Assembly: GCA_015486055.1 (NCBI GenBank)
Contig: WFSJ01000059.1
Coordinates: forward strand, 26,626 to 90,625
Source of the DNA: Acidobacteriota bacterium
Lineage (GTDB): Bacteria > Acidobacteriota > Aminicenantia > S016-38
Length of the DNA: 64,000 bases
Reading direction: 5' to 3'
How positions within the stretch are numbered: the stretch's first letter is position 1; every line of letters starts with the position of its first letter. The notes under the pieces are model-generated. The model was not told where the DNA came from. It worked only from the letters and a program-made list of their open reading frames with translations, and did not search any database. A program made the position numbers and the translations under genes. Below are positions 1 to 64,000 of the stretch, piece by piece.

Positions 1-555
1 TATGGTCATAAATACCTCTCCGAGAAGAGTAAGGTTATAAACGAGGAAGAACGCTATCAGAGGATGTTCAGGAAAATAAAATTTGTTGACCCATCAGGGA
101 AACAATCGATGCTGGCACCAAAGAAGGGAATGGGGAAAATCGCTGTTAAAAGAATGGGAGTTTATGTTATGTGTTTAAAAAGCGAGAGAGGAGCAAATGA
201 ACCTTATGGTCCTTCCGGAAAGTATGCCAAGGCCCTGATTCAGGTAGGAAAGGGGGATTCAGGGCTTTCCTATAGATGTGGCTTCAGAATAGAGCTTATA
301 CCCCTCAAGAATCCTTTCAAAATTAAAACAGGGGAATATCTTCCGGTGAAGGTTCTCTTTGAAGGAAAACCCTTATCCACCTTTGTATATGGCACCTATA
401 CCGGATATAAACCTGTAAAAGACGCTTTCCCGGTTATAGCAAGAAGTAACGATAAGGGAATAGCGAAGATTAAAATTACCCATCCAGGTGAATGGATGAT
501 TCTTGTTTCCCATAGAGTAAATTACAATGCTACTCTAACCTTCAGCGTGAAATAA
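1..555 (+). CDS. DUF4198-family (NikK-like) protein, truncated at left window edge
   Basis: Frame stays open from base 1 (YGHKYLSEKSKVINEERYQRM...), so the true start is outside the window. C-terminal part resembles the DUF4198-like protein at 28320..29084 (VKVLFEGKPL / VRVFFKGKPL; DSKG-type turn). Located next to cbiM. Confidence 0.65.
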   Translation, partial: YGHKYLSEKSKVINEEERYQRMFRKIKFVDPSGKQSMLAPKKGMGKIAVKRMGVYVMCLKSERGANEPYGPSGKYAKALIQVGKGDSGLSYRCGFRIELIPLKNPFKIKTGEYLPVKVLFEGKPLSTFVYGTYTGYKPVKDAFPVIARSNDKGIAKIKITHPGEWMILVSHRVNYNATLTFSVK

Positions 556-675
556 GAAGAACCAGGCTTTTTGCTCTTTATTTGCTTTTTGTGTGCTGGT
601 ACCAGGTGTAGGCTCACAGTGGAGCATATAAAGTAGATAGGAGAGGAATTGTCGTCTCTGTCTGACAGGAAGGAA

Positions 676-775
676 TTTACCTCCGATTTGAAACTTCTAA
701 TGGGATTAAGCATAATATTTAGGATATTTGGAGTTCTTTCCTTATGGAAGAATTAGAAAGTAAATCGGAGGTGAA
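676..775 (+). promoter_or_regulatory. Long imperfect inverted repeat in the cbiM leader that would sequester its Shine-Dalgarno
   Basis: ACCTCCGATTT (679-689) is the exact reverse complement of AAATCGGAGGT (762-772), which holds the GGAGGT ahead of the ATG at 776. TTCTAAT (695-701) pairs with ATTAGAA (752-758). Confidence 0.6.
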
Positions 776-1405
776 ATGCACATACCAGATGGATTTTTAT
801 CCCCTCAGACCTGCGCTGTGGCATATGGAATTTCTCTTCCTTTCCTGTATAAGTCCTTCAAGGAGGTAATGAAGGAAAAGTCGCTTGGAAGATTATCTGT
901 CCTTTCTGCTCTTTCCTTTCTTGCAATGATGATAAATATTCCTGTTCCAGGAGGAACATCAGGCCACGCAATTGCCACTTCTCTTATAGCTATTTTATAC
1001 GGGCCATGGAAGGCAGGTGCAGCAGTCTCAATTGTGCTTGCTATCCAGGCACTCCTTTTTGGGGATGGAGGAATTACTGCCTATGGTGCCAATGTCATTT
1101 CCATGGCAGCGGTGCCTGCATTTATAGGATATTGGATATGGAAGCTTCTCATGCGTAAAAAAGGTATCGGATATTTTCTCTCAGGATACATTTCCCTTGT
1201 CTCGGCTGCTCTTACCGCTTCCCTTTTTCTCTCAGTTCAACCCCTGCTTTTTACCTCTGGTGGAAAGCCCTTATACTTCCCTTATGGTCCAGAAGTTACA
1301 TTCCCTGCAATGCTTGTCCCTGCCCTTTTATTTTTCGGGCCAGCAGAAGGAATCTTGAACCTTGCTGTTTTAGGCTACCTGAAGAAAGATGAAAAGGGAG
1401 ATTAA
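776..1405 (+). CDS. cbiM: Cobalt/nickel ECF transporter substrate-binding membrane protein CbiM/NikM
   Basis: Starts MHIPDGFLSP, the Met1-His2 metal-chelating N-terminus typical of CbiM/NikM; polytopic; next to cbiN/cbiQ/cbiO-like genes. Confidence 0.93.
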   Translation: MHIPDGFLSPQTCAVAYGISLPFLYKSFKEVMKEKSLGRLSVLSALSFLAMMINIPVPGGTSGHAIATSLIAILYGPWKAGAAVSIVLAIQALLFGDGGITAYGANVISMAAVPAFIGYWIWKLLMRKKGIGYFLSGYISLVSAALTASLFLSVQPLLFTSGGKPLYFPYGPEVTFPAMLVPALLFFGPAEGILNLAVLGYLKKDEKGD

Positions 1406-1661
1406 GGTTTTATTAATTTTTATTATCCTTGTTCCTCTGGGTTTGCTTGCAGGGGAAGCGTGGGGAGAATGGGAGAAAGAGGAACTTGCAAAACTTCTTG
1501 GATATGTTCCATCCGGGCTTGAAAAGTTTTCTGGCCTATGGAAGGCCCCTTTTCAGGACTACACAATGTTTAAGCTTCCTGCGTTTCCTTCCTATATTCT
1601 TTCTGCTGCTTTCGGTGTAGCTTTAATTTTCATTTTATTTGCATTGCTAAAGAAAAAATGA
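1389..1661 (+). CDS. CbiN/NikN-like PDGLE-type small membrane component
   Basis: 90 aa with N- and C-terminal TM segments, overlaps the end of cbiM in the same operon. Confidence 0.75.
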   Translation: MKREIKVLLIFIILVPLGLLAGEAWGEWEKEELAKLLGYVPSGLEKFSGLWKAPFQDYTMFKLPAFPSYILSAAFGVALIFILFALLKKK

Positions 1662-1683
1662 AAATCCCCCAAAATAATTTCTA

Positions 1684-2715
1684 TTAGTCCGAACCTACAA
1701 GAGATTTTATATACTTGAGCTCTCCGAGGATTCCTTTGGTAATATACTCTATGATCTCCTTCACCGACATTTCTTTATCAACAAGTCCAACGCTCTGTCC
1801 TGCCATAAGGGAACCCCTATCAACATCTCCCTCTTCTACTGCTTTGCGAAGCGCCCCTACCCAGAATTTTTCTACTTCATACTGGGCATCTATCCGGGAA
1901 ATTTTACCTTCCTTTATCTCTTTCAGAAGTTTCATCTGTAACTCAGCAAATTCATCCATCCCTTTGTTTCTTATTGCCCTTACAGGGACAACACGAAGTG
2001 CCTGATGAAACTGAGGAGTTGCAACAGCTTCCCTCGCCTTTGCCTTTATGTATCTTTTTTTAAACTCAGGATGAGCTCTGCTTTCCTTTGATATGGCAAA
2101 AATTGTTCCCATCTGGATTCCCGAAGCCCCGGCAAGAAGGAGGTGAGCAGCCATTTGCCCTGTTGCAATTCCCCCTGCTGTGAATATAGGGACTCTGTTG
2201 CGGAATTTAAAGAGCACCTGCTGGAGAAGAACCACCAAGGAAACATATCCCACATGGCCTCCGGCTTCGTTTCCCTCAAGTATTAAGGCATCAATTCCTC
2301 GGGACATAAGCCTTCTTGCACTTCCCTCATTTGAAGCAAAGGCAATTGTTTTTGCTCCTGTGGCTTTTACCCCTACAATTTCCTTGTCTTTTGGAAAGCT
2401 ACCAGCGAAGATTACGAAATTCACCTTCTTCTCTTTTACAACCTCAAGATGCCTTTTATAGTTTGGTGCAATTACAATAAGATTTACTCCAAAGGGTTTT
2501 TCCGTACTTGCGTGAATCCTGTCAATTTCGTCTGCCAGCCATTCTGCAGGACTATTTCCCCCTGCAAGAACTCCAAATCCTCCTGCCTCGCTCACTGCTG
2601 AAACTAATGTATGATCAGAAATCCATGTCATAGCCCCTGAGATTATAGGGTATTCTACACCGAGAAAGTCCTTTCCTTTTTCCCAGAGTTTCTCCAAGAA
2701 TTTTTTCTCATTCAT
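1684..2715 (-). CDS. NAD(P)H-dependent flavin oxidoreductase / nitronate monooxygenase (FabK-like)
   Basis: YPIISGAMTWISDHTLVSAVSEAGGFGVLAGG, EGNEAGGHVG, TAGGIATG and AGASGIQMGT motifs. ATG at 2715 chosen over the longer ORF start at 2751. Confidence 0.85.
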   Translation of the reverse strand: MNEKKFLEKLWEKGKDFLGVEYPIISGAMTWISDHTLVSAVSEAGGFGVLAGGNSPAEWLADEIDRIHASTEKPFGVNLIVIAPNYKRHLEVVKEKKVNFVIFAGSFPKDKEIVGVKATGAKTIAFASNEGSARRLMSRGIDALILEGNEAGGHVGYVSLVVLLQQVLFKFRNRVPIFTAGGIATGQMAAHLLLAGASGIQMGTIFAISKESRAHPEFKKRYIKAKAREAVATPQFHQALRVVPVRAIRNKGMDEFAELQMKLLKEIKEGKISRIDAQYEVEKFWVGALRKAVEEGDVDRGSLMAGQSVGLVDKEMSVKEIIEYITKGILGELKYIKSLVGSD

Positions 2716-2752
2716 AGGATAGATTTTAATGAATCCTTCAGGATATGTCAAA

Positions 2753-3319
2753 ATGCCCGATATAAAGTTACCTATGATAATATTATATAAAGTGAAGGAA
2801 AGATTGTTGTTTCTTTTTTATCTTATAGTGCTTATCTTTCTTTCCTTTCTAAGAGTTTGCCTTCCTCTCCTCGTTGTTTTCCTTCTTTGCCTTCCCTTCA
2901 TTAAATTAAAAAGGCTTGGGCCTGTTCTCCTTTTATTTCTAATTGTCTCGGTTCCGTATTTGGCAATTGGCTACATTGGGGGAGAATCAAGGCTTTACTG
3001 GTTTGGCCTTTTTAATCTCAGGGCGCTCTCAATGCTTACCTTGACTATGGCTTTCTTCTCAAGGATAAATCCATTTAAGGCACTGGCGTTTTCAAAGACC
3101 CTTTCATGGGTGCTGTCTCTTTCATATTCTCAGTATATTTCCTTCACGAGGAATTACCGTAAATTTTCTCTTGCCCTTAAGTCAAGAACCATAAAAAAGC
3201 TCCTCGGGAAAACCCTGAGAAGTTATATTGGATCAGTTTTTTCATTTTTCGTTGATTTCTCCGAGAAAAGAGCAAAGGAGATAGACCAGGCACTGGAATC
3301 AAGGGGTTTCCATGCTTGA
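2753..3319 (+). CDS. cbiQ: ECF transporter transmembrane protein CbiQ
   Basis: Polytopic protein with CbiQ-type ARS-like motif (ALESRGF) near C-terminus, upstream of cbiO. ORF track start is 2729. Confidence 0.85.
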   Translation: MPDIKLPMIILYKVKERLLFLFYLIVLIFLSFLRVCLPLLVVFLLCLPFIKLKRLGPVLLLFLIVSVPYLAIGYIGGESRLYWFGLFNLRALSMLTLTMAFFSRINPFKALAFSKTLSWVLSLSYSQYISFTRNYRKFSLALKSRTIKKLLGKTLRSYIGSVFSFFVDFSEKRAKEIDQALESRGFHA

Positions 3320-4100
3320 GTTAAGGAACATTACTTACTCCTATAACAGAAGAGAAGCGCTGAAAGAAATTAACATAAAGATTGAGGAAGGTGAAAGAGT
3401 AGTTATCCTCGGCGGTAACGGATGTGGCAAGACCACCCTTTTGAAACTGATGGATGGATTGATCTTCCCTGATGATGGGGAATACTTCTGGAATGAGCAG
3501 GAGGTTAAGGAGAATTCCTTTAAGCAAAGGGATTTCTCAAGGGAATTCCGTAGGAAGATTGTTATGCTCTTTCAAGATGTAGAGGTAATGCTCTTCAATC
3601 CCACAGTCTGGGATGAGATTGCATTTGGACCAAGGCAGCTTGAGATAGAGAATATAGAAACGAGAGTTGAGAATTGGGGCGAAAGGCTTGGAATATCTCA
3701 TCTTTTTAAAAGGCATCCAGGGGAGCTGAGTATAGGAGAGAAAAAGAGAGTGGCTCTGGCCTCTATCCTGATCCTTGAACCCCAGGTGATTCTTCTTGAC
3801 GAACCCCTATCGAATCTTGATCCAAGAACTACAGGGGAATTGATTGACCTTCTACTTGAACTTGGTGCAACCATAATATCTTCAACTCAGAATCTCAGCC
3901 TTGCTCCGGAACTTGGGCAAAGAGCAGTTTTGATTTCAGAAAACCACAGGAAAGTATACGATGGTTCGTTCGATGAGCTTTTTGAGGATGAGAAACTTCT
4001 TCTCGAAGCGAATCTTCTTCATATCCATAAACATAGACACGAAGAAAAGGTTCACCGCCATTTTCATCCCCACGACTGGAAATATACAAAAATCCCTTGA
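3312..4100 (+). CDS. cbiO: ECF transporter ATPase CbiO with His-rich C-terminal tail
   Basis: Walker A GGNGCGKTT, signature LSIGEKKRVALA, Walker B VILLDEPLSNLD. C-terminus HIHKHRHEEKVHRHFHPHDW. Confidence 0.93.
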   Translation: MLELRNITYSYNRREALKEINIKIEEGERVVILGGNGCGKTTLLKLMDGLIFPDDGEYFWNEQEVKENSFKQRDFSREFRRKIVMLFQDVEVMLFNPTVWDEIAFGPRQLEIENIETRVENWGERLGISHLFKRHPGELSIGEKKRVALASILILEPQVILLDEPLSNLDPRTTGELIDLLLELGATIISSTQNLSLAPELGQRAVLISENHRKVYDGSFDELFEDEKLLLEANLLHIHKHRHEEKVHRHFHPHDWKYTKIP

Positions 4101-4373
4101 CAGATTATATCGCTTCCCTTAATTCATCTTTCCGTAGGTTAAATTCATCTTTGACAGAGGCTGGGAAAGAGCTATGTGGAAAACTTTATAAGTATAGATT
4201 AATACCCTGAATCTTCCTCTTATATAGCCGCCTTATTTTTTTCACAATGTGGATTTTCAATTTATTTCATCTCCATTTCTCAAATTGGTCGTGCCATTTT
4301 AGGAAAGCTATGCCAATTCTACAGCTTTATAAGCCAGTTTGCTCTCTGACAGGTGTTAAAGATGAGGTAGATT

Positions 4374-4646
4374 TCATTTCATAAATAGATATTTAAATAA
4401 CCAAGCAATTAAAATTGAAAAATAAATTCCTACTAATACCCAGTTCACTTTGATTCCAAGAAAACGTTTATAAAAGAGATTAAAATACTTTAAAAGATGA
4501 ATTACTCCATCCAATAATAGGAAAATCCCTATAAAGAAAATAGAATATTCTATCCCTCCAATTATGCTAAGCATAATAATGAATAAACCCATTACTGAAG
4601 ATACTATCCCGATTACTATCATATCTTTTTTTGTTTCTTTAAGCAC
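4374..4646 (-). CDS. Small membrane protein, about 3 TM helices, unknown function
   Basis: 90-aa hydrophobic ORF immediately downstream of the RHS C-terminus on the same strand. Confidence 0.5.
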   Translation of the reverse strand: MLKETKKDMIVIGIVSSVMGLFIIMLSIIGGIEYSIFFIGIFLLLDGVIHLLKYFNLFYKRFLGIKVNWVLVGIYFSILIAWLFKYLFMK

Positions 4647-4684
4647 GACTACAAAACCAGGTTACAAATACCAATGTAGACCCA

Positions 4685-5630
4685 TTAAACTTTCTGCGCC
4701 CCCATCCGTAGAATACACTCCCTGCATTTTGGAGGAACCGGGGGTCTGTAATCTGGAGGATAATGAGTGGTGCATTCGGAGGTTGTCCCTTTAGCAAAGG
4801 GGGTATCCACACAGCAGAATACTACACCTTCCGCATTTTTTTCGCATACCTGAAGACCCATCGGGTCCCTGTAAAATACAAGATTGTTCTTTCCATAAGA
4901 ATAAAGAAGCCAGCCGTGCTGTGCAGTTCTCATAATTGCAATTCTTGCAGGGTCCTCCGAGATAAATCTTCCTGTCTTCGGTGAATACCAGCGGTTGCGG
5001 AAGTAATACAGACCTACCTCAGGGAAATAATCCCTTCCTGTAAAGCGTATCTCCTCATAGCGAGTTCCATCTTCCTCGTAAACAGTATTTCCAAATGAGT
5101 CATACCTGAACCTTTTCAGGGGCTCACGTATTCCCTTTGTCTCTGTTATGTTCCCTAAGTGGTCTGTAAAGAAGAAAGGCTGGTGATAATAAGTCCCATC
5201 TGTGACCTTGGAGATTATCCCATCCACCCAGGGAAGGGAAAAGCGCTTCTCTTTATACTGGTCTGCTAACTTTATCCCCATCATTTCCTGCCCATCCCAT
5301 ATATAGTTTCCACTAACAGCTCCATCTATTCTCTCCTGCTACAATCTCCCTAATACATCATAACTGAATTCCACTGTCTTTTCAAGTCCCCCTGTGCCAT
5401 ATCTCTCATATTTTATAAGGTGATTTTCTGCATCCCAGTAGTATTTCTCATCCTTTGTCCCGTCTTTCTTCCTCTTTTCTGTGACGTCTTCGTCGTAAAA
5501 ATAAAGGTTTTCCTGGTCCTCTGTAAGCTGGTTGAGGCTGTTGTAGTTGTAGTAGCTGCTTAGATGGGAAGAGATGCGATTGCCAGCAGCATCATAGGTG
5601 TAGGTATGTGTTTCATGGCGAAAAGGACCT
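4685..5630 (-). pseudogene. RHS/YD-repeat protein fragment with in-frame TAG
   Basis: Minus-strand translation from about 5630 reads HETHTYTYDAAGNRISSHLSSYYNYNSLNQLTEDQENLYFYDEDVTEKRKKDGTKDEKYYWDAENHLIKYERYGTGGLEKTVEFSYDVLGRL*QERIDGAVSGNYIWDGQEMMGIK..., continuing in the same frame into the RHS core (FRYDSFGN..., YYFRNRWYSPKTGRFISEDP). Confidence 0.85.
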
Positions 5631-5728
5631 ATTCCCGCTCAAGGTGGGAACTGAGAAGGAAACAGGAATTAAGGAAAAGCTAAAATAAGAGGTCAGAGGT
5701 TTTCTTTGCCGTCAATAGATAAATCAGT

Positions 5729-5772
5729 GCCTCTCCTTATATATATCACATGCTTAGGTGAATAAGAGAGGC
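5729..5772. repeat. Inverted repeat / hairpin, possible terminator
   Basis: GCCTCTCCTTAT (5729-5740) pairs with ATAAGAGAGGC (5762-5772) with one bulged base. Confidence 0.45.
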
Positions 5773-5885
5773 TTGAGAAAGGAGGAAAAATGGAATAGGA
5801 TGGGGAGATAATTAGATGGATTTCTCTTGACTTTAGAAAGCAAGAGAGTATAATTTTTTTTCAAAGAAGGTGTTAAGGAGGTGTC

Positions 5886-6665
5886 ATGGATTGGGGAATA
5901 AGAAATAGAATATCCAGGATAGTAAAACCTGACACAGGTCACACCGTTATGCTTGCGGTTGATCACGGATACTTCCTTGGACCCACAACAGGGCTTGAAA
6001 TTCCTAAAAAGACTATAGAGCCTCTCTTGCCTTATGCTGATGCCCTTATGCTCACAAGAGGAGTACTCAGGACATCAATTGACCCTAAAGCGGATATACC
6101 TATCATTCTCAGAGTATCAGGTGGAACGAGCATCCTGGATAAAGACCTTTCCAATGAAGGCACAACCGTGTCTATGAGAGATGCCATACGTCTGAATGTA
6201 TCTGCGGTGGCACTTTCCATTTTTGTTGGTGCTCCCCACGAGAAGGAAACTCTGCTTGCGCTTTCAAATCTTATAAATGAAGCAGAGGACTACGGTATAC
6301 CTGTCCTGGCGGTTACGGCTGTGGGGAAGGAGATGGCAAGGGATGCAAGATATCTCTCCCTTGCATCCAGGATTGCAGCTGAACTTGGTGCTCATATGGT
6401 TAAGACTTATTATTGTGAAAACTTTGAGAGAGTTGTAGAGACCTGTCCTGTTCCCGTCGTGATTGCAGGGGGCAAGAAAATCCCTGAGAGGGATGCCCTC
6501 CAGCTCGCCTTCAATGCCATAAGCAAGGGAGCAACAGGGGTGGATATGGGAAGGAATATATTCCAATCTGAAAATCCTATCGCTATGATAAAGGCTGTCA
6601 GAGCTATTGTTCATCAGAACGCCAGTGTCGAACAGGCGTATGAGATATTCAGAACAGGAGGATAA
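5886..6665 (+). CDS. Class I aldolase, LsrF/FbaB-like
   Basis: MLAVDHGYFLGPTTGLE, VVIAGGKKIPERDALQLAFNAISKGATGVDMGRNIFQSENP typical of DeoC/LsrF/FbaB TIM-barrel aldolases. Confidence 0.85.
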   Translation: MDWGIRNRISRIVKPDTGHTVMLAVDHGYFLGPTTGLEIPKKTIEPLLPYADALMLTRGVLRTSIDPKADIPIILRVSGGTSILDKDLSNEGTTVSMRDAIRLNVSAVALSIFVGAPHEKETLLALSNLINEAEDYGIPVLAVTAVGKEMARDARYLSLASRIAAELGAHMVKTYYCENFERVVETCPVPVVIAGGKKIPERDALQLAFNAISKGATGVDMGRNIFQSENPIAMIKAVRAIVHQNASVEQAYEIFRTGG

Positions 6666-7700
6666 TTGAAGGTTGCAGTCTATTACAATAATAGGGATGT
6701 GAGAATTGAGGAAATGCCCATCCCTCAAATAGGAGATGGAGAACTACTGGTAAAGGTGATGGCAAGTGGTATATGCGGGAGTGATGTGATGGAATGGTAC
6801 AGGATAAAAAAGGCACCAAGGGTCTTAGGGCACGAGATTACAGGTGAAGTTGTAGAAGTGGGTAAGGGGGTAAAAAAATACAAGAAGGGGGACAGGGTCT
6901 TTGTCTCTCACCATGTGCCCTGCAATACATGTCATTATTGTCTCCAAGGAAATTATACTGTGTGTGATACATTGAGGACTACCAACTTTTATCCTGGAGG
7001 ATTCTCAGAGTATATTAGGGTTCCCAAGATCAATGTAGACAGGGGAACATTCGTCCTTCCTGAGAATGTTACATTTGATGAAGGCACCTTTATAGAACCT
7101 CTTGGATGCTGCGTCAGGGGTATGAGGGTTGCAGGATTCAGGCCTGGCTGGAGTGTGGTTGTCCTTGGCAGCGGAATAGCGGGTCTTCTGAACATTGGTC
7201 TTTCTAAGGCACTCGGTGCCTCCTCAATCCTCTCCACAGACATCAACGAATACAGGCTCAAAAAAGCGAAAGAGATGGGAGCAGATTTAGCACTCCATCC
7301 ACAAGAAGACGTGCCATCAAAGTTAAAAGAATTAAATAGGGGAAGGCTTGCAGACATTGTGATAGTGGCAACAGGGGTTAAAAAAGTCTTCAATCAGGCA
7401 CTGAAGTTGGTAGATAGAGGGGGGACAATCCTCCTATTTGCTCCACCTGACCCAGACACAGAACTCTCCATCCCAGGATTCTCTTTCTGGAGGGAACAGA
7501 TAAGACTTATCTCTACTTATGCTGCTGCGCCAGAAGATATAGAGGTAGCGATAGAACTACTTGCCTCAAAAAGAATTGAGGTTGAGAGTCTAATAACTCA
7601 CAGACTCCCCCTTAAAGATACTCCCATTGGGTTCAAGCTTGTTGCAGAGGCTGGTAAGTCTGTAAAGGTCATAATAAAGCCAAATAGAACAGATCAATAA
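6666..7700 (+). CDS. Zinc-dependent medium-chain alcohol/polyol dehydrogenase
   Basis: ASGICGSDVMEW, LGHEITGEVVEVGKGVKKYKKGDRV, four-Cys zinc motif CNTCHYCLQGNYTVC, VLGSGIAGLL. TTG start directly after the aldolase stop. Confidence 0.88.
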   Translation: MKVAVYYNNRDVRIEEMPIPQIGDGELLVKVMASGICGSDVMEWYRIKKAPRVLGHEITGEVVEVGKGVKKYKKGDRVFVSHHVPCNTCHYCLQGNYTVCDTLRTTNFYPGGFSEYIRVPKINVDRGTFVLPENVTFDEGTFIEPLGCCVRGMRVAGFRPGWSVVVLGSGIAGLLNIGLSKALGASSILSTDINEYRLKKAKEMGADLALHPQEDVPSKLKELNRGRLADIVIVATGVKKVFNQALKLVDRGGTILLFAPPDPDTELSIPGFSFWREQIRLISTYAAAPEDIEVAIELLASKRIEVESLITHRLPLKDTPIGFKLVAEAGKSVKVIIKPNRTDQ

Positions 7701-7809
7701 CTGTAGAACTATTGAGAATTGTAATTTTATCACTTCTGAAATTCTATTTTTCGCAGTTCCATTTTACTTTATCGGTTCTACTACTGTAGAATTCAAGAAG
7801 GAGTTGCAA

Positions 7810-9045
7810 ATGAGAATAAAGGCCTTCAAGGGATTAAGACCAAAAAAGGAACTTGTGGAAAAGGTAGCTTCCCCTCCTTATGACGTTCTTGGAAGGGAGG
7901 AAGCAAGGAAATTAGCAATGGGAAATCCTTTTTCATTCCTTCATGTGATAAAGCCGGAAATTGACCTTCCTGAAAATGTTGATATCTATGACGAGAAGGT
8001 CTACAGAAAAGGTGCCGAAAACCTGAGGAAATTCATTGGCCAGGGAATACTTGTGAAGGATGATGGTGATTATCTTTATATATACAGGCAGATAATGGAA
8101 AATCATAGTCAGACAGGACTCGTTGTTGGAGCTTCTTGCTGGGACTACATAGAGGGGAGGATAAAAAAGCACGAACTTACAAGGGAAGTAAAGGAAATGG
8201 ACAGGACAAATCATATAATTTATACAAATGCAAATACTGGTCCTGTTTTTCTTATTTACAGGGATGGAAAATCAAGGATAAAAGCCCTCATAAGGAAATA
8301 TACAGAAAATAGCTTTCCGGAATATGATTTCGCCTCAGATGGAATAAGACATACATTCTGGGTTGTGGGTGACCTAAATCTGGTAAAGGAAATCACGGAT
8401 GAGTTTTCCTCCCTTGATAATTTCTATATTGCAGACGGACATCACAGGGCAGCTTCAGCAGCAAGGGTAGCGAGGATGAGGAAGAGCGAAAATTCAAATC
8501 ATACGGGAAATGAAGAATATAACTATTTTCTTGCAGTTGTTTTTCCCCATGATGAGGTGAAAATCATGCCGTACAACAGGGTCGTGAGGGATCTTGGAGG
8601 CCTCACCTCTGAGAAATTTGTTGAAATGGTAAAGGAAAAATTTGAAATTTTAGATGGGAAACCCTCACCCGAGGAAAAACAAAGGATATCAATGTATCTT
8701 AATGGAAAATGGCACCTCTTAATTCCAAAGTCTGGCACTTATGGTCCCAAGGACCCTGTTTCTTCCCTTGATGTTTCCATCCTCCAGGAAAATCTCTTAT
8801 CGTCTATTTTAAAAATAGAAAACCCGAGGAAGGATTCAAGGATAAACTTTGTAGGGGGGATTAAGGGAACGAAATATTTGGAGAAGCTTGTGGACAAAGG
8901 CGAATACAGGATAGCTTTTTCAATGTATCCAACTTCAATTGAGGAACTTCTTCGGGTTGCAGACCAGGGCAGGACAATGCCTCCAAAATCAACATGGTTT
9001 GAGCCGAAACTTAAGAGCGGACTAGTAGTTCACCTTTTAGAATGA
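7810..9045 (+). CDS. DUF1015-family protein
   Basis: IKAFKGLRPKKELVEKVASPPYDVLGREEARKLAMGNPFSFLHVIKPEIDLP, IADGHHRAASA. Confidence 0.85.
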   Translation: MRIKAFKGLRPKKELVEKVASPPYDVLGREEARKLAMGNPFSFLHVIKPEIDLPENVDIYDEKVYRKGAENLRKFIGQGILVKDDGDYLYIYRQIMENHSQTGLVVGASCWDYIEGRIKKHELTREVKEMDRTNHIIYTNANTGPVFLIYRDGKSRIKALIRKYTENSFPEYDFASDGIRHTFWVVGDLNLVKEITDEFSSLDNFYIADGHHRAASAARVARMRKSENSNHTGNEEYNYFLAVVFPHDEVKIMPYNRVVRDLGGLTSEKFVEMVKEKFEILDGKPSPEEKQRISMYLNGKWHLLIPKSGTYGPKDPVSSLDVSILQENLLSSILKIENPRKDSRINFVGGIKGTKYLEKLVDKGEYRIAFSMYPTSIEELLRVADQGRTMPPKSTWFEPKLKSGLVVHLLE

Positions 9046-11108
9046 GAAAGTTTTTCCTCCTTTTTCTTTCAATCTTCCTTATTGCTCAAGAAGTTCCGAA
9101 AATCACGGCTGATTATCAGAGAAAAATAGGAGATGTTCTTGAGGCGAGGGGAGATGTAGAGATAAGCTCATCCCAGGGGAAAGTATATGCTGATGTCCTC
9201 AGGGTTAACCTGAAGACAGGTGAGGCAGAGTTAAGGGGGAATGTAACATTGATAACAAAGAACAGCTTCATAGCCGGGAATGAGGCAAAATACAACATAA
9301 AAACAGGGAAGATGATATTCAAAGACGCTTGGGGATGGGCAAAACCAGGGATATTTATTCAGGGAAAGGAGATAAAAGGCGAATCAAAAAAGGAGTTCAC
9401 ATTTGAAGGGGGATGGTTCACCCCTTGCAATCAGACCTGTCCTGTGTGGGATTTAAGGGCAAGGAGGGGAAAATACATAGTTGACGACCATATATCAATG
9501 TGGGGAACTGTCCTGCGGATAAAGGGAATTCCTGTTTTCTATTTTCCCTACATCTATTACCCTGCAAAAAAGAAGAAAAGGAAAACAGGGTTTCTTATGC
9601 CGAAGTTCGGTTACAGCTCAAGCAAAGGATATTACCTTGGGGAAGACTTCTTCTGGGCCCCAAGAGACTGGTTCGATTTGACACTTTCCTATGACTATTT
9701 CTCAAACCTCGGGGGGATGACATCAGGGGAATACAGATATATTGCAAACCCAGGGAATTATGGGAAAGCCCTCATTTCATACTTGAAATACAAGGAGGGA
9801 AATTACGATTACCTCATAAAAGGGGCTGAGGTCCACGATATGGGTAAAAAATGGAAGCTCAACGGGAATTTTAACACTGTAAGCTCCTATGAATTCCTCT
9901 GGAATCTCTCCACGAATTATCAGACAGCTGTGCAGAGGAATTTCTATTCATCCCTCTATCTAACAAAATCCTGGATGGGTGGGAGTTTCATACTAAAGGC
10001 TGACGAGCAGAGAAGTTTCTATGGAGGAGAGCCTGTTATTTTCAGACACCTTCCTGAGATGAACTTGACAATGACAAGAAAAAGAATTCTTGGCTCCCTT
10101 TATTTTTCACACACCCTATTGGGGGATTATATACAGAAGGAAAAAAAGAAGGAAATGCAAACCCTCCAAAGGATTGTCTACACTCCCTCCCTTTACCTTA
10201 CTCTCGCTCCGCTTCCCTGGGTATCTTTTGATAACAGCCTGAATTTTCACATGGCTTATTACTCGGACTCAAAGGAAGGAAATAAAAGGAAAGGAGAGCC
10301 TTTAAAAATCTTCACTTACTCATATACTGGGATACTCACAGGTCCTATTTTCTACAGAATCTTCAACACCCCTTCCCTTTCCTATTCTCCGAAATTCAAG
10401 CATATAATAGAACCGGTCATAACATTCACTTACTCCCCAAGGGTAAGCAGTTATGAAAATGTGATAAGCTATGACCGTTACGATTATTTCCCTCAGGCAA
10501 ATTTTTTCTCCTTTGCTCTCAATAACAGAATAATGGCCAAAAAGAAAGTAGGGGATGAAAGAACACCTGTTGAAATATTTTCATTCTCAGTAGGGGGAAA
10601 TTATTACCCAAATCCCGAAAATGTTCTATCCGCCCTTGGAACAAAAATAACCCACAAGTTTTCCTCCCTGAATTTGAATCTCAGGTTTTCACCAACTGAA
10701 AGGATATCGCTATATTGGCTGGGAACTCTTGACCCTTATGGAAAAGACTTTCTTTATAATTCCATAACCCTTTCCTTTAAACCAAAATCCTTCCCCTTAT
10801 ACGCCAACCTCAACTATTTCACAACCCAATCTCCCAAGGAAGAGCAGTTCAATTTCCTGACGAGCCAGATGAGACTCTCAGGAGGTCTTAAGATTTCCCC
10901 CCTTGGACTTAATATATCCGGTGTATGGGACTACGACATAAAGAGGAAAAATACAAGGCAATATACCCTCTATGCCACTCTTAATCTTCAGTGCATTATG
11001 TTCTTATTCAGGTTTTCCTACCTCCCGTTCAGGAAGGAGAAATATTTCTTCAATGTTTCATTTTCCCTTCCTCAGGTTGGGATTGGCGTAAACAGATTCG
11101 GAGGCTAA
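9042..11108 (+). CDS. lptD: LPS-assembly protein LptD
   Basis: Signal peptide, OstA-like N-domain (VLEARGDVEISSSQGKVYADVLRVN), TPCNQTCPVWDLRA, GIPVFYFPYIYYP, long beta-barrel. Confidence 0.88.
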   Translation: MRKFFLLFLSIFLIAQEVPKITADYQRKIGDVLEARGDVEISSSQGKVYADVLRVNLKTGEAELRGNVTLITKNSFIAGNEAKYNIKTGKMIFKDAWGWAKPGIFIQGKEIKGESKKEFTFEGGWFTPCNQTCPVWDLRARRGKYIVDDHISMWGTVLRIKGIPVFYFPYIYYPAKKKKRKTGFLMPKFGYSSSKGYYLGEDFFWAPRDWFDLTLSYDYFSNLGGMTSGEYRYIANPGNYGKALISYLKYKEGNYDYLIKGAEVHDMGKKWKLNGNFNTVSSYEFLWNLSTNYQTAVQRNFYSSLYLTKSWMGGSFILKADEQRSFYGGEPVIFRHLPEMNLTMTRKRILGSLYFSHTLLGDYIQKEKKKEMQTLQRIVYTPSLYLTLAPLPWVSFDNSLNFHMAYYSDSKEGNKRKGEPLKIFTYSYTGILTGPIFYRIFNTPSLSYSPKFKHIIEPVITFTYSPRVSSYENVISYDRYDYFPQANFFSFALNNRIMAKKKVGDERTPVEIFSFSVGGNYYPNPENVLSALGTKITHKFSSLNLNLRFSPTERISLYWLGTLDPYGKDFLYNSITLSFKPKSFPLYANLNYFTTQSPKEEQFNFLTSQMRLSGGLKISPLGLNISGVWDYDIKRKNTRQYTLYATLNLQCIMFLFRFSYLPFRKEKYFFNVSFSLPQVGIGVNRFGG

Positions 11109-11110
11109 AG

Positions 11111-12175
11111 ATGAAGGGACTTGTTCTCAGCGGAGGTGAAGGCACAAGGCTAAGGCCAATAACCTTCACCCAAGCAAAACAGCTTATCCCTGTTGCGAAT
11201 AAACCGATACTCTTCTATGGGCTTGAAGCCCTCTCAAGGGCAAGGATAAAAGATGTGGGAATAGTTGTTGGGAATACTCACAAGGAAATAGAGGATACCG
11301 TGGGGAAAGGGCAGGATTTTTCTCTTAATATAACTTACATCCACCAGGAAAAGCCCTTGGGTTTAGCCCATGCTATTTTAGTATCTCAGGTTTTCCTTTC
11401 AGGTGAGGACTTTCTGATGTACCTCGGGGACAATATTCTGAAGGAGGAGCTTTCCCCTTTTAAGGAGAGATTTGAAAGGGAAAAAGCAGATGCTCTTCTT
11501 CTGCTTGTTGAGATAGAAAATCCGTCCCAGTTCGGTGTTGCTGAAATAAAGGGTGACAGAATTGTGAAACTCGTTGAAAAACCCAAGGTTCCACCTTCAA
11601 ATCTTGCTCTTGCAGGAGTTTATCTCTTTTCTCCGAAAATTATGGAAGCGGCAAAAAGGATAAAGCCATCATGGAGAGAAGAACTGGAAATAACCGATGC
11701 GATAAATGAACTCCTCAAAGGTGGAGGGAAGGTGATATTCAAGAGAGCTTCTGGATGGTGGAAAGACACTGGGAAGCTTGATGACCTCCTTGAAGCAAAC
11801 AGGCTCGTCCTTGACGGTCTCCAGGCTGATATAAAAGGGAGGCTTGAAAATTCAAAAGTTGAGGGAAGGGTAAAAATCGAAGAGAACGCAGAGATAATAA
11901 ATTCCACGATTCTTGGGCCTGTAATAATAGGCAGGGGCTGCAGGATAAAAAATAGCTATATAGGGCCATACACTTCAATTCAGGAGAGAACCCTGATTGA
12001 TAAGGTTGAATTGGAAAATTCTATTGTGCTTCAGGAGAGCGAGATTATAAGAATTAAGGGAAGAGTAAGCTCATCATTGGTTGGCAGAGGAGTTAAGATA
12101 ATTCACAAGGACAATCATCCAAAGGGACTATCTTTTATGGTAGGTGAAAAAAGCACGATAGAGTTTAGGGATTGA
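11111..12175 (+). CDS. Glucose-1-phosphate thymidylyltransferase, long form
   Basis: MKGLVLSGGEGTRLRPITFTQAKQLIPVANKPILFYGLE; C-terminal left-handed beta-helix repeats. ATG at 11111 chosen over upstream start. Confidence 0.88.
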   Translation: MKGLVLSGGEGTRLRPITFTQAKQLIPVANKPILFYGLEALSRARIKDVGIVVGNTHKEIEDTVGKGQDFSLNITYIHQEKPLGLAHAILVSQVFLSGEDFLMYLGDNILKEELSPFKERFEREKADALLLLVEIENPSQFGVAEIKGDRIVKLVEKPKVPPSNLALAGVYLFSPKIMEAAKRIKPSWREELEITDAINELLKGGGKVIFKRASGWWKDTGKLDDLLEANRLVLDGLQADIKGRLENSKVEGRVKIEENAEIINSTILGPVIIGRGCRIKNSYIGPYTSIQERTLIDKVELENSIVLQESEIIRIKGRVSSSLVGRGVKIIHKDNHPKGLSFMVGEKSTIEFRD

Positions 12176-12206
12176 GAAGGTTCATTTCCAGGTGTAAAAT
12201 TTCTTC

Positions 12207-13244
12207 ATGAGAAAAATTCTATTTTTTGCAATTCTCTTTTCTATGGTTTTTGCGGGGGAAATAAGGCATTTCCACGACAATGTTGGATTCTGCACAAGGG
12301 CACCCCAAATAGAAGCAATAGTGAAAGCAGCGACTGCATTTGAGAAGAATAGCCTGAAAAAAGAGCAAAAGAAGGGATTCTTTGCTGTTATCTCCCCCCA
12401 CGATGACCATATCTATGCAGGAAGGGTATATGTTCATGCAATTCCAAAAATAGCCTCAGCAAAGACAGTGGTGATATTCGCAGTTACCCATCACATTGCA
12501 CGGATGGCAATGAAAAATCCCAGAGACATTCTGATTTTTGATAAGTTCCAGAAATGGGAAGCTCCGTATTCTCCAGTGGAAATTGATACAAACTTAAGGG
12601 CGTATCTTGAGTCCAACTTAGAAAAGGATGATTTTATAGTCTCCAACAAGGCCCAGAAGCTTGAACATTCAGCAGAAGCCATGGTTCCATTCCTTCAGTA
12701 TTACAACAGGAAAGTGAAAATCCTCGCTATGATGGTAACCGGTATGGGATTTTGGAGAATGAAGGATCTCTCAAGCCGCCTTGCCAGAGCTTTGAACTCT
12801 TATATGAAGGAAAATCAACTGAAACTTGGAAAGGACATTGCCTTCATAATTTCCACAGACACAACCCATTATGGCCCTGATTTCAACTATTCTCCCTTTG
12901 GCCTTGATGAGGATGCTCACAGAAAGGCTACCTCCCAGGACATTCAGCTCGGTAGAAAATTTCTTTCAGGAAAAATCACAGAGGACAAACTAAGACTTTT
13001 CACTGACAGGCTGTGGGGAGAAAAAATACCGTGGTGTGGAAAATTCTCAGTCCCATTTGGGATGCTCACAATATTGAATATTTCCAAACTTCAGGGGAAA
13101 AGCCTTGAGGGACTTCCATTAAGATATAGTGACAGCTACACCCTTGGAGTTCTTCCAGTTTTCAGAAAGGGAATTGGAACAACAGCTCCCTTTTCCTTAA
13201 AGCACTGGGTAGGCTATTGGGCAATAGGTTATAGATTGAAATAG
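12207..13244 (+). CDS. MEMO-like protein (AmmeMemoRadiSam system protein B) with signal peptide
   Basis: FAVISPHDDHIYAGRVY motif and TDTTHYG; N-terminus MRKILFFAILFSMVFAGE is signal-peptide-like. Confidence 0.8.
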   Translation: MRKILFFAILFSMVFAGEIRHFHDNVGFCTRAPQIEAIVKAATAFEKNSLKKEQKKGFFAVISPHDDHIYAGRVYVHAIPKIASAKTVVIFAVTHHIARMAMKNPRDILIFDKFQKWEAPYSPVEIDTNLRAYLESNLEKDDFIVSNKAQKLEHSAEAMVPFLQYYNRKVKILAMMVTGMGFWRMKDLSSRLARALNSYMKENQLKLGKDIAFIISTDTTHYGPDFNYSPFGLDEDAHRKATSQDIQLGRKFLSGKITEDKLRLFTDRLWGEKIPWCGKFSVPFGMLTILNISKLQGKSLEGLPLRYSDSYTLGVLPVFRKGIGTTAPFSLKHWVGYWAIGYRLK

Positions 13245-13424
13245 GTCTAAAAGGAGTTCTTTAGAATATGCCAGAATGTTTAAAGAGAACTGGATTGTGG
13301 CGTGATCATATAAAATGATGGAAATAAACAAATCTTAATGCCCAGAGGATGGCAAAACTTAGGATTAAGACACACCGGATAAATATAGCGTTTGGAGGCG
13401 AGAACATTTTGAGGCGCCGTGGAT

Positions 13425-13657
13425 GTTGAAGGTGATTAGGACAAGCTTCTTAAACTCCTCTTGCCTTCAGAGTTGCCCAGTCAACAGTCTTATCCAAAAT
13501 TGACCTCCTTCCTTATCTTGATATTTCATTGGAAAAGACAAAGGAAAATATAAAAAATACCGATCCCGAGATGAAAATATCTATCTTTCCCTAAAAAACT
13601 GGCGAAGAATTGGACAGCTGGGTTGAATTTTTGAAGAAAAGTAGAAAAAAACTCTAA
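13425..13657 (+). pseudogene. hypB: hypB relic (Ni-hydrogenase maturation GTPase C-terminus)
   Basis: VEGD*DK..K, then after a frameshift PLAFRVAQSTVLSKIDLLPYLDISLEKTKENIKNTDPEMKISIFP*KTGEELDSWVEFLKKSRKKL*, matching the HypB region VTEGDDKPLKYPLxFRxAD..NKIDLLPYL..KTGEGLDxWxxxL. Confidence 0.75.
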
Positions 13658-13675
13658 GCTTCCTATAATCTAAAT

Positions 13676-14797
13676 GTGAGGATAAAAGTAAAACCTGAGG
13701 ATTTTATTGTAAAGGAGAAACTGAAGCTTCAGCCCTCCAAGAGGGGAAAATATGTTCTCTACAGGATAGAAAAAATGGGATGGTCAACTCTTGAGCTCCT
13801 TTCTCATTTGAGAATAAACTACGGGCTTGAGATAAAACACGCAGGGCATAAAGATCGCCGTTCTCTCTCCGTCCAGTATGGAACATCTCTCCAAGATGTT
13901 GAAACAATTAAGGGGAATGGATTCCTTGTCCAGAAAATCGGCTATTGGTGGAGCGAAATAGAACCTTCTGATATCGAAAGTAACCAATTTCTTGTAAAAA
14001 TAAGGGATGTGGAAAAGCCCTCGCTTCTTGATTCCCTTAAGAAATCAGCGGAGGGATTTCCGAACTACTACGATGAACAGAGATTTGGGTGGAGGACAAA
14101 AGAAGGGCTCGTTGGTGAACTTCTATTAAAAGGTGAAACTGAAAAGGCTCTCTTTCTTTATATGACTACAATAAGAAAGAGTGATTCTCCTTCTATGAAA
14201 GAAATAAAAAAATATGTTAAAGAGAATTGGAGAAACTGGGAAAGTCTGGAGAGCTTAGTTCCAGTCCAGTTTAAACCCGTTTTTAATAACCTGAAGGAAG
14301 GGAAGGATTTTCTTAAAGCGTGGTCTGCTTTTCCCCGGGGAATTCTTACAATAATTCTTACAGGAGTTCAATCCTGGTATTGGAATCTTTTGCTGAGTAG
14401 AAGGCTTAAAAAGGAAAGTAAGTTTTTTATAAAAATATCAGGGGTAAGGTTTGCTTGTAACCTTAACAAGGAGGGAGAGGAACTACCTCTTCTGGGGAAT
14501 GATGACCATTCCCTTCAAATTTATTCAAGAATCCTGAAGGAAAAAGGAATAGGCTCACTGGGACTCAAGGAACTGGGCTTTAAATTTAAATCTACTATGA
14601 GAAAAACTTTTGTGAGAGTTGAAAACTTTGAAGGAGAAGTAATGGAGGATGAGCTTTATCCCGGGAAAAAGGCCATTTTCTTACGCTTTTCCCTTCCAGT
14701 TGGTTCCTATGCAACGACTTTAATTAAAGTAGGAGAGGCATATAACAAAGCATTAAGAGCAGGGCTACCGGGATTTGAACCCGGGTCTGATGGCTGA
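13676..14797 (+). CDS. truD: tRNA pseudouridine synthase TruD
   Basis: KPEDFIVKE, AGHKDRRSLSVQYGT, FPNYYDEQRFG, SLPVGSYATTLIK. GTG start. Confidence 0.92.
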   Translation: MRIKVKPEDFIVKEKLKLQPSKRGKYVLYRIEKMGWSTLELLSHLRINYGLEIKHAGHKDRRSLSVQYGTSLQDVETIKGNGFLVQKIGYWWSEIEPSDIESNQFLVKIRDVEKPSLLDSLKKSAEGFPNYYDEQRFGWRTKEGLVGELLLKGETEKALFLYMTTIRKSDSPSMKEIKKYVKENWRNWESLESLVPVQFKPVFNNLKEGKDFLKAWSAFPRGILTIILTGVQSWYWNLLLSRRLKKESKFFIKISGVRFACNLNKEGEELPLLGNDDHSLQIYSRILKEKGIGSLGLKELGFKFKSTMRKTFVRVENFEGEVMEDELYPGKKAIFLRFSLPVGSYATTLIKVGEAYNKALRAGLPGFEPGSDG

Positions 14798-14832
14798 GAA
14801 CCATCTGTCCTTGGCCCCTAGACGATAGCCCC
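14760..14832 (-). tRNA. tRNA-Glu (CTC)
   Basis: Minus strand GGGGCTATCGTCTAGGGGCCAAGGACAGATGGTTCTCAGCCATCAGACCCGGGTTCAAATCCCGGTAGCCCTG. Acceptor, anticodon (GATGG-TTCTCAG-CCATC) and T (CCGGG-TTCAAAT-CCCGG) stems form. CCA not encoded. Confidence 0.93.
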
Positions 14833-14837
14833 ACCTA

Positions 14838-14911
14838 TGGCTGGGAAGCAGGGATTCGAACCCCGATTCGCGGATCCAGAGTCCGCTGTCCTGCCGTTGG
14901 ACGACTTCCCA
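14838..14911 (-). tRNA. tRNA-Gln (CTG)
   Basis: Minus strand TGGGAAGTCGTCCAACGGCAGGACAGCGGACTCTGGATCCGCGAATCGGGGTTCGAATCCCTGCTTCCCAGCCA. U1-A72 acceptor, anticodon stem GCGGA-CTCTGGA-TCCGC. CCA encoded. Confidence 0.95.
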
Positions 14912-15040
14912 GCAAGGATTATTCTACCAGTTTTCTTTCCAATGTCAATACTTTTCTTGTGAGGGCCATACCATTAATTCAATAAAATTTACCTTATAAT
15001 TAAATGTGTCCCTGAGTGGTTATCCCTGTAAAATATTCAT

Positions 15041-15808
15041 ATGGGAAAAATATATAAGATACTCGGAAAGTTTAAGGGAGGAGCTATTGCTTTCTCAGGA
15101 GGAAGAGATTCCCTTGCCCTCTCTCTTATTGCAAAAGAAGTTTTCGGGAAAGATCATCTTTGTATAACTATAAAATACCCTTATACTCACCGGTGGACGG
15201 TGGATAATGCTAAGGAAATGGCGAAGAGGTTCTTACTGAATCACAAAGTTGTAGAGCTTCCTATCCCTTATGAACTCAGGGAAAACCAGCCACTCCGTTG
15301 CTACTGGTGCAAGAAGAAAATGTTTCAGACAATAAAGAAATACCTAAAAGAAGATTGGGCAGTATTCGAGGGAAGCACAAAGGGAGAGGAAGACAGAGAA
15401 GGACTCAGGGCCGCCTGGGAAGAAAGAGTAATATCTCCATTTTTATTAGCTGAAATCGGCGAAAGTGGAATTAAAAAAATCCTGAAGGAAAGAGGAGTTG
15501 AAAAAATTCCTTCGGAAACATGCCTCCTTACAAGACTTCCCACATGGTCTAAGGTAAATTTAGAACTTCTGCGAAGGATAGAATCCCTGGAAGATTTTGT
15601 AAGGCAGGCAGGAATCAAAAAAGTAAGAGCACGATATCATAATAAACTTATAAGGATAGAAGTTGAGAATAAGGATATGGGAAAACTCTTCAGGATGAGA
15701 AAGGAGGTCTCAAAATACGCGAAGAATCTTGGTTTCAATTTTGTAACTATCGATCTGGATGGCTATAAGAAAAGCCAAAATAATTCCTTTCTGTGCAGTG
15801 GTGATTAA
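15041..15808 (+). CDS. LarE-like ATP-dependent sacrificial sulfur transferase (PP-loop)
   Basis: AFSGGRDSLALSLIA PP-loop, RCYWCKKKMF, PSETCLLTRLP. Confidence 0.75.
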   Translation: MGKIYKILGKFKGGAIAFSGGRDSLALSLIAKEVFGKDHLCITIKYPYTHRWTVDNAKEMAKRFLLNHKVVELPIPYELRENQPLRCYWCKKKMFQTIKKYLKEDWAVFEGSTKGEEDREGLRAAWEERVISPFLLAEIGESGIKKILKERGVEKIPSETCLLTRLPTWSKVNLELLRRIESLEDFVRQAGIKKVRARYHNKLIRIEVENKDMGKLFRMRKEVSKYAKNLGFNFVTIDLDGYKKSQNNSFLCSGD

Positions 15809-15863
15809 TCTTTCATTAAAATCTTTGGTCCCAATTCTGGGTTTGTCCTTTTTGTAAAATGCA

Positions 15864-17093
15864 TCAAGGAAGTCTCTTTATTATCAAAAAGGTAAGGTCG
15901 TCTTCAACAGAAAAATCCTTCATATAGTTGAGGAGTAGTTTCCCAAGGTTCTCTGGCTTTGTTCCCCTGTTCCGGGATAGGAAGGCTTTTATTCCCTCTA
16001 TGCCGAATTCATCCTCGCACCTCATAGCTTCTGACAGCCCGTCCGTGTAAAGGAAAAGCATGTCACCACTTTCCATTTTTTCCTTCCCGCTTTCATACTC
16101 ATTTTCCCTAATTCCGAGGACCATTCCTCCCTTGTTTAGCTCTATAAATTTTTCTCCCTTCATTAGGACCGGTGGATTGTGTCCTGCATTTGAATACACG
16201 ATCTCTCCGTTTGAAGGGTCAAGAGAAAACAGAAAAAATGTTATAAAAGTCATCCTCTCAGTGTTTTTGATAGTTATTTCGTTAAGTTCCTTCATTATTG
16301 TTGAAATTTTCCCAGGGGAAAAACTTGCTATCGCCCTTAATGAAGACTGAATGGAAGCCATCAAAAGAGATGCTGGTATTCCTTTTCCAGCCACATCTCC
16401 AAGAGCCATAAGGTATTTATCACCGATTTTATAAAGATCATAATAATCTCCACCTACATATCTTGAAGGAATACTCTTTCCGTAGGCCTGGAAACCCTCT
16501 ATTTTCATTTCCTTGGGAAGGAGATTTTGCTGGATTTCCTTGGCTATCTCAAGTTCCCTCTCCAGCCTGTGCTTTTCCACCGTTTCTCTGCGAAATAGCA
16601 TGTTTTCATAGGCCAAAAGAGTTATCTGAAAAAGGGCTTTTATGTAATTTTCATTTTCACCGTTGATTTTCTCTGCATCAGTTCCTGATATGGCAAGGAA
16701 ATTTTCCTGAAGGCTCAACAAGTGTTCAACACCCTTTTCTTTGAACATAAGGGCCGTTTGCTCCGAGGCTATTGTAAGTTCAAGGATTGTGCCAAATCCA
16801 AATTTTCCAAGGATCTCCACTAAGTCCTCTCTCCCCTTCTCTAAAACTTCCCTTAGAATAGGGGGAAGTTTTATCCCCTTAGATATTATGTATACCCTGT
16901 CCTTTGCCTTAACCCTTAAAATGCACCTTGAGATCCCGGTCTGCCCCATGACAGTTGACAGGAAAGTTTTGAAGAGCCTATCCTCGTCAAAAACCCTTAT
17001 TATCTGTCTTGCATACTGAAGGAAATTCTCAAGCTCAAATTCTTTAAGCTGGAGAGCTCTCGTCAGTCTTTTAATCTCTTTATTATTCTCCAC
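15864..17093 (-). CDS. PP2C/SpoIIE-type serine phosphatase (RsbU-like)
   Basis: ELEIAKEIQQNLLPKEMKIEGFQAYGKSIPSRYVGGDYYDLYKIGDKYLMALGDVAGKGIPASLLMA, YSNAGHNPP, LFLYTDGLSEA. Confidence 0.92.
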   Translation of the reverse strand: MENNKEIKRLTRALQLKEFELENFLQYARQIIRVFDEDRLFKTFLSTVMGQTGISRCILRVKAKDRVYIISKGIKLPPILREVLEKGREDLVEILGKFGFGTILELTIASEQTALMFKEKGVEHLLSLQENFLAISGTDAEKINGENENYIKALFQITLLAYENMLFRRETVEKHRLERELEIAKEIQQNLLPKEMKIEGFQAYGKSIPSRYVGGDYYDLYKIGDKYLMALGDVAGKGIPASLLMASIQSSLRAIASFSPGKISTIMKELNEITIKNTERMTFITFFLFSLDPSNGEIVYSNAGHNPPVLMKGEKFIELNKGGMVLGIRENEYESGKEKMESGDMLFLYTDGLSEAMRCEDEFGIEGIKAFLSRNRGTKPENLGKLLLNYMKDFSVEDDLTFLIIKRLP

Positions 17094-17476
17094 CAGTTTA
17101 CCTCCCTTTCTCTCCCATAATTAACTTCATCGGTTGCCCTTTTTATTATCTCAAGCCCTAATCCGTCTTTTCTCCTTTCCCTTATATACTCTTTAAGATC
17201 AAATTCCTCATTCGGAATCTCTATTGAAGTTCCACCAAATTTGAATTCTACCTGAGCCTTGCTCCTTGAGACTTTCCAGCCTATCTCAATCCAACCATTT
17301 TCTTTCCCCTTATATGAGTGCTTTATTATATTAGAAAGAACCTCTTCCACAGCTAATGAGAAAAGCGTAGCATCTTTTTCCGGGAAGTAATACAGAAGCA
17401 GTATCTTTCTTGAAAGTTCAGAGACAGGATAAAGGAGTAAATAAGAGCTGGGAATTCTGAGTAGCACTTCAGCCAT
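17063..17476 (-). CDS. Anti-sigma factor-type serine kinase (RsbW-like HATPase_c)
   Basis: FSLAVEEVLSNIIKHSYKGKENGWIEI and DGLGLEIIKRATDEV motifs; overlaps the phosphatase gene. Confidence 0.88.
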   Translation of the reverse strand: MAEVLLRIPSSYLLLYPVSELSRKILLLYYFPEKDATLFSLAVEEVLSNIIKHSYKGKENGWIEIGWKVSRSKAQVEFKFGGTSIEIPNEEFDLKEYIRERRKDGLGLEIIKRATDEVNYGREREVNWWRIIKRLKD

Positions 17477-17822
17477 TAGAGAAAAAGGCCACAGCTCCTT
17501 TTAGCTCCGGAAAGAACTTGTAGATCTTTGTGAAACCAAGAAGGTCAAATATCTCATGAACCTTTGGGGAGGTGCAACAAATGATTATGTCGCCTCTGTT
17601 CTCCCTAACCTCCTCTATATAACCAATGAGAACTCCTAACCCTGCTGATGAAATATAAAGGAGCTCCGAGCAATCAATTATTATCCTGAATTTTCCCTCC
17701 CCTATTCCTTCTTTTATTGAACTGTCAAAATTCTCAACCGTCAGAGGATCAACCCTTCCCTTGGGTCTTATTATGAGAATATTTTCCCTTTCTTCCTTTT
17801 CTATCTCAAGCTCCATTTTCAA
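17469..17822 (-). CDS. Anti-sigma factor antagonist (STAS domain, RsbV-like)
   Basis: IIIDCSELLYISSAGLGVLIGYI motif with phosphorylatable Ser. Confidence 0.92.
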   Translation of the reverse strand: MKMELEIEKEERENILIIRPKGRVDPLTVENFDSSIKEGIGEGKFRIIIDCSELLYISSAGLGVLIGYIEEVRENRGDIIICCTSPKVHEIFDLLGFTKIYKFFPELKGAVAFFSNG

Positions 17823-18234
17823 CCTCTAACTCTGAAAAGAAGAAATTAACCTCAAATTTGACAGACTCTGAGGAATCTGAGCCGTGCACAACATTTCTCT
17901 GAATGTCAGTTCCATAAATCCTTCTTATTGTTCCTTCCTCTGCCTTTGCCGGGTCAGTCGCCCCCATTATTTGCCTCCATTTGTTTATGATTCCCTCTCC
18001 TGCCAGCACCATCACCACAATGGGACCAGAGGACATATATTCAATAAGGTCATTGAAGAAAATTTTGTCCTTATGAACATAGTAAAATCTCCCTGCTTCT
18101 CCCTTTGTAAGATGAACCATTTTCATAGCTGAGATTTTTAATTTTTCTTTCTCTATCCTTGATATTATTCTTCCTACAATCCCCCTTTCCACTGCATCTG
18201 GCTTTATTATAGCAAGGCTTCTTTCCATTGCCAT
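17806..18234 (-). CDS. ndk: Nucleoside diphosphate kinase
   Basis: ERSLAIIKPDAVERGIVGRII, MGATDPAKAEEGTIRRIYGTDIQRNVVHGSDSSESVKFEVNFFF. Confidence 0.96.
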   Translation of the reverse strand: MAMERSLAIIKPDAVERGIVGRIISRIEKEKLKISAMKMVHLTKGEAGRFYYVHKDKIFFNDLIEYMSSGPIVVMVLAGEGIINKWRQIMGATDPAKAEEGTIRRIYGTDIQRNVVHGSDSSESVKFEVNFFFSELEVENGA

Positions 18235-18238
18235 CTCC

Positions 18239-19504
18239 TTAAAATAAATTCTGCTGCTTGGTTTCTTCCTCTTTGAAAGGGTCTATAACCCCATATACTC
18301 CATCATAACCGGGATCAACTCTCACATTACCTTCTCTCATATTTTTTATCCCATTTGCTACTCTCTCCCCAAGCATCTTCCTTATATCCTTCAGTGGAAC
18401 CTCGGTCAGAATTGAGAACTCGTTACCGAAGTTCTTTATTGATGAGAAATATTCTGTAAGAATATGCTTTGAGTTTTTAGTTTTTCCCTCAGCCTTTGCC
18501 AATATTTCCGGTAATGGAATGAGGTGGATGAAATCCACTGCGTTTTCTGGCCTCTCTCCTTCTTTCCTGTCTGCAAGTTCCTCTACCCTGTGAGCCACTC
18601 CTATGGTCAGTTTTTTCCCACATTTTGGGCATATATTTTTAAGCTTCATAGCTTCCTTTGGGGAAAGCCTCACACCGCAATTTCTATGCCCATCATAATG
18701 ATACTTTCCTTCTTGTGGAAAAAATTCAACTGTGGAGATAAACCCTTCCCTTGTTTTTATAGCATTTATTATATTGTGAAAGCCAAGCTCTGTGTCAAAA
18801 AGGTTGGATTCCCTTCCAATATTTGGAGGAGAGTGAGCATCGGAATTGGAAACAAGGGTAAACCTGTCAAGGGAGGAAAGCATCCAGTTCATTGGTGGAT
18901 CTGAGCTGAGGCCAGTCTCAAGGCCTATGAAGTTTTCCGAAAGCTCACCACAGCATTCTTCAATGGAATCAAAACCTGAATTCGCTCCGAAAAGAGAAAA
19001 CCATGGGGTCCATATATGAGCAGGTATTATAGCTGTTGATGGAGCATACTTCAGAACTATTTCTATTAGTTCCCTTGTATCCATTCCGAAGGTAGGTCTT
19101 CCATCTACTTGGAGATTTCCTTTTGAAGCCAGGGCCGAATTCAGTTTTTCCACATCCTCTATTGATTCCCCAAGAAGGACGACATGAATTTTCCTCACCT
19201 TATTCCCTTTCGAGTATATAAGGCTTACCTCTGTAGTGAGAAGGAAATAGACATCCTCCCTTTCCATATCAAGTTCAAATGGGAAAACCTCTTTTGACGG
19301 TTCCTTAAGTGTCAACAGACCATTATCCTCTCTCTTAAGAAGTGTTTTTATCCTGAAAAGCCAATCAGGATGAGTAAAATCCCCTGTTCCCACAACCTTT
19401 ATGCCCTTAATTTTTGCCCAGGCAGCTATTGCGGGAAGGTCCATATCCTTTGAAGTAGCTCTTGAATACCTTGAGTGAATGTGAAGATCGGCAAGAAACT
19501 TCAT
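18239..19504 (-). CDS. Endonuclease Q-like PHP-domain protein
   Basis: DLHIHSRYSRATSKDMD, VGTGDFTHPDW, VSNSDAHSPPNIGRESNLFD, zinc motif CPKCGKKLTIGVAHRVEELADR. C-terminus KQQNLF. Confidence 0.8.
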   Translation of the reverse strand: MKFLADLHIHSRYSRATSKDMDLPAIAAWAKIKGIKVVGTGDFTHPDWLFRIKTLLKREDNGLLTLKEPSKEVFPFELDMEREDVYFLLTTEVSLIYSKGNKVRKIHVVLLGESIEDVEKLNSALASKGNLQVDGRPTFGMDTRELIEIVLKYAPSTAIIPAHIWTPWFSLFGANSGFDSIEECCGELSENFIGLETGLSSDPPMNWMLSSLDRFTLVSNSDAHSPPNIGRESNLFDTELGFHNIINAIKTREGFISTVEFFPQEGKYHYDGHRNCGVRLSPKEAMKLKNICPKCGKKLTIGVAHRVEELADRKEGERPENAVDFIHLIPLPEILAKAEGKTKNSKHILTEYFSSIKNFGNEFSILTEVPLKDIRKMLGERVANGIKNMREGNVRVDPGYDGVYGVIDPFKEEETKQQNLF

Positions 19505-19506
19505 CT

Positions 19507-20478
19507 TTATATATTCTCCCTTATGAAGAATTTAAGATAATTTTTGGGAATTCCCAAAAAAGTTTCCCTATATATCATATCGCATTTCTGACATCTCGGG
19601 TGCTTTTCAGCACTTTCATTTGCAAAGCTTTTCCTCAGCTTCCTCATTTTCTCTCCATTCCATATATCAAGAAGAGATTCTCTCTTAGCATCACCTATTA
19701 TTATTTCACCAAAGAAGTCCTGGGGACATGCAGGAACCTTTCCGTCATAAAATATGCTCATTGAATAATAGGGAAATGTGCATGGGACATAGTTCAGCTT
19801 TCCCTTTCTGCTTATGTTATAAAGCCCTGCCCAGTTGTGAATCCTCCTGACTATGAACTTGTCAAGAGGGAGTCCCCTGAACTTTTCTCTGAAGTCTTTC
19901 CTTTTCTTTTTTATTTCATCTTCGCTTTCCTTCATGACTTCCATAACCTCTATAACTGTATATGGTTTTGTTCTTCCAAGTGTCTTCTTTATTTCAAGAA
20001 ACTTTATTATATTCTCAAGAACCTGTTCAAAGACTGCCCCTACTCTGACTTTTTCATAAGTGCCCTTATCGTAACCATCAAAAGAGAAGGAAATAAAGTC
20101 AAGTCCTGCCTTTATTATCTCCCTTGAGTATTCTTCTGTAAGAATTGTGGCGTTAGTGTGGAGTCTCGGTCTAAGTTTGGCTTCAGCTGTTTTGTTCACC
20201 ATTTCCACGAATCTTGGGTGCATAAGACTTTCACCCCTGTGAAACAAATTGACATCATAGGCAAATCCCCTTATCTGAGAGAGCAAACTCTCAAATAATT
20301 CCCATTCCATCATTCCCCTTTTCAAGGCATTGTAGTTTGTGCTGTTCGGGCACATTATGCATCTGAGATTACAGGCATTCGTAACCTCAAGCCATATTCT
20401 TGTTGGAGGAACAGGGATTTTTTCTGCCCTTCTTCTATAGTAATAGTATAGCTTCGCCAAATGGAATAGATGGTTCAT
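19507..20478 (-). CDS. Radical SAM/SPASM-like protein
   Basis: EVTNACNLRCIMCPNS CxxxCxxC; C-terminal Cys-rich region VPACPQDFFGE...HPRCQKCD. Confidence 0.88.
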   Translation of the reverse strand: MNHLFHLAKLYYYYRRRAEKIPVPPTRIWLEVTNACNLRCIMCPNSTNYNALKRGMMEWELFESLLSQIRGFAYDVNLFHRGESLMHPRFVEMVNKTAEAKLRPRLHTNATILTEEYSREIIKAGLDFISFSFDGYDKGTYEKVRVGAVFEQVLENIIKFLEIKKTLGRTKPYTVIEVMEVMKESEDEIKKKRKDFREKFRGLPLDKFIVRRIHNWAGLYNISRKGKLNYVPCTFPYYSMSIFYDGKVPACPQDFFGEIIIGDAKRESLLDIWNGEKMRKLRKSFANESAEKHPRCQKCDMIYRETFLGIPKNYLKFFIRENI

Positions 20479-21536
20479 ATCTTTTCCATAAAGACATATT
20501 TTATAAAGGAGGGGGAAAAGAGCTTGAAGAATTTCCCTTTGTTAACATAACTCAGGTAAAGGTTCGCAGGACCAACACAGGTGAACCAACACGGAGGATG
20601 ATTCCCGAGCTTTATATCTCGCCTGAGTTCCTCTGCTTCCCTGCTGAACCATATATCTTTAAAGCTTCTCTCAGTGAGGTTTCCAATCTTTCTGAATGCA
20701 ACAGGACAAGGATGAACATCACCATTTGGATGAATCTGAACGGAAAGATAAGCAGCAATACATCGGAAGCTCTTTTTAACTGATTCCGGAGCCTCAATGA
20801 ATTTGGGAAATAGCCTGAGATAGTCGTGAAAATGCGGCAGGTGTGAAGGAAAATCCTTTAAGATGGAGTTTATTTGTTTTGACAGAAGCGGGATATCCTG
20901 CGTAGAAAGCCCAAGGTCCTCCTCTGGAGAATATTTATCTATCTTGTGAACAGGCTCTGTTGTAACCCCGTCAACACCTTTATCAATTGCAAGCTTCACT
21001 GTATCGTGAAGATAGGAAAGGTTTTTCCTGTTCAAAGTTATATTGACATATACCTTTGGTCTTGGCCCTGCTTGTTTTACATTTTCTATAGCAGAAAGAA
21101 CCCTTTCCCAGGCTCCGTCAACACCTCTTATCCAATCGTGAATTTCCTTCGGCCCATCTAAGGAGAAAAATATTGAGTCTATCCCTGTCCTTGCAAGTTT
21201 TTCAGCATTTTTCCTATCTACAAGCCATCCATTTGAGTTGGCCGCTACCCTGAAACCTAATGATTTCGCAAAAGAAAGAATTTCAAAAGACTCCTTCAGG
21301 AGGAAAAGCTCCCCTCCTGAGAAGGAAATATATTTTCCACCAAGTTCTCTTAGCTCTTTAAGAACTTCCTTTATCCTGTTCAATGGAAGTCTCTGTTCAT
21401 CCTTTATTTTCCACAAATGGCAGTGACGACACCTAAGATTACACTTATATGTCAGTTCCCACTGAATTTTAATTGGGCCTAAAAGAGGGTTAATCCCTCC
21501 ACCAATGAATTTTGCGAGGTTAAGATAAAATTTCAT
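20475..21536 (-). CDS. Radical SAM/SPASM-like protein
   Basis: ELTYKCNLRCRHCHLW, FSGGELFLL, VHPCPVAFRKIGNL. Overlaps the next gene by 4 bp. Confidence 0.88.
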   Translation of the reverse strand: MKFYLNLAKFIGGGINPLLGPIKIQWELTYKCNLRCRHCHLWKIKDEQRLPLNRIKEVLKELRELGGKYISFSGGELFLLKESFEILSFAKSLGFRVAANSNGWLVDRKNAEKLARTGIDSIFFSLDGPKEIHDWIRGVDGAWERVLSAIENVKQAGPRPKVYVNITLNRKNLSYLHDTVKLAIDKGVDGVTTEPVHKIDKYSPEEDLGLSTQDIPLLSKQINSILKDFPSHLPHFHDYLRLFPKFIEAPESVKKSFRCIAAYLSVQIHPNGDVHPCPVAFRKIGNLTERSFKDIWFSREAEELRRDIKLGNHPPCWFTCVGPANLYLSYVNKGKFFKLFSPSFIKYVFMEKI

Positions 21537-21590
21537 GAAATCATATTATAGTTACCCTTCCCCCTTTTTTCAATGATATAATTTTTTCCA

Positions 21591-22991
21591 ATGCTTGAAC
21601 CAACAATCGGCCTTGAAATTCACATTCAACTCCAGACAAGATCTAAAATGTTCTGTTCATGCAAAAACAGCTATGGTGACCCCCCAAACACAAATATTTG
21701 TCCTGTTTGTCTTGGGCATCCCGGAACCCTTCCTGTGCTAAACTGGGAAGCTGTAAAACTTGCAACAAAGCTCGCACTTGCTCTAAACTGTAAGGTTAAT
21801 ATGGAATCCTATTTTGCAAGGAAAAACTATTTCTACCCGGATCTTCCAAAAGGATATCAGATAACTCAGTATAAAAATCCCCTTGCCGAAGATGGATTTA
21901 TTGAATTAAGAAACGGGAAAAAAATAAGAATAGAAAGACTTCATATAGAAGAAGATTCGGGAAAATCCATCCACACAGAAGATGGAACACTTATTGATTT
22001 CAATCGTTGTGGCGTTCCCCTCGCAGAGATCGTGACGAAGCCTGACATTTCCTCTCCAGAGGAAGCGCTTTTCTTCCTCCAATTCCTCAGGAAAATTGCA
22101 GTTTACACAGGGGTATCAGATGCAGATATGGAAAAGGGAAATATGCGGTGCGATGCCAATCTTTCCCTGAAACAAGAGGGAAGCAAGAAAATGGGAACAA
22201 AAACAGAGGTAAAAAACCTCAACTCATTTAAATTTTTATCCAAGGCTTTGAAATATGAAATCCAAAGGCAGAAAAAGATTCTTGAACAAGGAGGCAAAAT
22301 TCATCTGGAAACAAGAGGATTCGACAGTAAGAAAGGAGTCACCTTCCTGATGAGGAGTAAGGAGGAAGCGCATGATTATAGATATTTCCCTGAACCTGAT
22401 CTTCCTCCTCTCAAGCTTGCCGATTCTTTTATCCAGGAAATTAAAAACTCCATGCCTGAACTTCACTGGCAGAAGGAAGAAAGGTTCATGAGGGAATTCG
22501 GTCTTGATAGAAAAACCGCTGAAGTTCTCTGCGCGGAAAAGGAGATTGGGAATTTTTTTGAGGAAACGGTGAAATTTTACGGAAAACCGAAGGAACTCGC
22601 AAACTGGACAAAAACAGAGGTTTTAGAGCTGTGGAATCAGGGACTGAAAATTAGACCAGAATCCTTAGGGACCCTTTTGAAAATTGTGGACGATGGGAAG
22701 CTTTCAAGGCTCAAAGCAAAGGAAGTCCTTGAGGAAATGGCCAGTTCCGGAAAGAGTCCGGAAATTATAATGGAAGAGCGGGAACTCTCCCAGATAAGCG
22801 ATGAGAAAAAGCTCAGAGTAACAGTTGAAGAAATAATAAAGGAAAATCCCGATAAGGTTGAAAAATACAGGAAGGGGAAAAAGGGGTTAATGGGCTTTTT
22901 TATTGGGGAAGCAATGAAGAGAACCGAGGGTAGGGCAAATCCTAAACTTCTAAATAAAATCCTCGGGGAGGCTCTAAAAAATGGTGAGTGA
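21591..22991 (+). CDS. gatB: Asp/Glu-tRNA(Asn/Gln) amidotransferase subunit B
   Basis: TIGLEIHIQLQTRSKMFCSC, NICPVCLGHPGTLPVLN, MRCDANLS, DYRYFPEPDLPP. Confidence 0.97.
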   Translation: MLEPTIGLEIHIQLQTRSKMFCSCKNSYGDPPNTNICPVCLGHPGTLPVLNWEAVKLATKLALALNCKVNMESYFARKNYFYPDLPKGYQITQYKNPLAEDGFIELRNGKKIRIERLHIEEDSGKSIHTEDGTLIDFNRCGVPLAEIVTKPDISSPEEALFFLQFLRKIAVYTGVSDADMEKGNMRCDANLSLKQEGSKKMGTKTEVKNLNSFKFLSKALKYEIQRQKKILEQGGKIHLETRGFDSKKGVTFLMRSKEEAHDYRYFPEPDLPPLKLADSFIQEIKNSMPELHWQKEERFMREFGLDRKTAEVLCAEKEIGNFFEETVKFYGKPKELANWTKTEVLELWNQGLKIRPESLGTLLKIVDDGKLSRLKAKEVLEEMASSGKSPEIIMEERELSQISDEKKLRVTVEEIIKENPDKVEKYRKGKKGLMGFFIGEAMKRTEGRANPKLLNKILGEALKNGE

Positions 22992-23835
22992 AGAAGATAT
23001 AAAGAAACTCAAAAAAATCTCACTCAAATTGAGAAAACATATTATAAGAATGACCGGACTCGCAAAATCAGGGCATCCGGGAGGCTCACTCTCGGCTGCA
23101 GATATTGTCACTGTTCTCTTCTTTAAAGTGATGAGATACAGACCAGAGGAGCCAAAATGGAACGACAGAGACTTTTTTATCCTGAGTAAGGGACATGCAA
23201 CTCCTCTTCTTTACGCTGCCCTTGCTGAGGCAGGTTTCTTTCCCAAAGAGGAGCTTCCTCATTTCAGAAATCTCAGTTCTCATCTTCAGGGTCATCCCGA
23301 CAGGCTCATGACACCTGGCGTTGAAATGTCAACAGGTTCCTTAGGCCAGGGATTATCTGTAGCGAATGGAGTAGCTTTTTCCCGAAAACTTGATAAAAAA
23401 TCCAGCAGGGTATATGTGCTCATGGGAGATGGAGAACTACAAGAAGGGCAAGTATGGGAGGCAGCCATGACCTCTGCCCATTACAAAATTGACAACCTCA
23501 CAGGGATAGTTGATTTCAACGGTCTCCAAATAGATGGACCTGTAAGTAGAGTTAAAGGCGTAGAACCTGTGGCTGAAAAATGGAGGGCCTTTGGCTGGTT
23601 AGTTAAAGAAATAGACGGCCATGAATTTAGGCAAATAATAGAAGCTTTCAACTGGGCTGAGAACAATAAGGGAAAACCCTCTATGATAGTGGCTCATACT
23701 CTCAAGGGGAAGGGAGTATCCTTTATGGAAGGGAAGGTAAAGTTTCACGGCGTCCCTCCAACGGAAGAAGAAATGGAGAAAGCTCTAAAGGAATTAGAAA
23801 AAAAGGAGAAGGAACTTGAAGATGAAAGAATTTGA
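22981..23835 (+). CDS. Transketolase N-terminal subunit
   Basis: SGHPGGSLSAADIVTVLFF, LGQGLSVANGVA, GDGELQEGQVWEAAM. Confidence 0.94.
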   Translation: MVSEEDIKKLKKISLKLRKHIIRMTGLAKSGHPGGSLSAADIVTVLFFKVMRYRPEEPKWNDRDFFILSKGHATPLLYAALAEAGFFPKEELPHFRNLSSHLQGHPDRLMTPGVEMSTGSLGQGLSVANGVAFSRKLDKKSSRVYVLMGDGELQEGQVWEAAMTSAHYKIDNLTGIVDFNGLQIDGPVSRVKGVEPVAEKWRAFGWLVKEIDGHEFRQIIEAFNWAENNKGKPSMIVAHTLKGKGVSFMEGKVKFHGVPPTEEEMEKALKELEKKEKELEDERI

Positions 23836-24766
23836 ATACAAAAACTTGAGGAATGCATACGGAGAGATACTCGTTGAGCTCGGGAAAAAGTACAGCGATA
23901 TGGTTGTGCTGGATGCTGACCTTGCATCTTCCACTAAAACAGCAAGATTTGCTGAAAAGTTTCCTGATAGATTTTTTAATATGGGAGTATCAGAACAGGA
24001 CCTTATGTCAACGGCAGCCGGCCTTGCAATAGGTGGAAAGAGACCAATTGCATCCACATTTGCGATTTTTGCAACTGGAAGAGCCTGGGAACAGATAAGA
24101 CAGTCCATAGCTTACGCAAAGACGAATGTGAAAATTGTTGCAACCCATGGCGGGATAACAGTGGGAGAGGATGGGGCAACTCACCAGATGCTTGAGGATT
24201 TTGCGATAATGAGAGTCCTTCCAAATATGAAGGTAATCTGTCCTGCTGATTATTACGAGGTCAAGGAGGTAGTAAAAAAGGCCTTTGAAGCAGAAGGTCC
24301 TGCCTACATAAGGCTCTCAAGGGCGAAATTCCCTGTGATATTTGACGAAAGCCATAAGTTTGAAATAGGGAAGGCACAAATTTTAAGAGAAGGAAAGGAA
24401 CTCACAGCAGTGGGAGTCGGAATAACTGTTCATGCTTTGCTCCTTGCGGCTGAAGAGCTCTGGAAGCAGGGAATTTCAATAGAGGTAATAAATTCTCCTT
24501 CAATAAAACCTCTGGATGGGAAAACAATAGAAAAATCCGCAAGAAAGACCGGGAAAGTCTTCACCGCAGAGGAACACTCTGTCCTCGGAGGACTCGGGTC
24601 CACAATATCCGAGTATCTCTCCCAGAATTACCCTGTGAAGATGAAAATTTATGGAATTCAGGACACTTTCGGAAGATCAGGGAAAGCCATGGAACTTTTA
24701 TCCTTTTATGGACTAGACTACAAAGGTATTAAAGAGGCAATTTTGAAATTCTTAAAAGACAGCTAA
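23822..24766 (+). CDS. Transketolase C-terminal subunit
   Basis: VVLDADLASST, GVSEQDLMSTAAGLA, HGGITVGEDGATHQMLEDFAIMR. Confidence 0.94.
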   Translation: MKEFEYKNLRNAYGEILVELGKKYSDMVVLDADLASSTKTARFAEKFPDRFFNMGVSEQDLMSTAAGLAIGGKRPIASTFAIFATGRAWEQIRQSIAYAKTNVKIVATHGGITVGEDGATHQMLEDFAIMRVLPNMKVICPADYYEVKEVVKKAFEAEGPAYIRLSRAKFPVIFDESHKFEIGKAQILREGKELTAVGVGITVHALLLAAEELWKQGISIEVINSPSIKPLDGKTIEKSARKTGKVFTAEEHSVLGGLGSTISEYLSQNYPVKMKIYGIQDTFGRSGKAMELLSFYGLDYKGIKEAILKFLKDS

Positions 24767-25426
24767 ATGCTTAAATTCCTTGGGGTGTATAAATCCTATG
24801 CTCTACCTTATTATGCTATCTCTAACATAAACTTTTCCCTGAAGAAAGGCGAGTTTCTTTTTGTTACTGGACCATCTGGAGCAGGGAAAACCACAATAAT
24901 AAAACTTATCACAAGGGAGGAAAAGAGATCTAAAGGAAAAATTCTATTTGAAGGAGTTGATATTTCAAGGATTCCAAAGAGAAAGTTACATATATACAGA
25001 AAAAGACTTGGAATAGTCTTTCAAGATTTCAGGCTGATACCTTATTTAACAGTATCTGAAAATGTCTCCCTTCCGCTTATTCTCAGGGGACATAGAAAGG
25101 AAGAGACAAAACGAATGGCGATTTCAGCCCTTGAAGAGTTGGAGATAATTCATAAAGCAAGAGAGTTACCATATTCCCTTTCTGGAGGTGAACAGCAGAG
25201 GGTTGCTATAGCAAGGGCAATTGTTGGAAATCCTGACCTCCTTTTGGCAGACGAGCCCACAGGAAACCTTGACCCAATGTTATCAAGGAAAATTATAAAA
25301 ATTTTCCAGAGAATGAACTTAAAGGGAATAACAGTTATAATCGCAACCCATGATAGTTCTCTCATAGAGGAATTCGGTGAAAAGGTTATTTATCTTTCCT
25401 ATGGGAGGGTAAAGAAAATACTATGA
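24767..25426 (+). CDS. ftsE: Cell division ATP-binding protein FtsE
   Basis: GPSGAGKTTIIKL, LSGGEQQRVAIARAIV, LLADEPTGNLDP; followed by ftsX. Confidence 0.94.
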   Translation: MLKFLGVYKSYALPYYAISNINFSLKKGEFLFVTGPSGAGKTTIIKLITREEKRSKGKILFEGVDISRIPKRKLHIYRKRLGIVFQDFRLIPYLTVSENVSLPLILRGHRKEETKRMAISALEELEIIHKARELPYSLSGGEQQRVAIARAIVGNPDLLLADEPTGNLDPMLSRKIIKIFQRMNLKGITVIIATHDSSLIEEFGEKVIYLSYGRVKKIL

Positions 25427-26310
25427 GGGCAATAATTTGCGGGATGAAAATTTTCTCAAGGGACATTACGAAAAACCTTTTTAATTTTCTACTTTCCCTT
25501 CTTGTAATTTCTCTATCCACGCTTTTCCTTTCATGGTTCCTCATAATGAGAAAAAACCTCTCCTTTTTTCTCGGGAAAATGGGGGAGGGAATGAGAGCAA
25601 GGGTATTTTTGAAGGAGGACATCGGGCAGGATGAGATCAAAGATATAATAAGAAGAATAGGCTTGATTCCCGAAATATCATGGACAAAACTCATAACAAA
25701 GGAAGATGCAGCCAAGGAGTTTAAGGAGCTTTTCCCTTCCTTTTCCAAGGCTCTCGAATATGATAATCCTTTCCCTCCAAACATAGTCGTAAAATTCAAG
25801 GAGGAAAAAGGCGAAGGAAAAATAAGAAAAGCCATAGGGAAAATCCGCTCAATCCAGGGAGTATCTGACATTATCTATCAGAAAGAGGTGGTGGAGAAAC
25901 TGAACAGGATAATATTCATAGGGAAATCCGTAGGCGTCTTTCTCGGCGGGCTTCTCCTTCTCGCTTCCCTCTTAATAATAGCCAATCTTGTTGGGCTCAA
26001 CATTTCGTCAAGGAAGGAAGATATTTACATCCTCAATCTTCTCGGGGCAAGCAAGGGATTTGTCTCATATCCTTTCATAATCCAGGGAGCTCTCCTCGGA
26101 CTCTTAGGAGCAGGGTTTGGAATTCTTTTCTTCAAGCTTTCCTTCCTCGCCCTAAAACTACATCCTCAAAAGATATGGGGGAACCTTTCCTTTATACTTC
26201 CAGTTACAAACTTGGACCATAGGGAGGAACTTATCCTCTTTGCGTTGAGTGGGGCGATAGGCTTCATCGCTGCTTTAATTTCTGTAAGGAGGTATAGCAT
26301 TGAGATATAA
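25423..26310 (+). CDS. ftsX: FtsX-like permease
   Basis: 4-TM permease with FtsX-type extracellular domain, 4-bp overlap with ftsE. Start may be 25444. Confidence 0.9.
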   Translation: MRAIICGMKIFSRDITKNLFNFLLSLLVISLSTLFLSWFLIMRKNLSFFLGKMGEGMRARVFLKEDIGQDEIKDIIRRIGLIPEISWTKLITKEDAAKEFKELFPSFSKALEYDNPFPPNIVVKFKEEKGEGKIRKAIGKIRSIQGVSDIIYQKEVVEKLNRIIFIGKSVGVFLGGLLLLASLLIIANLVGLNISSRKEDIYILNLLGASKGFVSYPFIIQGALLGLLGAGFGILFFKLSFLALKLHPQKIWGNLSFILPVTNLDHREELILFALSGAIGFIAALISVRRYSIEI

Positions 26311-27250
26311 AGTTCTTTTGACCCATGAACTCTTCTCTGAAGTTCACAAAAAACTCAGGGAAAAATTTGAGTTGGAAATAGGTGCCGAAGGGAAAGAGGA
26401 AATTATGGGGAAAATAAGGGAAAAAGACGGCCTTCTATCTTTTCTGAGGGATCCAATAGACAAGGATGTCATAAATGCGGGAAAAAATCTGAAGATAATC
26501 GCAAATTATGCAGTTGGATATGACAATATAGATGTAAAATCCGCAAAGTCCAGAGGAATATATGTAACCAATACTCCGGAGCTTCTCACAGACGCAACGG
26601 CTGATCTAACCTGGGCATTAATCCTTGCCGTTGCAAGAAGAATCATTGAAGCTGACAAATTCGTAAGGGAAGGGGAATTTAAGGGCTGGGGGGCAAAATT
26701 GTTCTTAGGCATTGAGTTAAAAGGGAAAAAGCTCGGGATAATTGGACTTGGAAGGATCGGAAAGGCAGTTGCTAAAAGGGCAAAAGGTTTCGGGATGGAA
26801 CTCCTCTATTACAAAAGAAACAGGCTGTCCCACAAAGAAGAAACGGAACTTGGGGTGAGATTTATGGACCTTGAAGAGCTCCTTTCTGTAAGCGATATAA
26901 TCTCGGTTCACACCCCATTAACACCAGAAACAGGGAACCTTATCAACAGAGAAAGGGTTTATAAAATAAAGGAAGGAGCAATATTTATAAATACAGCAAG
27001 AGGCAACATCGTGGATGAGGATGCGCTCATTGAGAGGCTGAAAGAAGAAAGTCTTTTTGGCGCAGGATTTGATGTTTACAGAGGAGAGCCAAACATAAAC
27101 CCGAAGCTTCTTAAACTGAAAAATGTTGTTCTTCTTCCTCATATAGGAAGCGCAACAACAGAGACAAGACTTGCTATGGCAAAACTCGCAGCAGATAATA
27201 TAATTTCAGTGCTTTCAGGAAGAAAGCCTTTGACACCGGTATGGAGGTGA
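26300..27250 (+). CDS. D-isomer-specific 2-hydroxyacid dehydrogenase
   Basis: IANYAVGYDNIDV, LGIIGLGRIGKAVAKRAKGFGM, AIFINTARGNIVDEDALI, LLPHIGSAT. Confidence 0.93.
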   Translation: MRYKVLLTHELFSEVHKKLREKFELEIGAEGKEEIMGKIREKDGLLSFLRDPIDKDVINAGKNLKIIANYAVGYDNIDVKSAKSRGIYVTNTPELLTDATADLTWALILAVARRIIEADKFVREGEFKGWGAKLFLGIELKGKKLGIIGLGRIGKAVAKRAKGFGMELLYYKRNRLSHKEETELGVRFMDLEELLSVSDIISVHTPLTPETGNLINRERVYKIKEGAIFINTARGNIVDEDALIERLKEESLFGAGFDVYRGEPNINPKLLKLKNVVLLPHIGSATTETRLAMAKLAADNIISVLSGRKPLTPVWR

Positions 27251-27939
27251 GTATGGAAATTAGGATCATTTTTGACAACTATCCCGCAGAAGAGGGATGG
27301 AAATGGGGTTGGGGATTTTCCGCGCTCATTGGGGATGACCTTTTATTTGATACAGGTTCTGATCCAGAGGATGAGCTAAAAAACTTGCAAAAAGTGACAG
27401 ACCCTTCAAAAATCAAGGAAATTGTGATTTCACATTCCCATTGGGACCACACTGGAGGTCTCCTTGCTCTTGTAAATAAAAGTCCCCATGTGAAAATTTA
27501 TGTCGGAGGAAGTTTCAGCGGGAAATTTGAGGAGGAGCTCAAAAGGAAAGGCGCAAATGTTGAAAGGGGAAGTGGATGGAGAAAGCTAAGGGAAAAAATA
27601 TGGATAGGACCCGAGCTTCCGGAACCTGTTCCCGAACAGTTCCTCACAATAGAAGGGAAAGATAGGGTCTTGCTAATTGGCGGATGTTCCCATCCTGGAA
27701 TAGAAAATTTCGCATTATTAACACAGGAAAAGTTTCACAAACCCCTCTATATTATGGGGGGATTTCACCTGTTTTCCTCCACGAAAGGCAGAATAAGAGA
27801 AGTAGCTGAAAAGTTGAAAAATTTAAAAGTAGAGAAAGCCTATCCCTCCCATTGCACAGGAGAAAAGGCTTACGGGATTTTCTCCGATTATTTCCAGGTA
27901 GAAAAGGCAGGAAGCGGAAAAGTTGTAAATTTCCCTTGA
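27241..27939 (+). CDS. Metallo-beta-lactamase-fold hydrolase
   Basis: ISHSHWDHTGGL, VLLIGGCSHPGIEN, YIMGGFHLF. Confidence 0.88.
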   Translation: MEVSMEIRIIFDNYPAEEGWKWGWGFSALIGDDLLFDTGSDPEDELKNLQKVTDPSKIKEIVISHSHWDHTGGLLALVNKSPHVKIYVGGSFSGKFEEELKRKGANVERGSGWRKLREKIWIGPELPEPVPEQFLTIEGKDRVLLIGGCSHPGIENFALLTQEKFHKPLYIMGGFHLFSSTKGRIREVAEKLKNLKVEKAYPSHCTGEKAYGIFSDYFQVEKAGSGKVVNFP

Positions 27940-28307
27940 GTTCCTATGTCCTTATTATAAGATTAAGTTTCCCTGTTGAACTTAAGATAGGAGCACTTGG
28001 CGAATTTGATTTTCCTTCAGCGTATTATACTTATGCTGGGGCAGGAGGTTTATCCAGAATAAAAAGGCATTTTAGAAAAGAAAAAAAACTTCACTGGCAT
28101 ATTGATTATCTTACAGAAGCAGCAAAGCCTGTGGAAGCCTGGTTAGGTTCCCTTCCAGAGATAGAGCTTGTTAAAACCCTTGAGAAAATTCTTGACCCGT
28201 TCATAAGAGGTTTTGGAAGCTCTGACACAAGAAAATTCTCTCATCTATTTCTCGGAAAACCCCTCCCAAATTTTCTCCTCTCAGAAGGTTACAGGAGGAT
28301 AAAGTAA
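27936..28307 (+). CDS. DUF123 / GIY-YIG-like protein
   Basis: SSYVLIIRLSFPVELKIGALGEFDFPSAYYTYAGAGGLSRIKRHFRKEKKLHWHIDYL, SDTRKFSHLF. TTG start at 27936 overlaps the upstream stop; the longer ORF start at 27852 is unlikely. Confidence 0.82.
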   Translation: MSSYVLIIRLSFPVELKIGALGEFDFPSAYYTYAGAGGLSRIKRHFRKEKKLHWHIDYLTEAAKPVEAWLGSLPEIELVKTLEKILDPFIRGFGSSDTRKFSHLFLGKPLPNFLLSEGYRRIK

Positions 28308-28319
28308 TTCTTTAAAACA

Positions 28320-29084
28320 CTATTTTATCTGGAAACTAATAGTTGAAACTAAGGAAATCATCTCGCATTTCCCCATTAGTTTTGCCTCTGGCATCTTTTT
28401 TAAATGGGCTTTTATCATCCACATTCCCCAGTGAAGAACTCTTATCATAGCTACACCTTTTGAATCTGTCTCAGTGGCAAAAGCGAAATCGTCCTTTTTA
28501 GAAAAACCCTCGTATGTTGCATAAACGGGGATGAATGGAAGGGGTTTTCCTTTAAAAAAGACTCTGACTTTCATAAAATCATTCATCTTCAATTCAGAAG
28601 GGTCTGAAAGGAGCACAATTTCCATCTTAAGCCCTATTTTTCTGTCAAATCCTATTTTATCTTTTCCCGATTTCAGGATGGCCTTGGCAAATTCCTGATA
28701 GTAATCACTTACGAGAATTCTTCCCTTCACCATATTCATTGGCCTTTTAAAGTGCTCCACTCCTTTTTCTGTAATGGCCATTGTGTAAAAGCCCGGCTCT
28801 GTGGATGCATAGGCAATGTAATAGCCCTCCCTGTTAAAGTTCAATACAGACTCCTGGAATGCTCCCTGCGGGGAAAGCTTTATCAATTTTCCAGCAGGGG
28901 AAATTACCCCGTAACTCTGAAGCTCCTTTTTATTTATAAAATCCGCCACAGGGAACCTGTGTCCCCAGCCAAGGAAAATTATAGTGCTTCCCCCTATATG
29001 GCTATAATATCCCGTTGCATTTATCCAGAGAGTATGACCCTGCATTAAACCTACTATCAAGAATGCAAATATCAACTTCTTCAT
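28320..29084 (-). CDS. DUF4198-family (NikK-like) exported protein
   Basis: Signal peptide MKKLIFAFLIVGLMQG followed by HTLWIN. C-terminus resembles the protein truncated at the left edge. Confidence 0.72.
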   Translation of the reverse strand: MKKLIFAFLIVGLMQGHTLWINATGYYSHIGGSTIIFLGWGHRFPVADFINKKELQSYGVISPAGKLIKLSPQGAFQESVLNFNREGYYIAYASTEPGFYTMAITEKGVEHFKRPMNMVKGRILVSDYYQEFAKAILKSGKDKIGFDRKIGLKMEIVLLSDPSELKMNDFMKVRVFFKGKPLPFIPVYATYEGFSKKDDFAFATETDSKGVAMIRVLHWGMWMIKAHLKKMPEAKLMGKCEMISLVSTISFQIK

Positions 29085-29088
29085 AGTT

Positions 29089-29715
29089 TTAGCCTCCTTT
29101 TATTTCCTTTTCAACTTCTTTGTCAAGCGCGTTTAACTCCCATTCAATCTTCAACCTCCATTCCTCAAGCTCTTTTTTCTGGACGGAAGGTATAAAATAT
29201 GGGCCTTTTATTTTCATTTTTACCTTCGAGAAAGGAGGAAAAATGAGAAATTTATCCCAGGATTTAAAGTTTTTCCTTGGCTTTGAGGCATATGAACCGA
29301 TAAACAAGGGCGCTCCTGTTTTTGATGCGGCGTATACACAACCGATTTTTAATCTGTGATAGGGGCCAAGGGGCCCATCCCCTGCAAATACAACATTTTC
29401 TCCTCTCTCAATGCATTTCAAAGCCTCAAAAAGGGCAGTCCCTCCGAACCTCGTAGAAGAACCCCTTATTGGGCGATAGCCAAGTCTTTCTGCTATGCTC
29501 GCGAGCAGCTCTCCATCTCTGTGCCTGCTTATTATTGGTCTTATCCCATTGCCCCTGAAATAATAAAATGGGAAAAGCATCTTACCATGCCAAAGGCAGT
29601 AGACTGCACCCCTTTTTTTCTCTCCCAGCCCCTTTAAAATATCCATCCCCTCAACTTTAACCCTTGCAGTTAAACAGAGAACCCTGAGAATGAACGTTAA
29701 AATCCTGCCCTTCAT
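29089..29715 (-). CDS. DUF374-type lysophospholipid acyltransferase-like protein
   Basis: YCLWHGKMLFPFYYFRG, ISRHRDGELLASIAERLGYRPIRGSSTRFG, FAGDGPLGPYHRLKIGCVYAASKTGAPLF. Confidence 0.85.
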   Translation of the reverse strand: MKGRILTFILRVLCLTARVKVEGMDILKGLGEKKRGAVYCLWHGKMLFPFYYFRGNGIRPIISRHRDGELLASIAERLGYRPIRGSSTRFGGTALFEALKCIERGENVVFAGDGPLGPYHRLKIGCVYAASKTGAPLFIGSYASKPRKNFKSWDKFLIFPPFSKVKMKIKGPYFIPSVQKKELEEWRLKIEWELNALDKEVEKEIKGG

Positions 29716-31046
29716 CTTAAATTGTATTTCTTTAGCTTTGCATATAAGGTCTTTGGGGAAATTCCAAGTAGTGAAGCCGCTTTACTTATATCTCCATCGG
29801 TCTCCTTCATTGCTGAGGTTAATTTCTCCTTCTCAGCCCAGTTCTTAGCCTTTTCAATAGCTTCCTCTAAGGTTCCTGAAATGTCAAGAAATCCCTTTAC
29901 ACTTTCCCGAAGGACAATATCTTTTGCTGAAATTCTTCCCTTATCTGAAAGGACAAAGGCTCGCTCCATAACATTTTTGAGTTCCCTTACATTTCCTTTC
30001 CATGAGTAGGAAATGAGTTTTTTTCTTGCTTTATCCGTTATCTCAGGGACTCTTATCCCTTGGGACTTGGCTATCTCTCTCAAAAAATGAACTGCCAGCG
30101 GGATTATGTCCTGCTTCCTTGCCCTGAGTGGGGGTATCTCTATTGGGAAAACCGAGATCCTGTAATAAAGGTCCTCCCTGAATTTTCCCTCTTCAACAAG
30201 CTTGTTTAAATCCCTATTTGTTGCAAAAATTAACCTTACATCAACCTCTATCTCCCTTGCGCCTCCAAGCCTTTCAAGCTTCTTCTCCTCTATAACCCTG
30301 AGAAGCTTAGCCTGAAGGGAAGGGCTCATTTCAGAGATCTCGTCAAGAAAAAGAGTCCCTCCCCTTGCGAGTTCAATCCTTCCTATCTTGGTTGTATAAG
30401 CTCCTGTAAAGGCTCCCTTCTCATATCCGAAAAGCTCTGACTCAAGAAGGGTTTCTGGAATCGAGGCACAATTTATAGGGACAAAGGACCTTTTCTTTCT
30501 ACTGCTAAGAGCATGAATGGCCTTTGCGAAGACTTCCTTTCCGCTTCCTGTCTCTCCCAAAAGAAGAACATTTATCTCAGAAGACGCAGCCCTTTTTGCC
30601 TCCCCAAGAGCAGAAACGAAAGCAGGGGAGCTCCCTACAACCTCAACTTCCCCTTCAATTTCCTCAAGGACTGAGAGTCCTAATCTATTTTGCTTTTCTT
30701 CCGAGGCTCTTTTTATAAGTATTTCAAGATGCTCCGGATCAACGGGTTTCTGAAGGAAATTGTAAGCTCCCTTCTTGATTGCATCTACCGCCATAGATAT
30801 TGTTCCGTAAGCCGTTATCACTATGAGGGGAGTATCCTCCTCAACAGCTTCTTCAAGAAGTGCTAAGCCCTCACCATCTGGAAGTTTTATATCAGAAACG
30901 ACCACATCAAAGCTTTCCATTTTCAACCTTTCTCTCCCATTCTTGAGGGTGAAGGCCTGCTCAATTTTTATACCCTTAGCGAAAAGAAAATCCTTGAGTA
31001 CAGAGGAAAGTTTTCTATTGTCCTCAACTAAAAGAACCTTCATCAT
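29712..31046 (-). CDS. Sigma-54-dependent response regulator (NtrC family)
   Basis: Receiver (LVEDNRKL, VVSDIKLPDGEG), GETGSGKEVFAKAIH, GAFTGAYTTKIGRIELARGGTLFLDEISEM, Fis-type HTH. Confidence 0.95.
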   Translation of the reverse strand: MMKVLLVEDNRKLSSVLKDFLFAKGIKIEQAFTLKNGRERLKMESFDVVVSDIKLPDGEGLALLEEAVEEDTPLIVITAYGTISMAVDAIKKGAYNFLQKPVDPEHLEILIKRASEEKQNRLGLSVLEEIEGEVEVVGSSPAFVSALGEAKRAASSEINVLLLGETGSGKEVFAKAIHALSSRKKRSFVPINCASIPETLLESELFGYEKGAFTGAYTTKIGRIELARGGTLFLDEISEMSPSLQAKLLRVIEEKKLERLGGAREIEVDVRLIFATNRDLNKLVEEGKFREDLYYRISVFPIEIPPLRARKQDIIPLAVHFLREIAKSQGIRVPEITDKARKKLISYSWKGNVRELKNVMERAFVLSDKGRISAKDIVLRESVKGFLDISGTLEEAIEKAKNWAEKEKLTSAMKETDGDISKAASLLGISPKTLYAKLKKYNLR

Positions 31047-31155
31047 TAAATTATATCTTAGTGCTGCGCAATTTTCCCTAAATGTTATGGGCTTAGCTTG
31101 ACTTTGATCTTATTTTATGATAAGTTTCTTCAGTAAAAAACTAAGGAGTACAAAA

Positions 31156-31467
31156 ATGTTTGCCGTGATAGAAACAGGTGGAAAGCAATACATAGTAAAA
31201 GAAGGCCAGAGAATTGAGGTTGAGAAAATTGATGTTGATGAAGGAAAGACTGTAGAAATAAAGGAGGTTCTCTTTATTGGAGAAGATGGAAAGGTTGTGG
31301 TAGGCCAGCCTAAAGTAAAAAATGCGAAGGTCAAGGCCAGGGTTTTAACCCATAAAAGGGGGGAAAAGATCGTGGCCTTCAAGAAGAAGGCAAAAACAGG
31401 ATATAAGAAAAAAATAGGGCACAGGCAGTATCTTACAGTGCTCAAAATAGAGAAAATTGTAGCGTAG
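31156..31467 (+). CDS. rplU: 50S ribosomal protein L21
   Basis: [25 protein letters not shown]; adjacent to L27. Confidence 0.97.
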
Positions 31468-31475
31468 GGGGAGAA

Positions 31476-31727
31476 ATGGCTCACAAGAAATCTGGTGGCT
31501 CTGCAAAGAATGGAAGAGATTCGAAATCAAAAAGGCTCGGAATAAAAAGGTTCTCTGGCCAGCGCATAAAAGCAGGTTCCATAATTGTACGGCAGAGGGG
31601 GACCAAATTTAAGCCCGGAAAGAACGTAGGATTGGGAAGTGATTATACAATATTTGCCCTCAAGGATGGTGTGGTTTCCTTCAGGCATTCTGCAGGAAGG
31701 GTATTCGTTGATATCATGCCTTCCTGA
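31476..31727 (+). CDS. rpmA: 50S ribosomal protein L27
   Basis: [29 protein letters not shown]. Confidence 0.98.
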
Positions 31728-31733
31728 GCCTTA

Positions 31734-32729
31734 ATGTTTGTAGACAAAGTAAAAATAAGGCTTGTTGCTGGAAATGGAGGAAACGGTTGTGCAAGCTTTA
31801 GAAGGGAAAAATTTGTCCCTAAAGGTGGCCCTGACGGCGGCGATGGGGGAAATGGAGGCTCAATTTATTTGGTAGCAGATAGGGGAATGAACTCTCTCAT
31901 AAATTACAGATATAATCCATATTTCAGAGCTCAGGACGGTGCACATGGGAGGGGCAAAAAAATGCATGGTAAAAATGGGGAGGATCTCTATCTCAAGGTC
32001 CCGGTTGGAACAATAGTAAAGGACGTTGATACAGGGGAGGTCCTGTTTGATTTTACAGAACACGGACAGGAGTTTAGGGCAGTCAAAGGGGGGAGGGGAG
32101 GAAGGGGAAACGTTCAGTTCGCAACCCCAACAAACAGGGCACCAAGACTTGCGGAAAACGGCGAACAAGGCGAGGAAAAATTTCTGCTACTTGAGGTTAA
32201 AATTATGGCTGATGTTGGTATCGTTGGCCTTCCGAATGCCGGCAAGTCCTCCCTTCTAAGGAAAGCCTCAGCAGCAAGACCAAGGGTTGAGCCTTGGCCT
32301 TTTACAACAATCTCCCCCCATGTGGGAGTCGTGAGATTAGGTGAGGAAAGCTCATTTATAATGGCAGATATCCCTGGACTCACAGAGAACGCACATAAAG
32401 GGGTAGGATTAGGCATAAGGTTTCTCAAACACATAGAGAGAACTAAGATAATCCTTCTTTTAATTGATATTTCTCCATCGGCCCCTTCACCTTTAAATCA
32501 AATAGAAATTCTTTTAAATGAAATCGTAAGCTATAGCAAAGAGTTGCGGAAAAAAATAAGGGCTGTTGCAGTAAACAAAATTGACCTTATACCCGAGGAA
32601 AAAAGGAATTTTTCGTATATAATAAAGAAAGCCGATGAACTGGGTTGGTTTTTCTTCAAAATTTCAGCTCTTTCAGGGGAAGGGGTTGATAAATTGGTAA
32701 AGGAGCTTTATTCTTTGCTCAAAGAATGA
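31734..32729 (+). CDS. obgE: GTPase Obg
   Basis: MFVDKVKIRLVAGNGGNGCASFRREKFVPKGGPDGGDGGNGGSIYLVAD; GLPNAGKSSLL. Confidence 0.97.
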   Translation: MFVDKVKIRLVAGNGGNGCASFRREKFVPKGGPDGGDGGNGGSIYLVADRGMNSLINYRYNPYFRAQDGAHGRGKKMHGKNGEDLYLKVPVGTIVKDVDTGEVLFDFTEHGQEFRAVKGGRGGRGNVQFATPTNRAPRLAENGEQGEEKFLLLEVKIMADVGIVGLPNAGKSSLLRKASAARPRVEPWPFTTISPHVGVVRLGEESSFIMADIPGLTENAHKGVGLGIRFLKHIERTKIILLLIDISPSAPSPLNQIEILLNEIVSYSKELRKKIRAVAVNKIDLIPEEKRNFSYIIKKADELGWFFFKISALSGEGVDKLVKELYSLLKE

Positions 32730-33346
32730 GAATAGGGATTTTTGGAGGAACCTTTGACCCGCCCCACTTGGGACATCTAAGGGCAGCCGAGCTCGCAAGA
32801 GAGTCCTTTAGTTTAAATGAGGTATGGCTTATGGTATCCAATAAACCTCCTCATAAAATCGGAAAACCAATAATTCCTGTGGGTAAGAGGCTTAAGATGG
32901 CAGAGATAGCTTCATTGGATAATCCTTACATAAAGGTCTCGGATTTTGAAATAAAAAATGGCTTGAGCTATACTATAGATACTTTAAGGGAACTAAAAAA
33001 ACATTACCTCCATGATTTTTTCCTTATTATAGGAGAGGATAGTTTCATTGAGCTTCCAACATGGAAAAATTATAAAGGCCTCTTAAGAGAGACAGAGATA
33101 ATAGTAATAAAGAGAAAATGGAGGGAGGAAAAAATCCCTGAGTGGTTCCTGAAAACAGGAATGGAAGTTTCTGTATTAAAAGAGGGGGAAAAAGCCTCTG
33201 AGGGTAGAATATTTTTTATCTCTTGTGCTACCCTTCCGATATCCTCTTCAATGGTGAGAGAAAAGGTAAAAAGAGGGCTTTCCATAAAGTATCTTGTTCC
33301 CCAGAAGATAATAGAATATATCGAGAAGGAGGGGCTTTATAAATGA
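32726..33346 (+). CDS. nadD: Nicotinate-nucleotide adenylyltransferase
   Basis: IGIFGGTFDPPHLGHLRAAE, ISSSMVREKVKRGLSIKYLVP. Confidence 0.95.
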   Translation: MRIGIFGGTFDPPHLGHLRAAELARESFSLNEVWLMVSNKPPHKIGKPIIPVGKRLKMAEIASLDNPYIKVSDFEIKNGLSYTIDTLRELKKHYLHDFFLIIGEDSFIELPTWKNYKGLLRETEIIVIKRKWREEKIPEWFLKTGMEVSVLKEGEKASEGRIFFISCATLPISSSMVREKVKRGLSIKYLVPQKIIEYIEKEGLYK

Positions 33347-33696
33347 ATCTCTCGGATGAGATAACAAGAGCCATAGAAGCTCTAAAGGAAAAAAAGGCTG
33401 AGGACATTGTTCTAATTGACCTTAGAGGGATATGTTCCTTCACCGACTATTTCATAATAGCAACAGCCCTGTCAACGAAGCATTCGCAGACACTCAGCGA
33501 TTTCCTCATTGAGGAGGTCAACATCAATCCCCTGGGAATTGAAGGACAAGAAGCGGGAGAATGGATCCTTGTTGATTATGGTGATTTCGTTGTCCATATA
33601 TTCATTGAAGGAAAAAGAAATTATTATTCCCTTGAGACATTTTGGATGGATGGGAAGCTGTACAAAATAAATAATGGAATTTATAGCTCAAGATAA
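33343..33696 (+). CDS. rsfS: Ribosome silencing factor RsfS
   Basis: EDIVLIDLRGICSFTDYFIIATALSTKHSQTL, GEWILVDYGDFVVHIF; next to nadD. Confidence 0.94.
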   Translation: MNLSDEITRAIEALKEKKAEDIVLIDLRGICSFTDYFIIATALSTKHSQTLSDFLIEEVNINPLGIEGQEAGEWILVDYGDFVVHIFIEGKRNYYSLETFWMDGKLYKINNGIYSSR

Positions 33697-34549
33697 GCAG
33701 TCAAAGAAGCTTATAGAAAGAATAAAGGAAATAGCACCAACTAAATTTCCTGTATTCCTCTGGGGAGAAAGCGGAGTCGGAAAAAATGAAGTTGCCAAGC
33801 TAATTCACAGTCTTTCAGGGAGGAAAGGCCTTTTTCTGATACTCGGATCTTTTAATATAAGGAATGAACTTGTGGAGTCGCTGTTCTTTGGATATAAAAA
33901 AGGTGCCTTCTCTGATGCATACGAGGACAGGGAAGGATTTTTGAAAAGGGCAGACGGAGGCACCATATATCTGGATATGATACAGGAGTTAGGAATAGAA
34001 GTTCAAATGAGGATTTTTAATGCTCTTGAAAACAAAGAATTCATTCCCCTCGGGAAAAGTGAACCCTCAAAAAGTGATTTCAGGGTAATTGCTTCCTCTC
34101 TATATCCTCTTGAAGAGCTCTTTGAAAGAGGTTTGATAATAGAAAAATTCCTTCATTTTTTTACATTTTCATTGCGAATCGCACCTTTAAGAGAAAGAAA
34201 AAGAGACATAATACCTCTGGTCAAACACTTTTGCAAGGGTAAAATGAAGATAGAAAAGGAGTCAGAAAAATCCCTTCTTGCTCATCCGTGGTTCGGTAAT
34301 GTAAGGGAGATAAGGAACTTTGTAGATAAAGAAAGGGCTATGGGGAAGGAAAGAATCGGCAGCCCTGAGGTTTCTCCGGCTCTCTTTAAAAAAATGATTG
34401 AAGAGAAAGCTTTTAGTTTACCAAACCTTAGAGAACTTGAATTGTGGTATATAAAGAAAGTCCTTGAGCACTTCAAAGGAAACAAAACAAGGGCAGCAAA
34501 GGCTCTTGGAATAACAAGGAAAACTCTTCTAAGGAAGCTCAAAGATTGA
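33674..34549 (+). CDS. Receiver-less sigma-54-activator-like AAA+ protein with Fis-type HTH; altered motifs
   Basis: Walker A GESGVGKNEVAKLIH, KGAFSDAYEDREGFL in place of GAFTGA, GGTIYLDMIQEL in place of GGTLFLDEI, C-terminal HTH GNKTRAAKALGITRKTLLRKLK. Confidence 0.85.
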   Translation: MEFIAQDKQSKKLIERIKEIAPTKFPVFLWGESGVGKNEVAKLIHSLSGRKGLFLILGSFNIRNELVESLFFGYKKGAFSDAYEDREGFLKRADGGTIYLDMIQELGIEVQMRIFNALENKEFIPLGKSEPSKSDFRVIASSLYPLEELFERGLIIEKFLHFFTFSLRIAPLRERKRDIIPLVKHFCKGKMKIEKESEKSLLAHPWFGNVREIRNFVDKERAMGKERIGSPEVSPALFKKMIEEKAFSLPNLRELELWYIKKVLEHFKGNKTRAAKALGITRKTLLRKLKD

Positions 34550-34962
34550 AAATAATCCTTGCCTTAGGAGGAAGAACAAAGCTTTCCCAATCTAAAGAGA
34601 TAGTTGAAAGGTTCATTAAGATGTCAAACAGGTTCCTTCCCTGCAGCATTGAATACATTAAAAACTTAAAAAACTGTAGAGAACTAAGGGAGAGATTCCC
34701 GGGAGCCATCCTCATAGGTTTCTCTCCTCAAGGGGAAGAGAAGAGATCGGAAGAATTTGCAGAATTAATTCGGGATGGAATAAGAGAGGGGAAAAAGCTT
34801 GTTTTTGCAATTGGAAGTGCGAAGGGTCTTTCTGTTGACTCCTGTGCTAAAATTATTTCTCTTTCAAAAATGACATTTTCTCACGAAACAGCGAGGATAA
34901 TGGTGGCCGAACAGATTTTTAGGGCTCTTTGCTTGATATTCGGGCACCCCTATCCTAAATAG
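34546..34962 (+). CDS. rlmH: RlmH-like 23S rRNA methyltransferase
   Basis: C-terminal SKMTFSHETARIMVAEQIFRALCLIFGHPYPK and FAIGSAKGLS; located downstream of rsfS. Confidence 0.82.
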   Translation: MKIILALGGRTKLSQSKEIVERFIKMSNRFLPCSIEYIKNLKNCRELRERFPGAILIGFSPQGEEKRSEEFAELIRDGIREGKKLVFAIGSAKGLSVDSCAKIISLSKMTFSHETARIMVAEQIFRALCLIFGHPYPK

Positions 34963-34974
34963 GAGGAGGAGAAC

Positions 34975-35355
34975 ATGAAAAAGAAGGAACTTGAAAGACT
35001 CAGGAAGAAACTTCTCAAGAAGAAGGAAGAAATACTCTCAAAGTTAGAGGAAATTGGAAAGGAAACCTCGGAGGAAGGAGAATCGTTAATTGAGTATTAT
35101 GACAAAGCAACTTATCAATTCAGCAAAGAATACAAAATAGCCCTGGGACAAAAGGATGCGGAAATTCTCAGGCAGATAGAAAGGGCCCTACAAAAAATGA
35201 GAGAGGGAACCTACGGAATATGTGAGGACTGCGGAAAACCCATCCCTCCGAAGAGATTGACTGCCGTCCCCTGGGCTATTTATTGCATTGAATGCGCGGA
35301 AAAGCACGAGATGGAGAAAGAAAGCGAAGCTGAAGAGGATGAAAATTATTACTGA
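34975..35355 (+). CDS. DksA/TraR-family zinc-finger protein
   Basis: GTYGICEDCGKPIPPKRLTAVPWAIYCIECAE. Confidence 0.93.
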   Translation: MKKKELERLRKKLLKKKEEILSKLEEIGKETSEEGESLIEYYDKATYQFSKEYKIALGQKDAEILRQIERALQKMREGTYGICEDCGKPIPPKRLTAVPWAIYCIECAEKHEMEKESEAEEDENYY

Positions 35356-36046
35356 GGCGATATCAAGATTAGAACTTTCAGTTTTTCCTTCTAAATGTAA
35401 GATTTGTGGTGCTCCCTTAAAATCGGGCGAAAGGGTAATTTGCAACTCCTGCATAAAGGAATTTGAAAGACATTCAGGGGCAAAATGTCCTGTGTGCGGA
35501 AAGTTCTATTTTTCCGAAAGCGCAAAGGACCTTATATGCGGAGAATGTCTGAAATCCAGGCCTAAATTTGAAATTCACAGGTCAGCGGGAATTTATGAAG
35601 GAAAATTAAGGGAAACAATCCTTATTTTTAAATATTCGGGATATGAGCATCTGAGCAAGATTCTTGCAAAATTCCTTGTTGAAAATATCCAGGATGTATG
35701 GGATGGAGAATGTATTGTTCCAATCCCATCCCACCGAAAAAAGCTAAGGGAAAGGGGATTTGACCATATCTATCTTATAGCTAAGGAGGTGGGAAAGATA
35801 AAGAAGATCGAAGTAAGGAAGATTTTAAGGAAAACAAGATATACTCTTCCCCAGGCTGGTCTTCCAAGATCAGCAAGGCTCAAAAATGTAAGGGGAAGTT
35901 TCTCAATAAGGAAGGCATATCCCTGCAAAAAAGTCGTACTCATTGATGATGTGTGGACAACAGGCTCCACTATAAGAGAGGCTACCTCGATACTAAAGAA
36001 AAACGGGTATATAGTAAAAGCCGCTACAGTGGCAAGGACTGTTTAA
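35339..36046 (+). CDS. ComF-family phosphoribosyltransferase-like protein
   Basis: CKICGAPLKSGERVICNSCI, CPVCGKFYF, PIPSHRKKLRERGFDH, VVLIDDVWTTGSTIREA. Confidence 0.92.
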   Translation: MKIITEAISRLELSVFPSKCKICGAPLKSGERVICNSCIKEFERHSGAKCPVCGKFYFSESAKDLICGECLKSRPKFEIHRSAGIYEGKLRETILIFKYSGYEHLSKILAKFLVENIQDVWDGECIVPIPSHRKKLRERGFDHIYLIAKEVGKIKKIEVRKILRKTRYTLPQAGLPRSARLKNVRGSFSIRKAYPCKKVVLIDDVWTTGSTIREATSILKKNGYIVKAATVARTV

Positions 36047-36050
36047 ATGT

Positions 36051-38306
36051 CTACATCTCATATTTGATTCCTAACATAAATGCCCTTGGTTTTGAGGGAC
36101 CGTAAATGTATCCTGCATCCCTGAGAGGACCTCTATCTATATCCTTCTGGAAGCTGTTGAAAATGTTATAAACCCCCCCGTAAATTTCTACTTCTTCATT
36201 TCCAATGTTTATAACCCTTGATATGTTTATATTAAATACAGAATACGGCTCAGTTGTCTCAAGTCTATCCTCAAGAATATAGCCATGATAATGGGGGAGT
36301 TTCATTCTACCGGTGTATTTGTAGCTTAAGTTGCCCTTGATTTTAAAAGGAAAAGTTGCTGAAACCCTTATATAGCCGTAAATACGAGGGGTCTTAAAGA
36401 GTTCTCTCGAACCGAACTCAGGTTCAGGTTCATCAAGCAGGGTTTTTTCCAAAGTTAGCCCACTGTCAAATTCCAATCTTCTTCCTACCCTGATACCAAT
36501 GTCAAATTCTCCTCCATAAACCTTTGCTCCCTCACCGTTTGTCCTGAGAAATATCCTTGAGTTTCCAGTGCTCCCCACATCCTGAAGCTGAAATTGATTT
36601 TTCAGCCTTGTATAGAAGAAACCTGAGCTCATGAGGAAGGCTCTTCCGTTTTTTGATTTCATGTAATCACCACCAATATAAAGGCTGTACGACTTTTCCT
36701 CCTTAAGTGCAGGGCTGTTCTTAACTACGAAACCCTCTCCTCCAATCATGGTTATATGGAGGTCCTCATCAAAGACCTGTGGGGCTCTGAATCCTGTGGA
36801 AAGGGTGGCCCTTAACCCAAGGCCTTTAAAAGGTTTCAAAAGAAGGCTTGCCCTTGGGGAGGCAATTATTCTTCCCACCTTGCTGTGACGGTCAAACCTT
36901 GACCCAAATAGAAAATCAACCTCTTTTCCCAAGGAAAGGTCATCCTGAAGAAACACTCCATAATTTATATACTCATCATCTATCATTCTTCCATAATCAG
37001 GAGCTTCATCCTTTAAGTGTTCCCTATTGTAGCTTCCTCCGATTGTAAACAGATTGGGACCCAAGGAAAATGTATACTGGGCCAATCCTATCGTTAACGG
37101 ATCATAGGTATTCCCGTATGCATTGGGGTCTTTTCCCGCTCCATAATAACTGTTCCTTTGATGAAATGTCTGAGAAAAGGAAAGTCTGAGTAAATCGCTC
37201 CCAAAGCTTTGTTCCCAGGTGAGGTTAAAATCCAGCCTGTTTGTTCTTATCATCTCAGCGATCATGGCTTCGTGTGGTGGAACATCAAGACTGTCTCCTC
37301 CTCTCCTATATTCATGAATCCTCGCAAAGGAAAACTTTAATTTGCCATTCATTGAGGGAAAATTCCTGTAAACATTGGCTCCAAAGGAAGTATCCCTCAA
37401 GATCCCAAGGTTTGAGAAGCCATCGCCATTTACATCAACAGGCTCTCTATGGAAATAGGAACCAAATGCAAAAGCTTTTGTGTTCTTATCCTTTGATACA
37501 AAACTTGAGGTAAGACCAATTTTAAAGAATGGCTTGCCCATCATGGTCTCCTCCTGTACCTTGAGAATGGTCCTGTTTTTCTCCGGTTCTCTTGTGATTA
37601 GATTCACAACCCCCCCTATGGCATTGCTCCCATAAATTGAGGAAGCTCCCCCTTTAACAACCTCTATCTTCTCTATCATTTCGGAAGGTATCTGCTCAAG
37701 CCCGTATACACTCGCAAGGGAGGATATGACAGGGAGACCATCAATAAGAATCTGGGAGTATTTCCCCTCCAGTCCATTAAGTCTTACCTGGGTATAATTG
37801 CAGTTTTGACAGTCCACTTCAACTCTCACTCCTGTTGTAAAGGAAAGAGCTTCGGCAAGATTTACTGGCTTCATCTCCTCTATTTTCTTGTGGGAAATTA
37901 AATAAGTCTTTACGGGAACATCCTCAAATTTCATCTTGGTAGCAGTGGCTGTAACAGTAATTTCTTCAGAGAGGTTTTTTACAAGAACAAAGGTAGTTGG
38001 AACCTTTGACCTTTTTCCTATGAATATTTTCTTAGAAGCATAATTTGAAAATCCATCCTTGAATATTTCAATGTGAACAGCTGAGTTTAAGGGAAGAACC
38101 ACAGAGAAAATTCCATTTTTATCAGTTTTCACAGCCTGCGAAAGCTCTGGAACAATAACACTTGCTTCAGGGACAGGCCTGTTCTCCTCATCCACAACCC
38201 TGCCCATAAGTCTCGCACTTCCTCCATTTATCCAGAACAACCCTAGGCTCATTGAAGAGGCCACAAGAGAAAGTGTAAAAAACAGAGTAGAGATTCTCTT
38301 TATCAT
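36051..38306 (-). CDS. TonB-dependent receptor with N-terminal CarboxypepD_reg domain
   Basis: Plug domain (LAEALSFTTGVRVE, QILIDGLPV, IEVVKGGASSIYGSNAIGGVVNLITR), beta-barrel ending in GIKYEM. Confidence 0.93.
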   Translation of the reverse strand: MIKRISTLFFTLSLVASSMSLGLFWINGGSARLMGRVVDEENRPVPEASVIVPELSQAVKTDKNGIFSVVLPLNSAVHIEIFKDGFSNYASKKIFIGKRSKVPTTFVLVKNLSEEITVTATATKMKFEDVPVKTYLISHKKIEEMKPVNLAEALSFTTGVRVEVDCQNCNYTQVRLNGLEGKYSQILIDGLPVISSLASVYGLEQIPSEMIEKIEVVKGGASSIYGSNAIGGVVNLITREPEKNRTILKVQEETMMGKPFFKIGLTSSFVSKDKNTKAFAFGSYFHREPVDVNGDGFSNLGILRDTSFGANVYRNFPSMNGKLKFSFARIHEYRRGGDSLDVPPHEAMIAEMIRTNRLDFNLTWEQSFGSDLLRLSFSQTFHQRNSYYGAGKDPNAYGNTYDPLTIGLAQYTFSLGPNLFTIGGSYNREHLKDEAPDYGRMIDDEYINYGVFLQDDLSLGKEVDFLFGSRFDRHSKVGRIIASPRASLLLKPFKGLGLRATLSTGFRAPQVFDEDLHITMIGGEGFVVKNSPALKEEKSYSLYIGGDYMKSKNGRAFLMSSGFFYTRLKNQFQLQDVGSTGNSRIFLRTNGEGAKVYGGEFDIGIRVGRRLEFDSGLTLEKTLLDEPEPEFGSRELFKTPRIYGYIRVSATFPFKIKGNLSYKYTGRMKLPHYHGYILEDRLETTEPYSVFNINISRVINIGNEEVEIYGGVYNIFNSFQKDIDRGPLRDAGYIYGPSKPRAFMLGIKYEM

Positions 38307-38391
38307 TTTTTACTCCATTATAGCTTAACCTATAATTTTAAGACTAATCTATAGATTTGTCAACCCCCTATTTTAGGTTTAGAATTTACAA

Positions 38392-39375
38392 ATGAAATTG
38401 ATAATTCATCATTGGGATGCGGATGGAATCGCTTCCGCAGTTTTGTACACAAGAATCAATGAGGGGAACTTCTCATATTTTACCCCCGAGATAGGAAATT
38501 ACTTTATTGACGGCGAGGACAAAAGAGCCATAAAATCCTTTAATTGTGAAGAAGCTGTTCTCCTTGATATGAGCCTCCCTGAGGAAGATTTGAATTTCCT
38601 GAACTTCTTATTCCCTTTTAGGGTAATCGATCATCACCAGGGAAAAAAAGTCAAAGGGATTGACATATATAACCCAACAATAGAGGGAAAAGGAGAATAT
38701 CTTTCCAATACTCTCGTTCTTTCTGAAGCCTTTTCCCTTCCTCATTCTGAGCTTGTTTACCTTGGTATTTACGGCGACGCAGGTTTCAAATTAAAGAAGG
38801 GAGACAAAACTCTTAAAGAGATAAAAGGCTTTTTCGGAAAGAATTTTGGAAGGTTCAAGAGGAGCGTAAAAATAGTGGACATTCAGTATAAAACAGGAGA
38901 CAGGGAAAGGGTATACTCTGCTGTAAGATTTCTTCTTGAAAATTCACTCCTTTCCATACTCTCTCACAAGGACTTCGCTGATGTCGAGCGCATGATTGAT
39001 GAGGAAAAGAAGAAGGAGATAAAGAAGTTGAAGATGGCGAGAAATACCAATTTCCTCTTTACCTCATCAAGATTTAGAATAGTCTCTGACCTCGCAAGAA
39101 GCCTTTATTCATTGTATCCAAATAAAATAAATGTGGTTTTAGGGCTTCAAGGGAAGAGGTACAACTTCTACCTGAGAACAGGACATGTTGACCTTTCCCT
39201 CCTTGTCAAAAAAGCAAAGGATTTAGGATACTTCGCCGGGGGAAAAGTGGATGTAATAGGAGTTGTGCTGGAAAAGAAAGAAGCGGGTAATTTTGTGAAT
39301 CTTGTGGAAGACTTTTTTGGGAAAATGGGAATATCCTTGGGACTAAAGGACCTATTTGAAAATTTTGAACCTTAA
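38392..39375 (+). CDS. DHH-family phosphoesterase
   Basis: IHHWDADGIASAVL and RVIDHHQGKK motifs; C-terminal GGKVDVIGVVL. Confidence 0.82.
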   Translation: MKLIIHHWDADGIASAVLYTRINEGNFSYFTPEIGNYFIDGEDKRAIKSFNCEEAVLLDMSLPEEDLNFLNFLFPFRVIDHHQGKKVKGIDIYNPTIEGKGEYLSNTLVLSEAFSLPHSELVYLGIYGDAGFKLKKGDKTLKEIKGFFGKNFGRFKRSVKIVDIQYKTGDRERVYSAVRFLLENSLLSILSHKDFADVERMIDEEKKKEIKKLKMARNTNFLFTSSRFRIVSDLARSLYSLYPNKINVVLGLQGKRYNFYLRTGHVDLSLLVKKAKDLGYFAGGKVDVIGVVLEKKEAGNFVNLVEDFFGKMGISLGLKDLFENFEP

Positions 39376-39411
39376 TACGCAGAATTATATAATTTATTGT
39401 AGGAGGTAAAA

Positions 39412-40416
39412 ATGAAGGAGTATATTACTCTATCAAGATTTATAATCGAGGAACAGAGAAATTATCCAGGGGCAACTGGGGAATTTTCAAGTCTCTTCAG
39501 TGATATTACAACTGCCTCAAAAGTGGTTTACCGGGAGGTAAATAGGGCAGGTATAGCCGAGATATTGGGTTCAACGGGCAGTATAAATGTCTTCGGGGAG
39601 GAAGTGCAAAAGTTAGATGAATTCGCTTTAAAAACCTTTGTTGGAGTCCTCAGCAGAGGAGGATACCTTGCTGGAATGGCATCTGAGGAGACAGTCTCAG
39701 TTATAAAAATGCCGGACGATGTTCCAAGGGGAAAATACCTTTTCGCCTTCGATCCCCTCGACGGTTCTTCTAACATAGATGTAAATGTGAGTGTTGGAAC
39801 AATTTTCGGAATCTGGAAAAGAAAGGACGGGGAAGGGGATGCCAGCGAAGAAGATTTTCTCCAGCCTGGAAAGGATATAATTGCCTCAGGTTATGTTGTT
39901 TACGGCTCATCAGCTATGCTCGTTTACACAACAGGTCGGGGTGTCCACGGCTTCACCCTTGATCCTTCTGTTGGCGAATTCATCCTGTCCCACTACGATA
40001 TAAAGATACCCGAAAAGGGGAAACTATATAGTGCAAATGAGGGCTATTACAATCGGTGGTCCAAAGCAATGAAAAATTACATTGAATACCTTAAGGAAGA
40101 GGATAAAGAAGCGGGAAAACCATATTCTGCAAGATATATAGGCTCTTTAGTCTCGGACTTTCACAGAAATCTCCTGAAGGGCGGAATTTTCTTGTATCCA
40201 GCAGATTCCAAGCATCCCAAGGGAAAACTCAGGCTTCTCTATGAAGCTTTCCCTCTATCATATATAGTAGAACAGGCGGGAGGCGCTGCAACAGATGGAA
40301 AAAGGAGAATCCTTGATATAGTCCCAGAAAACATACACCAGAGGATTCCTCTTATCATAGGAAGCAAAAGAGATGTTGAGAAATTTAGAGAATTCGTAGA
40401 AAAAGAAGGGGAATAA
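39412..40416 (+). CDS. fbp: Class I fructose-1,6-bisphosphatase
   Basis: AFDPLDGSSNIDVNVSVGTIFGIW, YSARYIGSLVSDFHRNLLKGGIFLYP. Confidence 0.97.
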   Translation: MKEYITLSRFIIEEQRNYPGATGEFSSLFSDITTASKVVYREVNRAGIAEILGSTGSINVFGEEVQKLDEFALKTFVGVLSRGGYLAGMASEETVSVIKMPDDVPRGKYLFAFDPLDGSSNIDVNVSVGTIFGIWKRKDGEGDASEEDFLQPGKDIIASGYVVYGSSAMLVYTTGRGVHGFTLDPSVGEFILSHYDIKIPEKGKLYSANEGYYNRWSKAMKNYIEYLKEEDKEAGKPYSARYIGSLVSDFHRNLLKGGIFLYPADSKHPKGKLRLLYEAFPLSYIVEQAGGAATDGKRRILDIVPENIHQRIPLIIGSKRDVEKFREFVEKEGE

Positions 40417-40418
40417 AA

Positions 40419-40811
40419 ATGAAAGTTTTTAACACTGAGAAGGGACCAAAACCAATAGGTCCCTATTCTCAAGCTGTAAAGTCAAAGGATTTTATTTTCC
40501 TCTCGGGTCAGCTCCCTATTGCGCCTGCAACAGGTAATGTTTCCGGCTTCTCAATAGAGCAGCAAAGCGAACAGGTATTTAAAAATGTAAAGGCAATCCT
40601 TGAAGAAAGCGGAAGCAGTCTAAAAAATGTGGTTCAAGTGACCATTATAATGTCAAACCTTGACGAATTTCAGAGGATGAACAGGGTCTACGGGAGTTTT
40701 TTTACTGAAAACTACCCCTCAAGAACAGTATTTCAGGCTGCAAGAATTCCAAAGGATGCAAAGATTGAGGTCTCTGTTATAGCTGAGTTTGAGGAGGAAA
40801 AAGAAGGGTAA
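40419..40811 (+). CDS. RidA-family deaminase
   Basis: KGPKPIGPYSQAVK, LSGQLPI, YPSRTVFQAARIPKDAKIEVSVIAE. Confidence 0.95.
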   Translation: MKVFNTEKGPKPIGPYSQAVKSKDFIFLSGQLPIAPATGNVSGFSIEQQSEQVFKNVKAILEESGSSLKNVVQVTIIMSNLDEFQRMNRVYGSFFTENYPSRTVFQAARIPKDAKIEVSVIAEFEEEKEG

Positions 40812-42004
40812 TGCCCAGATATCTTCTTAAAATTGCTTCTGAGGTTAGGGTCTGGGAGGAGGAATGCTGGGCCGCTGATCAGAAGGAAGCAAGGGAAATA
40901 TATGAAAGGAAAGGATTCGCAGTCCTTGGAATAAAGAGGAAATGGGGAAATTTAAGGCTTAAGAAATTTTCCCTTAAATGGAAGGATAAAATAATATTCA
41001 CCCAGGAATTTCTCGCGCTTGCCAAGGCCGGAGTGCCATTTATAAAAGCCCTTGAGCTTATAATGAGAAGAACGAAAAATCCAAGGCTCAAGGAAATAGT
41101 CTCGGGTGCCAAAGAGAGGATAATAGATGGTGCTGCGCTCTCAGAGGCTTTCACTCCCTATTCAAAAGACTTTGGCATGCTTTTTGTGACATCTCTTGCA
41201 GCAGGGGAAAGAAGCGGGAAGATAGAGGATACCCTTGAGAAATACCTTGAATACGCAAATTTTATGGACAATATTACATCAAGGATAAAAAGTGCCCTTA
41301 CTTATCCTGCGGTAGTTCTTACGGTCTCTTTCTTCTTGGTGTTTCTACTCACAACATTTGTCATCCCTAAGTTTGCCGATTTCTACAAGGGAGCCAACAT
41401 TGAATTACCCTTAGTCACTCTTTCTATCCTTTCAATATCATCTTTTATGGAAAATAACTGGCTGGCTATACTTATTTCCCTTTTTGTTATCTATTCTATC
41501 TACAAATATTCGTTAAGATTCGAAAAATTCAATATCTGGACTGATAAACTAAAACTTTCTTCCCCTTTTTTGGGAGAGGGCATAGTGCTTATCTCTTCAT
41601 CCATTTATTTCAGAACCCTTTCTTTTCTCCTTGCTGGAGGAATACCTATAGTGAATGCCACTTCTACAGCAGCTTCTTCATCTCCCAATGCTTATATAAG
41701 AAAAGCTCTTAATTTAGTGCCTGAGGAAATAAAAGAGGGGGGGAATTTAACCAACAGCCTTGAGAAAATAGAAATACTCCCAGATATAGGAGTTGAAATG
41801 GTGAGGGTTGGGGAAGGTTCGGGTCAGCTTGAGGAGCTTCTTTTTCAAGCTGCGGATTTTATAGAAAAGGAATTCGACTTTAAGATAAAGAGCTGGCTTG
41901 CCATTCTCGAACCACTTATAATATTATTTCTTGGCTTAATTGTTGGGATAATGCTCCTTTCTGTTTATCTCCCTATTTTCCATCTGGCGAGGGGGATAGG
42001 ATGA
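40811..42004 (+). CDS. Type II secretion / type IV pilus inner-membrane protein (GspF/PilC)
   Basis: TQEFLALAKAGVPFIKALELI, ALTYPAVVLTVSF, VRVGEGSGQLEELL. Confidence 0.93.
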   Translation: MPRYLLKIASEVRVWEEECWAADQKEAREIYERKGFAVLGIKRKWGNLRLKKFSLKWKDKIIFTQEFLALAKAGVPFIKALELIMRRTKNPRLKEIVSGAKERIIDGAALSEAFTPYSKDFGMLFVTSLAAGERSGKIEDTLEKYLEYANFMDNITSRIKSALTYPAVVLTVSFFLVFLLTTFVIPKFADFYKGANIELPLVTLSILSISSFMENNWLAILISLFVIYSIYKYSLRFEKFNIWTDKLKLSSPFLGEGIVLISSSIYFRTLSFLLAGGIPIVNATSTAASSSPNAYIRKALNLVPEEIKEGGNLTNSLEKIEILPDIGVEMVRVGEGSGQLEELLFQAADFIEKEFDFKIKSWLAILEPLIILFLGLIVGIMLLSVYLPIFHLARGIG

Positions 42005-43512
42005 GAATGGATGTTGAACTTGCAAGATTATTCACTCCTGAGTTGATCTACAGAATAAAATTTCTCCCCTTAGGCTGGCAAGACAGGAAGCTGAAAATTG
42101 CCATGGTTGATCCCGACAACCCTCTCTTTAGAGAAGAGATAGAAAGCTTTATAGGAGCAAAGATAATACCTTCAAAAATCAGTGAAGAAGAATTTGAAGA
42201 GGAAATTAGAGAAGCCGACCTTGTAAAAGGAGTTCTTGAAGAAGCCTCAGAGGCTTTCTCTGGAGAAGAGATAATGGGGGTAGGAGAGGAAGAGGTTTCG
42301 GTTGAATCCTTATCCCTTCAGGAATCCTCAATAGTCAAGCTCGTAAATTCAGTGGTATTCACAGCAGTCCATAGAGGTGCCTCAGATATTCACATTGAGG
42401 TTACAGACAGGAATGTCAAGGTTAAATACAGAGTAGATGGGGTTCTTTACCCTGCAATGGAACCCATCCAGAAGAAATTCCACTCGGGAATAATCTCAAG
42501 AATAAAGGTTATGGCCGATCTTGATATCGCGGAGAAAAGAATCCCCCAAGATGGAAGGTTTCAGCTCAGGATAAAGGGGAAAAAGATAGATTTCAGAGTA
42601 TCAATCCTTCCCGGTATACACGGTGAAGAATGTGTTATAAGGATTCTTGACAAAGAACACCTTGCAAGTTCCTTCAAGAAGCTTACCCTTGATAAATTGG
42701 GATTTGATGAGGATGTTGTAAGAAGTATAAGGAAGCACATAAACTTTCCATACGGGATGTTTCTCGTAACAGGACCCACTGGTTCAGGAAAAACCACAAC
42801 CTTATATGCTGCGCTGAGCGAAATAGTGACAGAAGAGGAGAAAATAATAACCATTGAGGACCCCGTAGAATATAATGTGCCCGGAATCCTCCAGATACCT
42901 GTGAACGAGAAAAAAGGACTTACCTTTGCCAGGGGGCTTCGTTCTATCTTAAGGCACGATCCTGATAAGGTTATGGTGGGGGAAATAAGAGATCCAGAAA
43001 CAGCGGAAATAGCAGTTCAGGCTGCCCTCACGGGTCATCTTGTCATGACAACAGTGCATGCCAACAATGTCTTTGATGTAATAAGCAGATTTGTTCACAT
43101 GGGGATAGACCTCCACAGCCTTGTTTCTGCCCTCAATGCCACCCTCGCTCAAAGGCTCGTCAGGAAGTTATGTCCTCATTGCAAGATTGAGGTAAAATAC
43201 GACAAATCCACACTTGAGGAAAATGGGTTTGACCCTGAAATATACTCAGGTCACACTTTTTACAAACCCGGTGGTTGCGATTTCTGCAATCGGACAGGCT
43301 ACAGAGGAAGAATGGCGATAGGAGAATTTTTGGAACTATCTGATACAATTAAGGAAATGATTGTCGCAAGAAAACCTTCCAGGCTCATAAAGGAAGAAGC
43401 GAGAAAGTCCGGTATGGAATTTATAAGAGAAAAGGGCATGAAGAAAGTTATTGAGGGGGCAACTTCTCTCAGAGAGTTAAATAAAGTAAGTTTCGCCAGC
43501 CTTGAAAAATGA
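42001..43512 (+). CDS. Secretion/pilus assembly ATPase (GspE/PilB)
   Basis: GASDIHIEV, GPTGSGKTTTLYAAL, LRHDPDKVMVGEIRDPETAEIAVQAALTGHLVMTTVHAN, tetracysteine CPHC..CDFC. Confidence 0.97.
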   Translation: MRMDVELARLFTPELIYRIKFLPLGWQDRKLKIAMVDPDNPLFREEIESFIGAKIIPSKISEEEFEEEIREADLVKGVLEEASEAFSGEEIMGVGEEEVSVESLSLQESSIVKLVNSVVFTAVHRGASDIHIEVTDRNVKVKYRVDGVLYPAMEPIQKKFHSGIISRIKVMADLDIAEKRIPQDGRFQLRIKGKKIDFRVSILPGIHGEECVIRILDKEHLASSFKKLTLDKLGFDEDVVRSIRKHINFPYGMFLVTGPTGSGKTTTLYAALSEIVTEEEKIITIEDPVEYNVPGILQIPVNEKKGLTFARGLRSILRHDPDKVMVGEIRDPETAEIAVQAALTGHLVMTTVHANNVFDVISRFVHMGIDLHSLVSALNATLAQRLVRKLCPHCKIEVKYDKSTLEENGFDPEIYSGHTFYKPGGCDFCNRTGYRGRMAIGEFLELSDTIKEMIVARKPSRLIKEEARKSGMEFIREKGMKKVIEGATSLRELNKVSFASLEK

Positions 43513-44276
43513 AGCTTTTTAAGAAAAATAAAATCGTTCTCATAGAAGAAGATGTGATCTATTTTGCCCGGAAAAAAGGAAAAAATATAATTGTAGAAAA
43601 TGAAAAGCTGAGTGAGGGAACTATTGACCCAAACCCCTTCAAAGAGAATGTTTTTGGAGAAGAACTTAAGGAAAAGCTCAAAGAGCTTAAATCCAAGACT
43701 GGCATTGAGGGGAAGGTTGACCTGCTTCTCCCAGGTGGAGCTTCATTCATAACAGTGATCGATCTTCCCGAGCTCCCTGAAGATTCGCAAGAGAGAAGAA
43801 GAATGGTAAGCTTTTATATGGAGAAAAGGTTCCCAAGAAAAGGGGAGCTTTTTATAGCAGAAAACAAAATCGGACAAAGAAAAGTCCTTGTGGCTGTAGC
43901 TTCAAAAGAAGCCCTGAATTCCTATACTGCACCTGTAAAATCCTCAGGATTAAAGCCAGTATCAGTAAAGCCTTCTTCAATCTCAGCTTTAAATTATCTT
44001 CTTGAGAGGGAAACAAATGCGAGCTTTATCCTGATCTTTTTCTTATTGAGAAGAATAATTTTCATTGGGGTAAAGGATGGAAATCCTGTGGTTTATCGCA
44101 CCCTTAGAAGCCCCTACACTGAGGAAGAAGCCTCTGAAGAACTCAGGATTGTTAAAAAATTTATGGGAAATAAGGTCAAATTATTCGGATGTGGGGAAAA
44201 TATCCCTGAGTGGGAAGGATTGGAAAAGTCCGAAAAGGACTGTTTTTCAATGATGATTGAGGGGGAACTATGCTAA
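43509..44276 (+). CDS. PilM/GspL-like protein
   Basis: Position between GspE and PilN-like genes; ATPase-fold-like sequence (VDLLLPGGASFITVIDLPELPE). Confidence 0.6.
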   Translation: MKLFKKNKIVLIEEDVIYFARKKGKNIIVENEKLSEGTIDPNPFKENVFGEELKEKLKELKSKTGIEGKVDLLLPGGASFITVIDLPELPEDSQERRRMVSFYMEKRFPRKGELFIAENKIGQRKVLVAVASKEALNSYTAPVKSSGLKPVSVKPSSISALNYLLERETNASFILIFFLLRRIIFIGVKDGNPVVYRTLRSPYTEEEASEELRIVKKFMGNKVKLFGCGENIPEWEGLEKSEKDCFSMMIEGELC

Positions 44277-44809
44277 AGAAAATAGAACTTGATTTTCTTG
44301 AAAGACATAGGTTCAATTTAGAAAGGCAGGGCAGGAAAATTGCTTATTATTTTCTACTCTTGCTTCTCGTATTTTTCCTGTTCTCTTCTTTGCTGTATTA
44401 CATCAGGGGAAAGAACAAGGCAAAGAGATTTCTGGACCTAAACTCCGAGGTTTATTCAACAGAGGAAAAGGTTACAAAAAATAAGAAAGAGTTGAAGAAA
44501 AGGAAGGCTATAATATCTCCTGAAATTAAGATCCTGAATTCTGCCATTGAAAGGAAAGCTTTTTCCTTCACAGAAGCTTTCTGGATGCTCGAAAACTCTC
44601 TTCCAAAGAGAAGCTATATAACAAGAATAACCATATCTTCAAATGCAAAGGTGGTACTTACCGGGGTTTTCCCTGGCTCCTCTGCAATTAAAGATTTTAT
44701 TGAATCACTATCAAAGGGAAATAAATACCAAGTTTATCTCACTAGGGAAGAGCAAGGAAAGGAAGGAAGAACTGCCAACGTTGCCTGGGACCTCAAGGGG
44801 GGAAAATGA
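44270..44809 (+). CDS. PilN-like protein
   Basis: Single N-terminal TM followed by coiled coil; YITRITISSNAKVVLTGVFPG typical of PilN; operon context. Confidence 0.68.
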   Translation: MLKKIELDFLERHRFNLERQGRKIAYYFLLLLLVFFLFSSLLYYIRGKNKAKRFLDLNSEVYSTEEKVTKNKKELKKRKAIISPEIKILNSAIERKAFSFTEAFWMLENSLPKRSYITRITISSNAKVVLTGVFPGSSAIKDFIESLSKGNKYQVYLTREEQGKEGRTANVAWDLKGGK

Positions 44810-45324
44810 AAAAAAGATTAACAGTTCTTATCATTGTCGATATTCTTCTGCTTGTATTCATTTTTATACCTTCCTACAGAAAATATAAAGGAATGATCGC
44901 AGGGATAAAAGAGATGGAAACAAAAAAAGAGAGCCTCTCTAAGGAAATTGAAGATATAAATAGAAGTGAGAAAAAACTCAAGCTGGAATTTGTTAAATTA
45001 AAGGAGTTTAAATCTTCCTCCCTCTTTCAGGGAGACTCGGGGCGCGTTTTCCTCAGAAGCAAGATAAATGACGCCTTCTCAAGAGCTGGGATTCCCTTCC
45101 CTGGTATGAACTTCTCTCAGCCTTCCTCAACTGCAGGGAGCGTTTACAAGGTGAAAATATCTCTCCCAAGAATAAGAACCCATTATTTAAAGCTGAGAAG
45201 GTTAATCTATTATCTTGAGAACTCAAAAAAACTGATAATAATAAAAAACATCTCTATCTCAAGAGAAAAAGGAGGAAGCATTTCTGCGAACATAAATCTG
45301 GAGGCATATTTCAGTGAGACTTAA
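44806..45324 (+). CDS. PilO-like protein
   Basis: N-terminal TM, coiled coil and ferredoxin-like C-terminal part; operon context. Confidence 0.65.
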   Translation: MKKRLTVLIIVDILLLVFIFIPSYRKYKGMIAGIKEMETKKESLSKEIEDINRSEKKLKLEFVKLKEFKSSSLFQGDSGRVFLRSKINDAFSRAGIPFPGMNFSQPSSTAGSVYKVKISLPRIRTHYLKLRRLIYYLENSKKLIIIKNISISREKGGSISANINLEAYFSET

Positions 45325-45688
45325 GGTTTATTTGCTACCTCTTATGCTCCTGTCTGTCCTTGAATTGAAAACAGACCTTCTCGTAGTTAAAAAATTCAAA
45401 ATGCCTGTCAGAGATATTTTTTATACCTATACTATTAGAAAAACACCTCCTCCTATCCGAAGTATTCAAATCCCTATGGAAAACCCTGAGGTTATTGAAT
45501 ACTATGGAAATACCAAGGGACAAAAAGGGGTAGTCGCTGTGCTCAGCCTGAATGGGGAGGTATACACAGTAAAAGAGGGCGAACTTATAGCAAAAAGATA
45601 CAGGGTTTTGAAAATTTATTCTAACAAGGTTGTTCTAAAAGATGAAGAGAAAAGAAAAAATATCACAGTAAAATTAAAGGAGGGATAA
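45314..45688 (+). CDS. PilP/GspC-like small protein
   Basis: Secreted-like 124 aa with VVAVLSLNGEVYTVKEGELIAKRYRVLKIYSNKVVLKD (homology-region-like); immediately upstream of the secretin. Confidence 0.6.
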   Translation: MRLKVYLLPLMLLSVLELKTDLLVVKKFKMPVRDIFYTYTIRKTPPPIRSIQIPMENPEVIEYYGNTKGQKGVVAVLSLNGEVYTVKEGELIAKRYRVLKIYSNKVVLKDEEKRKNITVKLKEG

Positions 45689-47773
45689 ATGAAAAAATTA
45701 CTGATTTTTCTGGGGATAGTGTTCATTTTTTCAGGATGTATGACAATTTCTCCTTATGCAAAACAGGGAAAAATATATCTAATGATGGGAAAATTTGATG
45801 AGGCAGTGAAAGCATATGAGGCTGCTTTACAATCAGACCCTATCAATCCTGAATATAAGGCAGGTTTATACAGAGCAAAACTCTCCGCTTCTATACATTA
45901 CTGGATGAAAGGAGAAAAAGCACTCTCAATCGGAGATAAAGCCTCTGCTCTTAAGTTTTACAGGAAAGCCCTCACATATCAGCCGAGCAATGAAGCAATA
46001 ATAAAGAGGATAGAAAGATTAAGCGGGGGGAAGGTTAAAGAAAGGAGGCGAAGAGCATACGCTGGCCCAAGGGCAAAAGTTTCCTTGAATTTCACAAGGA
46101 CAAATTTAAAGACAATTTTCAAAGCCCTCGGCAAGTATTCAGGAATAAATTTTATATTTGATGAGGGTTTCAGAAATATAAATTATTCAATATCAATGGA
46201 AAATGTGGACTTTGAGGACGCCCTAAGACTGCTTTGTGCTTCAACGCAGAATTTTTATTACAAAATAGACGATAAAAACTATCTCATCATCCCTGATAAT
46301 CCTAAGAAGAGGGAACAGTATATAGCAAAGAAGGTGAGGATATTCTACCTCAGATACACGAGCGTGAAATCAATGAGGCTTGCCCTTGGAATGATTCTCT
46401 TAGGGAGAAGGAGAACTATGAGCATTTCTTATGATGAGTTTATGAATGCAGTTATAGTAAAGGGAACTGATGACCAAATTGAATATGTGGAAAAGCTTAT
46501 TGACAGGCTTGACAGACCAAAGGGAGAGGTAATAATCCAGGCTGAGGTTCTGGAAGTAAACAGATCAAAGCTTGCTCAAATGGGACTGGACCTCAATAAC
46601 TATTCCATAGGAGCTGGCATTATTGCCCCTTCTACAGGAACCTCGAAAGAAGGAGGCTCTCCCCAGGGAAATATCACTTTTAATACCTTAAAAAACCTCA
46701 CAGGAGATGATATCGCCATAGTTATGCCAGCTGCCTATCTGAAATTTCTTGAGACGGCAACTGAATCGAGAATAATGGCAAAACCATTATTAAGAGGACT
46801 TGACGGGGAAAAGGTAACCCTCAAGATCGGAAACAGGGTCCCCATACCCCAGACAGTATTTTCTCCGATAGCTGCTGGAGGGATGAATATCCAGCCAGTT
46901 ACATCCTTCCAATATCAGGATGTTGGGATAGTAATGGAAATGGAACCAAGGATAAACAGTAAAGATGAGGTAACCTTGAAGCTCAAGATAAATGTTTCAT
47001 CAATAGCAGGACAAGGTTACAATAATCTTCCCATACTTGGAAATAGAGAAGTGGAAATGACTGCAAGAGTGAAGGGTGGAGAAACCGTGATAATAGCAGG
47101 GCTTCTCAGAAATGAGGAGAGCCAAACAGTGAAATCACCTCCATTCTTTGCAAGACTCCCAATCATAGGGTGGATTTTCTCAAACCTTGAAAGGAAAAAG
47201 GACATGACAGATGTAGTTATTTCACTCACTCCTTATATAGTTAATTACACAGAACCCACCGTTGAGGAGCAAAAGGCCATAGTCTCACCAGGAGGTAAAG
47301 GTTTGACCCTTAAGGGCGAGAAGAAAGGTGAAGCTCGGGCACCTGAAGAGAAAATCCCGAAAAGAAGGCTGAAACCGAGTGAAGGTTCCTCAATAAACAT
47401 CTTCCCAAAAAGAATCTTCATAAGGAAAGGGACCTCATTTACCACATCAATTTCTTACAATGGCGAGCCCGTATCCTCTGGCGAAATTGTCCTGGAGTTT
47501 TCTCAGGGTCTCCAAGTAGATGATATAACTCCAGCTGTGGCATTATCCTCTGCCTCATTCATGAAGAACATCACAGGAAACAAGGTTGTACTCGCATTTA
47601 CACTGGCCGGAGGGAAAACATTAGAATCTGACCAGATTGCTCTCATAAGATTTAAAACGACCAACAATAAGAAAGGTAACATAAGTATATTATCGGCCTC
47701 TATGAGAAACTCATCACAGGAGGAGATATTAGTCAACTTGCCCGAACCAGTTACTATTATCCCGACCAAATGA
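45689..47773 (+). CDS. Lipoprotein secretin (GspD/PilQ) with N-terminal TPRs and C-terminal cohesin-like domain
   Basis: Lipobox FIFSGCMT; TPR FDEAVKAYEAALQSDPINPEY; secretin domain (NRVPIPQ..., GGETVIIAGLLRNEESQTVKSPPFFARLPIIGWIFSN); C-terminal SGEIVLEFSQGLQVDDI...IALIRFKTTNNKKGNISI. Confidence 0.9.
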   Translation: MKKLLIFLGIVFIFSGCMTISPYAKQGKIYLMMGKFDEAVKAYEAALQSDPINPEYKAGLYRAKLSASIHYWMKGEKALSIGDKASALKFYRKALTYQPSNEAIIKRIERLSGGKVKERRRRAYAGPRAKVSLNFTRTNLKTIFKALGKYSGINFIFDEGFRNINYSISMENVDFEDALRLLCASTQNFYYKIDDKNYLIIPDNPKKREQYIAKKVRIFYLRYTSVKSMRLALGMILLGRRRTMSISYDEFMNAVIVKGTDDQIEYVEKLIDRLDRPKGEVIIQAEVLEVNRSKLAQMGLDLNNYSIGAGIIAPSTGTSKEGGSPQGNITFNTLKNLTGDDIAIVMPAAYLKFLETATESRIMAKPLLRGLDGEKVTLKIGNRVPIPQTVFSPIAAGGMNIQPVTSFQYQDVGIVMEMEPRINSKDEVTLKLKINVSSIAGQGYNNLPILGNREVEMTARVKGGETVIIAGLLRNEESQTVKSPPFFARLPIIGWIFSNLERKKDMTDVVISLTPYIVNYTEPTVEEQKAIVSPGGKGLTLKGEKKGEARAPEEKIPKRRLKPSEGSSINIFPKRIFIRKGTSFTTSISYNGEPVSSGEIVLEFSQGLQVDDITPAVALSSASFMKNITGNKVVLAFTLAGGKTLESDQIALIRFKTTNNKKGNISILSASMRNSSQEEILVNLPEPVTIIPTK

Positions 47774-48510
47774 AAGAGCGCCAGGGGAGCGTGGAGGAAA
47801 ACAGGGAAATTGCTTCAGGATATTTTTCCTTAATAGTTTCAGGGGATTTTCCTACTTCTTCCCCCGGGCAATTTGCAATGGTCTCTGTTTCCGACACTTT
47901 TGAGCCATTTTTAAGAAGGCCCTTCGGGATAGCAGACCAGGGGAACAACTGGATAAGGTTTATTTACAAGGTTCAAGGAAGGGGAACAGAGCTCCTTTCA
48001 AGACTAAAGAAAGGTGAAGTTCTATCTCTTATAACCCCATTAGGAAAAGGATTCTTCATGGAAAAAGGGAGGGTACTCCTTGTTGCAGGAGGGACAGGTA
48101 TAGCTCCTCTCCTATATCTTGCACAAAATTTCGAGGAATTCGTCCTTCTCTACGGAGCAAAAACTAAGAGCGCACTTCTCAGAGAGGAGGTAGAAAAAAT
48201 TATAGGTAAAGCCCATTCTTTAATTTACACAACAGAAGACGGCAGTTACGGTTTGAAAGGTCTTCTAACCAGCCATATACCTGAGGAGAAATTCTCTATG
48301 GCCTATGTTGCAGGGCCTTATAAAATGATGAAGGAATTCTCCAGAATTTACAGTGGCGAGGCTCAATTCTCGTTTGAGGAAAGAATGGGCTGCGGTTTTG
48401 GTGTCTGTTATAGTTGTGTTGTCAGAGTGAAGAGGGAAGGGAAGGAGGAATATGTTCGTTCTTGCAAAGAAGGGCCTGTATTCTTCGGGAAGGAGGTTGT
48501 ATGGATCTGA
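47770..48510 (+). CDS. pyrK: Dihydroorotate dehydrogenase electron transfer subunit
   Basis: GQFAMVSVSDTFEPFLRRPFGIAD, LLVAGGTGIAPLLYLA, CGFGVCYSCVVRV..SCKEGPVF. Confidence 0.93.
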   Translation: MKERQGSVEENREIASGYFSLIVSGDFPTSSPGQFAMVSVSDTFEPFLRRPFGIADQGNNWIRFIYKVQGRGTELLSRLKKGEVLSLITPLGKGFFMEKGRVLLVAGGTGIAPLLYLAQNFEEFVLLYGAKTKSALLREEVEKIIGKAHSLIYTTEDGSYGLKGLLTSHIPEEKFSMAYVAGPYKMMKEFSRIYSGEAQFSFEERMGCGFGVCYSCVVRVKREGKEEYVRSCKEGPVFFGKEVVWI

Positions 48511-49412
48511 AGGTTAAAGTTGCCGGAATTGAGCTTCAAAATCCAATAATCCTTGCATCTGGGACAGCAGGTTATGGGGTTGAACTTGAACCATTTATGG
48601 ACCTCAGCAAATTGGGAGGCATATCAGTCAAAGGCCTTTATCCCTACCCAAGGGAAGGGAATCCAACCCCAAGAATATGGGAGGCACCCTGCGGCATCAT
48701 AAATTCTATTGGACTTCAGGGCATAGGAATGGAGAGATTTGCAGAGGAATATTTGCCTGAGCTTTCAAAGCAAAAAACAGCAATTTTCATAAATGCCTGC
48801 GGTGAGCAGGACGAAGAATACTTTAGGGTAGCCGAGTTTTTTGACCCATACGAGGAAGTATCCGCAATAGAACTGAATCTTTCATGTCCAAATGTAAGGG
48901 AAGAGGGAAACTGCCCTGCTTTATGGCCTGATTGGAGCTACAAAATAGTGAAGTGGACGAAGCAAAGCACAAGGAAACCCATTATAGCAAAGCTTTCACC
49001 AAATACCTCTTCCATGGTTGAAGTAGCCTCAGCATGCAAGGAAGCAGGAGCAGATGCTCTATCCCTTGTTAACACATACCTGGCGATGGCTGTGGATTTC
49101 AGAACAAGAAGGTCAAGACTCTCAACTTTATTCGGCGGACTTTCGGGCCCTGCGATAAAGCCCCTCTCTTTGAGAGCAGTTTATCAAGTTGCATCTTCCC
49201 TTGATATAGATGTTATAGGAATAGGAGGGATAACAAGAGGAGAAGACCTTTTAGAGTTTCTCCTTGTGGGTGCGAAGGCAGTTCAGATAGGCTCCATTAC
49301 TCTGAGGGAACCTGCTGCCGCCATAAGAATCCTGAACGAAGCAGTTAGCCTTATGAAAAAGGAAGGTTATAACAGCTTTAAAGAAATAACTGGGAGGCTA
49401 AATATTGTATAA
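48501..49412 (+). CDS. pyrD: Dihydroorotate dehydrogenase, class 1B
   Basis: NPIILASGTAGYG, ELNLSCPNV, GGLSGPAIKPLSLRAVYQV, GIGGITRGEDLLEFLLVGAKAVQIG. ATG at 48501 overlaps the pyrK end. Confidence 0.95.
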   Translation: MDLKVKVAGIELQNPIILASGTAGYGVELEPFMDLSKLGGISVKGLYPYPREGNPTPRIWEAPCGIINSIGLQGIGMERFAEEYLPELSKQKTAIFINACGEQDEEYFRVAEFFDPYEEVSAIELNLSCPNVREEGNCPALWPDWSYKIVKWTKQSTRKPIIAKLSPNTSSMVEVASACKEAGADALSLVNTYLAMAVDFRTRRSRLSTLFGGLSGPAIKPLSLRAVYQVASSLDIDVIGIGGITRGEDLLEFLLVGAKAVQIGSITLREPAAAIRILNEAVSLMKKEGYNSFKEITGRLNIV

Positions 49413-50091
49413 AAGAGTAATAATTGCCCTCGATGTTGACAGCCTTGAGGAGACAAAGAGATTCATATTTCCAGAAGCTCTAATATATAAGGTGGGATGG
49501 AGGCTTTTTGCCAATGAAGGGTTCAGGGTTTTTGACTTTATGAACAAGAAGGGGAAAAAGGTATTTCTGGACCTTAAGATAGGGGATATTCCATCCACTG
49601 TTGAGGCATCTTTAAAGAAAATCCTGACTTTTAACCCTTATATGATTACAATTCACGCAATTTCGGGTGCAGAAACGATAAAAAGGGCAGTGGTGCTGAG
49701 GAACGAAACAAATAGGGGAACAATCATCCTCGGAGTTACCCTTCTTACGAGCCTTTCTGATAAGGAAGTCAGAAAAATGGGATTCTGCAAAGGGATTGAA
49801 GATGCGGTGAACAGGCTTACAGAGATAATTGAAGAAGCAGGGGCAGACGGGGTAGTGTGTTCCCCAATGGAGCTTGAAATGATTTCCTCTACAAAGCTCC
49901 TGAAAATTACCCCTGGAATAAGGCTTTCCGTTCCCAGCGAGGACCAAAAAAGGGTGGCCAGCCCTTATGAAGCTTTCCAAATGGGCGCTGACTTTATTGT
50001 TGTGGGAAGGGAAATCCTTACAGCCAGTGACCCGCGCAGGCGATTCTTCGATATTCTCAGAGACGCGGGATTTCTTGACTTTGCCGGCTAA
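49405..50091 (+). CDS. pyrF: Orotidine 5'-phosphate decarboxylase
   Basis: VIIALDVDSLEE, KKVFLDLKIGDIPSTVEAS, ITPGIRLS, GADFIVVGREILTASDPR. Confidence 0.95.
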   Translation: MYKRVIIALDVDSLEETKRFIFPEALIYKVGWRLFANEGFRVFDFMNKKGKKVFLDLKIGDIPSTVEASLKKILTFNPYMITIHAISGAETIKRAVVLRNETNRGTIILGVTLLTSLSDKEVRKMGFCKGIEDAVNRLTEIIEEAGADGVVCSPMELEMISSTKLLKITPGIRLSVPSEDQKRVASPYEAFQMGADFIVVGREILTASDPRRRFFDILRDAGFLDFAG

Positions 50092-50100
50092 AGAAGAAAC

Positions 50101-50979
50101 ATGAAAAAATTGACCTTGCTTATAAGGGAAATGAGACCCCATCAATGGGTGAAGAATCTCTTTGTCCTTGCCCCCGCCATTTTCTCAAAGGAAATATTCT
50201 ATAAATCAATATTTTTAGAAGCGCTCATAACTCTCATCCTTTTTTCGCTACTTTCTTCCTCAGTTTATATAATGAACGATTTTTTTGACAGAGAAGCAGA
50301 CAGGGTCCATCCTGAAAAAAGGAAAAGGCCAATAGCCGCCGGTCAGCTTCCTGCCATTCCTGCCCTTATATTTTCAATTATCCTATCTCTTTCTGTCCTT
50401 TCTTTCTCCTTCCTCTGGAGAAGTGGAACCTTCATCGTGCTTCTTACTTATATACTGCTCAATCTCATTTACTCTGCTTATCTAAAGAGGATTCCTATAG
50501 TTGACGTTTTCTTCGTGGCAATTGGGTTTGACCTCAGGGAAGCGGCAGGAGGACTTTCCTCACACATTTATCTTTCCCCATGGATGTTCGTTGTAACCTT
50601 CCTTTTAGCCCTTTTTATAGCTTCTATAAAGAGAAAACAGGAACTCTGGAAATTGAAGCAGGAGGCAGGAAACCACAGGGAAATCCTCAAAGAATATGAT
50701 CTTCCCTTCCTGGATAATTTAATAACTATAATTGCCTCTGCAACCATGATTTCCTATGTCTTATACACTTTATCCCCGGAAATAAGGGGAAAGTTTAGCG
50801 AGAATCTCTATCTTACATCTCCATTTGTTCTTTATGGCCTTCTTCGCTATCTTTATCTTGCTCACATGAAGGGGCTTGGGGATGACCCCATGGAAATAAT
50901 TCTCCACGACCTTTCATTTCAGGTAAATCTTCTTCTATGGGGATTTTCCCTTTTGGTTATAATATACTTTGGATGGTAA
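50101..50979 (+). CDS. UbiA-family prenyltransferase, decaprenyl-phosphate phosphoribosyltransferase-like
   Basis: MRPHQWVKNLFVLAPAIFS, NDFFDREADRVHPEKRKRPIAAGQL. Confidence 0.87.
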   Translation: MKKLTLLIREMRPHQWVKNLFVLAPAIFSKEIFYKSIFLEALITLILFSLLSSSVYIMNDFFDREADRVHPEKRKRPIAAGQLPAIPALIFSIILSLSVLSFSFLWRSGTFIVLLTYILLNLIYSAYLKRIPIVDVFFVAIGFDLREAAGGLSSHIYLSPWMFVVTFLLALFIASIKRKQELWKLKQEAGNHREILKEYDLPFLDNLITIIASATMISYVLYTLSPEIRGKFSENLYLTSPFVLYGLLRYLYLAHMKGLGDDPMEIILHDLSFQVNLLLWGFSLLVIIYFGW

Positions 50980-51692
50980 AAAAATTTGATTCTCTTCTCT
51001 ACTCATCTTCACTTGATGATCAGATGAAAGCATTAAATTCCCATGATTTTCCGAAAGAAAAAGCTATTATAATGCTCCGAAACAGGAATCTCTACCCTCA
51101 GGTGATTGAGGAAATCTCCTCAAGGAAGAATCTCATTGATAGCGGAAGGGTTAAATTAATGGTCGTTGCCCATCCGAAAACTCCCCTTCATCTTGCTCTT
51201 GATCTAATACCTTATCTTATGCCAATGGAACTCCTCGAAGTCTTAAAGAGCCCAACAGCAAAGCCTGCTGTAAGGAAAAAGGCCGAGATGATTTTGATGG
51301 AAAATCTTAGAAAATATCCTGTTGGACTTAAAATATCCATGGCAAGGCTTGCCCCTGCAAGAGCACATCACATTTTTCTCAAGGAGAAAAGCGAGGATGT
51401 GCTGCGGGCCTTTGTGAAAAATTCATATATGAAAGAAGAAATTATACTCAGACTTTTAGAAAGGAAGGATCTACCGCAATCTTTTATAAACTTTCTTTAT
51501 TACTCAACTAAATGGGGAATTTCAAAGAGAGTTAAATTAAAAATAGCCCTTTCTCACTCTTCCCCGATACCCATTGTTTTAAGAATAATAAATGAGCTTA
51601 ATCCTCAGGAATTGAGGGAAATAAAAAGGGATCCTTCCCAGCCTGATATTGTCCTGAGAAGAGTAAACATAGCTTTAGGAAAGGAGGAATAG
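50973..51692 (+). CDS. Hypothetical alpha-helical repeat protein
   Basis: No family recognised; helical, HEAT/LRV-like pattern (VVAHPKTPLHLALDLIPYL). ATG at 50973 chosen over the ORF track start at 50937. Confidence 0.6.
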   Translation: MVKKFDSLLYSSSLDDQMKALNSHDFPKEKAIIMLRNRNLYPQVIEEISSRKNLIDSGRVKLMVVAHPKTPLHLALDLIPYLMPMELLEVLKSPTAKPAVRKKAEMILMENLRKYPVGLKISMARLAPARAHHIFLKEKSEDVLRAFVKNSYMKEEIILRLLERKDLPQSFINFLYYSTKWGISKRVKLKIALSHSSPIPIVLRIINELNPQELREIKRDPSQPDIVLRRVNIALGKEE

Positions 51693-51694
51693 CC

Positions 51695-51931
51695 ATGGAA
51701 AAACTCAGCTTTGAGGAAGGTTTAAAACGCCTCGAAGATATAGTTGAAAAACTTGAAAAAGGGGAGGTTCCCCTTGAGGAGGCGATAAAACTTTATGAAG
51801 AAGGGATGAAACTTGCAAAAGAGCTGAAAGAAAAACTCGATGAGATAGAGATGAAGGTGGAAAAGCTTATGGAAACTGATAAAGGATTCAGGACAGAGGA
51901 ATTCCATCACAGGAAAGAAGATGAGGATTGA
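51695..51931 (+). CDS. xseB: Exodeoxyribonuclease VII small subunit
   Basis: LSFEEGLKRLEDIVEKLEKGEVPLEEAIKLYEEGMKL. Confidence 0.96.
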   Translation: MEKLSFEEGLKRLEDIVEKLEKGEVPLEEAIKLYEEGMKLAKELKEKLDEIEMKVEKLMETDKGFRTEEFHHRKEDED

Positions 51932-52703
51932 AGAGGAGATATCTAATTTTCTTAAAAAATTTGAGAAAAAACTTACAGAAGAAATAAAAAATGAATATCT
52001 TCTTTATCCCCTTCTTCCTCCAGGTAAAAGGACGAGGCCCCTTCTTCTTTATTCTGCTTCATATCCTTTGATGAACGATACAGTAATGGTTCTTTCCATT
52101 GCAGTAGAGCTTCTTCATACTTCCTCACTCGTCCACGATGACCTTCCCTTTGTTGACGATTCAGCTGAAAGAAGGGGAAAGCCTGCTTCCCACATAAAAT
52201 ATTCACCCGGAATTGCGGTAATGATAGGAGATGGGCTCCTTGCCGAAAGCTTCAGGATAGCATCAAGAATAAACTGTGAGGCTGTTTCGCTTCTTTCCCA
52301 GGCAGCAGGGATGGAAGGAATAGCAGGAGGTCAGATATTGGACCTAAAAAAGGAAGATACCCTTGACGGTATATACAATATTTATGAGAAAAAAACCGTA
52401 AAACTTTTTCGCTCATCCTTTCTTCTCGGGCTTCTGGCCTCTGGGAGGAGGGCTCTTTTTAAAGAGGGGGAAAAGATATCAAGGGAAATAGGATTCCTGT
52501 TTCAAATAGCAGACGATATAATAGACAGGGAAAAATGTGGGAGCGAACCCAATATAGCAAAAATTGTAGGTGAAAAAGAGGCGTTAAAATTAGCAAAGAA
52601 GCATTACATCAGTGCTTTGGAGGCTTCGGATAAATTTCAGGGGAGGGAAACTATAAAGTGGTTGATAAAGAAAATTATAAAGAGAGTATCCTTGAGAGAA
52701 TAA
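51921..52703 (+). CDS. Polyprenyl synthetase (farnesyl/geranylgeranyl diphosphate synthase)
   Basis: GKRTRPLL, LVHDDLPFVDDS, FQIADDIID. Confidence 0.92.
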   Translation: MRIEEEISNFLKKFEKKLTEEIKNEYLLYPLLPPGKRTRPLLLYSASYPLMNDTVMVLSIAVELLHTSSLVHDDLPFVDDSAERRGKPASHIKYSPGIAVMIGDGLLAESFRIASRINCEAVSLLSQAAGMEGIAGGQILDLKKEDTLDGIYNIYEKKTVKLFRSSFLLGLLASGRRALFKEGEKISREIGFLFQIADDIIDREKCGSEPNIAKIVGEKEALKLAKKHYISALEASDKFQGRETIKWLIKKIIKRVSLRE

Positions 52704-54556
52704 ATTCTCCCCAGGATTTGAAAAAGTTAGAATGGGGAGAACTGAATAAGTTAGCCGTTGAGATAAGAGAAAAAATAATAGAGGTTATTGCAAAAACAGG
52801 GGGGCATCTCGCCTCAAACCTCGGTACTGTCGAGCTAACCCTTGCTCTGCATCTGAGCTTCGATGAACCAAGGGACAAAATAATCTGGGATGTTGGACAT
52901 CAGACTTACACCCACAAGTTGATTACCGGAAGGAGGGATAGATTTCATACTATCAGGCAATATAAGGGAATAAGTGGATTTACAACTCCTGAAGAGTCAG
53001 AATATGACATATATGGTGCTGGTCATGCCTCTACTGCTCTTGGTGCTGCCCTTGGTATAGCTGTTGCAAGGGATTTAAAGAGCGAGAATTTCAATGTCGT
53101 TGCCGTTGTAGGAGATGGTTCCCTTACAGGGGGAGCGGCTTTTGAAGCTTTAAATCAAATAGGTTACCTGAAAAAACCTCTGATAATAATTCTTAATGAC
53201 AACAAAATGAGCATTTCCCCAAATGTTGGGGCAATAGCAGGATATCTTAATTTCATGATTTCAGGACAGTTTTACCTGAAGTTAAAGGAACATGTTGCAA
53301 GCATTCTTGACCATCTCCCTGGGGGAAAGAAAATGATAGAGATGGGGAGGTCTATTGAAGGTGTTCTGAAGAAGATACTCGTTCCTGGTATGCTTTTTGA
53401 GCAGCTTGGCATAAAATATATGGGACCAATAAGCGGTCATTCTATAAAGTCCTTGGTTAAAAGCTTTGAGGATGCCAAGAAATATGATTACCCTGTTATT
53501 CTCCACATAGTTACAAGAAAAGGGAAGGGATATGTGCCGGCTGAAAAGGCAGCGAATCTCTTTCACTCTTCACCAAAGTTTGAAATTTCCACGGGAAAAT
53601 TCCTGAAAAAGGATATTCCTTCTTATTCAAAGATATTCTCACAGACCCTGATTGAGCTTGCAGAAAAGGACAAAAGAATTGTGGCAATAACTGCTGCAAT
53701 GCCAGAAGGTACAGGGCTTATAGAATTCGGAAAAAGATTCCCTGAAAGATTCTTCGATGTGGGGATAGCCGAGCAACATGCTATTCTTTTCTCAGCAGGC
53801 CTCTCAAAGGAAGGACTACTCCCTGTGGCTGCCATATACTCAACATTTCTCCAGAGAGCTTATGATATGCTTTATCATGACCTTTCCATAATGAATCTCC
53901 AGGTGACAATCGGGATAGATAGGGCTGGAGTAGTGGGGAGTGATGGTCCAACGCATCAAGGGATATTCGATATGGCCTATCTGAGGATATTTCCGAATTT
54001 CGTTATAATGGCCCCAAAGGACGAAAGTGAACTCCGTCACATGCTCTACACATCCATATATAATCCAGGCCCCTCAACACTGAGATATCCCAGAGATTAT
54101 GTCATAGGAGTCGCGCTTGAACCATTAAAAAAGCTAAAAATAGGGAAGGGAGAGCTCCTTGAGGAAGGAGAGGATCTTCTAATACTTGCAGTTGGAACCA
54201 TGGTGCATCCATGCCTGAAGGCAGCGGATATTCTAAGAAGGAAAGGAATTAAACCCACAATTGTAAATGCAAGGTTCATAAAACCCCTTGATAAAGAGCT
54301 GATCATTACCCTTTCAAGGAAACATCCCTATATTGTAACCGTTGAGGAAGGAATAATAGATGGTGGCTTTGGCTCAGGTGTAAGAGAGCTCCTTGATAGA
54401 GAAGGGATATATCCACCTTTTATGAGAATTGGAGTTCCCTCAATGCTCATACCAAACGGTCCAAGGGAAAAACTCCTTGAAGACCTTGCCCTTACAGGCG
54501 AAGGGATAGCAAGGAAAGTGAAGGAATTTCTTGAGCACGGGAAAAAAGAGGGCTGA
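52658..54556 (+). CDS. dxs: 1-deoxy-D-xylulose-5-phosphate synthase
   Basis: GGHLASNLGTVELTLALH, VVGDGSLTGGAAFEALN, DRAGVVGSDGPTHQGIFDMAYLR. Confidence 0.97.
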   Translation: MVDKENYKESILERINSPQDLKKLEWGELNKLAVEIREKIIEVIAKTGGHLASNLGTVELTLALHLSFDEPRDKIIWDVGHQTYTHKLITGRRDRFHTIRQYKGISGFTTPEESEYDIYGAGHASTALGAALGIAVARDLKSENFNVVAVVGDGSLTGGAAFEALNQIGYLKKPLIIILNDNKMSISPNVGAIAGYLNFMISGQFYLKLKEHVASILDHLPGGKKMIEMGRSIEGVLKKILVPGMLFEQLGIKYMGPISGHSIKSLVKSFEDAKKYDYPVILHIVTRKGKGYVPAEKAANLFHSSPKFEISTGKFLKKDIPSYSKIFSQTLIELAEKDKRIVAITAAMPEGTGLIEFGKRFPERFFDVGIAEQHAILFSAGLSKEGLLPVAAIYSTFLQRAYDMLYHDLSIMNLQVTIGIDRAGVVGSDGPTHQGIFDMAYLRIFPNFVIMAPKDESELRHMLYTSIYNPGPSTLRYPRDYVIGVALEPLKKLKIGKGELLEEGEDLLILAVGTMVHPCLKAADILRRKGIKPTIVNARFIKPLDKELIITLSRKHPYIVTVEEGIIDGGFGSGVRELLDREGIYPPFMRIGVPSMLIPNGPREKLLEDLALTGEGIARKVKEFLEHGKKEG

Positions 54557-55304
54557 CCTCCTGATTTTTGAGAGAGGACTTGCACCTTCAAGGGAAAAAG
54601 CAAGATCCCTTATAAATACAGGAAAGGTATATCTCAGAAACTCAAGGGTTGAAAAGCCTTCCCAGATAATAAGTGAAAAAGAGGAAATCTTCATAAAAGA
54701 AAGCATCAAATATGTTAGCAGGGCAGGAGCGAAGCTTGAGAAAGCAATTGAGGACTTTGGCATAACCCCGGAGGGGAAGATCTGTCTTGATATAGGGGCA
54801 TCAACAGGAGGTTTCACGGACTGCCTTCTTCAAAGGGGAGCTTTGAAGGTCTATGCTATAGATGTCGATCCACGCCAGCTTCATTATAAGCTTAGAAAGA
54901 GGAAAAATATTTTCCCGATAAAACTCAATGCGCGATACATAAAAAAGCAGGATCTCCCTGAACTTCCAGATATGGTTACAATAGATGTTTCTTTCATATC
55001 TGCCATTAAAATTTTAAAACCACTTTCGGACTTTCTTCCCGAAGATGCGGACATTCTTGTCCTCATAAAACCTCAGTTTGAGGCTGGTAGAGAAAAGGTA
55101 AGAAAGGGAGGAATCATCAGAGACAGGAATGTTATAATTGAAGTCGTGAAGGGATTTTGTAAGGAAGCTGAAAATTTAGGGTTTTATCCCCATGGGATTT
55201 CAAAACCAATAAAGGGCAAAGAAGGAAATCAGGAAATATTTGTGCTATTTAGAAAGAGTTTCTATGAATTTCCCCTTAAAAAAACACTGGAGGAAAAAAT
55301 TTGA
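54531..55304 (+). CDS. TlyA-family rRNA 2'-O-methyltransferase
   Basis: S4-like N-domain (RADLLIFERGLAPSREKARSLINTGKVYL), ICLDIGASTGGFTDCLLQRGALKVYAIDV. Confidence 0.94.
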   Translation: MSTGKKRADLLIFERGLAPSREKARSLINTGKVYLRNSRVEKPSQIISEKEEIFIKESIKYVSRAGAKLEKAIEDFGITPEGKICLDIGASTGGFTDCLLQRGALKVYAIDVDPRQLHYKLRKRKNIFPIKLNARYIKKQDLPELPDMVTIDVSFISAIKILKPLSDFLPEDADILVLIKPQFEAGREKVRKGGIIRDRNVIIEVVKGFCKEAENLGFYPHGISKPIKGKEGNQEIFVLFRKSFYEFPLKKTLEEKI

Positions 55305-56134
55305 AAGCAGGGATCGTTGCAAAACTTCACGCAATGGGAATAGAAAATTATCTTGAGAGGCTCGGTAAATTCTTAAAGGCAAGAGGGATAGAAATAGCTG
55401 TGGAAGATGGAATAAACCAAATATCTGATCTCAGTGGTGAGACCTATACCAGAGGGGAAATTCCTTTCCGTGTTGATTTTCTCGTTGTCCTCGGCGGAGA
55501 TGGCACCCTCCTTTCTGTGGCAAACCTTGCAGCAAAGGCAGGAATACCACTTATAGGAGTAAATTTAGGATTTCTCGGCTTCCTAACAGAGACGAAGAAA
55601 GAGGAAATGGAAGAAGCCCTCAAGGAATTTTTGAGCGGAAAGGCATCCGTGGACGAAAGGGAATTGCTCGAGATAAGTTTCCGTTCTAAAAAGAGTTTTG
55701 CCCTAAACGATGCTGTAATAAATAAAAGTGCCCTCGCAAGAATAATAACAATAAGGGTTGGGATTAACGGTGAGGAAATCTCAAGGCTCAGGGCGGACGG
55801 AATAATAGTCTCAACACCTACGGGTTCCACTGGATATTCTCTTTCTGCAGCTGGACCAATAGTCAATCCCTCTGTCTCCGCAATTTTAATAACTCCAATC
55901 TGCCCCCATGCTCTTACCCAGAGGCCAATAATTATCCCCTCGTCCTTAAAAGTTTCACTGAAGCTCATTTCCGGAGAGGAAGTTTATCTCACCCTTGATG
56001 GACAGAGAGGAGAGAAGGTGAGGGAAGGGGAAATCGTTGAGATTAAAAGGGCCACGCAGAAACTTAAGCTTATAAGGCCTTCGGGAAGAACCTATTATAA
56101 AATGCTGAGGGAAAAACTCGGCTGGGGAAACTGA
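55301..56134 (+). CDS. nadK: NAD kinase
   Basis: VVLGGDGTLLSVAN, GVNLGFLGFLTE, STPTGSTGYSLSAAGPIV. Confidence 0.95.
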   Translation: MKAGIVAKLHAMGIENYLERLGKFLKARGIEIAVEDGINQISDLSGETYTRGEIPFRVDFLVVLGGDGTLLSVANLAAKAGIPLIGVNLGFLGFLTETKKEEMEEALKEFLSGKASVDERELLEISFRSKKSFALNDAVINKSALARIITIRVGINGEEISRLRADGIIVSTPTGSTGYSLSAAGPIVNPSVSAILITPICPHALTQRPIIIPSSLKVSLKLISGEEVYLTLDGQRGEKVREGEIVEIKRATQKLKLIRPSGRTYYKMLREKLGWGN

Positions 56135-56294
56135 GACTTCAGAGGTTAAGTCCTGCTCATTTGCTTTTGTGAAGAAAAGGAAATAATAGGAGTGCATATA
56201 GAGATTTTTTTCTTTAGTGTCTCCATCCGTTTGATTTATTCTCCGTGCTAAAACTTATTCTCTCTATTTGGAGAAAGACTCTCTTAAACTCATC

Positions 56295-56450
56295 TTTGCG
56301 TAGGTTAAAATTTTAAAGGAGGGGCGTAAACTCTTCCTGGCGAGGGTGTGGCTTCTCAACTTTGGCTTCAAGTGCCTTGGTGTCAATTGCCGCCCTCGCC
56401 ACACCTTTTCCTTGTGGCCAGTAGGAAATTTTTCGTAAACGCTACGCAAA
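56295..56450 (+). ncRNA. Candidate IS110 bridge RNA (structured noncoding segment 5' of the recombinase)
   Basis: TTTGCGTAG (56295-56303) is the exact reverse complement of CTACGCAAA (56442-56450). Nested pairs: TTCC-TGGC (56334-56341) with GCCA-gta-GGAA (56417-56427); GGTGTGGC (56345-56352) with GCCACACC (56398-56405). Confidence 0.55.
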
Positions 56451-56490
56451 TGCCGGGGAAAAGGGAACAAAACAAAAAAGGAGGGACAAA

Positions 56491-57663
56491 ATGCAACAAC
56501 TTACAACCGCAGTCAGGAGCGGAAGCGAAGAAGTTGTAGCTGGTATTGATCCTTCACGCTACAGCTTTCAGCTTGCTCTCCGCTCCCGGTCTCAAGAATA
56601 TTTTAATAACAAATTCGAGATTTTTCCACAGAGGATAAGGGAGCTTATAGGTGAGCTTAAAGCTTATGGACTCAAGCGTATAGTAATTGAAGGGGCTCAT
56701 CTTTTAGGTTACACAACCCTTTGGGAATTTCGAAAAGCTGGATTTGAGCTCTTTGAACTTCCTCCATACAGAGCTCATAAACTCAATCATCTTCTCTGCG
56801 AAAGCCATAACGACGTAGATGATGCAGAAGCGGCGGCTACAGCAGGACTTCATTTTGAAAGAAGTGTTGTGCCTCTCTTTCTCGATAAGAAAAAGCAAAT
56901 TCTTTACACCCTCTGTAGATTTCGCCACCAGCTTGTAAAAGAAAAAACCCGTCATATAAACAGACTCCACAAACTACTAAGCGAAAGCTATGGCTGGGTT
57001 TATAAGAAGCTTAAAAGAAGCTATCCGCTGGAGAGCAAATACGGAAGGAAATTTTTCCAGAAGTATCCTTCGCTTAATACGGCGATAGAGAAAAAAGTCG
57101 AATTAAAAGAAGAACTGGGGGAAGAAATTTACAGATTAGTAGTAAAAAGTGGAAAATGGCAGGCAGGGATATATATGCAAGAGCTGGAATATCTAATAAA
57201 ACAAGAGATTGAGATGATAACAGATGGAGAGAAAAGGGTAAGGCAAATTGAACAGAAAATGAAGAAGGCTGCTGAAAGCGTAGAAGAGGCAAATATGCTT
57301 ATGAAAATTCCAGGTGTAGGTGTCATCTCAGCTTCGATTCTTCTTACATCCGTAAAAGACATAAAGAAATTTGAAAAGGAATCGTGTTTTGCTGGCTACT
57401 GTGGGGTTGGACCAAAAATGTGGCAGTCAGGAGAAGCAAAGGCAAAATCGGTGAAGAGAAGAAGCTACAACAGAAAACTAAGAGCAGTATTTTATAACAT
57501 AGCATTTTCAGCTATGAGGGTAAATTCAAAGGCCAGGGCATATTACAAGAGAAAAAGAAAGGAAGGTAAAACTCATCGCCAGGCCCTGGCTCATCTTGCA
57601 AGACATTATGCAAGGATAATTTATAAGGTCTGGAAAAGAGGAGAATATCATGAGCTACAATGA
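56491..57663 (+). mobile_element. IS110-family DEDD recombinase/transposase (IS element extends beyond the CDS)
   Basis: AGIDPSRYSFQLAL, IVIEGAHLLGYTT, NDVDDAEAAATAG, MKIPGVGVISASILLTS, GYCGVGPKMWQSGEAKAK. Confidence 0.9.
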
Positions 57664-57675
57664 TTAAAAAAATAA

Positions 57676-57694
57676 GTCAACCTGGAGGGTTGAC
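57676..57694. terminator. Perfect 7-bp hairpin downstream of IS110
   Basis: GTCAACC-TGGAG-GGTTGAC, 13 nt after the transposase stop. Confidence 0.5.
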
Positions 57695-57738
57695 ATAGGA
57701 AATTGACTACACCATCTGACCCTGATTCGTCTATTTGA

Positions 57739-58989
57739 TTAAGTGCCAGAAAGCTTCAACATTGTTTTCGCAGTTTTTAGAATTGTTACCATATCTAAAA
57801 TTAAATCCCGATTTTTGATATAAAATAAATCATATTCCAGCTTTTTCTTATGGTCTTCTATGCTTTCTCCAGCATATTTATGATTTACCTGGGCCCAGCC
57901 TGTAATTCCTGGCTTCACTTCCAATCTCAAACGATAAAAAGGTATTTCTTTTTCAAGTTTTTCTATAAAAACTTTCCTTTCCGGCCGGGGACCTATTAAG
58001 CTCATTTCTCCCCTGAGAACATTTATGAGCTGCGGAATTTCGTCCATTCTGAATTTTCGCATTATTCTCCCTATTCTCGTGATTCTGGGGTCATTTCCGA
58101 TAGCGAATCTGGGTCCTTCTTCTTCTGCATTAGGAATCATAGTCCTAAATTTTATTAAATTAAATTCCCTACCTCTATACCCCATGCGTTTCTGCTTGTA
58201 TAATATGGGGCCTTTTGATTCTAAGCAATGTATTAAGGCAAAAGCAAAACCTATGGGGAAAAGCAATATCAAAAGGAGTAGGGCCCCCAAAAAGTCCAGG
58301 AAGCTCTTGACCTTAAGATAAAATATTTTTTTTGCTTTAAGGTGATGGAGAAGCCAAACCTCATCCACATATTTCAGGGGAATTCTATCGGTTTTTTTCT
58401 CTATAAATGAAATTAAATCTATTGCTTCGGTTCCCTCGATGATCTTTTGAATAATATAAGGCATATCCTTGCGGTTTTTTAGCGAGGCGTCATATATTAT
58501 AAGATCCGGGTTTTCAAGGTCTCCCTCATCAGTTAAGATTTCTCCCATTATTGGTTTCAGGCTGTAGTTTGTTCCGACTTCAGCAGGGGAGACCGCGCTG
58601 AACCAACCTATTGTTAAGGGTTTGCCCTTTATCTTCTCGGACAATTTTAATTTGCGCTCAAGAAGGAAAATCGCAGAAAGCAACCAAAAGATGTTAAAGT
58701 AGGCAATTCTTCCTATTCGGGAAGAAAAGAAGAAAGCAAATTCTAAAAAGGATGTAATAACAAGCATAATAAAGACTTTTCCAACAATGAGTAAAAGCTC
58801 ATTTGTATTTAAGGATTTTTCCTCTTTATGAGAGAAGGATATGAGGTCAAAAATATAGGAAAGGATAAAAATAGAGATTACGACTAAGATTATATTGAAC
58901 TCCTTTGTTTTTATAAAGGGCAAAAAGGTTCTTATATTCCAGAAGTAGAGAAATAAGGCGATTAGCACAACCAATGTGAAGACTGCCAA
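57739..58989 (-). CDS. Polyprenyl-phosphate sugar phosphotransferase (exopolysaccharide initiation)
   Basis: KQKRMGYRGREFNLIKFRTM, FRMDEIPQLINVLRGEMSLIGPRPE, VKPGITGWAQVNH. Confidence 0.94.
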   Translation of the reverse strand: MAVFTLVVLIALFLYFWNIRTFLPFIKTKEFNIILVVISIFILSYIFDLISFSHKEEKSLNTNELLLIVGKVFIMLVITSFLEFAFFFSSRIGRIAYFNIFWLLSAIFLLERKLKLSEKIKGKPLTIGWFSAVSPAEVGTNYSLKPIMGEILTDEGDLENPDLIIYDASLKNRKDMPYIIQKIIEGTEAIDLISFIEKKTDRIPLKYVDEVWLLHHLKAKKIFYLKVKSFLDFLGALLLLILLFPIGFAFALIHCLESKGPILYKQKRMGYRGREFNLIKFRTMIPNAEEEGPRFAIGNDPRITRIGRIMRKFRMDEIPQLINVLRGEMSLIGPRPERKVFIEKLEKEIPFYRLRLEVKPGITGWAQVNHKYAGESIEDHKKKLEYDLFYIKNRDLILDMVTILKTAKTMLKLSGT

Positions 58990-59018
58990 ATGAAATAAGT
59001 AATAATAAGACCTTTTTT

Positions 59019-60119
59019 TCAGCTCTTGCCCCCAGGAGCCTTTCTAAATAAATCCACAAAATATGCAAGGAATATGGCAATAAATAATCCCAAAAAAGTA
59101 GTGATTATTATCACTACTTTAGAGAATGAATTCCCTTTTACATAAAGAGGAACTCTGAGAGATTTTAGTTCCTCGCATAAATAATTTATTTCTGCGCTTA
59201 TTTCGTAATAGGCCCTGTCTATATAAGGGTTGCTGGAATTATAATTTCCCAGGTTATTGTTTAACAGAGCGCAGATGACTCTTTCGGAGTATACTTTTTC
59301 TGTCTTTGAGGGAGAAGTCGTCTCTTTTATCTGAGGAATAACCATTTTAAGATAATCAATGATTGTGTTGTGATATTTTTTAAGGCCAGAAAGGTCTTCA
59401 ATATTCACATGGAGATTGTTTAGCTGGACTTTCACCCCTCTCAATTGGGTATCTATATCCAAATAAGGAATTAGTTCCGGCGTAATGTTTATGATTGACG
59501 GCGCGGTTTGTGTTTTTCCCTGCTCTTTTTTTAGCTTTTTTAGATCTTCTTCTTGTTTTGTTAAATTATTAACCTGAGTTCTTAACTGTTCTATTTGTGC
59601 ATTTAATAAATAAATTTGAGAGGTATGATAGCTTATCTCATCCAAAAATATGTTTTTTGTTATTCCTATTAGCCTGGAGACAAAATGGGAAAGGGCAGAG
59701 TCTATCGCCTCTTTCGTGCCGGTAAGCTCAAGAGATTTTATATTCTCTCTTTCAAATCTAAGCGAACCCTCCTCTTGTTTTTCTTCTACTCTTGTTTTTT
59801 TGTAATATGCTTTCACCCTCACAAATTTCTTCAAAACAGGCTCTATGTTAGAGGAAAAGAAGTTCTTTTCAAACACTTCCGGGAAAGAGGTATGAGGGAA
59901 AAAAGTTTGCGTAAGGGAAATCCGAGGCATTTCTAAGCTGATTGTTTTAATTCCCCAGGTAACCTTGTGCTTTTCTTCTTTGTTCTTGAAGAACCAGAAT
60001 CCAGAAGAAAATACAAAAGAAAGAACGGTAATAATGATTATCAGCCATCTCTTTCTGTAAAGTACTAAGAAAAGCTCTTTTAAATCTATCTCGTCTTCAT
60101 GATAATCCTGCTCACTCAT
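59019..60119 (-). CDS. Wzz-family chain-length determinant-like protein
   Basis: EIDLKELFLVLYRKRWLIIIITVLSFVFSSGFWF N-terminal Wzz motif; C-terminal TM; coiled coil between. Confidence 0.85.
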   Translation of the reverse strand: MSEQDYHEDEIDLKELFLVLYRKRWLIIIITVLSFVFSSGFWFFKNKEEKHKVTWGIKTISLEMPRISLTQTFFPHTSFPEVFEKNFFSSNIEPVLKKFVRVKAYYKKTRVEEKQEEGSLRFERENIKSLELTGTKEAIDSALSHFVSRLIGITKNIFLDEISYHTSQIYLLNAQIEQLRTQVNNLTKQEEDLKKLKKEQGKTQTAPSIINITPELIPYLDIDTQLRGVKVQLNNLHVNIEDLSGLKKYHNTIIDYLKMVIPQIKETTSPSKTEKVYSERVICALLNNNLGNYNSSNPYIDRAYYEISAEINYLCEELKSLRVPLYVKGNSFSKVVIIITTFLGLFIAIFLAYFVDLFRKAPGGKS

Positions 60120-60167
60120 TGTTTCCTCCTATCTTTTTCTTTCCCCCTTATTCCCTAAGGAACAATT

Positions 60168-61967
60168 CTACCATATTCCCTTCACTTGAACACCAAGTTC
60201 TCTGGGGTCTGAGCTCAGGCGGAAATCCGAAGGTCTGAACCAGGGCTTAACTCTGAATTCAAGGAAGCCTTCCCCTTTCACTGCAAATTCTTTCTCTCTT
60301 TTAGTAGGGGTGAGAATAATTTTTTTCAGGAATTTCCCCTTCCAGAATATATTGACCACCTGCTTATCATATTTTGACCTATCAAACGGGTAACCGCTTG
60401 TTAACTCAATTTTTTCTCCACGAAAAACTCCATATATACCGGCTGCTCCTTTTGTCCACTTGAAGTTTCCTTCTGAATACCAGAAGCCGTAGTCATAAAG
60501 TGCGCCCTTTTTCACTGCCCATTTTGCAGGATGAAGAGAATTGAAAGTAACCAAAGACGAAACTATAAACACTGCCGCCAGAGCTGGAGTAAACCATTTC
60601 CCCAATCGGAATTTTCCCGGTTTTATCCCTGAAAGCAAAATCCAGAACAGAATTGCAACCTCAGGGTTCCACAGAGCATTGTTGAACAGAAAAACGAAAA
60701 GAAGGATATAAAAAACCTTTTTTTCTGGCGAGGACTTTCCAATCGCAAAAGAGGCAAGAAACAGAAAAAAGAACAACCCTCCTATAATGCCTAACTCCGA
60801 GAGAGGAGCAAGATAAAGTGAAGGAGCCACATCATTTCTTCCGTGCTTGAATTTATACATATTGTATAAATAATAATTGCCCGCACCGACTCCGCTCACC
60901 GGGAATTCTTTCATTGCAACAAAAGCTTTGCGTGATAGTGTAATTCTACGGCTGGTAATAATATCTAACTTTTTTATTATGCCGGGCATTCTTTCTGCCG
61001 TTTTTATCCTGCTAACAATTCTCTTCTTCAATATTCCGGAAAAAGGAATAAAAAGCACTATAATAAGAGCAAAAGTTCCTATTCTTATAGTTTTGTTAAC
61101 ATTCTTGCTGGCCAAGAAAAATAAAACCGAAAAAACTAAAAGAATAAATCCGCTCCTTGAACCCGAGAAAGCTACCATAAAAAGAGGGGGAAGGAGAAAA
61201 AATAGGTCTTTTATTTCCTTGTAATTGAGAATTATTAAAGCGAAAAGAATGCCACCAAATGTGCCCGCACCAGGAGTATCTGAGAACCCTCCATTATAGG
61301 CTATCCCATGACGAGTTCCCGGGGAAAGCATAAATTTACTGCCAGAGATCTGGACAACTGCTATAAGGAAAGAAATAAAGGTTCCAAGAGACAGATACCT
61401 ATAGGCCTTTCTCCTGTCTATTCCTTCGAGGAGAAAAAGCGCAAGCGGGCTCAAGGAGTATATTGCAAGAGTCAATATGGGAAAGAAAGCACCAAAAGAG
61501 AGTCTTTGTCCTGTAGTTGTAATAGGAGTGTCTCTTAAAAAGGCTAATGGAGAAAGGGTTATATTTGACCATCTCAGGAAAAGGAAAAGAAAAGAGAGGG
61601 CAAGTATTAACAGAAAGTCCCCGTAGAATGGGACCTCAATCTTGTAACCTCTTATTATTTTCCCGACGAAAAAACCAGAGAGCAAGAAAAGAGAGGGGGC
61701 ATAATAATTGAAGGGAAATCCAGTGGGCAGGAAGTAAGAAAAGGCATTAATAAAGGGAAGGATAAAAAGGAAAGCATAAATCCCTCTACCCTTAAGACGG
61801 GAAAGCAGATATCCCAGAAGAAAAAAAGGGATACTAAGATAAAGCCCCTCAACCCTTCCTGTGACAAAGAAAAGAAAAATAAGAGAAAAGATAGATAAAA
61901 TTCCCCACATAAAACCCTTCGCTTTCATAACAGAGACAATTTTATCCCTGTTCCTCCGAATGTGCAA
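60168..61967 (-). CDS. O-antigen ligase/polymerase-like membrane protein
   Basis: Polytopic with SGSRSGFILLVFSVLFFL and GAGNYYLYNMYKF motifs. Start may be ATG at 61928 (MKAKGF). Confidence 0.8.
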   Translation of the reverse strand: MHIRRNRDKIVSVMKAKGFMWGILSIFSLIFLFFVTGRVEGLYLSIPFFLLGYLLSRLKGRGIYAFLFILPFINAFSYFLPTGFPFNYYAPSLFLLSGFFVGKIIRGYKIEVPFYGDFLLILALSFLFLFLRWSNITLSPLAFLRDTPITTTGQRLSFGAFFPILTLAIYSLSPLALFLLEGIDRRKAYRYLSLGTFISFLIAVVQISGSKFMLSPGTRHGIAYNGGFSDTPGAGTFGGILFALIILNYKEIKDLFFLLPPLFMVAFSGSRSGFILLVFSVLFFLASKNVNKTIRIGTFALIIVLFIPFSGILKKRIVSRIKTAERMPGIIKKLDIITSRRITLSRKAFVAMKEFPVSGVGAGNYYLYNMYKFKHGRNDVAPSLYLAPLSELGIIGGLFFFLFLASFAIGKSSPEKKVFYILLFVFLFNNALWNPEVAILFWILLSGIKPGKFRLGKWFTPALAAVFIVSSLVTFNSLHPAKWAVKKGALYDYGFWYSEGNFKWTKGAAGIYGVFRGEKIELTSGYPFDRSKYDKQVVNIFWKGKFLKKIILTPTKREKEFAVKGEGFLEFRVKPWFRPSDFRLSSDPRELGVQVKGIW

Positions 61968-61980
61968 TATCCTCTGATGG
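61966..61980 (+). repeat. Left copy of 15-bp direct repeat AATATCCTCTGATGG
   Basis: Identical to 63757-63771. Confidence 0.9.
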
Positions 61981-62015
61981 GGTCAAGGCGAATTTCCCTT
62001 CTTACTCCTCTTCTA

Positions 62016-62280
62016 TTCCCTCCTTTTGCAAAGGAGGGTTAGGGTGGATTTTTTACTCCTATTCCTCCCTTTCCTATCCCTCCCTTTCTCAAAGGGAGGT
62101 TAGGTAGGATTTTTATACTTCCCCCTTAATCCCCCCTCTAAAGAAAGGGAAAATATAAGGATTTTCCCCTTTTTTAAAACAAATCCCCCTCGCTCCCCCT
62201 TTTCCAAAGGGGGAAATATAAGGAATAATTCTTCCTACTTCCCACTTCTCCCCCAAAGGAGGGTCAGGGTGGATTTTTCC
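62016..62280. repeat. Cluster of imperfect palindromic repeats (CTCCCTTT-n-AAAGGGAGG...GGATTTTT)
   Basis: CCCTCCTTTTGCAAAGGAGGGTTAGGGTGGATTTTTT (to 62054), CCCTCCCTTTCTCAAAGGGAGGTTAGGTAGGATTTTTA (about 62078-62115), CTCCCCCTTTTCCAAAGGGGGAAA, CTCCCCCAAAGGAGGGTCAGGGTGGATTTTT. Confidence 0.85.
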
Positions 62281-62326
62281 TTCTCACCCTTGACTTTATC
62301 CTCAAAAAGGATTATCCTAAATTAGG

Positions 62327-63619
62327 ATGTTTGTTAATAGGGAAAACGAAAAAATTCTATTAAAAAAACTATTCTCTTCCTCAGGGTTTACAGTCATCTA
62401 TTTAATAGGGCGAAGAAGGATAGGAAAAACAACACTTATATTTGAATCGTTGGGAGATGTGCCATATGTTCTTCTTCCAAAGGATGTGGGTGAAAAAGCT
62501 ATAAGGGACCACATAAAGCTGTCCCTCGGCTATGAGAGTTCCAATTTAAGCGAACTCTTCAGGCTGCATTTCTCCGACAATTCCGTCCTCTTTATAGACG
62601 AAATCCAGAATCTTGCGGGTTTTCCCTCTCTTGTTTCTGAGCTCCAGCAGGGAATAGATTTTTTGGATAGAAAGGGGACAAAAGGGCTGTTTGTAGCAGC
62701 AGGCTCCAGCATATCCATGACCTCTCAGCTTTTCGAAAGCGGAGAAAGTCCTCTTTACAGGAGAGCCCATGCAAGATTAAGCCTTCCAGAACTACCTTTA
62801 AAAGACACTCTCCTTTGGGGAAAGAAAATCTCGGGAAACTTTGAACAAGCCTTAACCCTATATCTTACCTTCGGCGGAATCCCTTATTATTATAGTATTT
62901 CTCAAAGGTTTTTCTCCATAGATGTAAAAACTCTCGTAAAAGAGCTTTTCTTCTCTGAGTTATCCCTTCTCGAGTCTGAAGTAGAGGCGGTGCTTTCCTC
63001 TGAATTTAAAGGTAGACACTCTATATACAGAGACATAATTTATGCTGTTGGGAGAGGAAAAACCCGCGAGAGCGAAATAGCATCATTCCTTGAGGTAAAG
63101 CAAACTACCCTGCACAAATACATAAATTTTCTGGAAACTTATGGTTTTCTTGGAAGGGTCAGGCACATAGACAAAAAAATTAAAAGCCTTTACATTAAAG
63201 ACCCTGTCCTAAACTTACTTTTCTCCTGTAGAAAGGATAACTTCAAGAACTGCTTCGAAGTATTCTCTGGAGGAAGATTTGAAGAAACAATTAGAGGAAA
63301 TATAAATTTATTCTCTCCATTTCACATTGAGGATTTCGGAAAATATGTAGGTAAAGCCAGCTCAGGAGAAAATTTTGACATAGATGTGATAGGCATAAAT
63401 AGAAAAAGAAGGGAAGTCCTATTCGCAGAATGCAAATGGAATCTTTCAGTAGATGGCCTGAGGGTCGAAAAGGAATTAAAATCCAGGGCGAGGCTTTTCC
63501 CTCTTATGAAAGGGAACAGAAAAGAGCATTATGCTATATTCGCCAGAGCATTCAGGAGCCTTCCGCACGAAGCAATGGCAATTTCCCTTCCCGAGCTGGA
63601 AAAGGCCTTCCTAAGATAA
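62327..63619 (+). CDS. Archaeal-type AAA ATPase with C-terminal DUF234 (PD-(D/E)xK-like) domain
   Basis: FVNRENEKILLKKL, YLIGRRRIGKTTLI, VLFIDEIQNL, C-terminal FDIDVIGINRKRREVLFAECKW. Confidence 0.9.
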   Translation: MFVNRENEKILLKKLFSSSGFTVIYLIGRRRIGKTTLIFESLGDVPYVLLPKDVGEKAIRDHIKLSLGYESSNLSELFRLHFSDNSVLFIDEIQNLAGFPSLVSELQQGIDFLDRKGTKGLFVAAGSSISMTSQLFESGESPLYRRAHARLSLPELPLKDTLLWGKKISGNFEQALTLYLTFGGIPYYYSISQRFFSIDVKTLVKELFFSELSLLESEVEAVLSSEFKGRHSIYRDIIYAVGRGKTRESEIASFLEVKQTTLHKYINFLETYGFLGRVRHIDKKIKSLYIKDPVLNLLFSCRKDNFKNCFEVFSGGRFEETIRGNINLFSPFHIEDFGKYVGKASSGENFDIDVIGINRKRREVLFAECKWNLSVDGLRVEKELKSRARLFPLMKGNRKEHYAIFARAFRSLPHEAMAISLPELEKAFLR

Positions 63620-63666
63620 CTTCTCTGGCCTCCTCTTCCCTCCTCTTCCATTCCCTCCTTTTATTA

Positions 63667-63705
63667 TTCCTCCCTTTCGTAAAGGGAGGTTAGGAGGGAT
63701 TTTTA
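63667..63705. repeat. Additional copy of the palindromic repeat
   Basis: TCCTCCCTTTCGTAAAGGGAGGTTAGGAGGGATTTTTA, same family as 62016-62280. Confidence 0.85.
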
Positions 63706-63756
63706 TACTTTCCCCTCTCACGAATCCAGATTGAAAGAGAGAAGAAAAAATGATAG

Positions 63757-63771
63757 AATATCCTCTGATGG
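63757..63771 (+). repeat. Right copy of 15-bp direct repeat AATATCCTCTGATGG
   Basis: Identical to 61966-61980. Confidence 0.9.
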
Positions 63772-64000
63772 TAACAGGAAATGAAGCTTCAACTGATGGT
63801 GAAAGGAAGAACAAAGAGGAGCTTTGCGAAGATGGTTCCGAGTATGAAAGAGATAACCACTGAAACATTAAAAAAGTAATTGAAAGGTGACAAATGTGGC
63901 AATGCAAAACCTGACCCCGAATTCTTTCCCTATTCCGGGACGGAAACGACTTGAAACTAAAATTTAAATTCTGTAAACTAAACATAATGAAATTCATGAT

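Follow-up and report, generated by a model that had tools for sequence, protein, structure and literature searches.

The stretch of about 220 nt that precedes the cbiM gene (positions 546-775, plus strand) of the window, i.e., the whole 64,000-nt stretch of DNA analyzed, is, judging from its sequence, very probably the remnant of a decayed nikL-like gene, with the hairpin predicted there having arisen as a by-product of the decay. No evidence was found for a dedicated regulatory RNA upstream of cbiM. In the initial annotation this region had been interpreted as a translational cis-regulatory leader hiding the cbiM Shine-Dalgarno (SD) sequence; the occlusion of the SD is borne out by RNA folding, whereas the leader reading is not supported, in view of the nikL pseudogene, the lack of an Rfam match and the absence of the hairpin from the predicted folds of relatives. 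The hairpin is real and the leader was mistaken: as pseudogene remnants go the region is ordinary, apart from a stem that covers the SD unusually neatly.

The window lies on contig C59 of a 1.86-Mb genome (G000; 60 contigs, 98.9% complete), which among named genomes is closest to Candidatus Aminicenantes MAGs. The relatives compared were two genomes of the same genus (G001 and G002, with loci L010 and L011), one of the same family (G005, with locus L012) and three further family members (G003, G004, and G006).

The Transporter Operon

The window opens with the 3' part (1-555, plus strand) of a nikK-like gene (Pfam DUF4198, 1.6e-25), which is intact at full length, encodes 227 aa and starts 129 nt upstream of the window (G000:C59:26497; L109). 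Downstream of the pseudogene, and on the same strand, lie an intact cbiM/nikM (776-1405; Pfam CbiM, 4e-55), the sole CbiM-family gene of the genome, for which the ATG at 776 had been rightly chosen as the start (MHIPDGFL), a PDGLE-domain, NikN-like gene recognized by Pfam (1389-1661), a putative nikQ/cbiQ (2729-3319), named by its position and without Pfam or NCBIfam match, and a nikO/cbiO ATPase gene assigned by domain match, whose product has a His-rich tail (3312-4100). The ancestral order would have been nikK-nikL-cbiM(nikM)-PDGLE-nikQ-nikO.

The operon nikKLMQO encodes a nickel ECF transporter, as in Synechocystis sll0381-sll0385 (PMC5904137). The window resembles it in having a nikK-like DUF4198 gene, a (pseudo)nikL, M, Q and O in the order K-L-M-Q-O, and differs from it in that nikL is dead, that an extra PDGLE (NikN-like) gene is present and that the PDGLE gene and nikQ are separated by a nitronate monooxygenase-like gene in antisense orientation. 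One study reported finding the NikMNQO and the NikKMLQO systems together in no organism (PMC2667541), so that it is mildly unusual for one operon to contain nikK and a PDGLE/NikN-like gene, depending on how these genes are named.

Some features of the neighborhood are recorded here in their own right. The nitronate monooxygenase-like gene (1684-2751, minus strand) between the PDGLE gene and nikQ has a counterpart downstream of PDGLE in L011, from the same genus, while in L012 nikQ follows directly. Immediately 5' of nikK, just upstream of the window (G000:C59, L109:2574-4481), a TonB-dependent-receptor-like gene is found, as it is in relatives; it probably provides the operon with its metal receptor in the outer membrane. 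A second DUF4198/NikK-like protein is encoded at 28407-29075 (minus strand; G000:C59:55032-55700), with diverged homologues in G001, G002, and G005 and no match in G003, G004, and G006. An isolated ORF without Pfam match adjoins the transporter operon (4685-5284, minus strand); it seems to resemble the C-terminal repeat end of RHS-type proteins (GLYYFRNRWYSPKTGRFISEDP). In the more distant L028 and L029 (Hydrogenothermus/Aquificota MAGs), a TTGACA followed by a TGAAT...ATTCA inverted repeat stands just 5' of cbiM, and this repeat is a possible metal-regulator operator.

A Decayed nikL-Like Gene

In L010, L011, and L012 the interval from nikK (DUF4198) to cbiM is occupied exactly by an intact ORF of 144-149 aa, which runs up to the start of cbiM. 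The encoded proteins show a signal-peptide-like start, a conserved core with the motifs WYEG, FQKGRTD, PDRPG and INDG, and a C-terminal hydrophobic helix. The NCBIfam model NikL (NF058648) matches the L010 protein with 49.6 bits (E 5e-13) and the L011 protein with 56 bits (E 5e-15), weak scores that fall below its curated cut-off of 100 bits, and for this reason the gene is named NikL-like.

The pseudogene (546-775, plus strand) occupies the syntenic slot of this gene, between nikK and cbiM, and is homologous to the ORFs of L010, L011, and L012. It lacks the start codon and a core of about 230 nt, and carries a frameshift and in-frame stops. The N-terminal remnant (546-646, plus strand), corresponding to the signal-peptide region with HSxAYxV and interrupted by a TAG at 609-611, was recognized by DNA alignment (score 27, with 300 shuffles reaching 17 at most), which shows the deletion of the start codon, and by a tblastn match at 615-677 (E 2e-5). 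The C-terminal remnant (655-774, plus strand), with the LKLLxGLSIIF membrane helix, the KVNRR tail and a TAG at 754-756, was recognized by a tblastn match at 655-771 (E 6e-14, 61.5% identity) and from the codon table. In tblastn the leader scored 48.5 bits, vs. 21.9 bits for the best of 200 shuffled controls, with the two remnants in different frames and internal stops. Because both tblastn matches include 655-677, the deletion junction cannot be placed exactly; DNA identity sets it near 647-655. A search of the window's own genome (98.9% complete) with NikL returned the relic as sole match and no intact copy.

In the window lineage, nikL would have acquired stops and been deprived of its start codon and core. 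Comparing the C-terminal part, including the hairpin loop, with L010, differences at codon positions 1/2/3 number 4/1/9, the pattern expected for a recently dead gene; the sequence comparison accordingly points to a loss that would be recent. These lesions, like the strong hairpin, are known from one genome of the species, in a 60-contig assembly, and this fragmentation is what could be said for the reading that the organism has an intact nikL and that the relic is an assembly artefact. Such an error is very unlikely, since it would have to produce several stops and a frameshift on top of a deletion and the loss of the start, and to do so in a sequence diverged by about 25% from L010, next to a nikK and a cbiM that are both intact.

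Geometry and Strength of the Hairpin

The sequences ACCTCCGATTT (679-689) and AAATCGGAGGT (762-772) are exact reverse complements of each other, as had been reported, and make an 11-nt perfect inverted repeat. When the 245 nt at 556-800 are folded, as had been proposed, the minimum-energy structure (-69.9 kcal/mol, z = -3.1; none of 200 shuffles as stable) contains both claimed helices. The outer one pairs 676-690 with 761-775 (plus strand) and emerges from the fold, from the inverted repeat and from the SD-helix energy; its 3' arm carries the cbiM SD (GGAGGT) together with the old nikL codons for NRR and the stop. The inner one pairs 695-701 with 752-758 (plus strand). In terms of the former gene, the loop consists of codons of the NikL C-terminal membrane helix, and the 3' arm of the nikL tail (VNRR and stop) plus the cbiM SD.

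The predicted occlusion is supported by the folding, in which the cbiM SD is paired with a probability of about 1 at 37°C and of 0.99 at 80°C. The SD-covering helix reaches -26.9 kcal/mol, a strength that was not matched when the 70 nt upstream were shuffled 5000 times, and among the 33 SD-bearing ORF starts of the window cbiM has the strongest SD pairing (z = -7.3); these statistics are to be read in the light of the post hoc selection of the hairpin from 64 kb. Perfect 11-bp inverted repeats with 3-150 nt spacing occur eight times in the window and 2.2 times in shuffled sequence. The pairing that covers the SD is stronger than local chance, but, having been selected post hoc, it may still be due to chance.

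Riboswitch and Transposon Readings

A structured region ahead of a Ni/Co importer gene invites the reading of a ligand-sensing leader, that is a riboswitch of an unknown class for Ni2+, Co2+ or B12 controlling cbiM. This is highly improbable: the region is protein-coding in the sister species and a decayed gene here, and no Rfam covariance model (Cobalamin, NiCo and others) fits it. At gathering and at relaxed thresholds (E up to 10), Rfam returned only tRNAs and chance matches. Nor did related leaders show conservation or covariation of the structure. The relatives have an intact gene there and fold differently, with only a weak homologous duplex in L010; being protein-coding, their sequences are not alignable as RNA leaders.

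The alternative put forward in the initial annotation, that a MITE contributed the ribosome-binding site and that the arms, inverted and about 100 bp apart, are its terminal inverted repeats, has next to no probability left. The copy search found the element in single copy in the window genome, and both its interior and its 3' arm derive from nikL codons that L010 also has.

A promoter-like TTGAAA-17-CATAAT in the loop (688-716) was also considered. Matches of this kind number five, vs. 3.6 (sd 2.3) in shuffles, and since this frequency is shuffle-like and the stretch is coding in relatives, it was not taken as evidence. Transcription starting in the loop would leave the cbiM SD free.

Origin of the Hairpin

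As a predicted fold, the hairpin is absent in L010, L011, and L012. The homologous duplex of L010 is weaker (-16.1 kcal/mol, equaled by 21 of 500 shuffles) and does not belong to its minimum-energy fold. L010, L011, and L012 each show some excess of SD pairing (p about 0.03-0.04), which is unconvincing because 10 of the 33 window starts reach p ≤ 0.05 in the same test; the more distant L013-L015 and L028-L031 have no consistent excess. The hairpin probably originated within the dying nikL.

The SD arm, GTAAATCGGAGGT (760-772), is identical in L010, being coding sequence and the cbiM SD at once. The 5' arm falls within a 21-nt block (668-688) with 7/21 identity to L010, flanked by stretches with 10/13 and 11/12 identity; the protein linker encoded at this block is variable among intact relatives too. 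The 5' arm would be nikL linker sequence that came to complement the SD arm almost perfectly; a weaker form of the inverted repeat persists in the sister species.

Two observations weigh against a mere by-product of decay. In simulations of random divergence from L010, three levels of divergence, with 4000 trials each, yielded a helix of window strength only 0, 1 and 1 times, and most of the changes in the 5' arm strengthen the pairing, a possible sign of selection. The 11-nt perfect match would be explained in one step if a template switch had copied the SD arm into the 5' arm, and the 5' arm was possibly perfected by such a correction of an imperfect inverted repeat. Template-switch mutations, among them quasipalindrome mutations in Escherichia coli, have been reported to create new hairpins and to perfect existing ones (PMC8794818; PMC7202029). 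As in those cases, the repeat is imperfect in the sister and near-perfect in the window, and the change is limited to one short block; the comparison here, however, involves only two sequences of about 70-76% identity, from which a single event is not provable. As an example of template switching giving rise to a hairpin, the locus is a candidate of modest standing.

Consequences for the Translation of cbiM

The ancestral nikL would have ended at the cbiM start, in which case the cbiM SD lay within its final codons. From the spacing of the genes, ribosomes on nikL would have traversed the arm region before the decay and uncovered this SD. In the window a full-length nikL cannot be translated, and a transcript from nikK would have the cbiM SD covered, which suggests that translation of cbiM was lowered or uncoupled after the decay of nikL.

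A hypothetical residual ORF of 35 codons (649-756, plus strand), with a TTG start and AGGAG at 639-643, spans the 5' arm and the loop, and its translation across the 5' arm could, in this model, open the stem. In translational coupling by RNA unfolding, translation of an upstream ORF opens a hairpin that contains the ribosome-binding site (PMC12548453). The window shares with this mechanism a downstream ribosome-binding site under a hairpin and an upstream ORF running through it; it differs in that the upstream ORF is a pseudogene, that the coupling is conjectural and that the strong hairpin is specific to the window genome.

The relic might accordingly have been co-opted as a translational control leader, in which the cbiM SD is hidden by the stem until ribosomes translating the TTG ORF open it. 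This is unlikely, although the SD pairing is the strongest among the 33 starts, the ORF with its SD-like AGGAG crosses the 5' arm, the C-terminal part is kept at the protein level and coupling through hairpins at ribosome-binding sites has precedent (PMC12548453). Against it, the hairpin is not conserved in relatives, the conservation of codons is equally expected after a recent gene death, and the case comes from one genome only. Moreover, the ORF has lost the tail and encodes Arg at a position where all three intact relatives have Gly, and both changes favor decay over use. The fuller scenario, in which the SD-covering hairpin of the nikL relic was perfected by template switching and cbiM translation is now gated by ribosomes on the remaining membrane-helix ORF (649-756), is quite unlikely.

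Nickel Use and Loss of Transporter Subunits

No match to a [NiFe]-hydrogenase large subunit was found in the window genome, while the other six of the seven family members have one, and urease was likewise not found in it. The genome has a Prismane/CODH-family protein and B12-binding proteins, and the Ni/Co importer is kept. A link between nikL loss and nickel need is weak, because the Prismane/CODH-family protein is present and relatives without nikK and nikL keep hydrogenases. In G003, G004, and G006 neither nikK nor nikL had a match, and with both wholly absent there, the loss is recurrent in the family.

The analysis removes one false riboswitch candidate and points to a trap, namely that a pseudogene between operon genes can mimic a structured leader, because its 3' end retains the SD of the next gene. 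For the Aminicenantes, the locus offers a snapshot of nickel-transporter subunit loss, with nikK intact and nikL dead here and both genes gone in three relatives.
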